Shown here: piece after piece, positions 1 through 64,000 of the stretch
Numbering within the stretch: the stretch's first letter is position 1
How the letters are laid out: each line of letters opens with the position of its first letter
Source of the DNA: Sphaerolaimus hirsutus
Taxonomy: Eukaryota > Nematoda > Chromadorea > Monhysterida > Sphaerolaimidae
Direction of reading: 5' to 3'
NCBI GenBank assembly: GCA_964036195.1
Contig: OZ038450.1
Location: 3,164,701-3,228,700, forward strand
DNA: 64,000 nt
The notes under the pieces: model-generated
What the model was told of the DNA's origin: nothing
The model's database searches: none
Seen by the model: the letters and a program-made list of their open reading frames with translations, nothing else
Translations under genes and position numbers: made by a program

Positions 1-1262
1 CCCATCATCACCGCACCGCTATAATCAGTGTACTTTTGTAAAATCGCTTGTAAATTAACTTTTGTTTCTCAACTCGGAAATGCAGAAATGCACAGTACAT
101 ACTAGACCAATAGCCACGGCCCTCACTTCAAAAAAGCAGCGAAAGTTAGTCAAATATCAACCTATGTGTCCTCAGCCATCACTGACCATTCACGCACTAC
201 GACATGTAACCGCAGCGTCACTTTTTTTTACTTAAAGATAATAAACGAAACTTTATTATGCAATCTAAACTACAGGTAAAATTAGAAAAGTACTTTTTAA
301 TCAATCTGTCACAAATAAAATTGTTGCCACCTCACTTGTCTCACTTTTTAAAAAAACTACCTAATTAAATAAAAATTCTAAACAAAAAGAAAAACAACTA
401 TTTACATCACAGCGTCAACTTTGTGTCAGATCCTCAATACCTCCAATCCTTTCCTTGGCCAAAGGGACATACATAACACAATGGGGCACCGGAAAAACGG
501 AAATGCACGTTGCCAACGTAGCGCAGCGATGTCGCCGAAAACGTCAACGCCACGTTCGCCCACCGAATCGCCCAAACCCAACGTCGAAGTAGAACTGAAA
601 TGTTTTAATTACTGTAAGCTCGGAAGTGTAAACAACCATCTACATAAATTCATTAGGTGAACTGCATATACATTTTCGTTTAAAATTTTTGGAATTTTAC
701 AGTTTTTTGGACACCCACTTTTGCTCACAGTTTGATGTGAGGTTGAAAAATGGTTAAGGACTGCACAATTTCAGAGTGTTTCTGTGCATCGACAATCTAT
801 GGACAAGATATAATAAATGCAGGAGTTAGAAATGCACTGAACACAAAATGGCATATGAGAGACCGGAAAATTTGTTTCCGACTCTGAAGGGATTTTGGCG
901 GCGAAACTACAAAACCGCAGAAGCAATAAATCCTGAATGAAACGATGAAAAATGTACACAAGCCTATTTCAGGATTTAAAAAATTCGGCCTACACAAGAT
1001 GCGTGAATAACTCCAAACTTTTTCAAACTTTCTGCAATGGATATTTATGTCGTTTTTAAAAAAACTCTTAAATGCACCACGTGACCAGTGCCTGGCGATA
1101 GAGCCAAAAACAAAATACTGGCACTTTTGGCGCTCGGTGTTGGGGCCTTTTGATAAAGCACAATGACGATTTTGCCCATTTTTACATTGCTAGTCAGCAC
1201 ATTCAGAAATCGAAAATTTTTGCCTTTGATGACAAACAGGCGACTTCCCAGCAAAAACATCA

Positions 1263-1687
1263 TACCGTATTTCCCCGAAATACCCCATTGAAATACCCCT
1301 CTCAAAATGGCCGCTATGATTATGATTTAAAAACCCCTCCCACCTCGAAATATCCCCCCTCCGTAAATTGAGTTTAAAGAGAACGTGCATGACAAAAGCT
1401 GCGGTTTGTGATCCAGGCAATGAAAAACACACGTTAAAACGATGATTGTGTTACATAAGAACAGGTTATGTCATCATCTACATAGGTACTTATATAAGTC
1501 TAAAGACTCTTATATATAGCGGTTTCTGTGGCATTTTTGTACGTCGGCGTACGTTACAAGCGACGAAGAAGTACTGGGAGTAAAAAAAAATTCTGGTCAA
1601 ATAATCACCCTTCCTCGTTTACCCCCCCTCAAATTTTCCACTCTGAAAAAAATGAACCTCCCGGGGGTAATTCGAGGAAATACGGTA
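1263..1687. mobile_element. CGTATTTC-TIR element
   Basis: Ends TACCGTATTTCCCCGAAATA and TAATTCGAGGAAATACGGTA. Interior holds C runs near the ends and a shared core with AAAGAGAACGTGCATGACAA. Located in the presumed 3' intron of the granulin gene. Confidence 0.65.
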
Positions 1688-1759
1688 ATTCTCATAGAAA
1701 GAACTAGGTATTTTGCAGGGACACCTGGACCTGGCACCGAGCTTAATAAATATACTCAC

Positions 1760-4700
1760 GTCGCACTGCCTTCTTTCCAGGTTGCAGCTGAAGCCCTCAT
1801 GGCAGCAATGTCTTAAGTCATCGCAGCATTCCGCATTTGTATATTGGCAGCAGTTATACTCTACTGGCACCTGGGAAAATTTTATAGATAAACATTTACC
1901 GTAATTCTTCAAATAATACACCCGGCCTTGGGGGGGGATTTTTTTCGTTCAGGATGTGAATTTTTTTCAAAAGTGGTTCCTGGTTCATCCTTGACGGGAG
2001 GGGGGGGGGAATAAACTGAGTATTTACAGCAGTACAATATTGGAAATGATGCAGCTACTTTCCACATTTGTTTATATCTATTTAGTTTTACAACTTTGCA
2101 GGCGCAGGGGGGGGTACGTGGGGATTCAATATATACCGTAAATCCTCGAACCGTATATACCCAGGGGAGTTACTATATCGTCAGAAGTTTTGGAAGGGGG
2201 AGTTATTCAAGGAGGGGGGGGTATTCAAGGTTATTTTTTCCTTAGAACTTTTACTTAATTCATTGTATAAATCAACTCATATAATCCAGGTATGTAATTG
2301 TTCAACAACAACAAAAACAAGATAAATAAACACCTTCCCGGTCAGGTCCGGCACCCTATTTTTGATTTCACTCCGGGTGCCCTAAATCCCGCTGAAAAGC
2401 TAAAAATGGAGTATAAAGCTGAAAATGGGGGGTATACACTTGCAACCCCCCTCTACGCTGCATCAATGGGAGAGGCCACGGCGACCCGCTACAGGGTGGG
2501 TCGCCGTATACGCAAAGTTTTTTTTTGGCTTTTTGAGTGTCCCGCACAGGTCCGGCACCCACTTTATTTTGCGACACTTCGGATGCCGTACCTCCAGCTG
2601 TGGGGGTGATAAAGAGCTGCAATTTGGGGGGAGTATAAACAACACCCTCCCCTATTATACCCCCTCAGGGCGGCCTCCGGCAACTCACTAAATTCCCGGT
2701 TGCCGCGGTTCAATTTTATTTCATTGAAAAAATAAACCGTCCCATCGGGTCCGTCACTGGTTTCTGGTTCAAAAATGAACACAGTTGTGTAGAAAATGCG
2801 CGATTAATGTGAAATAAAGCGATTAAAGATGCAATTTGATACACGTATCCAAGTTGCAAAATGTACCATGCATATCCAAAACTAATTTTATTTTAAAAGT
2901 TGAAAAATCGCTCGCTTCGCAGGGTCTCTTTTCGAGCAATTTCGTTTCATCAAAAAAATAGTGGATGACAAATAATTCACTTTTTGGAACTTTTTTATTA
3001 GACACTTGAAGAGCTGGTTTACGATACTTTAAAGGGAAGGGTTTGATGATTAAAGTTATGTGAAGAACCATACCTCTAAAATGCCTGCATTGCAAAATTT
3101 ACTTGGGGGGGAATTTTATGACACCATAATGACATCATTTCAGGAACAAAAATTTACAAAATTTACACTTTGAAATTCCCCCCAAGTAAATTTTGCAATG
3201 CAGGCGTGTTAGAGGTGTGGTTCTTTACATAACTTTAATCATCAACCCCTTCACTTTAAAGTATTGTAAACCAGCTTTTCAAGTGTTTAATAAAAAAGTT
3301 CCAAAAAGTGAATTATTTGTCATCCATCTATTGGGTGGTCATGTTTTTTTAGAGAATAAAAAAATAGTTTAGAAATTTTTCACATAAATCTCACATTTTT
3401 GAATAGTGTATAGTAGGGGAGGGGTGTTGGTAACACATCCCCAAAATTTTTGATTCATAGCCCTCCCACAGCTAAAAAATCAGTGGGTGCCGGACCTGTG
3501 AGGGACACCAGAAAAGCCAATAAAATTTTTGTACTTATGGCGATCCACCCTCTAAAGGGGTCGCCGCGACCCCCCAAATTCATGCGAAGTAGAGGGGGGT
3601 TCCGTCAATATTTCCCCCAAGTTTCAGCTTCTGGCGCACCATAGAACTGGAGATAGAATGTCACAAGTGTCATCAAAAATTGGGTGCCGGACGTGACCGG
3701 GAAGGTGTTTACAAACAAGAAACAAGAACATTCAAATACACAGTGTGGATACACATATCAAATACCCAGAGGGGGAGTTATTCAAGGGGGGAGTGATTCA
3801 AAGGGGGGGGGGGTATTTTTTCCTCACCTGGCTAACAGGGCGGAGTTATTCAAACGGGGTGTTATCCGAGGGGGTCTTATTCAAGGCTTTTAGAAGTGTA
3901 GAAGGAAGAAAACGGAGGAAAATCACTAAAATGCATTGATATGAAAAATATTGAAGTTCGCCATAACATTCATCACACTACAACGTCTACAACGGATGGA
4001 TCTGTGGATCTGTAATTAGTGACACATTTCTTGATGACAAATTGTAGAACTGTATATTTACCTATCTGTAGATTATCTTACACAATTTTATGGTGAATTT
4101 CATTTCAGTTATTAAAAAAACGTTTCAATGCATTTTTTCGTTTCGCTGCAACTAGGGTGTCAAAAAAAATTGTTTACGGAAAACGGAAAATGGAAAGGTA
4201 AAATTTTTTCACTTTACGGAAAACGTAAAACAGAAAGGTAAAAAAAATTTCTGCCGGAAAACAGAAAGGTAAAAAAATTTCACTCAGCGGAAAATAGAAA
4301 ACGGAAAGGTAAACAAAATTATCGGCCGGAAAATGGAAAACGGATACCGTATTTCCTCGAAATACCCCCCGGGGGGTGATTGTTTCATAGTGGTCCCGAG
4401 AGGGGGGGGGGTTAAACGAGGGGGGGGTATTTCGAGGGGGGGTTATTATTTCACAAGAAAATTTTTGAAAATTAAGTACGAAATTGTCGTCTGAAACGTA
4501 CGCAGACGTCGAAAAATGCAACAAAAACCGCCATTTATAAGGTTCTTCAGACTAATATTAGTACGTAGATGGTATAAACACTGTTCTAACGTGATTCCGA
4601 CATTGTTTTAACATGTGTTCTGCACTACGCAGAACACAAACTGCAGTATTTGTCATGTACGTTCTCTTTACACTCAATTTGGGGGGGGGGGGGGGTATTT

Positions 4701-5367
4701 CGAGGGGGGGTGATTGTTTCATAGTGGTCTCGAGAGGGGGGGGGGGGGTCAAACAAGGGGGGGGTATTTCGAGGGGGGGTATTTCGAGGAAATACGGTAT
4801 GTACACGGAACATATGTTCATTTCCTGAAATGTTTTTTCTTTTGTTTGGGACATCTTTGATTCTATAAACAATCACAATGGAGCATTTTCTTCAGAAAAA
4901 TAGCATGCAGTCTGCTGAGTATATAAGAGAGACATGAGAACCTGGTAGTTATATACACCATTGTGGAAAAAGATAAATACAGATTGGAAAAATAATGGAA
5001 AAATGCCAGAAAACGGAAAAATAGCCTGGAAAAACGGAAACGGAAAGTAAAATTTTTTCAGCCAGAAAACGGAAAAATGGGCCGGAAAAATGGAAACGGA
5101 AAGGTAAAAAATTTTCAGCTGCCGGAAAACGAAAAACGGAAAGGAAAAAAATTTTTCAGCTGCCGGAAAACGGAAAACAGAAAGGTAAAAAATTTCCTGC
5201 GGAAAAGCGGAAACGGAAAACGGAAACAGAAATTTGACACCCTAGCCGCAACTGACCTTCTGCACTTTACAGCACGTCCATTTATCTGGGCACTCTCTTC
5301 CATCGGGACACTTCTCAATGCCGAAAACTATACCAACGAACACAATTAAAGCGAACACTGCCTGCAT
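1760..5367 (-). CDS. Granulin, single-domain secreted protein (two exons resolved, 3' end uncertain)
   Basis: Exon 1 is 5367-5257 and exon 2 is 1870-1760, both 111 bp and phase 0. Exon 1 starts with a hydrophobic signal peptide (MQAVFALIVFVGIVFG) and gives the first granulin half, CPDGRECPDKWTCC. Exon 2 gives CCQYTNAECC-DDLRHCC-HEGFSC-NLERRQC. Together all 12 cysteines are present at residues 20, 26, 32/33, 44/45, 52/53, 59/60, 66 and 73, in canonical granulin spacing. Splice sites: GTCAGT donor after exon 1, TTTCCCAG acceptor, GTGAGT donor after exon 2. Granulins are secreted disulfide-stacked growth-factor-like modules. The last exon is unsure: a TTTCAG acceptor at 597-595 would add 16 residues and stop at 546-544, with a minus-strand AATAAA at 257-252. 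Only one domain was found, so this is a small granulin rather than a multi-domain progranulin. The first intron is full of repeats. Confidence 0.85.
2327..3711. mobile_element. Two-lobed large foldback element, TAAACACCTTCCCGGTCA ends
   Basis: Both ends are TAAACACCTTCCCGGTCA. Each lobe carries GTCGCCG..CGACCC-type short palindromes next to TCCGGCACCCACT, and both meet at a central palindrome AAATTTACTTGGGGGGAATT. The two outer lobes differ in sequence, so the inner repeat is better conserved than the outer one. No ORF for a transposase. Confidence 0.65.
4153..5244. mobile_element. hAT-like MITE filled with ACGGAAA words, in granulin intron 1
   Basis: TIR TAGGGTGTCAAA...TTTGACACCCTA. Flanks GCTGCAAC (4145-4152) and GCCGCAAC (5245-5252) form an 8-bp duplication with one mismatch. 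Interior repeats GGAAAACGGAAAGGTAAAA. A CGTATTTC element (4345-4799) is nested inside. The right end is 4 bases from the exon 1 donor GT. Confidence 0.7.
4345..4799. mobile_element. CGTATTTC-TIR element, nested
   Basis: Inverted relative to the 1.3-kb copy; ends TACCGTATTTCCTCGAAATA and complement. Sits in the ACGGAAA MITE. Confidence 0.7.
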
Positions 5368-5369
5368 TT

Positions 5370-7274
5370 TGGGTCGGATTTGTATCAATTATCTGTGATA
5401 CACAAAGATCCATTATCTGTCGTTTACCTTGTGCTCGATTAGTCCCCCTGAGGAATTCATCTTTCGTTACACGATTCGAAGGGGGAGGGGGTATTCAAGG
5501 GGAGCAATTTGTTATCGCCAAAATTTTCAACCCTCGAATAACTCCCCCTCTCGAATGAGTCCCCCCTTGTGAGTGTGAGGATAAAATAACTCCCCCCTTC
5601 GAATACCCCCCCCCACTTTGATGGATAGAAAACATTTCACAACATTTCACATTTACACAAAAAGGTTTTATGTATTTCATCTGTAAATATCTGTTTTATG
5701 TTGCAGCTAGAGTTCACTAACATTGATTTCACTGCTTGAATTGTGAATTTTGTATTCCTACAAATGATTTATGTTACCAAATTTACCCCATTTGTGCAGT
5801 AAATATACATTCTACTGAAAATACTGACGAAAAAAACTCCCCTCGAATAACTCCCCCCTCTCGGTAAATAACAAAACCTGGCAGTAAAATTCCCGAACAA
5901 CCGTTCTTGTTACGTGAACGGCTAAAGTAATTTCTATTCAACATGGTATTAACAACGCTATTTTTCACCAACAGGAATTAACGGTGCGTGACCTGGGGCC
6001 AGTTCCGCAAAATGAGAAGTGAGAAGTGAAATGGCAAAGGCGAAGTGAAACGGCAAGTGAATTGGCAAAAGCGAAGTAAAAAAATAATTTAAAAAAGTAA
6101 TTTCTCTTCGCTTTTGGCATTTCACTTGCCAATTCACTAGCCGTTTCACTTGGCCTTTGCGCTTTTACTTCGCCTTTGCCATTTCACTTCTCACTTCTCA
6201 TTTTGCGGAACTGGCACCGGGAGTAACACGTGGACACGCTCTGGTGACGCGGCAATGGCCGTGACTTGGTCCATGTGATCGAGCCGGGTCCATAGAAGTT
6301 TTTGGGGTTAGCATTTTGAGGGGGGGGGGGTCCTACCCCTGGCACGTGTTAATAACTCGGGAACCGCTTGGCGAAAAATGTTGAAATTTAAATATATTAT
6401 GGTTTCAGGTCGGGGCTCTCTCAGATTTCGACGATTTTTTTCTACGACTTCCCAGTCCGGAGATAGGGTGGGTCTATAAAAACACTGTCATTTGCGTTTT
6501 TTTGGGTGTCGCCGAGAACATGCAAACTTTGAACATCAATATCTCGGTCATTTGTGAACCGATTTTAGTCATTAAAATGTTAAAATGATCACAAATGTTC
6601 GGAGAGTTCATTTCTGAGGTCAAATCGGAGATACACATTTGTTTATATATCGATTTGGCCGGATTTCGAAATGCGAAATTTACGGAAAAGTTTTCTTTTC
6701 GAACATGCTATCGTATACTCCTGATCGAGAGAAACTCAATGAAACAAAAATGAGATCGATATCTCTTTCCGATCAAAAGTTATGGCGCTTCAAACTTTTC
6801 CCTCCCATCCACATAAATAACCACATGCATGCAACTTCAAAACTCCATATCTCGGCCATTTCTCAGCCGATTTTCACTGATGAACCCTTTAAATGATCAG
6901 AATAACATGGAGATATCGTTTTTATTCACAGTCTATTTGTATGCATTTTCATTATGACAATTTAATTCAAGAGTTCGCATTAATTTCTCGTATGGGAAAT
7001 CTGCTGAAATATACAGGTAATCTGGTACTAACAACGATATCTCCATGTCATTCTGATCATTTTAAGTGTCCATAATGGATGCTTTAGTCCTTTTAGTTAC
7101 TGTGGTCTGAGCTAAAACCGAGCACAGCTGCATGTAGGAATTGCCGGCGTTTATTTTCTGTAGGTTTTTTTTTTAAATAAAACGATTTTTGGAGAAAAAA
7201 CGCAAGCATCGAACCGAAGCCGTGTTTTGAAAAAAACGGCAGCCGGAACTTTTGATACTTTTATATTCACTATG
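5370..7274. other. Intergenic, repeat-derived
   Basis: 5450-5870 holds G/C-run sequence related to the TTGCTTGAATA elements. 6892-7070 has an inverted repeat around ACATGGAGATATCG. Nothing protein-like was seen, although promoter sequence for the granulin gene would lie here. Confidence 0.4.
5998..6215. mobile_element. Foldback element, GGCCAGTTCCGCAA variant
   Basis: Ends GGGGCCAGTTCCGCAAAATG and CATTTTGCGGAACTGGCACC. The interior is built from GAAGTGAAATGGCAAA words and their complement. Termini resemble the CWG family but the interior does not. Confidence 0.55.
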
Positions 7275-9690
7275 TAAACACCTTCCCGATCAAATCGAGG
7301 TTGCATTGTTTCATATGCTAGCCGATTCAAATGCTAGGAAAAAGCACTGATTCATATGCTGAAATGCTTTGTTTCAAATGCTAATGTGCTATGATTCATA
7401 TGCTGGAAAAAAATTGTTTCATGCCACTAATTATGCACGATTCATATGCCATTGAATGCTACATTTCATATACTCACTCACTATTGTTTCATACACAATT
7501 TTTACACGTCTCATATGCTGCATTTGAACACACTTGTTATGCCATTTATGTATGCGGTATTTCAAAGGGATTAACCCGATCCCGGTCACGCGTCCCAGCG
7601 TCAATCACAATCCCATCCATTGCTGTGTGTGGTAAGTTTTCAAAGGTGGGATACAAGGCGCACATCTAAGACTCGCTTTGCCTAAGAACCAAACATGCCC
7701 CACAGGAACTAACCACAAAAATTGATCAAGGTCAAAAGTCATCATTTTTAAGGCTGTTTTTTTTGGAAATTCATAACTTTTGCATTACACTATCTAACAA
7801 AGTAATATTTTGGATTTTGATTAAGATAGTTGTGGAGATTATTGGTCCATACAAACAAGCTTCATCAGACTTTTTTCTCACTGAAAACTATGGCTGAAAT
7901 TTTGAAAATGGCACCAAATTTTCAGTTCTGAATTGAGAGCTTCTCTTTTTTCACAATAATCAAGAATCAAGTTATGAATAAAGTGAATTGTAAAGTGTGT
8001 GCAGTAACCAAAGATGAGTTGTGCGTATTGGCATTGATTTTGAAATTGTTTTGTTTCATTGCCTTTCCCTGTTCTTGTAACAATGAGTAATAGTACTGTA
8101 CTTGTAACAACTTGTAACAGAGATGAAGCAAAAAGTATGGCACACAAACAATAGTACTACAGCATATGAATCGATGCAGTATAGCATGTGAGATGTAGCA
8201 TTTGGCGAGCATGAAACGATTTTATGCTGGCATATGAATCGCAGCTAATTGGCATATGAGGTGATGCTTTACAGCAGCATATGAAACGGTCAGCATATGA
8301 AACGGTCTGGCCTCGATCAAATCCGGCCGCCCATTTTTTATTTTACTTCTGATGTCCTATCTCCAGTTCTAGGCCGCGCCAGAAGCTGAAACTTGGGGTA
8401 GATATTGGTGAAACCCCCCTCTACTTCGCATGAATTGGAGGGGTCGCGGCGACCCCCTACAGGGTGGGTCACCCTAAGTGCAAACAATTTCGTGGCTTTT
8501 TCGTGTCCCACATGGATGTGCCGCCAATAACCATTCCCTACTACACACTGGCAACTGGCAATTTTTGGCAACTCACTACAGTGTGGGGTGCAGCATTCAA
8601 AATTTATCATAACATTACTGTCCCACACAGGTCCAGCAGCCAATCAAATAAAAAAAATAAACACTTTTGTGTTGTTTTAACACTAAAGTGATTGATAATG
8701 TCAAATAAGCATTAAATATCCTCTATAAATATTGTATCCCACCAAAAACTGCCCACCACATGAACCAATCCCTAAAGTGGCTGACAAAAAATCACTTTTT
8801 ACAACTTTTTTATTAGACACTTGAACTGTTGGTTTACAATATTTTAAAGAGGATGGTTAAGGGTTTTAAGTTGTGTAAAAAACCTTAGCTCCAAAAAGCC
8901 TTCATAAGAAAATTTGCTTGGGGTAAATTTAAAATTGTAAATTTTACTTATTTTTGTTCCTGCAATGATGTCATTTTTTCAATTTGAAATTCACCCCAAG
9001 CAAATTTTCTTATGAACACATTTTGGAGGTAAGGTTTTTTTCACAACTTGAAACCTTGAACTCTCCCCTAAAAATTATTGTAAACCAGCAGTTCAAGTGT
9101 CTAATAAGAAAGTTGTAAAAAGTGATGTTTCATCAGCCACTGGAGGTATGGGTTCATGTGGTAGGCGGTTTTTGGTGGGATACAATATTTATAGAGGATA
9201 TTTAATGCTTATTTGACATTATCAATCACTTTAGTGTTGAAACAACACAAAAGTGCTTATTTTTAAATTCAATTGGGTGCTGGACCTGTGTGGGACAGTA
9301 ATGTTTTGATAAATTTTGAATGCTGCACCCCACACTGTGGTGAGTTGCCAAAAACTGCCTGGCCAGAAGTAAAGTAGGGGAGAGGTGTTGGCGACACATC
9401 CCCAAAATTTTAGATTTATATCCATCCAACAGCTGGAGGTATCGCACCCGCAGTGCAAGAAATCAGTGGGGGCCGGACCTGTGTGGGACACTAAAAAGCC
9501 ACGAAAATTTTTGCACTTAGGGTGACCCACCCTGTAGGGGGTCGCCGCGACCCCTCCAATTCAAGCGAAGTAGAGGGGGGTTGTGCTAATATGTACCCCA
9601 AGTTTCAGCTTCTGGTACGTCCTAGAACTGGAGATAGGACGTCAGAAGTTAAAAAAAATGGGGGGCCAGACTTGATCGGGAAGGTGTTTA
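7275..9690. mobile_element. Two-lobed large foldback element with a second foldback in its left lobe
   Basis: Ends TAAACACCTTCCCGATCA and complement. Its left part (7305-8312) is a separate foldback made of ATTCATATGCT words and their complement AGCATATGAA; the right part repeats the lobe layout of the 2.3-kb copy. Confidence 0.6.
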
Positions 9691-10983
9691 CTTTGCAAGT
9701 TTGTTTGTGCGCTATCGCGCTATTTCACATATTATACTCAGCGGACATCACACTTTGCAAGGAAACCTACCATAACCGATCTGAATAGTGAACCAAAAAT
9801 TATACAGTTTTTCATCAAAATATTTCGTTTTTACTATGGAATAATTGATTACAAGATATATATATCACAAGATTTTATTGATAAATTTATGGTAGGATTC
9901 TGGGCAAAGTATGCGCTCCACTAGGTATATACAAATAACCGCTTGTGGTTATTTTTCATTGGTTTTGTGGCATTTTTGTGTCAAATTTAATTTTCTGCTT
10001 AATTAACATAATAAGCTAAGCTAGGTATGTTAGTGTATTATATAATCTCAAACCAGATAGTTCCACGCTGTGAAACCGGCAGACAGCGAAGCCAAGATCG
10101 ACGTGGACTACCACATGACCTGATCTTCACAGCACATTTTTGTCTGAAGTATTATATGTTGTTTTATTTTTGCCGCCGGCACCGCGACCGCTTTCGATTG
10201 ACCTTGTGAAAAGGTGCGATCCGATGCAAATGAAGGACAGACCCTTAAACTATCTTTCACGTGATATTGCACATGATATGATGGGAAAGCGAAAGATGAA
10301 ACGGCGCCGAACGAATACACACTCACTAGGTAGGCGCCATTCCAAAAAGGGCGCTAGGACGAGTAGGAAAAGGGCGCCACAGAGAAAAGCGCTAGCGCCA
10401 AAGGCGCCATGGCGCCATTCAACAGTGAACAGGAGCGCCATCACGCACCATTGACGCCATGGCTTTTGGCTAGCACTAGTGCACCATTTTTCAGTAACTT
10501 TTTACATACCGTATTTCCTCGAATTACCCCCGGGGGAGTGGAAATTTTGAGGGTGGTTAAACGAGGGGGAGGGGTATTTCGAGGGGGGGGTCATTATTTC
10601 GCCAGAAATTTTTTGAAATCCCAGTACTAAATCGTTGCTTTTAACGTACACAGACGTCGAAAACTGCAACAAAAACCACCATTTCCCGGAGCTTTTGTCA
10701 TCTACGTTCTCTATACACTGAATTTGGGGGGGGGGGGGGTATTACGAGGAAATACGAAAACCATGGAGCATGGGATCTAACGATCGCAAACGAGTTTTTC
10801 CGAATTTTTCTCCGGAGTTTTCAGATTTATCACAGAAAAAAATCAAGAAAAAGAACATTCGAAAATAATTTCCTATTCTTTTCAGGGTAGCGTAGTAGGG
10901 CGCAGGTCGACTTAGTAGTTGCTTGAACTTACTACAAAACTTGATTAATGATAGAATTTACCTAATTTGTTGTTCATTCAATC
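9691..10983. other. Intergenic, repeats only
   Basis: 10320-10470 is a GCGCCA-word cluster; 10508-10757 is a partial CGTATTTC element. The rest shows no recognisable gene. Confidence 0.4.
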
Positions 10984-11513
10984 CAAAGTTGTAAAAAGGT
11001 ACGTACGTTTACTCGAAAAATACGCCTACGCGCGTACGCGGTAAATACATTTACATATACTTTCTTTAAATACCGTACGCACTCGTACGCGTACATTTTC
11101 AAAGCATACGCGTACGTAAAATGTATTTCAGAATTCTAGTGGTTTACCGGATTTGGCCGAATTAGTGTTGTATTTTTGTTGCCGCTATTCTTGCTATTTT
11201 TATCTCCTAGAATAAAGAGACCCTGAAAACTATGTTATCTATCATTTTCTTTAACAAAAACATACGTTGTGCTGTACACGTATGAAAAGTGCCCACTTGA
11301 CACCCACTTGAAAAAGTATTGACGCCTCACAAAAGGTGTAGCGTCAGGAATGACGAACAGTAGTGTTTCTACACTCGCAAGAAAAGTACCCAAATTTACG
11401 CGTACGTACGAGTAAAAAAAGTATTTAACGTTTTCTATACTTTGTGGTGAGTAAAAAAAATACTTTACGTTTACATATACTTTTAAAAAAGTTCAGTAAT
11501 TATAACAACTCTG
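10984..11513. mobile_element. hAT MITE, CA(G/A)AGTTGTT TIR
   Basis: Perfect 8-bp duplication ATTCAATC at 10976-10983 and 11514-11521. TIR CAAAGTTGTAA / CAGAGTTGTTA. Interior of ACGTAAACG and GAGTAAAAG words. Confidence 0.8.
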
Positions 11514-11530
11514 ATTCAATCAACTATAAC

Positions 11531-11970
11531 TACCGTATTTCCTCGAAATACCCCCCCCCCTTGTTTGACCCCCCCCCCTCTCGAGACCACTATGAAACAA
11601 TCACCCCCCCCCCTCGAAATACCCCCCCAGATTGAGTGTAAAGAGAACGTATTTATACATGACAAATACTGTAGTTTGTGTTCTGCGTAGTGCAGAACAC
11701 ACGTTAAAACAATGTCGTAATCACGTTAGAACAGTGTTTATACCATCTACGTACTACTATTAGTCTACAGGAGTCTATACATGTCAGTTATTGATGCATT
11801 TTTCTACCCCAGTGTACATCACAAACGACGATTGTGTACTAGGATTTGAAAAAATTCCTGGCGAAATAATAACCCCCCCCCCTCGAAATACCCCCCCTCG
11901 TTTAACACCCCCCTCTCGGGACCACTATGAAACAATCACCCCCCGGGGGGTATTTCGAGGAAATACGGTA
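11531..11970. mobile_element. CGTATTTC-TIR element
   Basis: Complete copy of about 440 bp: same ends, subterminal C or G runs, and the core AGTGCAGAACACACGTTAAA. Confidence 0.7.
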
Positions 11971-12048
11971 GGTATAATACTGCATTAGTACTGGAGAACA
12001 ATTTGGGGCCACTAGCAACTTAGCATTAGATACCTAAGTATCAAGTTT

Positions 12049-12213
12049 CCGTCAAGTAAAAAAGACATTCGCAAACAAATTTTCGCTGGATTGACTTTCC
12101 CAACTGGTTTACAGTTTAACCTTGACATCAAGATGAAAATTACTGGTTCTGAATTTCACGTCAGGTTCATAGAATTCCCAATGCCTGATCATTATTATGA
12201 AGTATCGAAATTG
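12049..12213 (+). CDS. Possible galectin-like exon (weak)
   Basis: An open stretch gives LTFPTGLQFNLDIKMKITGS then EFHVRFIEFPMP and EVSKLK, followed by GTGTGT as donor. Alternating beta-strand-like pattern and the order F-x-V-x-F...P...V-x-x-L recall one galectin carbohydrate-binding sheet, but the sugar-contact H-N-R motif is not present. No adjoining exons were found. It could equally be chance or a decayed gene. Confidence 0.18.
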
Positions 12214-12423
12214 AAGGTGTGTCTGTCCATGATACGCGTATTTTTGAAAGTCGCAGAAATTCGTGCACGAACCGCTTTTATTTAGTTGATTGCTAGTTTG
12301 CGGAAACGACTACCTGCTGAACTTTTGGTGGAAACTAGGTTCGTATAAAACGACCAGTGTTTTTGAAGTAAGTTCAATCTACTACTTCACAAGTAAAATA
12401 TTCTACATGTTCAAAACTTCGAA

Positions 12424-12525
12424 TACTGTATTTCCTCGAAATACCCCCTCGTTTTACCCCCATCCCCTCGAAATTTCCACTATGAAAAAATAAACCCCCT
12501 GGGTGTATTTCGAGGAAATACGGTA
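12424..12525. mobile_element. Short CGTATTTC-TIR element (about 100 bp)
   Basis: Both ends are present but the core is missing; the CCACTATGAAAAAATAAACC subterminal region remains. Confidence 0.6.
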
Positions 12526-13930
12526 TAAGCTTTAAGGAGGCTTGTTAAAACAGATTAAAATATACAAACAACGTTTGCTGGATGCCACTGTCATTTCTTT
12601 TCTAATTTTGATTCTGTTTACAAATTTTTCGTTTTTCACACGAGTAGGAAGTAGCCCCTGGGGCCTACAAACAGTCACCAAATGAGGTGCTTCCCAAAAA
12701 CGATAAATCACCAGCGCCATGGAAATGGTGACGTTCATCTTATGATTTAATATATTCGAATTATAATGTGCCCGAAGAAAATTGAATGGGTGTATGGTTT
12801 TGTAAAACGAGTCTGTTAGTACCTCGTCTGTTCCAGAAATACTAGGACAGTGTCTTTTATTTTATAAGCTAGACGCTTGAAAATCTACATTAGGTACACA
12901 CATTTTAAAAACCAGGATTGTCTTTTATTTCGATACTGAATTTTGTATGGTTTTGATACTGGGTCAATTCCACAAGTTAGCAACAAGTGTTAGCAACAAG
13001 TTTTACAAGTGACAAAAAGTTATGTGGTACATGATAAGTATTTTAAGCAACAAATTAACTCGTCACTATTGGTTTTATCTCTAAAATTACTACAACTTTT
13101 TCAAAATTACAAGGAAAACCTTGCATCAACCAATGTTTCTTTCATGAAAAGGAAACTATGATTTGCCCATATGCGGTAGGAAAAAAACTCGGGAGGTTTT
13201 TGTTATATATGCAGTCATATAACATACATCAGGCGAAAAGTTTGGATCAAAATGGAAAACAAATTGAGATATCATGTCTAAAATGTATCAATTCGTCAAA
13301 AAGTCCATTAACCCAGAAAGGCCACTGCACTGACCAAGTAATTCCGGAACAGACTACCTAAATACAAAATTGTCAATTATGCTATCTTCAAAGGCCAACG
13401 CCCGACAGCAACATGAAAAGTGAAAAACGTTAAAATGTGAGATGTTATCAAACTTGACATTCAGCATATTTATGGGGAATATATCGCATAAAATATACGC
13501 CTAATTTCTATATTTTCAAGGCTCCAGTTGCGCCTCGAGCATGCAGTTTTTACCTAAAATCCAAAACTCCGCATTTATGAAGTCTTTGCGAAGTTAAGAA
13601 AATCACGCGGATTGCATTTTTTATTATCACATGTGTGCATTTGTTGATTTTACACTCACACACATTTTGACGATGAAAACGTTATGCAATCAAATTTTTA
13701 GAGTACTCCTCAAATAAGGAAACACAAAAGATTCAGTTTACATACTTCAATAAAGTCTTTTTTTGAACATAAATATTATACTGCTCTGCAGTTTGAAACC
13801 CTTGAACTACCGCGCAAGTGGTTTTCTTTTAATTTGACAAATCCAAACACATTTTACTCCGAAAATCCTCATTCAATTTCCGAAAAAATTCGCAGATCGG
13901 GCAAAAATTATTCGTCGAAAATCGAACATC
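12526..13930. other. Intergenic, no feature recognised
   Basis: A/T-rich, short random ORFs only. It is the upstream region of the secreted-peptide gene. Confidence 0.35.
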
Positions 13931-14389
13931 ATGAAATTTTGCAACATTCTAAAATCGTTGCCCCTCTTAACCCTACTTTCAATTACTGAAATCACCTGTG
14001 ACAGTGGCAATCAAATCAGTAGACATGTTGATTCCTGGATGACCAGGTGCCAATTCCAGACACTGCAAATTGCCTTGTAAAAGGTCAAATGTTATGCAAA
14101 GTGTCTAAAGTCATGTAAAATGCCCAGGAAAGTAGCAAACGTACGTGTGCCATTTTCCAGGGCATTTTCTATGATGACTTTGGACACTTTGCATGACATT
14201 TGACATTTTACAGGGAATTTTACAGAGTGTGGGACTGGCGCCAGTTCGCAATTTGTCATCTCGAATGACCATTTAAGCAGGAAGAAACGACAGAGTGCAA
14301 ATTCAAATTTGGTGTGGAAAAAGCCAGAACGGAGAACAAAAGTGTGCAATGCGCCGTGCAGCAAATCGGTTAGTTCGATGGGCATGTAA
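13931..14389 (+). CDS. Unrecognised secreted prepropeptide, 86 aa, whose only intron is a foldback element
   Basis: Exon 1 is 13931-14046 and exon 2 is 14245-14389; the junction AG|T keeps frame. Residues 1-22 form a signal peptide (MKFCNILKSLPLLTLLSI...). Residues 51-54 read RKKR, a furin-type cleavage site. The downstream piece (residues 55-86) starts with Gln, has dibasic pairs at 64/65 and 68/69, and carries a CNAPC pair at 73/77 that could close a small disulfide ring. This layout is that of a peptide hormone or secreted effector precursor; I recognise no family. The start is the first ATG before the hydrophobic stretch. The intron (14047-14244) is exactly one CWG foldback element with GT...AG ends. 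A real gene is supported by the signal peptide, cleavage site and frame across the intron; expression is unproven. Confidence 0.6.
14047..14244 (+). mobile_element. CWG foldback element forming the whole intron of the secreted-peptide gene
   Basis: Starts GTGCCAATTCCAGACACTG and ends in ...GGGACTGGCGCCAG. Flanking triplet CAG at 14044-14046 and again at 14242-14244. The arms pair over nearly their full length, with the words AAATGTCA and TGACATTT reiterated. Excision as GT...AG restores one reading frame. Confidence 0.8.
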
Positions 14390-14585
14390 AATTTAGGTAA
14401 AAATGGAGCGACCCCAAATTCTATTGATACAATATTTCTAATACTTTTATTTATTTATTGTTTGATTTATTATAAACATCAAAATTATTGATATTGACAG
14501 GAATGTAATCAAATGGTAGATAAATACTGGATTTTTTTGTTCGTAATTAAGATGCGATGCTGTAGATTGCACTGCAAGTGTGCGG

Positions 14586-15837
14586 CATAGTTGTTAAAAC
14601 GTATTTACTTTTACTCGCAAAGTATATATAGTAGAGTACTAAGTAAATACCTTTACGTTTTCTCAGAAAAAAGTACCAGTACTAGCTTTTATCAATCAAT
14701 CAATCAACTTTATTACCGCTCTGCCGGCGCGCGTCAAAAGGGTAATACCAAAAGGAAGAAATAAGCCACTAGCGCGTAAAACAAAGTAACTTAGCACCAA
14801 AATAGTCTAACACCGCAATGCGAAACGTATTGGAAAATATAACAACTACCGTATTTCCTCGAAATACCCCCCCCCCTCGAAATACCCCCCCCCCTCTCGA
14901 GACCACTATGAAACAATCACCCCCCCCCTCGAAATACCCCCCCCCCCCCAAATTGAGTGTAAAGAGAACGTACATCACAAATATGACAGTTTGTGTTCTG
15001 CGTAGTGCAGAACACACGTTAAAACAATGTCGGAATCACGTTAGAACAGTGTACATACCATCTACATACTAATATTAGTCTACAGAACCTTATAAATGGC
15101 GGTTTTTGTTGCATTTTTCGACGTCTGCGTACGTTTCAGACGACAATTTCGTACTTGGTTTTCAAAAATTTTCTTGTGAAATAATAACCCCCCCCCCCCT
15201 CGAAATACCCCCCCCTCGTTTGACCCCCCCCTCTCGGGACCACTATGAAACAATCACCCCCCGGGGGGTATTTCGAGGAAATACGGTATGTACCAACATA
15301 AATTATTTGCGATGGGGGCGAGAGCTCACGATTTATTAAGTGACCCCTCCATCCCCCCTAATAAAGTCACATAACAATTACTCATAACGATACGTAGGCA
15401 ATAACATTTATTACTCAGAGAACTTCACATTTTTCGTATGTATACTTTTTGAAAGTACTCGTGTACAGAAAACGTATTTAAGATAGTGTTTTATATAGAC
15501 TGTTTAAAGGCATAGAAACGAAGAAAAAAGGGCAAGCGGGCTAAAAATATGGAAAAAATAGTTGAAAATGTGTATATAAGCACATATGTAGCCAAAAATT
15601 GCTGAAAATAGGTAGAAAGTTATGAAAATAAGTGATTTTGAGGGAAAGATGGGGCGAAATTTCTCAAAAATACGTTGACATTTTCTAGAGCAAAAAGTAT
15701 GTTTACTCGAGTTTACTCATGAGTAAAAGTGAAAAATTGTTAATTTACGTTTTCTGTACTCAAGGGTGAGTAAAAATAGGTAAATACATTACGTTTACAT
15801 ATACTTTGGAAAAAGTTCGGTACCTCTAACAACTCTA
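14586..15837. mobile_element. hAT MITE, CATAGTTGTTAAAACG TIR
   Basis: Duplication GTGTGCGG / ATGTGCGG (14578-14585, 15838-15845; one mismatch). Same word interior as 10984-11513 plus the nested 14847-15288 element. Confidence 0.7.
14847..15288. mobile_element. CGTATTTC-TIR element, nested in a hAT MITE
   Basis: Complete copy closely matching 11531-11970; lies inside 14586-15837. Confidence 0.7.
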
Positions 15838-16214
15838 ATGTGCGGTCCATATGTTGCATCCATATGAACAGTCCGTCGCCTGGCTACGTGTTTCCTGTTC
15901 AAACCGATCAGAATTCAACAACTTTGGGGGAAAAAACAAGATCACAGAAATAAATCGTCAAATACCACATTACTCTCCATATGCAAATTAAATAATCTAT
16001 GACACCCATTCAACCCCTAATAACCCCCCCCCCCCCCCTAGCTGGCCCTACCCTGCAATTTCCCCACAATAGACAAATGTATCTATTCGTCCTGCGAGAA
16101 ACTGTGCCAAGGAATGGGCAGAATTATGCACTCGTGCTACTGTCAGACATTGGGACACAGATATGTGAGAAGGAATAAACAGGCCACTGATGACGTCACT
16201 TATAGGTGGGTTGT
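15838..16214. other. Sequence left of the gap, unassigned
   Basis: A run of C at 16026-16038 and an open frame on both strands from 16048 to the gap, but no match to ANKRD13 or another family I know. Confidence 0.3.
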
Positions 16215-16414
16215 NNNNNNNNNNNNNNNNNNNNNNNNNNNNNNNNNNNNNNNNNNNNNNNNNNNNNNNNNNNNNNNNNNNNNNNNNNNNNNNNNNNNNN
16301 NNNNNNNNNNNNNNNNNNNNNNNNNNNNNNNNNNNNNNNNNNNNNNNNNNNNNNNNNNNNNNNNNNNNNNNNNNNNNNNNNNNNNNNNNNNNNNNNNNNN
16401 NNNNNNNNNNNNNN
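16215..16414. other. Assembly gap (200 N) inside an ANKRD13 exon
   Basis: Exactly 200 undetermined bases. The right edge cuts ANKRD13 exon 6 just after the codons for SGGGLTG. The left flank (16048-16214) shows no ANKRD13 coding sequence in any frame, so the true gap may be larger than 200 or the join may be wrong. Confidence 0.97.
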
Positions 16415-19400
16415 AACCGGTGAGCCCACCGCCCGACTGCTTGCACAATTCGAACTGGATGCGGTTCACGTCGACGTAGGTGCACGCGACCGGCGCCGAC
16501 AGACGAGCCGATAACTCGGCCGCGGTGGGAGTGGGCGGAGTTACCACCTGAATGGGGGCGGGGCTTGAGTTGAATTGGACACGTGTTATTGTGGTGAATT
16601 TTTGTATTGCCCGGGCAAAACTTTGGCCGCAGGGCAGGGGCCTTCTAGATTTCGACCCTCCGGGGAGTTGGATAGATAGCAAATCGCTCCTCCGGAGGGA
16701 TTGATGGAAAATCATCTGGGGGTTGGGGGGGTTCGCGGGGGTTCTATATGTAGACATAGAAGGAAGAAAAGGGAGATAAATCGCTAAAAGTAAATGAGAA
16801 ATGGATATATAAGCACATATACTACTAAAAATAGCTGAAAATAGGCGGTTGAACGCATGAACTAGTGATTTTGGAGGTGAAAATCCATAGAAAGGTATAA
16901 AAAAATAGCGATTTTGAGCGAAAAATTGGGACTTGTTTCTCAAAAATCGCCCCAGATATGTAGATAGCTGGCCGATTTGGGGGGGCGGGGTAGGGGATAG
17001 TAGCCCAAAATTTTGCCTCCGGTATAGACAAATAGTTGAGCGGCGTCTGAGATAGATAGATAGCTGGGCGGATTGGGGAGGGGGTAACGCCCTCTTTCTT
17101 ACCCCTGTTCGACCGGGCACATTAGATAAATGTTAATAATAGATCAAATAAAAAATCCATTTTGACCGCTTTTTTGTTTATAGTAACACAAAAAAACACA
17201 AGAGCAACATACCTCGTCTGGAAGATCCGGTGCCAAACTTTCGCGCATCACGGTTTTCTCGCCGTGGTCCAACACGCACAGTTCTGGTGAGCCATCTGGT
17301 AAAGTTACAATTCACGCATCACCAAACGATCTCCCGACATGTTCAAAGATTGTGGGACTTGGATGAATTTTATATTTTTTTATTAAACCATTTAACATTT
17401 GATTTTTTTTTTGAACAAAATAGTTTTTAAGTGCCACGAACGGTATAATATTAACTATGCTCTATCACACAGGACATTAACCAAAATTCAGTTGATTTAG
17501 TTGGCACGAATTTTGATGTCAACTAGTGTGTTTGGGCCAACCCAATATAAAAAGATGAAAATCAATCCAGCCAAATCGATTCATTTCCAATAGATCTACA
17601 CCAAAATCAAACCCTCCACATTCCACCAACCACAAATCCCCAATCTAACCATCATGGACAAGAAAAAGATAAGTCAATCTCGTCGCAGTGCCCTGTTCCA
17701 TTTCGCCGCCGGCACTTGGCATCTGGCCAGCGCTAAGTGATGACAAATTCGCATCTACGCGCACAGCCCCGCCTCGCTTGTAAATCTGTAGAAAGTGTGT
17801 AGAAAGGTGGTTTTTGTACACTGTTTAGTTTACCGCTTTGGCCTGATTTTATCGACTTTTAAAAAAGCTTTGGGGATTGGCAAAATCGAACATTGTAGGG
17901 TTCAGATGAAGAAGTAGTGAATTTACTGGGGGTGGAAGAGCGGGTACGCCAAAATTTGCCATTTTCACGGTTTTCTAGTGATAAATAAATGTAAAAAAGT
18001 AAATTTATGTATAAGCAAAAATGCATATAAGGGAAAGCGGGCGGAATGGTAGCAATGCAACGAAAGTGGGCTTAAAACGTCCATGAAATTTGCAATCTGA
18101 GTATGAAAATCAATTCAAAATAATCAGAATAGCGTACACAAGAACAGAGATAGCTGTGAAGGGGGTTCAAAATGACAAACTTTGTAAGAATCGCTGGGGC
18201 ACATGCGGCTAACAAATGGCAACCAACTACGAAATTCCCATTTCATTTCCACGTAGAAATCGGCCGTTTCCTGCGACAAGAAATAACTGACATGTCAATT
18301 ATTATTTTCATGCTTATCTCTGACGATTTTACGGTTGACAATATCGCGAACAAATTATACTGAGATCAACTGGTCAGAGTTGACGCTATAAAAAGTGTGC
18401 CACCGTATTTATGAAAAAGTCGCTTGAAAAATTATGCAACAAATTGACGCATTGTGAGAGAGGTGTATTTTTAGGAAAAATTAATTTTTGGGGTTTTTAT
18501 CCAGGTGATCCATGCTATATTTCAGATTTCATTGTAAAGTGATATTATACCAAAGCCAAATCGCACACTGTACAGCACCATGTCGCAGTGATTTGTCAAG
18601 TGTCAAATTTTCAATCACTTGACAAGGTGCGGAACCGTTTCCTCAAAACGCCAATTCTATTTAAAAAAATCTGAAAAAACATCACCCAAACAACCTTCAA
18701 CCTATCCAACAGGCCAGTCAAACTTCTCTGATGCTGGGCGCGTCTCTGCAGCGCTCTGTGCTGCAAAACCAAACGCAATAAATCAGGAGGGCACTCCCAG
18801 ATCCCGTAAAATGCCCTGTAAAATGTGCAAAAAATTTACAAGGGAACCAGACTTACACTCTAATTTGAACCCGTTGGGTGACTTTTACAGCCACTTCATA
18901 AGAAAATTATCAGAACTGGCAAAGTTCCAAAAAGTTGAAAATTGAAATTGTGTGAAGGTACTCGGAGCGCCTATGAGCGTTTTCGGGAAATATTAGATGC
19001 GCCAAAAAAATTCAGAAGTAAGCCCGGGTCTGTTGTCTATAATGTTGCAAATGTAGTTTGCCATTTTTACACTTTACATGACATTTTACATTTTACAGGG
19101 TCTGGGACTGGCACCTGGGTCGCCGGTGGCCGTCGCTTCGTGGGCGCAGCTCCAAAAATCGCACTCGACATTTACATCGGCACCGTGGGATAGCTGCGGG
19201 ATTTGGGGGTTTATTTGAGTTTCAGAGTTGATTTTAAACTGGCGTTTGTATGGTAGTTTAAGAGGAAAAGTTTCTCACGCAGATGCAATATTGCACTTCG
19301 CATTTCCGGAGCTGGAATAGTGCCAAAAAATCAAAATATCGCACAACAAGTTATCCATCATCCTTCCAACTTTCTCAAACGCTACCCAAAAGCACAATTT

Positions 19401-19673
19401 TACCCCTTAACTGACCAAAATCTCTGCACACTTGACTCTATCCAAAACAATAGCCAACATTAAGGGGGTTCTCCCCCGCGGGTCAAAACTCTCCAATGAG
19501 CTACGAGTGTCGCCGCCGGGCGCGCTTAAGAGTTCCGTCAAAATTTCCGGTTCATTTTGCCACACTGCCGAATGGAGAGGATAATTTGCGGCCATTTTTC
19601 GTCCAGTGATCTTATTGGGAGATTTTTCTTTTTTTGTCACGTTGCTAGTTATGTCTGAGACATAAGTTTTCAT
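16415..19673 (-). CDS. ANKRD13: ANKRD13-family protein, N-terminal part, runs into assembly gap
   Basis: Exons: 19673-19416, 19193-19115, 18783-18695, 18270-18181, 17785-17650, 17295-17213, 16547 to the gap edge at 16415. All phases agree. Family landmarks in order: [11 protein letters not shown] and [13 protein letters not shown] (ankyrin repeat, exon 1), [11 protein letters not shown] and [18 protein letters not shown] (exon 2), [19 protein letters not shown] with MCPSDSYK (exon 3, start of the ANKRD13/GPCR-chaperone domain), [12 protein letters not shown], then [20 protein letters not shown] (exon 6). ANKRD13 proteins bind ubiquitinated membrane cargo at endosomes. About 289 residues are visible; known members are roughly 500-600. 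The rest of the GPCR-chaperone domain and the C-terminal ubiquitin-interacting motifs are not in the 14 kb beyond the gap. Exon 2 is split in two by a foldback element (18784-19114). A second in-frame ATG (K-M-A-A-N) before the first ankyrin repeat is an alternative start. Confidence 0.88.
16640..17090. repeat. GATAGATAGCT-word repeat
   Basis: Begins near GGGGCCTTCTAGATTTCGAC and ends near GGATTGGGGAGGGGG; includes repeated GATAGATAGCTG and AAATCGCTCCTCCGG. Copies at 24291-24745 and 35957-36300. It lies in the ANKRD13 intron between 17213 and 16547. Confidence 0.55.
18784..19114 (-). mobile_element. CWG foldback element splitting a conserved ANKRD13 codon
   Basis: Read on the minus strand it begins GTGCCAGTCCCAGACCCTG after CCCAG and ends GGGAGTGCCCTCCTG before ATTTATTG. 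Exact removal joins GAC CCA G to AT TTA TTG and gives [13 protein letters not shown], the conserved ankyrin linker. Flanking triplets on the minus strand are CAG (left) and CTG (right), so the 3' boundary is TG rather than AG. Confidence 0.75.
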
Positions 19674-20687
19674 ATTCGGCTAATGGTTTTCGGTAGTTGG
19701 TTCATATAACGAGATGATTTTTGCAAAATTAATCATAAAATATAGCTTCAATAGCGTTTTTTAGATCCGTATACGTTCATTAAACGTTTTAAAATCATGA
19801 ATTTTCTCCTTGCTTGTGTTTTTGAATAGAACACTTCAAGCTTTTCCTTTGTTTCTGTACGAAGGCCTAATGTGTGTCGAAATCGCGAAGATACCCGAAG
19901 ATTGGCAGCCAGCCAAAATCAGCCGGTCAAAATTATTTCGAAATCGCTGTAAAAATAGCTGAACATTAGTATATAACAAGGTATTTAGACGAAAATAGCG
20001 ATAATGAATGTGAAAATTGGCAAACAAGAGCTTATTATAGCGATTTTGAGCACTTTGAGCGTCACTCTCGTTCGTATAACACGCAACCGGTAACTTGGAC
20101 GGGTGCCAACTTATCGCGCAGCATGTATTCACTGTCTCCATTCGCCGCGAGTATTCACCAGCATTCGGCGATTTCCCTAGACAGACAAGTGACGAGTAAA
20201 ACAAGAAAACTGACAAGCTGGCAGGAATTTCATTGAATTTCAACTAGCGTTATTTTAAGTTGACTCTCCGTCTCCTGTCATGCTTACACTTCACTTTACT
20301 TTCCACTTGAATATAACTTTACAAAATACCTATTTTTATTGTCACTTTCGCAGCTGGCTCCAGTCTTTGTGATTTTGTCTTCATTTAAATTCATTCATCC
20401 CACAGCAAATCTACACAAACATTTTCAAATAACAAATTTCACGTCTTTTCTTCTGCTCTGTTGTTTTCCGTTGGATTTCACAGAATCCACATTTTGGACG
20501 GATGCCAACATTTTTGCATAAATCTCGTCTGGTTCGCAAATTAGTTGCGTTCTGATATAGTGCAACCAGTGATATCGCATCTCAGCGCCAAATAATGCGC
20601 CCAATAACTCCCATAGCTGCCTTAGAATTCTGGTTTGGTCCCTGCGCGAAAAATTATTTATATTTAGGATCGCGTTAGTATGATTAT
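19674..20687. other. Upstream of ANKRD13, no gene recognised
   Basis: A minus-strand ORF at 20243-19836 begins with a hydrophobic stretch, but it has no cleavage logic or family match. The stretch would contain the ANKRD13 promoter. Confidence 0.3.
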
Positions 20688-20695
20688 ACCGACAT

Positions 20696-21304
20696 TAGGG
20701 TTCAAACGGGATCCCGATCCCGATCCCGGATCCCGTGAAATTCCGGGATTTACCAGTCCCGATCCCGATCCCGATCCCGAAACCCCAATCCCGATCCCGA
20801 TCCCGATCCCGAAATCTCAAAAATACCAATCCCGATCCCGATCCCGATCCCGAAAGTTTTCAAATCCCGATCCCGATCCCGAGAAACTCCCAAGTCCGGG
20901 ATCCCGATCCCGGAAAAATTAGTGGAAATTATAAAAAGTGAAATAATGACGTTTTTGCATGCAAAAAAGTGGATGCAATCCCCCAGCGTCAATTTTATGC
21001 CACTTTTCTGGCATCCAACAGTGTATTGAGACCTTTATGAACAACTGTGAATGCCAGAAAAATGGCCAAAATCTCTATCCCTAGAACCCTATCCCGATCC
21101 CGGAAAAATGCCTATCCCAATCCCGATCCCGATCCCGTGACCCCAATCCCGGCCAATCCCGATCCCGATCCCGAAATCTCAAAAAAACAATCCCGATCCC
21201 GATCCCGAAACCCCAATCCCGATCCCGATCCCGATCCCGAAATCTCAAAAAGTGAATCCCGATCCCGATCCCGATCCCGAAAAGTCAATCCCGTTTGAAC
21301 CCTA
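20696..21304. mobile_element. hAT MITE filled with GATCCC hexamers
   Basis: TIR TAGGGTTCAAACGGG. Perfect 8-bp duplication ACCGACAT at 20688-20695 and 21305-21312. Two arrays of (CCCGAT)n separated by a unique centre. Confidence 0.85.
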
Positions 21305-21393
21305 ACCGACATCGGCATATGCGTAACCGAATCTTTAAAATTATAACCAAGCACCTACACAAAATGCATTTTTGACGCCACACGCGCTGTATG

Positions 21394-22244
21394 CAACGAT
21401 GGGTGAGTTCTCAAAATAAAAACACTTTCCGTATTTTGAGTTTTTCAAAAATGAATATCTGTGTTTTGAGTTTCTGTGTTTTATTTCTGTGTTTTTTGAA
21501 AAAACTTGTGTTTTTTGGTAAAAACTCAAGTTTTTTGATAAAAACTCAAGTTTTTTTGGCAAAAACTCGAGTTTTTTAGTAAAAACTCAAGTTTTTGTTA
21601 TAAAAACTCAAGTTTTTTTTTGGTAAAAACGCGAGTTGTTTTACAAAAAGTTGCATTTTACAGCATTTTACTGTTGAAACAGTGGTTTTCTTATCAAATA
21701 TTGGTTTTGCATATGTTTTGTTGTGTACCGGTAGTGGAAAATTTTCATTAGTTCACTGGAGGTTGTTCCAAATGGGTGACCAATACCTTTGACAGCTTGG
21801 GAGGTGAGGCGCTCAATTGCGCTCAGCTCAATTGTGTGAGCTAGCAGACCCTGGTGGACACTCCTCAACACTTCGATCACAGTCCATAATTTTGTCGAAA
21901 CCACCAGGAGATGCGCACACCATTTTTTTGGGATACTTATTTCATAGTTAAACTTGGATACTATGTATTTACATATTTACACAGTATACATACATGCATA
22001 CCTCATGTATGCACATACACACATTGTTCAGTTCAAATCTTGTGCCTTCAATTGCTTGGATAAAAAAAACTCAAAAAACATTTCTGTATTTTCTGTGTTT
22101 CCGTGTTTCCGTGTTCTCCAAAAAAGAACTCATTTGAGTTTCCGTGTTTTTCAAAATTGTTGAGTTTCCGTGTTTCTGTGTTAAACAAAAACACGGAAAC
22201 TCAATGAGTTTCCGTATTTAATATGTGTGTTTTTGCCATCGTTG
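21394..22244. mobile_element. hAT MITE filled with AAACTCAAGTTTTT words
   Basis: TIR CAACGATGG. Perfect duplication GCTGTATG at 21386-21393 and 22245-22252. Only 81 bases from the preceding MITE's duplication. Confidence 0.85.
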
Positions 22245-22323
22245 GCTGTATGTCAACTGAATTTATGTCAACTAAATTTTAGTGAATACTGTCCTTTTAA
22301 CTTTCCTATGTGATAGGGCATGG

Positions 22324-23143
22324 CAGAGTTGTTTAAAGTACCGAACTTTTTTCAAAGTATACGTAAACGTAAAGTATTTATTTTTTACTCAGCCCCCAGA
22401 GTACAGAAAACGTAAAGTAATTTTTTTTACTTTTATTCATGAGTAAAGGTACTTTTTCTCTCAGAAAACGTAAACGTGAGTACTTTTGAAAAATTTCGCA
22501 AAAATTTTTGCGCAAAGTCACTCATTGTCGTAACTTTTTGCCTATTTTACGCAAGTTTTGACTATATATTTGGTTTTATACGCATTTTCGACAAGTTTCC
22601 CATATTATTATGATATTTTCTCCTTTTTCCCTTCTATGCCTTTCAAAATCTATATGAAAGATGATCCAAAATACGTTTTCTGTACTCGAGTTCTTTCAAA
22701 AAGTATACGTAAAAGCGAGCAAGGAACTTTTTTCGGAGGAATCCTAAAACGTATTTACCGTATTTGCTTGAATAGTTCCCCCTTGAATAATTCCCCCCTC
22801 GAATAATTCCCCCTGTAAGACGAGTGAGGAAATAATAATTCCCCCCTCGAATAACCCCCCCCTTAAGAGATTTGCTCAATTTATTGTGCCTAATTTGAAC
22901 AAAAATGGCACGTTTTTGTGTGAATAAAGCATATTTCATCAAATGAGTTGATAGAAACATGGTTGAAATTGTTGACGAAATAATAATTCCCTCCCTCGAA
23001 TAATTCCTCCCCTCGATTAGTTCCCCCTCAAAAAAGTCTAATGAAATAATAATCCCCCAGGGGGATTATTCAAGCAAATACGGTACTCTGTATTCGAGAA
23101 TACGTATTTATCGAGTAAAAGTAAATACGTTTTAACAACTATG
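22324..23143. mobile_element. hAT MITE, CAGAGTTGTTTAAAG TIR
   Basis: Duplication GGGCATGG / AGGCATGG (22316-22323, 23144-23151; one mismatch). A TTGCTTGAATA element (22756-23085) is nested in it. Confidence 0.7.
22756..23085. mobile_element. TACCGTATTTGCTTGAATA element, nested
   Basis: TIR TACCGTATTTGCTTGAATA with GGGGGA subtermini; a sister copy is at 29928-30224. Shares the TACCGTATTT start with the CGTATTTC family. Confidence 0.65.
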
Positions 23144-23151
23144 AGGCATGG

Positions 23152-23157
23152 TTTATT
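23152..23157 (-). terminator. Candidate polyadenylation signal for SMYD4
   Basis: AATAAA on the minus strand about 190 bases after the SMYD4 stop codon. It lies at the edge of a hAT MITE duplication (23144-23151). Position and orientation fit; no cleavage evidence is available. Confidence 0.35.
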
Positions 23158-23345
23158 TTACATCTTGACACTTAATTTTCATTTTTTCTGTCAAGTGTGA
23201 TACTCAAAAAACGTATCAAGACTTTTTAGTCGACATTGAGTTGACACGAATTTGCGAAGTCAACCCTTTTTAACACGTGCGATTCACGCGCGCGATGCAG
23301 AACTGTGAGCTGAGCGTGAGCAGTTATGATTCTGCACAGCCGGTT

Positions 23346-26300
23346 CTACACACAAAAAAAATCCTTCCCAGTGACTGACCCTCGTTTACTGGCGTTATCC
23401 TGTGCGGCCCTGACTTGGCAGTCTGCCAGCCTAGTAAGCAGCGATGCGTAGTAAATGGTGTGGCCGGCGCGCATGTTTCTGTAGCTGCTCATGGCTGATT
23501 GGTACAGGCTGGCCGCGGCCATCTGTAGTGTCAGAATGTGGGCGGGTTTATTTTGGTGATATTTATGTGAATTGTGAATGATGGATGAACCGTGATGTAC
23601 CTAAATAAAGAGGTTTTTCAATGGTCTACCCATTTACCTTTTACCTTTACCTTACCATTTACCTAACCCATTTACCTATATGGGTATTTCAGCACTTCAT
23701 GAAAACGGGTGAAAATCTTGAATAAATACCACAATTTTGCTTAATGATACATTTTTTCTTAAAAGATCTGGCGTATTTAAAAAAAAAACGATTTGGCTCT
23801 AATTTTAAAATACAAAAAAACACCGATTTTTTAAATATTGCACCAGCACCGGTGCTGGTGCCCTTCGGTCCCCAGCACCGGTGCTCCGGTGCCTTTCCAT
23901 CACTACACCCTGACCCACCGGTCTGCTCTTCATCAACTGATTAGCAGCCCTGACTCTGAGCGCGTTCAATCTCTTATTATCCCTGTGCAAGTACTTGGCC
24001 AGCTCGGACACGGCGTCGATCAGGGCGCAGCTGAACGCGTCCGACGCCAGCGCCGCGCAATTGGCGCCGGAAAGCATTGAACCCAGGCGTTGCTCTGATG
24101 CCAAAGCACTTTGCGGGGTGTACTTTGGCACCCGGTGACAGTAGGAACAGGGGGATAGGGTGTCGCTGTTGTGGGGGGGGGGTGTTTAAGCTGAGTGGCT
24201 GCGAGCGCGTGCATTTTTAGGTGCAAATACTAGCCCTCGCATTTTAGGATATTATTCAATGTACATTCATGTTGTACATTCGCACCAATCAGGGGTCTCC
24301 AGGATTTTGGCCCTCGCGGGGGCTGGATAGATAGCAAATCGCTCCTCCGGAAGGATAGATAGCTGAAAAATTTTCTGGGGAGGGGGGGCTCGCGGAGGCA
24401 AAATATAGGGACTTTTCAATGCATAGAAGGCAGAAATGGGTAAAATCGCTAAAAACAGGTTAATATGAGCTAAAATAGGCTAAAAATGGCACAAAATAGG
24501 TATATAAACATGTGTATAGGCGAAAGCCGCTATTTTGAAGGTGAAAAACTATAAAAAGGTACGAAAATTAGTGATTTTGAGCGAAAATTGGGACAAAATT
24601 TCTCAAAAATCGCTCCAGATAGGTAGATAGCTGGCCGTTTTGGGGGATAGATAGCCGAAAAATTTGCCTCCGTGGTAAATAGATAGCTGTGCGGCCTCCG
24701 GGATAGATAGATAGCTGGGGGATTTGGGTGGGGGGCATTTAGGTATTTACAGTTTGCAGATCGTTGACAAATTGAACAACTATGAATCACTGTCGTAATC
24801 ATATGTATCTGTTTTTAAATGCTCACATATCAAATGTAGTCGCATCAAAATCATCAAATACATTTTATTGCAATTCACAATTTTTTCAACCCTACTCACA
24901 CCCCCCAAAAAGCCCCCTCCACTCACTCCACCAAAGAGATCACGGCCACATCAGCCACACTATCCTTGCATTTGGCACATCTAAACGCGCTAAGGCGCCA
25001 CTCATCTTGTCTGAGGTGCGCATCGCCGCACACATCACAAGCGCATGGATTGAAGCCAAAGCCACTTTGCAAGAATGATTGCCGCTCTGGGTAGGTGTTG
25101 TGGCCGTAGTGGGTGCCGTAGGAGGTGGCCAGCTGGTGCCCTTTGGATACGGGGCACATGGTGCGCACCTGCGTGGGGTTGGTGTAGGGATGTGGTGTTT
25201 TTGAAGTAGGGCGGAAGTAGCTGATGGAAATAAATGGCACAGTTTGAAAAAATCGCGCTGATGAATCAGTTTATCGTTGATCATAATGGTCGCGAAAATT
25301 TTATGACCACATTGACACATTTATGTGCGAACAAGGTTTATGTACAAATTTTCGTGGGGGGGGCGCCGCCCCCCCCATTCGCCGGGCTCCGTATACAATC
25401 CGCCCTCCCCGCTCAAAAATCCTGGCTACGTCCCTGCACTTGACCTCAGATGATCATGGAAGCTCACCTGAATCTCGTTGCCAACAAACACCTGGCACAA
25501 ATTGGCCACGCAGCTGTGGTTCATCAAACTGGCTGTAGGGTATAACCCCGAGCCACAATATCGATCACCCATTGACATAGAGTTGCCACTATTTTCCATC
25601 ACATTTGTCTCCTCATTTGCGTTTTGGTCGCGACTTTTTGGCGGTGGAACGTCAAACCTCAGCACACCGTGAGAATTGGCTTTGAGCCGTAGCAAAATGC
25701 GATAGGCGGTTCTTTGGACAACCGCGCGCCGCTCGGATGACTGAAAGTTTTATTTGTTTTTGTTTTATTGCCAGAATGATGTAAGATTGTATAAAACCAA
25801 CTGGCATCTTTTCAGGCCAGCCTCTTTTATTTGACAGAAACTGTTTCATGTCCAACAAACTGGCAGCTTTGTCGGCTAACATTTTCCAATCAAATTGCTT
25901 TTGATCCTCTGGCGATGTTGGCACCAATCCAAAAACGGTGTTAAGTGATTTAGAACTGAGAAGTCATTTTTTCATTAGTGTGCTCACTGAAAATTTGCTT
26001 TCACCTGAATGTGGCAAACCTGTAAACATCATTTTCATTGTACCCATAATCCGTGGTTTTGTCATTCCCCTGCCTTGCATTCAAATTTCCATTCACATTG
26101 TTGTCAACACCACTGGCAGAAGCCCCAAAATTTGGCGGTGGACTTCCCTCCATATCACAGTCAATAATGTCATCTACTTGGCACCTGGCTATACTCCTCA
26201 CTGCCATTATGAGTTTGCCAGCCAGATTTGCACCTCGTGACTCTGGTGCCAATGTGCCACATTCAAACTTGTGCTGATAGTGTGCCTTTGCTTGACATGA

Positions 26301-29300
26301 TGAATCGCAGTATCTGGTTAACTGGTCAGAACAAGAGGGGCAAGGCACTGGGTCTGTGATAGTAAATACACCTGATTAAGTTTGAAACCACTCAGACAAC
26401 CAGGGGGCAGTCCCAGGCTCTGTAAATTGAGACCCTGTAAAATGTCATGTGCAAGGATGTACGCAAGGGGGGCGGGGGGAGGCGCCCCCCCCCCCCCGTT
26501 CCCGGGCCGGTCATGAAAGTTTGCCAGGAATGGCACTTTTGTAAAGCGATTTTGCAGGTACTTCGAAAAAATTTTCAAGAGGTAAAAGTAACCCATTTAA
26601 GTAAAATTTGGATACAAAATAAAATATTTGGATATGTGACAATAAGATTTGGATGCACATGACATTTTACAGTATGTTTTACATGATATTTGACACTTTA
26701 CAGGGTTTTTTTACATGACGCATGACATTTAACATGGTCTTTTAAATCTTACAGTGTCTTTTACAGGGTCTGGGACTGGCACCAGGATAGGAGGAAGACA
26801 AACCAGGCGGCAATGTGGCAAAACACTGTGAACAAAGCACTCTGCCATACTTCGCATATAGCAAAGACACAAAGGGGGTGTCCCTGATGACAAGTGCTCC
26901 GGCTGGCAAATCTGCACCAGCAACCAAGTATCTGCCAGCCTGGGGGTACTGCCAGACCCTGTAAAATGCCCTGTAAGATGTCAAATGTCATGCAAAGTGT
27001 CAAAAGTTATGGAAAATGCCCTGCAAAATGGCAAACGTACATCTGCCATTTTGCAGGGCATTTTCCATGACTTTAGACACTTTGCATGACATTTGACACT
27101 TTACAGGGCATTTTACAGGGTCTGGGAGTGGCACCTGTTTGCTGTATGCCACTTTGACACTTGCTGACATGTTGGGGTGCTGTTTGCTGGGTCCACCATG
27201 CAACGGCTGTCTTTGTGGTGACGGTTTGTCAGCGCTTGTGACTGTCACTTTGCTGTTGTGTACGCATCCGTTTTGGTCTAGTGATTGTGACTGTGAGCTA
27301 TTGGATTGAGATGAAGTGTCTTCCATTGCGGCTGTAAATTGTGGTTTTTAGGTTTTTAGTTTATGGTACAATTGATGTCCTTATACTGAAACTGAAGTCT
27401 ACCATCGTTTTTGGATTTATTGGTTGTGGTTTCAAAGTTCAACCATTCAATCGTGTTTTACAAATGGATCGTGGACAATTCAATCGTGTTTTCGTGTTCA
27501 TTGAATATTTTACTAATTGAATGGTTCTGTTGCCGTTGTCTGAGATTCGGTAAACGCGCGCCGCTCGGTGAGTAAATAAATATATTATTTACCCCGGGGA
27601 AAATTAGAATTTTACAAACGCTAAATGTTCAGGGAATGCGAAAAATGTGTTTTATGCCAAAAGCGTCTTTTACCCACAAATACATAAATCTCTACAAAAA
27701 TAAAAATATTTTTTGTAGCATCAGATCGATGTAAAATAGCATTTCACGAAATCAGTCTTGAATTTTTCCACAATTTCGAAAAAAATGCCTATCCCAAAAT
27801 GTACCTTTTGCCAGAGTCGCCTGATGTCTTCTATCTGTCCATTTTTTCCGCAAATTTTCCGCAAGCGGTTCCGGGTACCCGGCGATCGCCCTTTCAAGAT
27901 CCCTAACTGCCGCCTCATAAAAGTTCACTTTCTGCTCATCGGAATTCGCCGTGCGAATATTTTCACTGTTTTGTCCGATTGAATCCTTTCTGCATAATTC
28001 GTCCATCAAAGTGTGAATATTTTCTTGTGCCATTCTAAAGAACACCGCCGATCTATTCCCATATGCGAGTGATAGTTCAGCTGATTGTGTCTCCGCATGC
28101 CATATAGCAATTTCGTAATGACCGAGCGCCGCCTGCGTGACGTACGGATGTCTTCAAAAATAATTTAGCCCGTAATTATACCCCACTGCTGGATGCGCAC
28201 TCAAGGACGTACACAGCATTTTTGATCGGGGGGGGATTGTATACGGGCCCGGCAAACGAGGAGACGGCCCCCCCCCCTAAAATGTGGCCCTATATCAAAA
28301 GAATGGAGCCATGGCGGTGGCGCCATTTGTAGGCGCAAGCGCCATGGCATGGCAGTATTGACGTTGGCGTTGGCGTTGGCGCCATCGTCTACCATAGGGA
28401 TATCTATTTATACCTATATATAGTACATACTAGGACCATGTTGGGCACTTTTGTAATTCTGTTTAGACTCCTGAAAATACACATTAAACAGTGGGGTGGG
28501 GATTTGCGCTAAGAAGAAATCAACCATACATGCACTACATTGCTCTCACGATGTGGCCACACAGCATTTAGTTAGCGGTGTAACTTCGAAAACTGATAAA
28601 GCCTTTTTATCATTTCTGAGTTAACCAGAATGAATCATTTTTATCTCATTCAACAGTCGAGTAAATTTGTCCAATTCTGATTTATCAGCTGACTCATGAA
28701 ATATAGTGTGTGTGGGCTGTGATTAGCATTGAAAAAATCTCTGCCAGATTTATATTTAAAAATCTCAGAGAATCTCAGAAAAATATAATATTTCCTGATA
28801 TTCATACTTTTTTCACGATTTTACAGAGAGATTTAATTTAATTTTATTTATGAGAGATTTTCAGAGATTTTTAAAATATCAGAAAATCTCTCAAATTATG
28901 ATATATTTATATATATTTTTCCCAGGTTTTTTGAGAGTGATTATATTTTATTCTGGAGGGATTTTCTGAGATTATATTTACCTAATTATATGTATTTTCC
29001 AAAAATTTATGATATTTTTCAATGCTAGCTGTGATGTGTAATTATTATTTTGCACCTGCCTTTATTTATCAAAATACGATGACACTCTTTGACTAGTGTT
29101 CAGTCGGATAATTTTTATATTTTTATAATATTTTGTTTATTTTAATTGTATCTTATCGAACATTGGAAATAAAAACAGAGTTACACAAGTCTTTTTGCAA
29201 CAAAAAAACAACAACTCAAAACACAGTTACTCATTTTTTGAAAAACTCAAAACTCATTTTCTTCAAAGTCTCACTCATCATCAAACAAGCCAAACCAACA

Positions 29301-29395
29301 CATAAATCGCCAGCAGTATAAGCTTCATTTCCCAGCTTTCTGCTTTGATCACTGCGGCCGGGGCATTTTTTATTCAACTGCGCACCAGTAGACAT
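23346..29395 (-). CDS. SMYD4: SMYD4-like TPR-SET-MYND protein lysine methyltransferase, complete, 10 exons, 720 aa
   Basis: Exons: 29395-29300, 28132-27805, 27331-27135, 26939-26783, 26353-26005, 25955-25802, 25740-25468, 25168-24927, 24108-23919, 23522-23346. They sum to 2163 nt in one frame. Order: N-terminal TPRs (KLGNEAYTAGDLCAALGHYE; AYGNRSAVFFRM), SET N-lobe (AGRYLVAG, residues 208-215), MYND zinc finger (C243, C246, C264, C267, C275, C279, H287, C291), SET core NHSC (501-504), catalytic-side Y535-G536, post-SET CxCxxC (560-565), then C-terminal helical repeats. Human SMYD4 is about 800 residues and has this architecture. SMYD enzymes transfer methyl from S-adenosylmethionine to lysine. 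Start: ATG 29395, 22 codons before the first TPR residue. Intron 2 is exactly a foldback element; intron 3 begins with one. Two donors read GTTGGT. The TAG end extends past the last recognisable helix, so the final few residues are less sure. Confidence 0.93.
24291..24745. repeat. GATAGATAGCT-word repeat in a SMYD4 intron
   Basis: Same family as 16640-17090: CAGGGGTCTCCAGGATTTTG start, several GATAGATAGCTG units, CGAAAATTGGGACAAAATTT core. Confidence 0.6.
26404..26782 (-). mobile_element. CWG foldback element at the 5' end of SMYD4 intron 3
   Basis: Flanked by CAG on the plus strand at 26401-26403 and 26783-26785. Its GTGCCAGT end serves as the 5' splice site; the intron continues about 50 bases past its other end to a normal CACAG acceptor at 26354. 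A G-run insert resembling the GTATCCAG hAT family (26450-26510) sits inside one arm. Confidence 0.7.
26940..27134 (-). mobile_element. CWG foldback element forming SMYD4 intron 2 exactly
   Basis: On the minus strand the intron runs GTGCCACTCCCAGACCC...GGTCTGGCAGTACCCCCAG. CTG (plus strand) flanks both sides at 26940-26942 and 27135-27137. Arms of about 85 bp pair around the loop CGTACATCTG. The exons on either side encode SKQ and AGRYLVAG, contiguous in the SMYD4 family. Confidence 0.85.
28200..28395. mobile_element. Degenerate GTATCCAG-type MITE with GCGCCA centre
   Basis: Left CAAGGACGTACACAGCATTT, G run, then GCGCCATGGC words. Right TIR not found. In SMYD4 intron 1; a similar fragment is at 25339-25440. 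Confidence 0.45.
28724..29027. mobile_element. hAT MITE filled with GAGATTTTCAGAGATTTT words
   Basis: TIR TAGCATTGAAAAA. Perfect duplication GCTGTGAT at 28716-28723 and 29028-29035. Lies in SMYD4 intron 1. Confidence 0.85.
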
Positions 29396-29927
29396 GTCGA
29401 AGGCGAAACTAATGCATTAGATTCATGCAATTAGATGTGCACGCCAGCCTCTGTGGTCATGCAATATATCAACTGGTTTACTGCGAGTCGAGTCGGGGTC
29501 TGTGCGCGGAAAAAAAGTTTAGCTAAACATGTGTTCATGTGCTGTAGATGCAAAGTTCTTTAAATGGGTCAAAGGTGCCATGCATCATGATCATGAATGA
29601 TATTTATGCCTGCCCATTGCTGTTTTTATGTCGCTGCGAAAGAAAAATCGCAAGTGGTATTTCTTATGGATAAAATGCCCGCTATTTATGGCTAGTCTTT
29701 GAATGGAAAATGTAATATCTATCAGGCAGAAAAGAATATAAAAAAGTCTATATCTTTGAAAGGATGAATAGATGTATTTTTATACAAGTCTACCTGAGAG
29801 ATTGCATGGGCAAATGAAGAAATTTATATTTACATTTAACAAAGAACCGCCCGCAGATGTGATCCATTTTGTAAGTTAAGTAACGGGTTCCCTTTCGTGC
29901 TAATTGTTGTGCTAAACACAGCTCACA

Positions 29928-30224
29928 TACCGTATTTGCTTGAATAATCCCCCTGGGGGATTATTATTTCCTCAGACTTTTGAGGGGAAATATTCAAGGG
30001 AGAATTATAATTTCGTCAAAATTTTCGAGCATGTTTCGATCCAGTCAAGTCACGAAATGTGCATCATTAACACAATAACGTGCCATTTTTGTTAAAATTA
30101 GGCACAACGAATTGATCAAATCTCTTAGGAGGGATATTATTCAAGGGGGGAATTATTTTTTCCTCACTCGTCTTACGGGGGGGGGGGATTATTCATCGGA
30201 GGAACTATTCAAGCAAATACGGTA
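29928..30224. mobile_element. TACCGTATTTGCTTGAATA element
   Basis: Opposite orientation to 22756-23085; both carry an AAAATGGCACGTTTTTGTG-type core. Confidence 0.65.
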
Positions 30225-30559
30225 ACTCTAAATGCTTATGTGCGTTTTCACTTGCAATGTTGTCACTATATTTATGATTGAAAATAGCTGTACAAATATT
30301 ACCTAGGTAAACTGGACAGACAGATCGCCTTGAATGTTATGTTACCATATTTTGATGAATAAGATCACATGAAAGACTGCTCCAAATTCACCCAAAGTAG
30401 AAGCAATGTGATTAATATCATGAAATAAAAAATTATGTTTGTTCTTTTATTCAGACGGGATATGGTAGTTTCATTGTAAGGCGTAATGTCGCTGGAGTAT
30501 AGATAAAAATTAAATTCCACTGAAAATAATTGGAATGGAATGACTGACAACGTGAGCAG

Positions 30560-31059
30560 CATAGTTGTTACAGCGTATTTACGTTTACTCAAACATAGGT
30601 ATACTCGAGTACTGAGTGAATACGTTTGAGTTTCCTTTAAAAATGACATGTACTCGCTTTTACATATACTTTTTTAAGTATTTGAGTACAGAAAACATAT
30701 TTCTGATAAGCTCTTATATAGGCTTAGAAGCAAAGACGAAAAAATGACGAAAAAAGCTTTAAAAAATGGGCATAAATATAAGCCCATATCTAGCGAAAAA
30801 TAGCTGAAAATACGCAAAAAAACACTGTACCAGTGAATTTGAAGGTGGAAATAAGCAAAAAGTATGTAAATTCTATAAAAAAATCTCAAAAATACTACCT
30901 TTTTAGTAAAAAAGTGTTTTACTCACATTTACTAATAAGTAAAAGTAAAAAATTTACTTATCATTTTCTGTACTCAGAGGGTAAGTAAAGAAGAAATATA
31001 TTATGTTTACATTTACATATAGGTATTTTGAAAAAGTTTTGTACATTTAACAGCTCTGG
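30560..31059. mobile_element. hAT-type MITE of the AGTTGTTA family, diverged
   Basis: Left CATAGTTGTTACAGCG, right TTTAACAGCTCTG, same GTTTACTC words. No clear duplication. Confidence 0.5.
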
Positions 31060-31459
31060 TCACATTCAATCCGAGCCATTGTCATTGCAGCTCAGTTGAT
31101 CAAGCAAGTTTATTGAAACCTAATAATCTGAAACAAGTAATGCCCTCCGGCAGCTCTGTTAACACAAATGGTTTCTCTGCAATTCTTTAAATTTTATTAG
31201 CATTTCTTGCGTTTTTGTGCTACCGCAATGGCCGCTGCGCAGCACTTGTAAAGCAATTTCGATTTCTGCAAATGGCATCTCCTTTTCAAGAACAACGTGG
31301 AAAGTAGAGATGAAAATGGGCATGATTCAACAGATTGAATCTAATCAGCTGTCATGAATGCAGCTGATGAATTTAGTGAAATAATTAATTATTAATTATT
31401 AATCTGTTTCCATGCTACAATATCTGTACTGTAACTTGTATTGATAACAAACCATAGCG

Positions 31460-31697
31460 GCCAATTTCGAGCATTGTCAAGACAAGTGGCAAGAAATTTG
31501 ACAAATGTCAACTTGTGGCCACTTTCATATACTGTAAAATTTCAAATATCAGACACATTTGTCAAATGTCATATTGAATTTTATGGTCCTGGTAAAGTGC
31601 AAGAGAAAATTTTAATGGATACTTAACATTTTGAATGACATTTGATAAAAGTGTCAGACATTTTATTACACGTGACATTTCACAATGTGCGGGACTG
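31460..31697. mobile_element. Diverged foldback element of the CWG type
   Basis: Interior of ATGTCA/TGACAT words and right end GTGCGGGACTGGCCGCAG. The left end is not clear. Confidence 0.3.
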
Positions 31698-31985
31698 GCC
31701 GCAGCGAGGAATCAAAACTGAAAGTAGGTTGACATTTTTACTTGTCATTCAATTGGTCATATTCCTTTTGACGACATTTGACAAGTGAAAAAATTGGATC
31801 CATGCGGACAAAGTACAATGCATGTGCTTGTTTTCCAACTCAACACACACAAAGGACAGTGCCTAATGCATCACGCTTCTCAATAACAGATAGTTAGGGT
31901 TGGAATTATATATCGAATATCGAGCACTTTTTCTGTCAAATATCGAATAGGTCTAAATTTTGATAAAGTATCGACGATCGAATAC

Positions 31986-32311
31986 CACCGTATTTGCTCG
32001 AAATAACTCCACCCCTCGAAATACCCCCTGGTGTGAATGAGCTGAGGTATATTCAGATAATCATAATATATATTCAGATGTATGCAATGCAAATGATGTA
32101 TTTATTAAATACTGCCAATTTACATCGCAGTTACACGTAGACTACCTAGTTTGAGTAGTCTTCTACGCCTATATGCACCTATCTACGCTTATATCTAATC
32201 ACATTTATTGCCATTTATTACCACCCTATTCTTCACTATGACACTCCACGAAAAGTTCAGACGAAAGAATGAACCCCCCCCCCCCCCCGGGGTATTACGA
32301 GAAATACGGTA
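31986..32311. mobile_element. Diverged CGTATTTC-TIR element
   Basis: Ends ACCGTATTTGCTCGAAATAA and TATTACGAGAAATACGGTAT with a different core. Confidence 0.5.
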
Positions 32312-32348
32312 TCCGATCTCGGGCACTTTTCATATCTAAAATCTATCG

Positions 32349-33172
32349 GATTTCCTCGAAATCCCCCTCAAAATGGACACTATGAATTTCAAAACTCCCC
32401 CCCCCTCGAAATACCCCCCAAATATAGTGTATAGAGAACGAAAGTAACAAAAGCTACGGTTTGTGATCCGGGCAACGCAGAACACACGTTAGAACAATGA
32501 CTGTGTTATGTTAGAAACAGTGAGAGTCTTATACATGGCGCTATTTGTTGCATTTTCGACGTCTGGGTACGTTACAAACAAGGACGTATCCAGGGGGGGG
32601 GCGGGGGGGGCTGCAGCCCCCCCCCTTCCCGGGGTGAGACCCAAAAAGTCCCGGAAAATGCAACTTTTCCTATATATTTTCCGATGGTTCTTAAAAATTT
32701 TGCGCGCAAGCGCGCAATTTCGTCCCCATGCTTTGTATTTTCAGCGGATCGGCCCCTGTAAACCAATATACTCTGAAATAAAACCCATTTTTGCGATTTT
32801 CGCTGTATATGTATGCATTTTACATACATATAAAGCGGTTCCTGGCGCTGGCGCCAACGCCAATAGCGCCATGGAATGGTGCCTTTGTATGGCGCTAGCG
32901 CCAAAACGCTTTTCCGTCCCTATATAGGGAAAAATTTTAGGGGGGGGGGCTGAGCCCCCCCCGTTCGCCGGCCCCCGTAAACAAGCAGCCCCCCCCGCTC
33001 AAAAATCCTGGATACGTCCCTGGTTACAAACAACAATTTAGTACTGGGATTACAAACAATTTCTGGCGAAATAATAGACCCCCTCGAATTACCCCCCCCT
33101 CGTTTAACCCCCCCTCAAAATTCTCACTCTGAAAAAATAAACCCCCTTGGGGTATTTCGCGGAAGTTCGGTA
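32349..33172. mobile_element. Diverged CGTATTTC-type element split by a hAT MITE
   Basis: Left GGATTTCCTCGAAATCCCCC, right GGGGTATTTCGCGGAAGTTC, with the family core on either side of the 32579-33022 insertion. Confidence 0.55.
32579..33022. mobile_element. hAT MITE, CAGGGACGTATCCAG TIR
   Basis: Perfect duplication GTTACAAA at 32571-32578 and 33023-33030. G runs near each end and a GCGCCA centre. Nested in a CGTATTTC-type element. Confidence 0.85.
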
Positions 33173-34458
33173 TATCGAAAAGTGTCATCCCAACCCTAGT
33201 GGCACGCGGTGCCCCGCGCTACTGGCACATTCAAATACATACAGATTACAATGCAATGAATATTTATTTTGAAATGAAACCCTTTGCTATTACTATATTT
33301 CATCACCGCTGGTTGCATGCAATGTTTGTTGGGTAGATACATGGATCTTGTACCGTATTTCTTCTAATACATTTTTTAAAATCCACATTGATGCTTTGAT
33401 ATACTCGGCTGACTGCAAAGTATGCTCCCAAAATGACTTATGTCTTAGTCGATAACATGCGAGTGGGATACTTATCTATTAAACATCTTCACACAAAAGT
33501 TAAAAAATAAAAACGCAGAGTCGATTACAAACAAAAACAACATGTCGAAGGGTGGCTTATTATTTTGCCAGCAAATTTTGAGGGGGTTCATTCAAGGCGC
33601 AAATAAATACGACGATTTTTTCATTATTTCAACAAAGTTTTTTCAATTCGACGTACTCAGACATTGTGGGAGTATTTCAAAGGGGTCTACCATTTCCCCA
33701 GCTCACTCAGACCTGGGGGTATTTCGCGGGGGGTCAAGTCAAGTAGGAAAAATGCTAGAAAAATACGAAATGCTTCATGCCTGCAGTCATATTTTGTTTT
33801 ATTTAAGAATTTTAATTACCTATTATTAATGATGACGTCAGGATTGCATAGTGTTCGGTATGCCGAGTATATACAAATATTGTTCAAGTTTCATTTAAAA
33901 ACTATGTTCAAATGAAAAATGTGTGTAAAAATAAAACGGCAGCCTCCAAAAAGGGGCAACTCCAATAGAACGGCAGGTAAAAAAGTTGACGCAAAAATGG
34001 AACGGCGCTCTTCTACCAGAAGAAATACGGTAACACCCATTTCTAGCTGGCTGAATTTTCGCAGTGATATTTTCCTTCGATAAATAATTAATGTGTGGTG
34101 CCGCACCAGCATGAATCAACCTACAGTGTGTGTAGGTATGTTACATTTAAAAACAACACATTTCTTTCTTTCTACAAAATTGGCACACAGAGTAAAACAT
34201 ACAGACAACATGAGGTAATAGTAATTAGTTTATTTCAACGACAGTAAATAATTGAATGTATACGCGGCATAGCGATTTTATTCAAGCAATCAGAATACAC
34301 TCACTTCCGCGGTAAAAAAAAACGTGCAAATTTTTGCGCAACTGACAATAATTTCGCGTAACGCAATAGTAACGATATCGATCGAATTAACATGAAAATT
34401 ACACATTCGAATGTATTCAAACAGGGGAAAGGGATTCTTCGTGGCTTTGTCTACCATC

Positions 34459-34899
34459 CAGGGACGTATCCAGGATTTTCGAGCGGGGGGGGCTGTTTGT
34501 TTACGGAGGCCGGCGAGCGGGGGGAGCTCAGCCCCCCCCCCCTAAAATTTCACGTATACAGTGACGAATGGCGCCATGGCGCTGGCGCCATTAGTAGGCG
34601 CAACGCCATGGCGCCATTGGCGTTGGCGCCAGCGCCTTGGAACGCTGTATATGTATGTAAATATACATACAAATACAACAAACAACACACAATTGAGTAT
34701 GTTTGTAACGATTTTGGCCACAGGGAGCAAATCTGTAGAAAATACATCACGTGTGGTGAAAAATGCGCGCTTGCGCGCAAAATTTTTTTACGCTGACGTT
34801 GAAAAAGTGCCATTTTCCGGTCACTTTTTTGTCTCAGCCCGGGAGGGGGGGGGGGGGCTGCAGCCCCCCCCGCCCCCCCCCCCCCTGGATACGGCCCTG
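34459..34899. mobile_element. hAT MITE, CAGGGACGTATCCAG TIR
   Basis: Perfect duplication CTACCATC at 34451-34458 and 34900-34907. Same layout as 32579-33022. Confidence 0.88.
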
Positions 34900-35956
34900 C
34901 TACCATCTTTACGTACGCAGGCGACTTCTGTTTACCCATTTCTGTCAATTTTCGACAACCAATGTTTCAACAGAAACACTACTGTATGTCTTGGATCACG
35001 ATTGGCTTAGAGACAGGCTAATCCGCAATTTATGACTCCAGCTTACAATGGTTGTCCATGGTATAGAATGTAAAATATCAAAGCTTTAACGAGAAGATTA
35101 CATTAACAAAATGTAAATTAACAAATATCATAGCTTTAACGAGAATGTTACATTAAAAATATTATTTACCTTATCAATATTATTCTGAAAATATTCAGTT
35201 TCATTTTCATTTGTGAACGAAGACCATGGAATTTCAAAACTTCAAAAACCAATTTATCAGCCACAGCCTACATGCTCGCCCACATCGAGGTAACATTACG
35301 GTCTCAGATTTATTTATGAGAAGCAATTTGTTAGATAAGTACGCTTGGCAGGTGGCATTGCTCACCGGGTATATACGAACGTGCACTCAGCAATTTTATG
35401 TGAATTATTTACATAATTATTTATATGTAGGTACCTAATTGAAAATGTAAATATGGCCACGCGTTAAAAATACAAGGATATGATATTGTAAAAAGTTTTG
35501 AGCCAGCGCTACTTTCTAAATACTTAGCTTCCAATAAAAAGACTAAATACTGAACGGCCTAACATCTTTCTCAGCAGCAAAACAAAACGCAGAACTTTAC
35601 TTTTAATACAAAAATAAATGGTATGTTCAGAAAATATTCAGACAGGGCATTTTCCATGTAAATCCATGGTGCAAATACATGGCTCGCTATTGTGAATGTA
35701 GTGTTTGTGTGTCTTTTCCAAATACCGTATTACCTCAAAATACCCCCATGAGGGTCTATTATTTCGCCAGCAAAATTGGAGTTGGGGTTAATTCAATGGG
35801 GGGGTTATTATTTGATCAGAAATTTTGTAAAGATTGTAGTAAATAGTAGGCATTTGCATACCCAAAACAGGTAATAAATGTGTCCAAACAGAATATATTT
35901 GGACATAAAAGCATAGATTAGCTACACAAACTAGTCTAGCTGCAAGTGTAGCTGCA

Positions 35957-36300
35957 ATCAGGGGTCTCCAAGATTTTGGCCCTCGCAGAGGCTGGATAAA
36001 CAGCAAATCGCTCCTCTGGAGGGATAGATAGCTGAAAAGTTTTCTGGGGGGGCTGTGGGGGGGGGGGGGTTCCCGGGGGCAAAATATATAGACTTTTTCA
36101 GTGCATAGAAGGCAGAACGGGGAAAAAATCGCTAAATACAGGTTAAAATTGGCTTAAAATAGGTATATAAACATGTGTATTGGTGAAAGCTGTGATTTTG
36201 AAGGTGAAAAACTATAAAATGGTAAAAAATTAACGATTTTGATCGAAAATTGGGCCAAAATTTCTCAAAAATCGCTCCAGATAGGTAGGTGGCTGAGCAA
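35957..36300. repeat. GATAGATAGCT-word repeat, truncated
   Basis: Starts CAGGGGTCTCCAAGATTTTG and matches the 24.3-kb copy until about 36290, where an AGTTGTTA-type sequence takes over. Confidence 0.55.
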
Positions 36301-36569
36301 TTCCATGAAACTGGTTCCATGAAAAAGTACCCACTTTTACAAATTCTATGAAGAAAAGTACTCACTTTTACATTTTCCTGGAAAAAAGTGTTTTACTGAC
36401 ATGTACTCATGAGTATGAGTAAAAAGTGTATTTCATTTTCCGCATTCAGTGGTGAGTAAAAAGGTATTTTACACATACATATACTTTGAAAAAAGTTTAG
36501 TAATTAAAAGAACTGTGTGGCCCAATTATGAGCACAAATTTTTGTTTTTGTAGGCAGATAGATATAGGG

Positions 36570-36690
36570 CAGGTTTAAAAGACTGTGAAATGACACTTTA
36601 TTTTTTCAAATGTCATGAGAAATGTAAAATACCTGGAAAACGGGACACTTTACATACTACATGACATGTGACAACGTGCAGGACTGGTGC
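36570..36690. mobile_element. Diverged foldback element of the CWG type
   Basis: Reiterated ATGTCAT words and right end GTGCAGGACTGGTGCCAG; short and decayed. Confidence 0.3.
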
Positions 36691-36910
36691 CAGATTGCAA
36701 GAAACGATCCAAAATTGCGAGATTGCAAGAAGGGCTGGTCCCAGAAACGATCCGAATCGTTGCCCGGTACTTTTTGAACACACTTAGTTATAGGTATTTA
36801 TTTGTCCTGCACCCAGTAGCCACAAGGCATAAGTTAAGTATTGAAGAGATGTAAGCAAACAGCTGTGATGCACGCTTAGAAAAGCACAGATGTACTTTTG
36901 CACTATTGAT

Positions 36911-37940
36911 CAGGGTTGGCAAAATCTCAGAAAAGAATAAAAATAAAATAAAAATAAAATGGAAAAATGAAGAATAAAATAAAATAAAATAAAATGGAAA
37001 ATTTCAAAATAAAAATAAAAATTGTATAAAAATTCAAATTATTGTAAAATTTTTGTAAAATTGTATACAAATTCATATTTTTGTAAAAATAGTATAAAAA
37101 TTCATATTTTTTGTAAAAATTTTTTCTGTTGTTTATAGTTCAACCTGTTCATTTGCGGAGCTGGGGCAGTCCCAAGCCATGTAAAGTGTCAAAATGTCAT
37201 ATGAAATGGAATGGAAAGTGTTAATTTTCATGAAAATGTTAAGTAAAGTGTCAATTGTCATGACAAATATAAATTAAAGTGGAAACTGTAAAGCAAATTG
37301 TATCCAAATCTTATTTTTTTGAATCCAAATCTTGTTGTTTTTGTGACCAAATCTTATGTGAACATTTGGATACAAAAACATAAGATTTGGATACAAAAAT
37401 ATAAGGTTTGGATACCAAAACATAAGATTCAGATACAAGATTTACACTCTGCATGACATTTGTCATGACAATTATACTTTGCTTGACATTTGAGATGCCA
37501 ATTGACACTTTACTACATTTGTCAGGACAATTGACACTTTGCATGATGTTTTACAAATGCGCCCAGCACACTCCAGTAATCCTTCTACTGAAAATGCAAA
37601 CCATTCTTATCCATAATTGTAACTTAACACTTGCAACTAGCTAACAATACCTACTGCATGCAACTGTTGCAAAGTAATGGAAAAATTTGTCACACGTTTT
37701 TCATGTTTAGGTCTAATTATCACATTTTTCTGACCTTGCATGCAAGATTCTGATTTTTTGTAAAATTTCTGTAAAATTTTTGTAAAATTTTTGTAAAATG
37801 GTCCATTTTATTATTTTATTATTATTATGGAATAAAATATAATAAAATAAAATGAAACAAGAATAAAATAAAAATAAAATACATTTTTATACAATTTTTA
37901 TACAATTTGTATACAAATGATTTTTATAAAACCAACCCTG
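36911..37940. mobile_element. hAT MITE, CAGGGTTGG TIR, AATAAA/TAAAATG words
   Basis: Perfect duplication CTATTGAT at 36903-36910 and 37941-37948. Contains the foldback 37164-37573. Confidence 0.85.
37164..37573. mobile_element. CWG foldback element nested in a hAT MITE
   Basis: Left end GGGGCAGTCCCAAGCC after CTG. Right end is a diverged form ending GCCCAGCACACTCCAG. The interior alternates ATGTCA/TGACAT words with ATCCAAATCTTAT words. A near copy lies at 39293-39774. Confidence 0.5.
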
Positions 37941-38154
37941 CTATTGATGAAGCCCTCCTCTGAAATTGTTTTATGTTTCACTAGTTTACATGTAAATACT
38001 TAGTTTTCCAGTACATATTCATTGTGAAGCGACTTAGAGTTGCAATATCCATAAAACTTTCAAGGGGCAAAGAAATTGAGATACAAATGCACATACATTA
38101 AGGCACTTAATGCTTTGTTTAAGTAGGGAAAGTTTAGAGAAAGATGCACACAAC

Positions 38155-38419
38155 TAGTGATGTGAAAAGCGCCAGGACTTTGGCGCCAAGCGCCATGGCG
38201 CTGTTTGCTTTGGCGCTAGCGCCAAGCGCCAAGTTCCAGCGCCAGGCGTTTTGTTCCTGGCGCCAGGCAAAAATAGAGCCAAGCGCCAAAAGCGCCATGG
38301 CCCTTTTCATGGGCACGGCGCCAAGCGCCAATGGCGCCACAGCAATATAGCGCCAAGCGCCAAAAGCGCCATGACGTTTTTTGTTTTGGCGCTAGCGCCA
38401 TCGCTTTGTTACATCACTA
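38155..38419. mobile_element. hAT MITE, TAGTGATG TIR, GCGCCA words
   Basis: Duplication CACACAAC / CACACTAC (one mismatch). Interior is GCGCCAAGCGCCAAAAGCGCC-like words. Confidence 0.75.
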
Positions 38420-39055
38420 CACACTACACATATGTTCCCGCTATAACTCTAATAATGTAGGAAATGTGTTATAAATAAAAACAAAAATAGCCCAACAGCT
38501 TATTTGCTCGCATCTAGCGCAAGGGGACGCACCGGTAAAAAGGGCACTCATATTTATCTACACACGATAAATAAAATAAAATACACGGGACGCGCGTTAG
38601 CGAAAGTCGGGAACTGGCGCTTCTTAAGACGATAAAATGGCGCTGACCGTTTTTCAGGGTAGAAGCTACCTGTGTGTTTTCGATGTGTGTGGTGGGTTAA
38701 CTTGGAGCCCATTTTCAGCTTTATTACATATAGCAAATCCTATAATAAGACGCCTCCCTTGAATAACTCCCCTTGAATAAATCTCAAATGTTTGACCACC
38801 TGATGAAAAAATATAGTACCTCTCGAATAACTCCACCCCCTACGATAATAACTCTGCGATGGGCGGACGATTCTGATAAACGTGAATTTTGGTTGAGGTG
38901 CTTAGATTGATATTGAATAGTTAAATTATACTCGAATATATTGTTTACCAGTACAATTGATTGCATATTTTTTCAAATCCTGAACAAAAATCACACGCAC
39001 CCCTTGAATAACTTTGCAATTAAAAAACTTAACTGCAACTTAACTGCTTTGGGAC

Positions 39056-40049
39056 CAGGAATGGCATAATCTCAGAAAAAAATAAAAATAAAATAAAATG
39101 GAAAATGTAAGAATAAAATAAAATGGAAAATTTCAAAATAAAGTTAAAAATTGTATAAAAATTCTAATTTTTGTACTTTTTTTGTAAAATTGTATAAAAA
39201 TTCGTATTTTTGTAAAATTGTATAAACATTCATATTTTTTGTAAAATTGTTATCTTGTTGCACATGGTTCAACCTGTTGATTCGCAGAGCTGGGGCAGTC
39301 CCAAGCCCCGTAAACTGCCAAATGTCATATGAAATGTCATGCAAAGTGTCAATTGTCATGCCAAATGTTAAGTAAGGTGTCAATTGTCATGACAAATATA
39401 AATTAAAGTGGCAACTGTCAAGCAAATTGTATCCAAATCTTGTGTTTTGTATCCAAACATTGTTGTTGTTTTTGTATCCAAATCTTGTTGTTGTTTTTGT
39501 TTCCAAATCTTATGTGACCATTTGGATACAAAAACATAAGATTCAGATAACAAAACATAAGATTTGGATACAAAAACATAAGATTCATATAACAAAACAT
39601 AAGATTTGGATACCAAAACATAAGATTTGGATACACAATTTATTCTTTGCATGACATTTGTCATGACAATTGACACTTTGCTTGACATTTGAGATGTCAA
39701 TTGACTCTTTATTTTACATTTGTCATGACAATTAACACTTTGCATTACATTTTACAAATGTGCCCAGCACACTCCAGTAGTCCCTCTAATGAAAATGCAA
39801 ACCATTAATATCAATAATTGTAACTTCACACTTGCAACTAGCTAACAATACCTACTGCATGCAACTTCTGCAAAGTTATGGAAAAATTTCTCAAGCGTTT
39901 TCTAAGATTTTTGTAAAATGGTTCATTTTATTATTTTATTAACATTTGGAATAAAATAAAATAAAATAAAATGAAACAAAAATAAAATTAAAATAAAATA
40001 CATTTTTATACAATTTGTATACGAATGATTTTTATAAAACCAACCCTGT
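39056..40049. mobile_element. hAT MITE, second copy of the 36.9-kb element
   Basis: Duplication TTTGGGAC at 39048-39055 and 40050-40057. Same interior and same nested foldback as the first copy but a different target, so it moved after the nesting. Confidence 0.8.
39293..39774. mobile_element. CWG foldback element, paralogue of the one at 37.2 kb
   Basis: Same ends and word composition as the 37164-37573 copy and nested at the same place in the second copy of the same hAT MITE, so the two were duplicated together. Confidence 0.5.
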
Positions 40050-40770
40050 TTTGGGACTTATCAGATGATTTTATTTTAACTGAGTAGGAGAAAATATATC
40101 ACATGCGGTGGGACGAGCGGAACACCGCAGAGTCCCAGCTTAGGTAATGATGGCGAATAATCCGTGTAACCCGGAAATTAAGTAAATACAATTTCCGAGA
40201 AGTCTAAAATTTGTCAAGTGTAGAAACAAGGAAAACTGGAAACAAGGAAAGGTCTCATAAAATCAAATTTAGTTTTTCTTATAAACTCCGAAATTTTCAG
40301 TTTCCAGAAAGAAAATGAGTACTAGAGTCTAAAGATTTCTAGAGTTAACGTACGCAGGCATTATTATCATTTCGGCTGTTTCAGAAATGTTAATTAATAA
40401 AAATAAAAATAAAAACATTCAATAATAATAAACATGGTGTTGCCACTTCACAAAGTTCATGTGGCGAAATAGTTACAACATAGTTAGGTAATGGTGGTTT
40501 TCTATCACTACTCATTGTATACGTATGAATTTATTTACCTAGTGATAAAATGGTTAATATTTTTTTATCAAAAACGGTTTCTGGTCCACGGTGTTAGAAA
40601 AATTCAAAATGCTTACAAATGTATTGGGATGAAATCAGGAAATAAAATGAATATACAGCACTACACGCACAAACATATTTTTGAGTTTCCCTGAATGAGA
40701 AGTCCGTTGACTACTGCCGACGGTGATAAATAAGTATTTATTTACCCATTGATTATCGTTATAATAACAG

Positions 40771-40902
40771 GGGGCGGTCCCGCACCGCAATGTCAAGTGT
40801 CATGCAAAATGTCAAGTGTTCAGTAATAAAGTTTTTTTTGATAAACAATTTCCACGACATTTGACAACAGACATGACACTTTACAGGGTGCGGAACTGCC
40901 AC
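40771..40902 (-). mobile_element. CWG foldback element, intergenic
   Basis: CAG at 40768-40770 and 40903-40905. Ends GGGGCGGTCCCGCACC and GGTGCGGAACTGCCAC. Not inside a recognised exon. Confidence 0.6.
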
Positions 40903-41109
40903 CAGATATGTTCAAAACATATTGATCACTTGGAAATATCGGTTCTCAACTTGTGTGGCGCAACAAAAATGATAGAAAACAATGAAAACACGTCCTCACA
41001 ATTCACATCCCTCCAGCCAAAATAAAACAGCAAAATTCAGACCAAACGCCATGTCAAAGTCCTCAAATTAGCTCCTCTGAAAAGAGAAAATAAAATTCAG
41101 TGTTGCAAA

Positions 41110-44100
41110 ATGGATGTGCTGATTCAACTAATATCTATAGTGTTGCGTGGATTAATGCTGGGCATACTGGGCGCCATTGTCGCATTGCAAATATTCGGGG
41201 GCTGTTGGGGCAGAAAAAAGTCAGGTGAATGATTAAAAAGTCCAAATTTTGTCGATTTCTTTTTAATGTACCGTATAATACATATTTATGTTATCGGCGG
41301 CATCTGATGTTCACGTTTGTCACAGTATTGAATAAACGCTGATTTCTGAAAATGATTAAAATTCTGATACTATTTATAGCGCAATTGATACACCTGTCGC
41401 CGACATATTATTTCACAAGACTTACCTAGGTATTACCTAAGTTTATTGCAGTCATTGTTATTGCAGCTGAGAAGTCTAGCTGTTTGAGAACTTTATTTTT
41501 CGTCGTGAATGTAGAAAGTGACCCACATATTCTTAAGAAATGCTTACCTATCAGGAGAAAAACGAGTGTGGTCATTCTGACATACAGGGTGCGGCAATTT
41601 AGACCTGCCCTCTAGATTTCGAATAACTTGTCACTGGGTAATCGGATAAATGTCAAATTTGAAGTCAACATTAACAACTAAATAGGAAAGGATCCCTGAA
41701 AAAACGGCTGCGATAGCTCCACTCGTTGACAAGTTATTCACGCGAACGCGTAATTGTCACTTTTCCACCACCTTGTGATATCGTTCAAACGAGATTGACT
41801 TCTCGGGACCGGGATCTGGAATCTGGATCGGATTGTTTTTTGCAGGGTTTTTTTCTGATTTTCTTTTCGCAGCTGCATGCGCAAATGCGTGCACGCCCGC
41901 CACCAATTCGCTATGCCCATAAGGAAATCGGTAGGCGCTTGCGTAATTGGTCGTAAAGCTAGGAGGTGGAAACGTGACAATTACACGTTTCCATGAATAA
42001 CTTGAGAACGAGTGGAGCTATCACATCCATATCTTCAGGGATCCTTTCCTATTTAGTTGTTAATGTTGACCTCAAATATTACATTTATCCGACCACCCAA
42101 TGACAAGTTATTCGAAATCTAGAGCGCAGGTCTAAATTGCCGCACCCTGTATATTGTGCACTTTAGCAGGTTGTGGAAACTGACAAGCACAAAGGTGAAA
42201 CTGAAATTGAAAACTTGTAAGTGACTTCAAAAAAGTCCAGTACTTTAACAACTCTGCTGGCGCTATCCCGCTCAACAGTTATATATTGCAAAAATGCACT
42301 GTGCAAGCTGTAATTGTACTTTGTATACCCTGGAAATCGACGAACGAACGACGAATTCTAACAGAATCTGTCCCAACGGCGCAGATCATGACTCTAAAAC
42401 GAAAAACACGGCAACGAGAACATCGACGGGCACTGGCAGCGGTGCTGGAGTGCCTCCAATAACGACAAATGTCAGGTTTGTTTCTGGTAAAATTGAGCCT
42501 AATGCTGCGATTACAGCTCTGGCATAAAATTGACCACGGCATAAAATTGACCGTAAAATTGATTTTGGGCGTAAAATTAACTACATATGAATGGATAAAG
42601 ATACGACATTGTTATTTCAGTCAAAGAAAGCTTAGATGCAGACGTTTCTTGTGTCCAAAGCTCATGAGTTTACTTTAATCGTACTGTGAGTTATGATTTT
42701 TAGCACAATTTTGTCAATTATGCGCTGTAAGTTGCGTAAAATTGGGGCGTAAAATTAAAAAAAAATTTGTCCCAAAATTCATAACTTCTATAATGTACAA
42801 TTAAAATAAACTGATGAGCTTTGGACACAAGCAACATCAGCATGTGCGCTTTCTTTGACTGAAATTATAGCGCCAAATCCATTCACCTGTGATTAATTTT
42901 ACGCCAAAAATTCAATTTTACGCCCAGTCAATTTTACGCCAGGGCTGTAATCGCGGCGTTACTGAGTAAAGAAAAGTTCACGAGAAAGTTAAATTATGCC
43001 AATGGCGCCATGGATGTCAGAAGCGCTATGGTGTTTTGTGGACCACAGCAACACGATGGTCCCATGCGCTATTGATTGTCGTTATTGGCGCATTTTGGCG
43101 CCATAAAAAGCTGGCGTCAGGCGTTAATAACGCCACCAGAATTAGTTTTGGCGCTAGCGCCAGGGCTATGGCACTATAAATATTATATAACTAGTCCTCA
43201 CCCAAATCCAGAAAACGGTGTAAACTCTATTATTATTGACTGATCTTAGGTGCCTATTATACGCAACGGATATTTTACGTGCCTAATGGGCACCTAGAAG
43301 GTATTTTAACTAAGTGCAGCACAAGCACCATAACAAAAAAAAACACAATAAAAATCCCGGCAGTCAAGCGCCATCGCGGGTCACGTCGCGTTTCTCATCT
43401 CACTCGGAGTTTCCCGGTGGGCCGGCGCCCGTGCCCGGCGCGCTGGGCATCAACAAAGACAGACAGGGCGTGGACAATAGAGTTGTTAAAAGTACCCAAC
43501 TTTTTTTTAAGAGTATACGTAAACGTAAAGTACCTAGGTATTTATTTTTTACTCACCCACTGAGTACAGAAAGAGTTAAGTTTTTTTTTACTTTGCTCAA
43601 GAATAAATTAGAGTAAAATAAACACCTTCCCGGTCACGTCCGGCACCCTATTTTTGATGACACTTGTGACATCCTATCTCCAGTTCTATGGTGCGCCAGA
43701 AGCTGAAACTTGGGGGAAATATTGACGGAACCCCCCTCTACTTCGCATAAATTTGGGGGGTCGCGGCGACCCCTTTAGAGGGTGGGTCGCCATAAGTACA
43801 AAATTTTTATTGGCTTTTCTGGTGTCCCTCACAGGTCCGGCACCCACTGATTTTTTAGCTGTGGGAGGGCTATAAATCTAAAATTTTGGGGATGTGTTAC
43901 CAACACCCCTCCCCTACTATACACTATTCAAAAATGTGAGATTAATGTGAAAAAATTCTAAAATTTTCTCTTATTCTCTAAAAAACATGACCACCCAATA
44001 GATGGATGACAAATAATTCACTTTTTGGAACTTTTTTATCAGACACTTGCAAAGCTGGTTTACAATACTTTAAAGTGAAGGGGTTGATGATTGAAGTTAT

Positions 44101-45464
44101 GTAAAGAACCACACCTCTAAAACGCCTGCATTGCAAAATTTACTTGGGGGGAATTTCAAAGTGTAAATTTTGTAAATTTTTGTTCCTGAAATGATGTCAT
44201 TATGGTGTCATAAAATTCCCCCTAAGTAAATTTTGCAATGCAGGAATTTTAGAGGTATGGTTCTTTACATAACTTTAATCATCTAACCCTTCCGTTTAAA
44301 GTATCATAAACCAGCTCTTCAAGTGTCTAATAAAAAAGTTCCAAAAACTGAATTGTTTGTCATCCATCTATTGGGTGGTCATGTCAATGGGACAGTCGAT
44401 TTTTTCAATGAAACGAAATCGCTCGAAAAGAGACCCTGCAAAGCAAGCGATTTTTCAACTTGTAAAATAAAATACGTGTATCCAATTGCATCTTTAATCG
44501 CTTTATTTCACATTAATCGCGCATTTTCTACACTAGTGTTCATTTTTGAACCAGAAACCAGTGACGGACCCGATGGGACATTTTTTTTCAATGAAATGAA
44601 ATTGAGCCGCGGCAACCGGGAATTTAGTGAGTCGCCGGAGGCCGCCCTGAGGGGGTATAGTAGGAGAGGGTGTTGTCTATACTCCCCCCAAATTGCAGCT
44701 CTTTATCACCCCCACAGCTGGAGGTATGGCATCCGAAGTGTCGCAAAATAAAGTGGCTGCCGGACCTGTGTGGGACACTCAAAAAGCCAAAAAAAAAACT
44801 TTGCGTATACGGCAACCCACCCAGTAGCGGGTCGCCGTGGCTTACCCCATTGATGCAGCGTAGAGGGGGGTTGCAAGTATATACCCCCCATTTTCAGCTT
44901 TCTACTCCGCCTGCAGCGGGAGTTGGGGCACCCGAAGTGAAATCAAAAATAGGGTGCCGGACCTGACCGGGAAGGTGTTTACGTTGTTTTCCAGAGAGAG
45001 TTAATGCGAGTATTTTTTTCTCTCAGGAAAGCGTAAAAAACGAGTGAAATTACTTTTTCTTGCTGGAAAATGTAGGATGAATGTGTTTTCATTATGATGA
45101 AGCATTATGAATGTTTACACTAGACAACAAAAATGTGTTTTCATTCTTTATGAATGAAGTAGGTATTCTTTATGAAAAGCAGGGCTCGAATCTCAAAAAT
45201 ACTATTTCTGTACTCACAAAAATTACTCTACTCTACTCTCAAAAAGTAAGCGTACGGGCGAGTACAGATACTTTTTCAAAGTATGCATATGCGTATTTAC
45301 TCGGTACTCAAAAAGCGTACTTTTTGAGTAAAAGTAAATACTCATCAACAACTGTGGTGGACAAACAGCAAGGCAACGAGGATAACGTAGCCGCCGTGGT
45401 AGTGCAGCCAGCCGCCGTGGTTCAACCGGTCGCGGCGGTTCAACCGATCCCGGCGCAGGCGTGA
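41110..45464 (+). CDS. Unrecognised single-pass membrane protein, exon 3 split by a hAT MITE
   Basis: Exon 1 is 41110-41219, exon 2 is 42365-42475, exon 3 is 43364-43477 and resumes at 45365-45464 after a 1.9-kb transposon. Phases agree (2, 2). Exon 1 gives a signal-anchor or signal peptide (LISIVLRGLMLGILGAIVAL) followed by a juxtamembrane CWGRKK. The rest is Ser/Thr/Gly/Pro-rich: TRTSTGTGSGAGVPPITT, then FPGGPAPVPGALGINKDRQG, then a Gln/Val/Pro repeat (VVVQPAAVVQPVAAVQP). No enzyme domain is visible. Donors are GTCAGG and GTTTGT; acceptors are TCTAACAG and CCCGGCAG. After the transposon the frame continues to TGA at 45462, but a GTGAGA donor at 45461 could instead extend the gene to 46.2 kb. 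Joining of exons 1 and 2 is the weakest step. Function is unknown. Confidence 0.45.
41585..42149. mobile_element. mariner-like foldback, CAGGGTGCGGCAATTTAGAC ends
   Basis: Flanked by TA at 41583-41584 and 42150-42151. Arms of about 170 bp pair well (TTTCGAATAACTTGTCA). TA target and CAGGG end fit Tc1/mariner MITEs. Lies in intron 1 of the membrane-protein gene. Confidence 0.65.
42508..42953. mobile_element. Foldback with GCGTAAAATTGAC words
   Basis: Ends CGATTACAGCTCTGGC and GCCAGGGCTGTAATCG. Arms about 200 bp. Lies in intron 2 of the membrane-protein gene. Confidence 0.65.
43478..45356. mobile_element. hAT MITE inserted in a coding exon
   Basis: Perfect 8-bp duplication GTGGACAA at 43470-43477 and 45357-45364. 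TIR TAGAGTTGTT / CACAGTTGTT. Removing the element and one duplication joins ...GTG GAC AA to A CAG CAA and keeps the frame of the membrane-protein gene. Confidence 0.8.
43619..44981. mobile_element. Two-lobed large foldback element, inverted copy, nested
   Basis: Near-full copy of 2327-3711 in the opposite orientation, nested in the hAT MITE 43478-45356. Confidence 0.65.
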
Positions 45465-45547
45465 GATTTAATTTGCCCGACACTTTTGTCGGGCCGCCCG
45501 ATTAATTGGATTTGAAATTTTACGTTGCCCGATTTAACGTGGTTGAG

Positions 45548-45720
45548 ATGCCAGTCCGGCACACTGTAGTTGTATGTTATGTAAAAAGTCAAATGTCAGG
45601 CGAAGCGTAGAATGTCATCAAAAAAAAAGAAAATTCGTCGTTTTCAGTGACATTTTGCTCGACTTTTACTTTTACATGATATTTGAAAACTTTTCATATG
45701 ACAGGGTGCGGGACTGGCAC
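45548..45720 (-). mobile_element. CWG foldback element, left of an abutting pair
   Basis: Right end GTGCGGGACTGGCAC followed by CTG at 45721-45723, which is shared with the next element. Left end ATGCCAGTCCGGCACAC. Confidence 0.55.
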
Positions 45721-45723
45721 CTG

Positions 45724-45879
45724 GGCCTAATCCCAGACCTTGTAAAATGTCAGAATTTTTTACCTATGTAAATGTTTTACTGGATTGTGGACATTTTTCG
45801 TGACATTTTACACGACTTTCGACAGTTTGCATCACATTTCAAATTTTACAAAGCATTTCACAGGGTCGGGAACTGGCAC
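45724..45879 (-). mobile_element. CWG foldback element, right of an abutting pair
   Basis: CTG flanks both sides (45721-45723 and 45880-45882). Ends GGCCTAATCCCAGACC and GGTCGGGAACTGGCAC. Confidence 0.6.
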
Positions 45880-45890
45880 CTGATTACCGT

Positions 45891-46063
45891 ATTTCTTCTA
45901 ATAGAAGAGCGCCGTTCTATTTTTGTCGTCAACTTTTTTACCAGCCGTTCTATTGGACGCAGCCGTTCTATTGTTTTCGTGAGTGAAAAAAAGGTCAAAA
46001 CCAGCCGTTCTATTGGTGGTGCGTTGTATTGGAGGTATGCCGTTCTATTAGAAGAAATACGGT
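45891..46063. mobile_element. TACCGTATTTCTTCTAATA element
   Basis: TIR TACCGTATTTCTTCTAATAG with four reiterations of CCGTTCTATT inside. Related ends at 33352 and 34030 bound a longer, diverged copy. Confidence 0.55.
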
Positions 46064-46185
46064 AGCACCAGAACCAGCCCCAGTGTTATAACTCCCCCCC
46101 CCCGAAAAGCATTGAATTGAGCAACGTGGCAACCTCATACACAATAAATCGACCCGCCCAAAGGAGTGTGGGGTAAATTAAACCG

Positions 46186-46293
46186 GTGGAGAAAGCCGAC
46201 AACGTTACGCAAGTGCAAAATGCCACGCACGTGCAAGTGGAGGAGAGACCCGACAATGTCACGCAGCATAAGAAAAGTGATGAGCGTCGGTAG
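46186..46293 (+). CDS. Possible terminal exon, asparagine/valine-rich tail
   Basis: An open frame reads VEKADNVTQVQNATHVQVEE-RPDNVTQHKKSDERR and ends at TAG. It contains NVT and NAT glycosylation sequons and a DNVTQ repeat, so it looks like protein rather than random sequence. It could be the last exon of the membrane-protein gene at 41.1-45.5 kb if the GTGAGA donor at 45461 is used. I could not settle the acceptor. Confidence 0.25.
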   Translation: MEKADNVTQVQNATHVQVEERPDNVTQHKKSDERR

Positions 46294-46323
46294 TCGGGCT
46301 CGGGATGCGCTTTGTTTGGATTA

Positions 46324-46540
46324 CGGTATTTCCTCGAAATACCCCCAGGGGGGGTTTATTTTCTTCAGAGTGTAGGGGGGGTATTTTTCCCCATAAATTT
46401 TCGAAACAGAGAGTAATAAAGATGGGCTTTTACGTACCCAAAACTGGTAAGAAAGGGAGAGTAAAATGCACTTGCGGAACTGGCACCTGGGGGTATCGCG
46501 AGGGGTTAATTCAAGGGGGTATTTCGAAGGAATGCGGTAT
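46324..46540. mobile_element. CGTATTTC-TIR element, short
   Basis: Ends CGGTATTTCCTCGAAATACC and GGTATTTCGAAGGAATGCGG around a G-rich interior. Confidence 0.5.
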
Positions 46541-48002
46541 TTATTTAGTTCTTATGGTGTGCCCGTCTGCGTGATTTATTGGTGATTGTGCGCGCTAGTT
46601 GAACGGACGATGGATTTTTTTTTTTGCAAAAATCGTTTTTTGGGACAGAAAATATATGTAATTATTATACGCAATCCGCGTGAAAACTGGAAAGATGTTG
46701 ACACCATCGGGTAGTTTCGAAGCTGGTCTCAATTGCAAACACTCAAAAATTCAGAATCGGGTAAAAAATACAAAAAAATCAATTTGGAAATACGAAAACT
46801 CGTTGTTTTCTGGACATTTTGTCATCGTCATTGTTCAGGGAAATCGGTTGCGCCAAAGAAACGATGTGATAATTTATAGGTATATATTTATACTGAGATC
46901 GTGGAAAAACTGCTCCGTGGTGCATGCTGTTTATCACTAATCCCGGAAAAAATAAAAAAATATCATCTCTTTGGACTACTTTTTATGTGAGTATAAAAAT
47001 GTAGCACTAAACCGGAACTTCACAGCTTTGAAAAACAAGCAAATAAAACTAGTACTTTTATTGTGCCAATTCAATGCAAACACTGCCTAACAGTTTATTT
47101 GTTCACCGCAGTAAAATTTTTAACATGAACAATTTCAACCAGATAATCTGCTCATAAAGCCGATACAAATTTCTAAGCGATGCGAAAGGGCAATATGCGC
47201 TGAAAACAAAATATAAAAAAGTCATACATAATCGTTATAATACAAGCCATGTGACAAGTTTCTATGATCATAAAGAACAACAAAGCAAATCAAACTGAAT
47301 AAATGTAGTCTGAATAAAAGTGGACGATGTAATGTGATATTTTGTGAGCATTTGTGTGAAAATGCAGCGAGAAGCATGCAAACGTGAAACATCGTGAAAT
47401 AAAAAGAGCCCGGGAATGACTGGGGGGAAGTGGCGCTTGCACAGGCCTCAGGAACCAATTCCGCAAGTTGACAAGTGACAAAAAGTGCCCAGATACACTG
47501 GTCAAGTGACAAATTTTTTTTGAAGTGACATGGTTTTTATTTTTACTTCAGTTTCATTTTTACAACTTTACTAAGCCTAACTTTTCTCGTCACTTGTCCA
47601 CTTGTAGAATTGTCCCCTGTATGGTTGATTGAATAAAAATTTACCTCTGAAGACAATGTATTATAAATTGAATACATCCGACAAACAGACAAATAGATGC
47701 GAAATTTGCATTCAATAAAATCTGCATAAACAGAGCAAAATATGATATTACACTTAAATATATCGAAATGGATATTTGCGTGTGTACCTAAAGCAAATTC
47801 CGATGGAGAAAAACCACATTTTTGCATATTTACAACGCACGAATATAAACTGTATTCAATAAAAATATATATGGTTTTCATTCTTTTTTACCAACTATTT
47901 TTATCATATCACCAGTTATCAATTTACAAATATCACGCAACCGAGAGTAACGCCAAATCGATATATAACACTAAATATTTTTTTCTCAAAAAATTAAAAG
48001 TG
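46541..48002. other. Downstream of the DLC-like gene, no gene recognised
   Basis: A/T-rich 3' flank with a CAAGTGACAA foldback at 47.45-47.62 kb. A minus-strand AATAAA at about 47535 is a possible polyadenylation signal but is 470 bases from the stop. Confidence 0.3.
47451..47622. repeat. Foldback with CAAGTGACAA words
   Basis: Left CCAATTCCGCAAGTTGACAA pairs with right CACTTGTAGAATTG. Related interiors occur at 57867-58075 and 61437-61640, both inside DLC-like gene introns. Confidence 0.35.
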
Positions 48003-51000
48003 TCAAATCTTAGTTTCGGGTCCGTCTGTGCTTAGGGCGTCGCGCAGCCGGCCCACGTGCCTGGCGCAAATATGTCCGAATACTCGATTGTACCACGCTT
48101 TGCCGCGGCCCCTGCGATTTTTGTTTGTTTGTTTAGAGCGATTTAAAACGAGCGACAAAAAAACTAGATAAAATTTGAAAAATAGATACTGAATAGTCCG
48201 CGTGGATGGCAGAATTTTTTTTACTATATTTTGATGAATGTGGACAACTGCGGGACAAATCTATTGTGATGTGAAAAACATATTTAAGACCTAGAGCTTT
48301 CCTTTATCATTGATGTCGTATATATGGTATGTTACTGTAAATCGTGCATGTAACTGTAAATGTACTCAAAATCCCAATTAAAACAACCGCCCTCAATTAA
48401 TTATCTCAAGCATCAACCCAAAGTAAATACAACCCCCAACAAACTTAGTATCCAATCTGGCCACGTAATTCAGTCTAGAAGCATTTGGGCCCCTGTACTC
48501 AATAAGGTATCTAGCCGCCAAACAATTTCCCCTGACTCCGCCCACCAAGGGAGCATCCCCGTGCGACACCGACGTTTCCACGAGGATAGCAGAGCCTGTG
48601 AGATTAGGTATACTCCGGTTACTTTACACCCTGCACGCGTGGTTCCCGCTGGGAGTGTGCCAACGATGGTTAACGCGTCCGAGTTTCATAAAAAGATGAC
48701 AAAATTGATTGTTGTTATAATGTCATTCATTAACATATTTACATCGATGAATTTTTTTCATACTTTTACGAAAATCGCATGATTTAATAATCATTGGCAC
48801 GCTTCCAACACGAGACATAAATCAGTGCGAGGGCAGAGTATCATGTACGCAGAGTATAGTTGTTTTTTTTGTTGGATGGGTACTGTTTGTTTGGATATTG
48901 AGTAAAATTGGGGAGTCGGTGACAGTCGATTTCTCAACAACAATACTTGTCACTTGATTCTATATGAATAACTTTACTTTCCACTTTTATCGACACTTTC
49001 CCATTTTCAGAATTCGTGCCAGGGGCCAGTTCCGCAAATTGAGAAGTAAAATGGCAAATGCGATGTGAAATGGCAAAAGCATAGAGAAGTTGCTTTTTAT
49101 TTTATATTCATTTTACTTCACTTTTGCCAATTTATTTTCCATTTTACTTAACTTTTGTCATTTCACTTCGGTTGTGCCGTTTTACTTCTCACTTCTCAAT
49201 TTGCAGAACGTGAACCAGGCGAAGTGAATTGGCAAGTGAAATGGCAAAAGCGACGAGAAATTACTTTTTATATTTATTTTTTACTTCGCTTCTGCCGATT
49301 CATTTGCGGTTTCACTTATCCTTTGCGCTTTTACTTCGCCTTTGCCATTTTACTTCTCACTTCCCATCTTGCGGAACTGGCCCCAGATGTTCGATGCAGA
49401 GCCCATCCGACAGACATTTCCCTTAAAAATCACAAAAACAGAAACTTAGCTTCAAACGCAACCACCCAAACCGCCAACCCCCCCCCCCCCCCCCGAAAAA
49501 CCCCCCCAAATCACCCCCACACGCACCCCCATTAGTCTGCTGCCAGGCATTGCCACCCCTCTTCCACAGCCTGACGACGGTGTAGTCGCGCGTGGGGTGC
49601 GGCGGCATGTCGTTCAGCACGTACTGCACCAGGTCGCAGTCGTCGGCCAGCTGCCGCACCACCGACCATTTGATCGTGTCCTCGTCCCAAGAGGAACGGT
49701 CCCTGGGAAGGAGGGGGGGGGTTCGTTTGGTGGTGAAGTGTTGAGGGTTTGTTGGATTGGTTTCGGGGCTCGATTATTACAATGATGGCAAAGAAATACT
49801 CGAAAATTCGAGTGAGAAAAAGGTTTTCGATTTTTAGGAGCTTTCGAATTTTCGAATTGAATTATTGAAAATCTTCAAAATTCAAACACCTTTCCTCTAA
49901 AAGTTTGCTAAAGTTACACAGTTTGTTTATTTTTTCTGATATTTTTTAAATATAAACCTCCCAGAGTTTCAAGGGTGACTACAGAACTGTGGGAAGTCCC
50001 AAACCCTGTAAAATATCAAATGTCAAAGTGTCAAAAGTAATGTAAAATGCCCTGTAAAACTACAATGACTTTTTACACTTTGCATGACATTTGACACTTT
50101 TCATACAGGGTGCGACACTGGCATCACCAAACCCCCCTTCCAGCCACTCACCTCAACAACGCATCGAGCACCAGGTCCACGCTGGCGGGCATGTCGACGG
50201 TGGCGCGCCACATCTTGGCAGGGTGCTCGTCGGACGCGACCTTCTTGCTGGACAGCTCGACGCTGTGCCGCCAGCCGCGGCCCTCGGTGCACCACCGCCG
50301 CCAGTCGTCGCGCTGTTCCTGTGGGGGGGAGGGGTTGTTTGAGGTTTTTGGATCTTTAAAAAATAGGATCTCAATATAATTCCTATATAATATAACTGAT
50401 AACTTGATATTTCATAGGCACCTAATTATGACCATGTTTATAATGAAGAATGCTCCGGTGCCAGTCCCAGAGCCTGTAAAATGCCCTGCAAAATGCCAAC
50501 TCGGTTGCCATTTTGCAGTGCATTTTACATGACTTTTGACACTGCATGACAGTTCACGTTTACAGGGTCCGGGACTGCCCACCCCCGATGATAAAAGGAC
50601 GGTTAAAAAACAATTTTCCGCACAAACCCACTACCCCACGACTCAGCCTCTGAACCTAACCAACCTTAGTCAACGCCTGCACGCACTGTTCCAAGTAGGT
50701 TCTGTAGGTTCCCCTGACCGCGGCGCCCAACTCGTGGAGGGTGGGAGGTTCCGATCGCAATACATCCACCAGCGCGTTGCCATACCGCTCCCTGAGTGTC
50801 AAGGTGGTGTTGTAAATTTGACATAGGCGTACTAGTATTATAAACCCACTAGTCATGTAGACCCGCTAGTCATGTATTTTAGGGGGATAAGCCCGGCACA
50901 GGTGATTAGCGGTAGCGGGTTTGCATGATTAGTAGAGTGCATAGTGCACACGCACTATGTACTTTACTAATCGTGTAAGACAGCTGCCGCTAATCCCCTG

Positions 51001-54000
51001 CGCCATACTAATCCCCCTAAAATACATGACTGGCGGATCTACATGACAAGCGGGTTTACATGACTAGAAAGCCAACGTCGAACACACTTCCCGACATACT
51101 TCAAACCCAAAATCACATCCAAAAACTCCCCAACAAATCCTCACCTGGGCGTAGCCGGCGCCAAAAACAGCGCCCTGCAATGCTCGATCATGTGCTGCAG
51201 GCACGCGTTGGCGGCGGTCGACTGGCGCATGTCTTTGTCCGTGAGCGCCATGGCGCCCGCGCCGCCCAGACCCCCGCCGCTGCCGCCCACTATTGTCCGG
51301 TGCCTGGCGCTGAGAGGGTTTTTTTGGGTGTGACATGATGTGATGGATTAATTAGTGATTGAGCATGATTGATGTTTTTCGGGCGAATTTTCGCGAGTGC
51401 ATTTTTGGGTAAGATATCTTGACAAGGCTATAAACTAATTTACCTATACAAATCGCGTTATACTGAATTTGTCCTTTATACTAGGCCGTCCAAAAATTGA
51501 GCAAACATTTGGTATATAAACAAAAAAAATGATTGTCTCATGCCTTTTGCGAATTAAGATTAAAAATAAACATAAATTTACTACAAAAATAAGTTGAAAA
51601 AACAAATTCAATACATGACCCACCGTGTAAGCTGGGGGCTGGCAATGGAATTGGGGCCAAAAGCGCCGGCCGACCCGCCGCCCAGCTGGAACAAACACTG
51701 GCCAAAACACACGGACAAATTGCACGCGGTCATCTGCGACGATCGTCATTTGACTGATTGACAAAACGGTTTAATAAAGATAATTAACTGGCTCAAATTT
51801 CCATTAGATGACAAAATAATTTTCAAAAATTTAAATTTTTCTCGCAAAAATTGAATTGTAAGTTGCATTTTAAAAATGAACTAAACCACGAAACTAAACC
51901 ACAAAATCTCACGAAAAACCGACCTTATTCACGTGGTGATTGTGCGCGATGTCGTTGAGAAAGTAGAGCAGCGTGTGCAGCGCTTCCCGGTTTTCGTCGG
52001 GCAGCAGCAAAACCGCTTTTTGCAGCAGTTCCAGGCGCCGTTCCGACGGCACGTCTGCAAAAAATAAGCGGGTATTTTGACAGAAATTTTTAGAAATTTT
52101 GACGCGAAAACCATCGAAAAAATGTCAAAAATGTCGAAAACTACCAAACTCACCCATATAAATCGCTATAAAAGTATCCGACAATTTCGAAGTGAGCAAC
52201 GGTTCAGGCAAATGTCTAAAATAATGCTTGATCAAATCGGCAACATCCGCCGGCTGTTCCGATTGCCAATCGGGAATTTCATCCGGATTCGCCTCGATTC
52301 TCAATTTCAACGCTTCCAAGCGTTTCCTGACGCCGGATTTTCGGAAAATTCCGATCGCGTCCGGTTGGGTGGCGCGAGCGCGCAGCGAATGCATGGCGTA
52401 TAAAATGCACTGGGGCAGGGGGACCCCAGTGCGTTGAGCCGTGCTTGTAAGGCTGGCGCCAAATACTCGGCAGTCTGAAATGGAGGGGGGTATTTGTGGG
52501 TTGATGAGTGGATTGGAGGTTATTTGCTCGGTGATTTGGACTGTGACCAGTGACTGGTGTTCGGAAAATTGGTGTTTTTCAGAAAATTTCAACATTTTCT
52601 CAAAAAAATCTATATTTTCTTATCATAAAATAAATGAATAACATTAAATATCTTAAATCCTGTAAATTAATTAATCAATTAAAGCAAATTGGGGTGCATT
52701 TGCGCACCCCCATTTTATCAGTCGCGGTGAGAGTGTTTACAAAAATGTGTAAATAACATCATGACAGACAACGAAACAATGCAAACTTACCCGCGAAAAT
52801 CTAAAACTCTGACACTCGCCACCAACCTTTGTTATCCTTATACTCCTGAGGGCGGTTGATTTTACGCCAAAGTCTCTGCACGCCACGCCATGCGGCGCCA
52901 TTTTTCGCCTCGTATTTCTCCATGGCAGAAGTTAGACGCAGCACGGCGTGTTTGCGCATTGTGACCAATTCTGAAGAATGAAACATCAATGTTAATACAT
53001 AAACATCAAGCATAAAAGTGTTGAGTGAGTACACAAGCACAGGGGCCACTTTGTAGAACCCTGTAGAATGTAAAATGTCATGTAAAGTGTCAAAAGTTTG
53101 TTTACCATTTTTCAGGGCATTTTACATGACTTTTGACATTTGACATTGTACAGGGTCTGAGAGTAACACCAGGTATGCGCATAATAAATAGTTGTAATTT
53201 TTCGTGCAATAAGAAACACTGTCGCACACAGCAGCTATGCAACGGCACTACGAAACTTGCCACGCACTCAATTTCCAATCAAAACACTCAAACCCCCCCA
53301 CGAACCAGGCAAACTCAGCGCATCCACCGGCTCATAAGCCGCATCATTATGCGCCGCCAGGCCGTTTGGCGGCAGGGCGGCGCTGCAGCCGGCCGCCGGC
53401 GGCGCGGCCCCGTCGAACTGCTGCTGCTGCGCCGACGCGCTGTCCACGCTGCTCGTGCTCTGGTGCTGGTGCTGCTGGGCGTCCGACGAGCCGCTGGCGT
53501 TCGCGTCGACGCAGCCCGGCTGCTTGGCGTTGCCGCTGGCGCCCGTCCAGCGGGTGGCACGTTGCCGCTGTTGTTGCGCTGCTATGCCGCCGCTGCACGC
53601 GTATTTGGTGGGCCCGCTGAGTGGGGGTGTTGAGGGTTTTTGAATGATGGTATGAGGTAGTTTGAATATACCTGGAGGGTCACAATAGGAGTGAAAAGGG
53701 GGAGATCCTAATTTAAGTGGACACAACCTTACTCATCCTACACAGCGCTGTAGGATTAGGATTTAAATATAACATTCATGTGTCCTGTCAAGTGCGACAC
53801 TTTGACTAGTTTTTTTTACAAAATTTTGAACTCTGCCAGTTGACATGCAAAATTTCAAGTGCCAAATTTTCTGTCAGGTGACAAGTAATGAGATATAAAC
53901 TTTTAGTGTTAATTTAGAATTCAACTTTAACTAAGTGTCAGCTGTTAGGGCTATAGAATGCCCTTAGCACATAAAAACCATAAACAATCAAATGTGCAGA

Positions 54001-57000
54001 ACCCCCCAATCCGACCCCCCAGCGACCCACCTAGGACTCCTGCTCAAGCTGCTGCCCACGCCGCTATCCCTCCGCTCGCTCTGCGACTGTCCATGCTGTT
54101 GCTGCTGCTGCTGCATGGGCGCGAAATTGACCCTGTGCTGCACGACTTGGGCGCCGGCCTCCGCGGCCTGGTGCAGTCGCGACGGCGGCAACTCCCCCTC
54201 GCTGCTGTTGTCGCCCTCGACGGCGGCGGCGCCGGCGGCTGCAGTCGCGCCGCCCATGCGGCTGGCGCCCGGTAGGGCGGATGAACTCCACTGCCCTACT
54301 TCTGCGTCCCTTTCCGGCTGGTCGGGCGAGTGTTGCGCGTCTGAGAATGTCAGGGTGCGGCGATTTTGAGACCCCGTTTTGTCGTCTTAATATGTCAGGG
54401 CTCGTTTTAACGGCTTTTTTAAACGTGAATGCCGCTTACTTTTCATTATTTTGATTACGAAAGTATAATGGTGAGAAACGGAGTTAATAATTTGAGGTGA
54501 GTATGAAAAAACACAGTGTGATTGTTGCAACTGGGATGATCGGGTATTGTTAAAGTTTGTACAAATATTCTGTCCCATTCTGCTAAAATTACATTTGAGG
54601 TCAATAAAAAGGGTCCTGGCAAAGAGAAAAAATTTGTCGAGTTCCATCAATCACACTTTATATTGCATGCCGCATGCTATTAAGATGCATTGATATAATC
54701 AAAATGCAAACTGGTGCGAAATTTAATTAGCCCAGTTTTTCGGCAACCCGAAGAAATCATACACTGCCAGATTAAATATCATTCTGATTGACATTTCACT
54801 GAACGTGCACCCCGTGATTTTTAACGAAACGAAATCAATCCAAAAAGCGTGTCTGACCAAATAGATCTCGCCCCAAAGCATTATCCGCAAGCAACTCACA
54901 CTTCCCACACTGACTAATGCCCTTCCTCTCTCCGCTGCCGCTACCGTAACCCTCCGAATTATTGCCCACATCCCCGGTGCCAAAGGTGCCCCTAGGCCCC
55001 AGGGGGCTCATGCAGGTGGCACTAGCGTTGGGAAAACGTGCCGATGGCAAATATACGCCGTCGTCCAACGTGTGCGCTTGAAATCCACCGCTAGCTTTCC
55101 GCGGTTCCGAACCGGAAGTTGTCATTGAACCGAAGGCGTTGTCCGACCACCCTGGATTGGGTTACGGTAGGGTTACGGTAGGGGATTAAGGATGGGTAAA
55201 AGGATTAGATGGGTGAAAAAACGGTGTGCATAGATACTAGTCTTCAAAAATCACAACTTTCAAAAAATCAGAATTCTCAAAAATGAGAGATCATGAGAAA
55301 AATCATGAGTAGTGATGGAAAAGCGCCATGGCGCTGGCGCTTGGCGCCAAAAGCCTGGCGCTTTTTCCATCACTAATCATGAGATGCTTCCAAATTGAGA
55401 AAGCAAAACCAGGATCCGTAATTCGAAACCGCATCCACTATAACCTCGCAAAAAACGCACCAAACATGGCGAAATTAGCGGCCAAACTCCTGGCGCCGGG
55501 GGACACGGGGGTGATTCGCTGGTCGTACTGCAGTCGCTGCCCCACTGGGGGTCCCCACTGCTGTTGGGGGGAGTCGCCCAGGGGGACTATCGGTTGCGCC
55601 CCTCGGCCCATTTCCGTGGCCCATCCTGGTTTAGGCGTGCGGAAATTAGTTGTTTTTTTTTGGGTGGGGGTTATATTTGAGGTGGGGTCGATGGAACGTA
55701 AATCCTTGAAAATAGTTTTGTTCGGTGCTAAGTCTTTGGAAAGAGAGCATTTCTTAACTGGATTGAATTTGTAGATTGTGCATGAAGACACTGATAATTT
55801 TGATTGACTGAAGACAATTTGTTTGTAGACGAATTAAATACAGCGTCTCAGTGCCAAAAGCTGATGCAGAACTTATCAAATTTCTTGGTTGATACTTTGA
55901 TCAGAAAAAGGACATAACATTGATTTATGTTCCATCAATAACACACCGAAATGATGCGTCAAATTCATTGTTTGGACTGGGTTATTGCAGCATAGACTGC
56001 AAAAGTGTGTTAGGATTACAAGGGTGGGTAATGAAACGCATGCACTTCTTAACTCGATTAAATAAGACTGTGTTTCGGCGACATAAAATCAAGCATCGAT
56101 AGCATCCACACATTTCATTAAAAAAAGAAAACAAAAAAAAACATCCAAAAATACTCACCCCGCGAAGCGACATCATGGGGTGCAATGGGATTTGAAATGA
56201 CCAAATCTCCCCTGTGCCTGTCCTGTTGCTCGCTGCAGGGTGTCCCATCGATAACTACCGTTTTATTTCGACTGCGGCGAGCCGACGCGCGGATCGAACG
56301 GTCTACGCGTCTGCGGAAAATTTGATTTTTGTCAATTTGTCAAAATTATTGTGATTTGATCATTGATGATCTCAATCGAGTATTCGAAAACGATTAGTAA
56401 AAAATCATAAAATGTTGGTAGATAAAACCGAAGACACTCAGATTTTTATCCATATTACACAAAATCACCATCATTTCAACAGAAAAAAGAAAATAGAAAA
56501 AAAAGAAAATAAAAAACCTGACGAGAGCCTTGGCGCGATCCTTGATCCTCTCTGACTGGCTGCGCTGCAACTTCGCAGCGGCGTCGATATTCTCCTGCTG
56601 CTGCTGCGGCTGGACGCCGTTGTTGCCGGCGGCGGCCATGTGCTGCGCAACGAGCGCGTGCACCAATTCGGCCGTGTCGTCCGCGTCTGATTTGGAGAGT
56701 TATTTGGGTTTCAATTGGCAGAGTGCCAAGGATTGGATGATAAGGAATCAGTGGTTTTAAATTGCATATGCAGAATTGAATTATTTGCACTGTTTTTGAT
56801 GCCTTTTCAGTATTTGATATGCAGATGCACTATATAGTATCATGCAGCTGATTGATGGTACAAGAGCGTATAACACATCAACACCTTGCCTGCGCGCATT
56901 GCGCCCAGTTATCAATTTGCACAAGACGATTTGCATGTGCACAATAGCACACGTCTCGTTATCCGATATTGTCCTTATTCCGATTGCGTCAAAGAAACAC

Positions 57001-60000
57001 AACATAAACCCGCCCAGTAACCCGACCGCAAAACCGACCGTCTTTCTGCCCGATGCCAGCAGCTGCGAGTTGGCGATGCTGCTGTCTGCCGTAGTGCTGC
57101 TGCGGCGGCATGTCGGCGTCGTTGTCGCCGTCGCGCGAGCCCAGCGAGCGCGACAACGAGTGCCGCGACCCGTCTAGCGAACGGCTCTCCACCCGTCTGG
57201 GCAGTGCATGTTTTTTTGTTAAATTGATTTTTTTGTGATGGTGGAAAAGGAATAGAAAGAGGGCTACATTTTTATTTTTGGTGTTATTTTATTTTTGAGC
57301 CTCCTCTGAGGGCAGTCCCGCGCACTGTAAAATGCCCGATGAAAGGAAAAAACATTTTTTGCCGAACACTTGACATTTTACAGGGTGCGGGGCCTAGTAC
57401 CATGGAAAATCATTGTTGGTAAAAATAGGGCAGGGTTGTAGCAAATTCTAGCGCCAAAAATCTTCAAAAAATCACATCGTCCCAACAATTCCACAGACAG
57501 CCGCACGAACCTATTCAAATCGACCTCCACCCTGGGCACGTGTTGTTGCTGGGGCACCCTCCTGCCCCTGGGGCCCCTCTGTCCGTGGGGGGCCATCTGC
57601 GCCGGGCCCCCACCCAATTTGGCGTCAATGTCCGTCTGCAAATCGTTCACTTCTCGCTCGAAATCCTCCGCCAATCTGCTCCAAGTGCGGGAGTTCCTTT
57701 CGAAGCGCCAACGGCGGGACAGGGCTACATCTGGACACGCGTCGTCCTCGTCCGATGAAGAGTGACAGGGGGGTCCAGATGGGGGGTGCGGGGGTGCCGC
57801 CTGGGGGTACAGGGATTTTGACCTAATTTGGGGGTATTGTGAAGAGTGTGGCCTGGTGGGAATTCAGTGAGTGGACAGGTGACAAGAAAAAAGGGGAGGT
57901 GATAAGTGAAGTCATAAATGGGAAGCCAACTAGCAAGTAAATATAAATGTGGGAAGTATTTCCATTTACAACTTCACTTTTAACTGGTCACTTGACTCAG
58001 CACTTAGAACTTTACGTAACACCACTTACCACATTTCTTGTCACGTGTCCACACTGCAATTGCCCCCCCCCCTGTTGATGTCAAAAATGTTGAGGTGGAA
58101 TAAAAAAGTTAAAACACATGTAAAAACCTCAGGCTTTATGATAGTATCCAAAGATCTGTCAAAAACCGCGTTTCCATTATATCAAATCTATCCCAAAGCC
58201 ACACAAAAAAACCCTCAAAAACCCAACAAACCTCTCCATTGGCCCTCCCCCTACCGCCACCTCCCCCTACATTCTGCCCTACGCCTCCATTTTGCTGGCG
58301 CTGACTCATTGGGTTCGCCCGGTTCAATGAATGCAACCTTCTAAAAAGAGCCTCCAAGGAGTCACTGTCGAGAAATGAGTGGTCCCTCGCGGCCGCAGTG
58401 ATGTCTATTGGAAGGCGGGAATCTGTGGGGGGGGGTTGTTTGAGGGTGGCAATTTGGGGGGTTATGGTAGGAGCATGGTACCAGTCTCAGACTCTGTAAA
58501 ATGGCTTGTGAAATTTCAAATTTCATGCAGTGTCAAAAGCCATGTAAAATGCCCTGGAAAATGGTACACCAATTCGTCATTTTCTAAGGCCCAGTTTACA
58601 CGGATTTTTTGTGATGACTCGACAACAATAAAACGTTCAATAAGTTGAGTAAAAAGGTTCCATATTCATTAGACCCCGTTTACACGGATTTTTTGTGATG
58701 ACTCGACAAAAATAAAACGTTCAATAAGTTGAGTAAAAATGTTCCATATTTATGAGAAAAAGTGGTCAATTATACATCTTATTTACCTAGGCGAATATGC
58801 ATGTCAAATTGCACAATCGTGCTTGTAGCTCATGAGTTAAAGGTGTTTGAAAACTTTTGCAGTTGTCAGACTGTTGTAGGACTGTCTCCGACAGCCAGCG
58901 ACAATAGCAAACTTTTTTCGAACGTGATAAATGTTAATGCAGATAATAAATATGCAGGCCAAATTGCAGACTCGTGCTATAGCTCAACATTTATAACGTT
59001 CAAAAAAAGTTTGCTATTGTCGCTGGCTGTCGGAGACAGTCCGACAACAGTCTGACAACTGCAAAAGTTTTCAAACGCCTTTAACTCATGAGCTACAAGC
59101 ACGATTGTGCAATTTGACATGCATATTCGCCTAGGTAAGATGTATAATTGACCACTTTTTCTCATAAATGTGGAACATTTTTACTCAACTTATTGAACGT
59201 TTTATTTTTGTCGAGTCGTCACAAAAAATCCGTGTAAACGGGGTCTAAGGCATTTTACATAACTTTTGACACTTTGCATGACATTTTACAGGGCATTTTA
59301 CAGGATATAGGATTACCCATCGCTGGAAGATAAAATGGTGGATTTCATTGGATTCAGTCTATACTTTTTTCAGTGGCAAGTGCAGTTGGCGTGGAAAGGA
59401 AAAAATGTGTTCCAATGTAAAGTTCTAATAAATTTAAAATAAATAAACAGTGAACCTAAATAGGGATAGGGACACTGTTAATAGGTTTCTGTACCGCAGG
59501 TAGTAGTTGATAATTTGAAAGTCAGTCATATAATACTTTGATAAAGCTTTTTCTATACATTTTTACCACTGACGTCATTCCATCAACTGTCATAACATTC
59601 AACCGTGAATTGCGGCTTTCATCAATGGAAAACAGCATACACTAATTATGCACAGCTAAGCACACATCGCTTTTTAAGTGATGGAAAAAACAGTTCAATG
59701 TGAGTTTTTATTTTTGTCACTCAGTACGACATTCGAAAATTCCGTCGGAAAGTTGTCAGTCTACATAGCATTTGAAATCCGAAATTTGTCACTTGACAGA
59801 AATCTGAAACGTTGCAGAGCAAATGGTGTGGCGCTGTTTTAGCTTCTCAAATGGCGCCAGCGCCATTCCTACGTGCTACGTGACCAGTTCTTTTTACATA
59901 AGTGAGCTATATATAAAGCTTGTCGTGGCCAGCACTTACATAAAAGTATTATTCCCATCTAAAACTCCAACAAGATAAAGAAAGTACGTCATTAAGCCAT

Positions 60001-62477
60001 GCACGAGTCCACATCCGCTTGAATAAATTCCGTCAATTTTTCTTTTAGAGAACTACCGTATTTCCTCGCAATACACCCAGGGGTTTATTTTTTCAGAGTG
60101 GAAATTTTGAGGGGGGATTTCAAGGGGGGCTTATTCGAGGGGGGGGGGGGTTATTATTTCGCGAGAAATTTTCGGTAAGTTCGTAGTACAGAATGGGCTT
60201 TACATACCCAAAACTGGTAATCAATGTCACAAAAGAGGAATATTAGAACGTATAGAGGAATATTAGCACGTAAACTATTACGGTTTATATTAGATGTAAA
60301 CGTATATATAGCCATACAGACTACTTTATGTATAACTGCGATGCGATTCGGCCCGAATAAAAACATCATGTACATTGCATACATGATTTACCTCATTGAA
60401 AACTGGGGGTATTTCGAGGGGGGGGTTCCCAGCTCGAAAATACCTGGGGGTATTTAGAGGGGGGGTTTCCCAGCTCGAAAACACCTGGGGGTAATTCGAG
60501 GGGGGTTATTTTTTCCCCAGCTCGAAAACACCTGGGGGTATTTAGAGGGTGGGGTTAATTCAAGGGAGGGGGGTATTTCGAGGAATACAGTATTCTCAAA
60601 GCGAAAATAGTCGGGTCTTTCGGTACATGACAAACAAAAGAATAAACAAGTAAGATTCATATGACGGTTAAAATTAGATTGGCTGATGAACTAATGCATG
60701 CACGCGGATATTCAATCAGTCAGCGGGTTTCATGTAAAAGCGCTATCACAAAATGGCTTTCAGGGTTCGCACGGGAGCGTTTTCACTAAAAATACCTTTT
60801 TATATTGATAGACTTTCGAACTTGTTGGGAGGTCTGTTTGGGAAGCGTTCTTGTAATGACCATCTACATGTTATAATCGGCACGATAGCCTTCAGTTAAG
60901 TGAATGAGATATCATGGGTGAAATCGGTAAACAGGGTAGTTAAGGTGATAATAATAGAATGCGCTAAAAATAAATACAACTAAAATTAGAAATTTAGAAG
61001 CACGTTCGTAAATACATCTGCACAGCAAAACAGTCAAGTTTTTGTCGCCTTGAACACAATTTGATTTTACGATCCGGCGAAAAACAAAACCCCAAAATCC
61101 AACCAGGTTTAAAAGAATAAAATCTCCTACACTGGCCATACTGCCTATATCCACTCTCTTCATAACCATAAGCGCCGCTGTAATTATTACTACTTTCCCT
61201 CGATCTAGATCTGCTGCTATTGTTGCCGGTGCCGTGCAAATAGGCGAAATATCCCAGTGAGCGCATCAGCCGCTCATTGCCGCTCACTGCGCTCGATTTC
61301 GATGAGTGCCGCGATCCCGAAGGACTCTCGCCCAATGAGCGGCGACGTCTGAGCGAGTGCACCTTTTTTTTTTTGGGGGGGGTGAGAGGGGGAGAAGATG
61401 GCCACAGCCCCCCCCCGTGCTGTGACTTGGCTCAATTCTGAAAATGGACAAGTGACGAGAAGCGACGTGAACTTACAAGTGACAAGTCGAGTGACAAGTC
61501 AACTCATGAGTGACAAGTACTTTCACTTGAAAATTAACCTGTCATAGATGAGTTTACCTGTCACCTCACTCACCACTCATAATATCACTTATCGCTTACA
61601 ACGTTTCTTATCATTTTTACACTTACGGAACTTGCACCTAAACAATGTAAATATCTGCTAAATAAAGCGCAACAAAATCTGTCAAGAATCAGTTCAGTTT
61701 GAACCATAGAATCTACCGGATTTCTATGCATTATTGTTAAAGAAACAACTTCTCATCAAAAAAATATCACCATAAACTGTCAAAAGCCGCCCAAGTGCAT
61801 AGGGTGCGTTTCTGAGGGTTCAGCAGTGGCAACAATTTTGCCCAGCACCAAAAAATACAATCACGATCCTCGATCATACCCCACCGCACCTCTGCTGTTC
61901 AATTTCTCGACTCAGTCCACCGGAATTTTTCCTGCCCAGATCAGACTTCGAACACCTGGGCCTAATTTCTCTTTTCTGACTGTGCCAATCGATATCGACC
62001 GCCCCAATATTGTCATATTCAGCATTTCCACCCCTACATCTCCTACTTTTGCCCGCCGCCCTACCCCTCTCAGACTGCATCACTTTGTGCTGTTTCAGTT
62101 TCCGCACAGTTCTCGGAGGAGTGCCCAGTTTTGTAGGGTCATCGATCTGGCGCCCTACTTGTAGGGCGGCATTTGGCACAGCGCCAGTTCCCGCCCTCCG
62201 ACGACGCACGGGAGAGACTGTCCAGCTACTTTTCGCCGGTAATCGGGGCGCTTTTTCCTCGTGCGACTTTCCATTGTCGTGATTTTGCTGCAGCTGGTCC
62301 TCATTGTAGGCTGTACGGAGGGTTTGTAGGGCGTAAACGGAAGTAGGGCGTTCCAAAAGTGCCTGGACACACGGAGCGGGGAAATGTTAATTTACCGCGT
62401 ACGAGGGGCTTGCGGCACAGGTCGGGTGAAAAAGCGTTGCTGGCAACGTGCCCGTACCAGCGGTAGACGTGATTCAT
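48003..62477 (-). CDS. DLC/STARD13/crossveinless-c type RhoGAP-START protein, 22 exons, 1442 aa
   Basis: Exon ends (high-low): 62477-62396, 62310-61890, 61348-61131, 58422-58232, 57800-57511, 57196-57039, 56686-56518, 56310-56159, 55625-55461, 55151-54900, 54340-54031, 53616-53306, 52979-52827, 52474-52154, 52054-51924, 51733-51624, 51309-51145, 50791-50665, 50318-50152, 49702-49527, 48595-48445, 48111-48003. The sum is 4329 nt in one frame. Landmarks: short SAM region (LPIDI, HSFLDSDSLEALFRRL), RRWRFERNSRTWSRL, RRDSGVGSSL (about 790-800), RhoGAP with arginine finger GIFRKSG (R1002) and YFRHLPEPLL, START domain ending WYNRVFGHICARHVGRLRDA. DLC proteins switch off RhoA at adhesions; START binds lipid. 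The middle is poly-Gln and Ser-rich. The N-terminal 230 residues resemble nothing I know, so the first two exons are less certain. Confidence 0.92.
49022..49385. mobile_element. Tandem pair of GGCCAGTTCCGCAA foldback elements
   Basis: Same family as 5998-6215. Two units meet near 49210. Lies in a DLC-like gene intron (48596-49526). Confidence 0.5.
49990..50127 (-). mobile_element. CWG foldback element in a DLC-like gene intron
   Basis: Left end TGGGAAGTCCCAAACCCTG after CTG (49987-49989), right end GGGTGCGACACTGGCATC. It lies about 20 bases inside a normal GTGAGT intron, so here it is a passenger. Confidence 0.55.
50458..50586 (+). mobile_element. CWG foldback element, antisense in a DLC-like gene intron
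   Basis: GTGCCAGTCCCAGAGCCTG on the left and GGTCCGGGACTGCCCACCCC on the right, so its splice-like ends face the plus strand, opposite to the gene. Confidence 0.6.
50831..51064. repeat. Foldback repeat in a DLC-like gene intron
   Basis: Arms share CATGTATTTTAGGGGGAT, TAGTCATGTAGACC and GCGGTAGC-type blocks with their complements; loop GTAGAGTGCATAGTGCAC. Confidence 0.6.
53042..53169 (-). mobile_element. CWG foldback element in a DLC-like gene intron
   Basis: Diverged copy: ends GGGGCCACTTTGTAGAACCC and GGTCTGAGAGTAACACCAG. A passenger within the intron between the 53.3-53.6 and 52.8-53.0 kb exons. Confidence 0.5.
55310..55375. mobile_element. 66-bp hAT MITE, TAGTGATG TIR, GCGCCA core
   Basis: TAGTGATGGAAAAGCGCC and its complement with a 30-base centre of GCGCCA words. 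Perfect duplication ATCATGAG at 55302-55309 and 55376-55383. In a DLC-like gene intron. Confidence 0.85.
57310..57402 (-). mobile_element. Short CWG foldback element in a DLC-like gene intron
   Basis: Left AGGGCAGTCCCGCGCACTG after CTG (57307-57309), right GGTGCGGGGCCTAGTACC. About 93 bp, the shortest copy seen. Confidence 0.5.
58477..59322 (-). mobile_element. CWG foldback element interrupted by a long nested palindrome
   Basis: Outer ends GTACCAGTCTCAGACTCTG and TTTACAGGATATAGGATTAC are those of the CWG family. The loop holds a second, unrelated foldback at 58584-59248. Confidence 0.55.
58584..59248. repeat. Long palindrome nested in a foldback element
   Basis: Arms begin with CCGTTTACACGGATTTTTTG. 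The left arm has this start twice in tandem (58590 and 58676); the right arm has one copy. Nearly identical sequence at 58762-58920 and 59000-59160 faces in opposite directions, so the same short ORF appears on both strands. Confidence 0.7.
60054..60592. mobile_element. CGTATTTC-TIR element in DLC-like gene intron 3
   Basis: Left TACCGTATTTCCTCGCAATA. The right half has three near-identical 60-bp units with CCCAGCTCGAAAACACCTGG. Confidence 0.55.
61437..61640. repeat. Foldback with CAAGTGACAA words in DLC-like gene intron 2
   Basis: Runs of AAGTGACAAG on the left and TCACTTGTC-type words on the right, ending TTACGGAACTTGCACC, a CWG-like terminus. Confidence 0.35.
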
Positions 62478-62810
62478 GATAATTAGATTAGTGAAATTGA
62501 TGAAAAATCGATAGATTTTAGGAAGTGTAGTGTGTGATTAGTCAGTAATTATGTCAGGTTTTACAGGGACCCCTATTCCGATCGCATTATTGAAAATGCT
62601 GTCAATAAGAGTAAACAGTAATAACGCATGCGATACTTTACACAGACGCATTTTGTCATAAACGGAGACACGTTGTAATCCTCAATAAACAAAAAGTGAA
62701 CTTGAATTGAAGCATGACTTCTTCTGACCCTGATATGCAATTTGATCGGCCCGACAGGCTGTATTTTCGGGCAGCCCGATAAAGCGAATAAAAAAGAAAT
62801 TATAAGCGAG

Positions 62811-62968
62811 CGCAATTTCAGACCTTGTAAGATGCCAAATGTCACGCAGAAGTCAGGTAAAATGGAAGATTAGTTTGCCATTTTTCATGGGATTTTACAT
62901 GACTTTTGACACTTTGCATGACATTGTCATTTTACGGTACTTTTTGGGGGGTCTGGGATTGCCTCCAG
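62811..62968. mobile_element. CWG foldback element upstream of the DLC-like gene
   Basis: Ends GCAATTTCAGACCTTGTAAG and GGTCTGGGATTGCCTCCAGG with paired ATGTCA/TGACAT arms. Diverged. Confidence 0.45.
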
Positions 62969-63246
62969 GACCGAACGCATTATGATTCTGAATTGCTGTT
63001 TTTCCAGCACTTATTTTAGCAGTTCTGAATCTGACTTAGATTAGATTAGATAGGGGTTAGATTTCAAAAATTCACAAATGACAATGAACGGTTAGTGTCA
63101 AGTCAAATGTGACAAGTAAACCTTTTCCGACAAATATTTTCTTTTACAATACAGTTTTCATGTGAATTCGGAGTTCAATTGTCACTTTTGGGGTTCATGG
63201 TTAATGATCACGGTTGATCATTCACCACTTTTCTTGCCACATCCTG

Positions 63247-63444
63247 GTGCCACTCCCAGACCCTGTAAAACGCCCTGTAAGAGTCAAATGTCATGCAAAG
63301 TGTCAAAAGTCAAGTAAAATGTCAAGAAGAATGTCAAATGACCCGTAATTTTTCTGACATTTTACAGGGCATTTTGCATGACTTTTGACACTTTGCATGA
63401 CATTTGACACTTACAGGTCATTTTACAATGTCTGGGACTGGCAC
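63247..63444 (+). mobile_element. CWG foldback element, intergenic
   Basis: Ends GTGCCACTCCCAGACCCTG and GTCTGGGACTGGCAC, flanked by CTG (63244-63246) and CAG (63445-63447). Arms pair almost perfectly. Confidence 0.6.
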
Positions 63445-64000
63445 CAGGGTGTCATTTAAAACACGGGCAAAGAACCGGGCTACCCGAAAAACGCATCGGG
63501 CCAACCAATTTCCATCCCGGGTATTCGCTTCGCGTTCCACTTTCCAGCAGAAATTCGATGCTTGTGTAACAAAAAAGTCTCCATCAATCAGTCGAGTTTT
63601 GTTTCAGAGGCGGGTCCAAAAGTGATGAAGTAATAAAAATTGGCGCGCGGAGGTCAGCCAAGTAGCGCCGTCAATTGTGGACAGAAATATCGCTGACAGC
63701 GGGGAACAAATTGAAGCCAAATGTGTGAATTCATTTTGTCGCATTCATGGATAGATGGGTAGGCATTTTCTGGTAACCGTTTGTGTGTTTTACACTTCAA
63801 AAATTGGTGTGAACCGAATGCCGAATTGCACTCTTTGCCGGAAAAGTACCCGTGAATTTTTGATGAACTGAAAAATGCCTCAAAATTTGCTGGTCCAGAA
63901 GTTTACCTTATGATAGAATTTTTTACCGAACAATTTTTGATACTCCCTCAATGCGTCCAAAATTCGACGATGCTTCAAAAATAAATTGCGGCGCGATATA

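Follow-up and report, generated by a model that had tools for sequence, protein, structure and literature searches.

How new introns originate is a long-standing question, and introners have very rarely been reported from animals. The introns of the larvacean Fritillaria borealis reportedly derive from MITEs. These introns are the nearest animal parallel to those described below and often carry the same kind of three-nucleotide word ahead of the 5′ splice site and as their final three bases (YAY there, CWG here); however, they are mostly of non-GT/AG types (AG/AC, AG/AT) and are accompanied by a changed U2AF, whereas the present elements provide a GT donor and an AG or TG end (PMC13326754). 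A survey of 3,325 genomes detected introners in 175 of them and, among animals and land plants, in only two groups, both of them animals (Gozashti 2022, PMC9860276). There, as here, a repeated element creates an intron by insertion into an exon, and many of the elements have inverted repeats and are flanked by short duplications of the target. One type (Fig. 2C of that survey) carries one splice site in the element and takes the other from the duplication, as found here, although it is shown there without inverted repeats. Compared to the introners of PMC9860276, the present family combines an animal host, a CWG target in which only CAG supplies an AG acceptor, an element that is one hairpin over its whole length, and two unequal ends. 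The introner elements of the dinoflagellate Amoebophrya are similar in being hairpin introns with direct repeats of 3-5 nt at their ends; there, the elements are defined among non-canonical introns (PMC7789003).

The target words resemble those of NuwaI, a member of the PHIS superfamily with CWG target duplications and inverted repeats usually beginning with GGG, which has been reported from animals only (PMC4482050). The CWG duplication is common to both, whereas the GGG start corresponds here to mostly GGGGC at one end and GTGCC at the other, and the repeats described in PMC4482050 measure 12-61 bp, compared to 91-nt arms here. The likeness lies in the target and the GGG end, with no transposase linked to the family. 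Introners and the supply of one splice site by the duplication are already known, and the CWG duplications and a change from CTG to CAG appear to be new; neither of the latter was found for any introner in the literature searched, mostly outside subscription papers.

Here we analysed a window of 64,000 nucleotides (C1:3164701-3228700) in the genome of Sphaerolaimus hirsutus (348 Mb, 762 contigs), together with copies of the same element elsewhere in that genome. We propose, with a probability of roughly 0.87, that a non-autonomous transposon that is a full-length hairpin and targets CWG words inserts into exons and would form ready-made introns there, intron 2 of a SMYD4-like gene among them. 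A single animal genome with thousands of copies offers a built-in contrast between CAG insertions, which bring an acceptor, and CTG insertions, which do not. On the exon side the duplication would preserve the word first targeted, and on the intron side the fate of that word, making the formation of a 3′ splice site traceable for each copy.

Intron 2 of the SMYD4-like gene coincides with one foldback element

Read on the minus strand, the sequence ...AGCAAACAG|GTGCCACTCCCAGACCC...GTCTGGCAGTACCCC-CAG|GCTGGCAGATAC represents exon, intron 2 and exon of the SMYD4-like gene (Table 1). The intron of 195 nt comprises a 192-nt element and the right copy of a duplicated CAG, giving the boundaries exon CAG|GTGCC...CCCC-CAG|exon, in which the GT comes from the element and the AG from the right CAG copy. 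It begins and ends as a U2-type GT-AG intron does. An earlier note on this DNA had described the intron as exactly one foldback that owes its GT to the element and its AG to the duplicated CAG; the coordinates proved exact, with both ends at element or duplication ends, and the minus-strand sequence bears out the source of both dinucleotides. The two arms adjoin without a spacer and are 92% complementary, and the RNA of intron 2 folds into a single hairpin of -146 kcal/mol, with a z of -24 relative to 200 dinucleotide-shuffled sequences. Alignment with a family consensus, built from 49 copies of 180-196 bp including the SMYD4 copy, revealed identity in 180 of 192 columns.

Retention of the intron introduces in-frame stops, and joining of the exons gives the frame AYSKQAGRYLVAG. 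Exon-intron ends, in this gene and in the others, were assigned from protein homology. Nine frame-keeping GT/AG pairs lie within 30 nt of the two ends, so in principle other ends could also be chosen; the terminal pair alone adds or removes nothing. The joined protein aligns with SMYD1 without a gap at the junction in a weak match (phmmer, E 0.042), and a Pfam zf-MYND domain follows downstream in the gene (E 1.2e-5).

Table 1. Features of the SMYD4-like locus and further copies of the element in the window
Feature	Position	Strand	Remark
SMYD4-like intron 2	26940..27134	-	Phase 0, GT..AG; made up of the element and the right CAG copy
Foldback element	26943..27134	-	192 bp, GTGCC...ACCCC
Two 91-nt arms of the element (26948-27038, 27039-27129)	26948..27129	-	92% complementary
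Left CAG duplication copy	27135..27137	-	Exon end
Right CAG duplication copy	26940..26942	-	Source of the AG acceptor
Upstream SMYD4-like exon (..VAYSKQ)	27135..27331	-	5′ boundary inferred
Downstream SMYD4-like exon (AGRYLVAGADLPAG..SSSYP)	26783..26939	-	
Second copy, opening SMYD4-like intron 3	26404..26782	-	379 bp, CTG/CTG
Third copy, interrupting the ANKRD13-like gene	18784..19114	-	Left CAG, right CTG

Besides the SMYD4-like gene, the window carries an ANKRD13-like gene, a RhoGAP/START protein and a granulin domain, the domains being identified by profile search; this gene content resembles that of an animal. The copy that opens intron 3 of the SMYD4-like gene does not extend to the inferred acceptor, whose AG has its last base at 26354, 47 bases past the right duplication. 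This intron is not an exact introner because its inferred acceptor lies outside the copy, which probably landed at the edge of a pre-existing intron. The copy in the ANKRD13-like gene has no AG at its end, and Ank_2 aligns across the interruption (Pfam). An assembly gap of 200 N (16215-16414) falls in the region of the same gene.

A family of thousands of copies with CWG target duplications

Genome-wide, 26-mers from the GTGCC end have 341 + 336 exact matches, compared to 0 for the reversed control. A count of exact 5′ ends across all 348 Mb yielded 1291 occurrences of CAG|GTGCC (660+631) and 1106 of CTG|GTGCC (548+558), again with 0 for the reversed patterns; the family copy number is in the thousands. 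A genome-wide search for ends beside CAG, which had been suggested as a check, returned abundant sites, and coding insertions in conserved genes as well. The expected CAG target stands at SMYD4, where CAG is duplicated, and gives way at the level of the family to CWG, nearly half of it CTG. Among 71 elements from 5-kb loci and the window, 39 have the same word on both sides (23 CAG, 16 CTG; 41 elements with two duplicates, tallied without L025 and L036), and the flanks of the remaining ones are mixed, mutated or attributable to misread ends. The copies closest to the SMYD4 one measure 188-196 bp, with others shorter or longer. The two ends are unequal, GTGCC at the donor end and mostly GGGGC at the other, a point on which the earlier note is corrected. 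The SMYD4 element is more than a chance arrangement: thousands of sites in the genome share its sequence, its ends and its type of duplication, and further conserved genes carry such copies at exact junctions.

Scans of viral contigs and of a plasmid collection revealed no match to the end pattern. The genome contains 163 matches to DDE_Tnp_4 (PHIS-type, PIF/Harbinger-type), many of them near-equal in score, which suggests one recently active family. Two of these 163 loci, L049 and L050, were fetched as candidates for an autonomous partner, which for a NuwaI transposon would encode a DDE transposase and a Myb/SANT protein, and were rejected, the ends of the present family being absent from both.

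Insertions in other conserved genes

For further copies, the element and one duplication copy were deleted in silico, and the resulting junction was translated and scanned against Pfam. Of the frames scanned, 13 among the 55 in sense orientation and none among the 25 in antisense orientation gave alignments that extend across the junction (p 0.007), the frames being picked by eye and the sense ones often chosen for already resembling known genes, so that 13/55 is not a rate and the contrast between orientations is biased. These junctions lie in CNOT1, SLC26, an M13 peptidase, OSCP1 (two sites), an Srx-type GPCR, a cyclin, Rcd1/CNOT9 (E 1e-63), a sugar transporter, a lipase, a carnitine acyltransferase, the C-terminus of a P-type ATPase and a chondroitin GalNAc-transferase. 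Not counted among the 13 are a glycosyltransferase (L106), which falls below the Pfam cut-off and whose alignment begins 5 residues ahead of the junction, and profile matches (C1, Cation_ATPase, PI-PLC-Y) that end before it. Comparison with PDB sequences showed that the CNOT9 junction aligns over 120/120 residues without a gap, and that the UNC13 junction and the best match of the Na/K-ATPase junction are also ungapped. The alignment across the junction of a PLC copy (L127) is weak and gapped (E 2.9e-5), and L026 found no homology support across its junction in the Pfam and PDB sequence searches.

In several genes the ends of the repeated element are the inferred intron ends, and the ungapped junction homology of CNOT9 and UNC13 points to insertion into contiguous coding sequence. 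The introner reading of the earlier note gains support from this recurrence in other conserved genes, and exonic copies are probably spliced out as new introns, as judged from the conserved proteins encoded on their flanks.

Copies for a list-order sample were taken from the hit lists of contig C1 (40 CAG-left and 40 CTG-left, omitting copies already fetched or in the window); removal of 6 without a recognisable 3′ end and 5 duplicates (L069, L070, L112, L129, L130) reduced these 80 to 69. At least 9 of the 69 are supported by homology (L080, L091, L093, L095, L099, L102, L104, L121, L124), a lower bound, the scan having covered a selection of the frames. On C1, P-type ATPase coding sequence is interrupted by a copy at L095 (CTG/CAG) and again, about 5.6 kb away, at L121 (CAG/CAG); the order of the two stretches suggests two adjacent genes. 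Some antisense copies have their CAG on the opposite strand and lie in coding-looking frames devoid of Pfam support (L028:2408-2597, L011:1563-1727, L092); for these, GTAAAATG inside the element could act as the donor.

CAG is favored on the acceptor side

At the acceptor end, CAG outnumbers CTG genome-wide by 1277 to 884 (p 3e-17), a stronger bias than the 1291:1106 of the donor end (difference p 4e-4). The excess of 393 copies leads, as a rough estimate, to perhaps hundreds of copies that serve as introns; part of it could be an insertion preference. Within the 69 copies, 9 of the 36 with a left CTG have CAG on the right, and 1 of the 33 with a left CAG has CTG on the right (p 0.014). Elements outside the 69, selected in other ways than by list order, are not lopsided (4 left CTG/right CAG against 2 of the reverse, or 3 with the ANKRD13 copy), and pooling of all elements gives 13 against 3 (p 0.02). 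Homology-supported genes hold 4 of the 9 CTG/CAG copies (chondroitin transferase L080, cyclin L093, ATPase L095 and lipase L104), 3 of 21 CTG/CTG and 2 of 28 CAG/CAG copies, that is, 4/9 CTG/CAG compared to 5/60 others (p 0.013). A CTG...CAG pair reads identically on both strands, so its AG is available to either orientation. In the cyclin and ATPase copies, the exon CTG encodes a conserved leucine; CTG was therefore probably the original target word and the intron-side copy the one that mutated.

Median palindromy descends from 0.83 in CTG/CTG through 0.775 in CAG/CAG to 0.70 in CTG/CAG copies (p 0.003 between the extremes), a gradient that fits young CTG/CTG and old CTG/CAG copies. The CTG/CAG copies are also longer (6/9 over 250 bp, compared to 2/21 CTG/CTG) and may belong to another subfamily.

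The CTG/CTG copies and the ANKRD13 copy do not have GT-AG termini, and CTG/CTG copies interrupt conserved genes, namely CNOT9, the sugar transporter, the GPCR and OSCP1. Such copies are either spliced as GT-TG introns, or spliced at an internal site, or damaging alleles. An internal AG in the OSCP1 copy would add 15 residues in frame, and the shortest AG-using pair found in the CNOT9 copy would add 14. A codon-usage test scored coding-like sense flanks at 13/31 copies with a 3′ CTG and 15/42 with a 3′ CAG, showing no shortage at 3′ CTG, and a stricter test of frame agreement scored 5/31 and 13/42, favoring 3′ CAG; neither serves as proof, since flanks that are coding give scores on either strand and a mismatched-flank control is high (sense 0.13-0.32 by settings).

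Proposed mechanism and alternatives

We propose that a non-autonomous hairpin DNA transposon, NuwaI/PHIS-like by its target and its GGG end, would insert into CWG words. After a sense insertion in an exon, GTGCC would act as the 5′ splice site right behind the left-hand CWG, and the CWG copy on the right would become the last three bases of the intron and close it. A CAG target would yield a GT-AG intron at once and leave the protein unchanged, as suggested for SMYD4 intron 2. With a CTG target the intron would initially end in TG, its intron-side copy being free to mutate; a T to A change in this copy would create a canonical acceptor while the exon copy remained CTG, a pattern that is observed and for which selection is presumed. 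Nearly half of the insertions would initially have no AG, the target being CWG and not CAG alone.

Use of an internal donor, CCT|GTAAAA, situated 18 nt inside the element, in place of the terminal GT would leave six additional residues in the protein. This GT is in frame and stop-free in SMYD4 and the phase-0 copies examined, and its presence in both arms could serve antisense copies that have CAG on the coding strand. Such a donor predicts no effect of orientation, yet CAG is favored beside the GCCCC end, the homology-supported junctions are all sense (among picked frames), and CNOT9, otherwise aligned without a gap, would receive six residues; we regard this donor as unlikely. That an older SMYD4 intron was later filled or replaced by a foldback is very improbable: the neighboring intron 3, a copy followed by 47 more bases to an ordinary acceptor, offers a precedent, whereas in intron 2 no remnant is visible, both ends are those of the element or its duplication, and other genes show boundaries that are just as exact. 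Excision of exonic copies from the DNA of somatic cells, in the manner of internal eliminated sequences, would account for a precise removal that is needed even where AG is absent, as in the CTG/CTG copies of CNOT9 and OSCP1. It should, however, ignore gene orientation and not favor AG at one end, and we know of no such system for animal exons; we consider it very improbable.

The CTG/CTG copies in conserved genes might be spliced as GT-TG introns, CNOT9 being an example, aided by a hairpin that juxtaposes their ends, and later gain AG by T to A in the intron-side copy, a course to which we give somewhat less than even odds. If true, it would mean that introns are born through a non-AG stage that can be traced copy by copy in one animal genome. 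It is also conceivable, with only slightly lower odds, that the CTG/CTG copies are young damaging or heterozygous insertions and not introns, in line with their palindromy, the highest of the three classes, and hence their probable youth. Against this stand their location in genes such as CNOT9 and the sense orientation of all four homology-supported copies (CNOT9, sugar transporter, GPCR, OSCP1).

Other foldbacks in the window

A related foldback family (GGGCCAGTTCCGCAA..) is represented at 49023-49383 by a copy whose GGGCC ends are symmetric and whose duplication is CAG, and at 5996-6217 by a further copy with unequal ends. Several more large foldbacks, at 58669-59248, 43985-44384, 2957-3332 and 42500-42961, measure about 370-590 bp and are 71-92% self-complementary.
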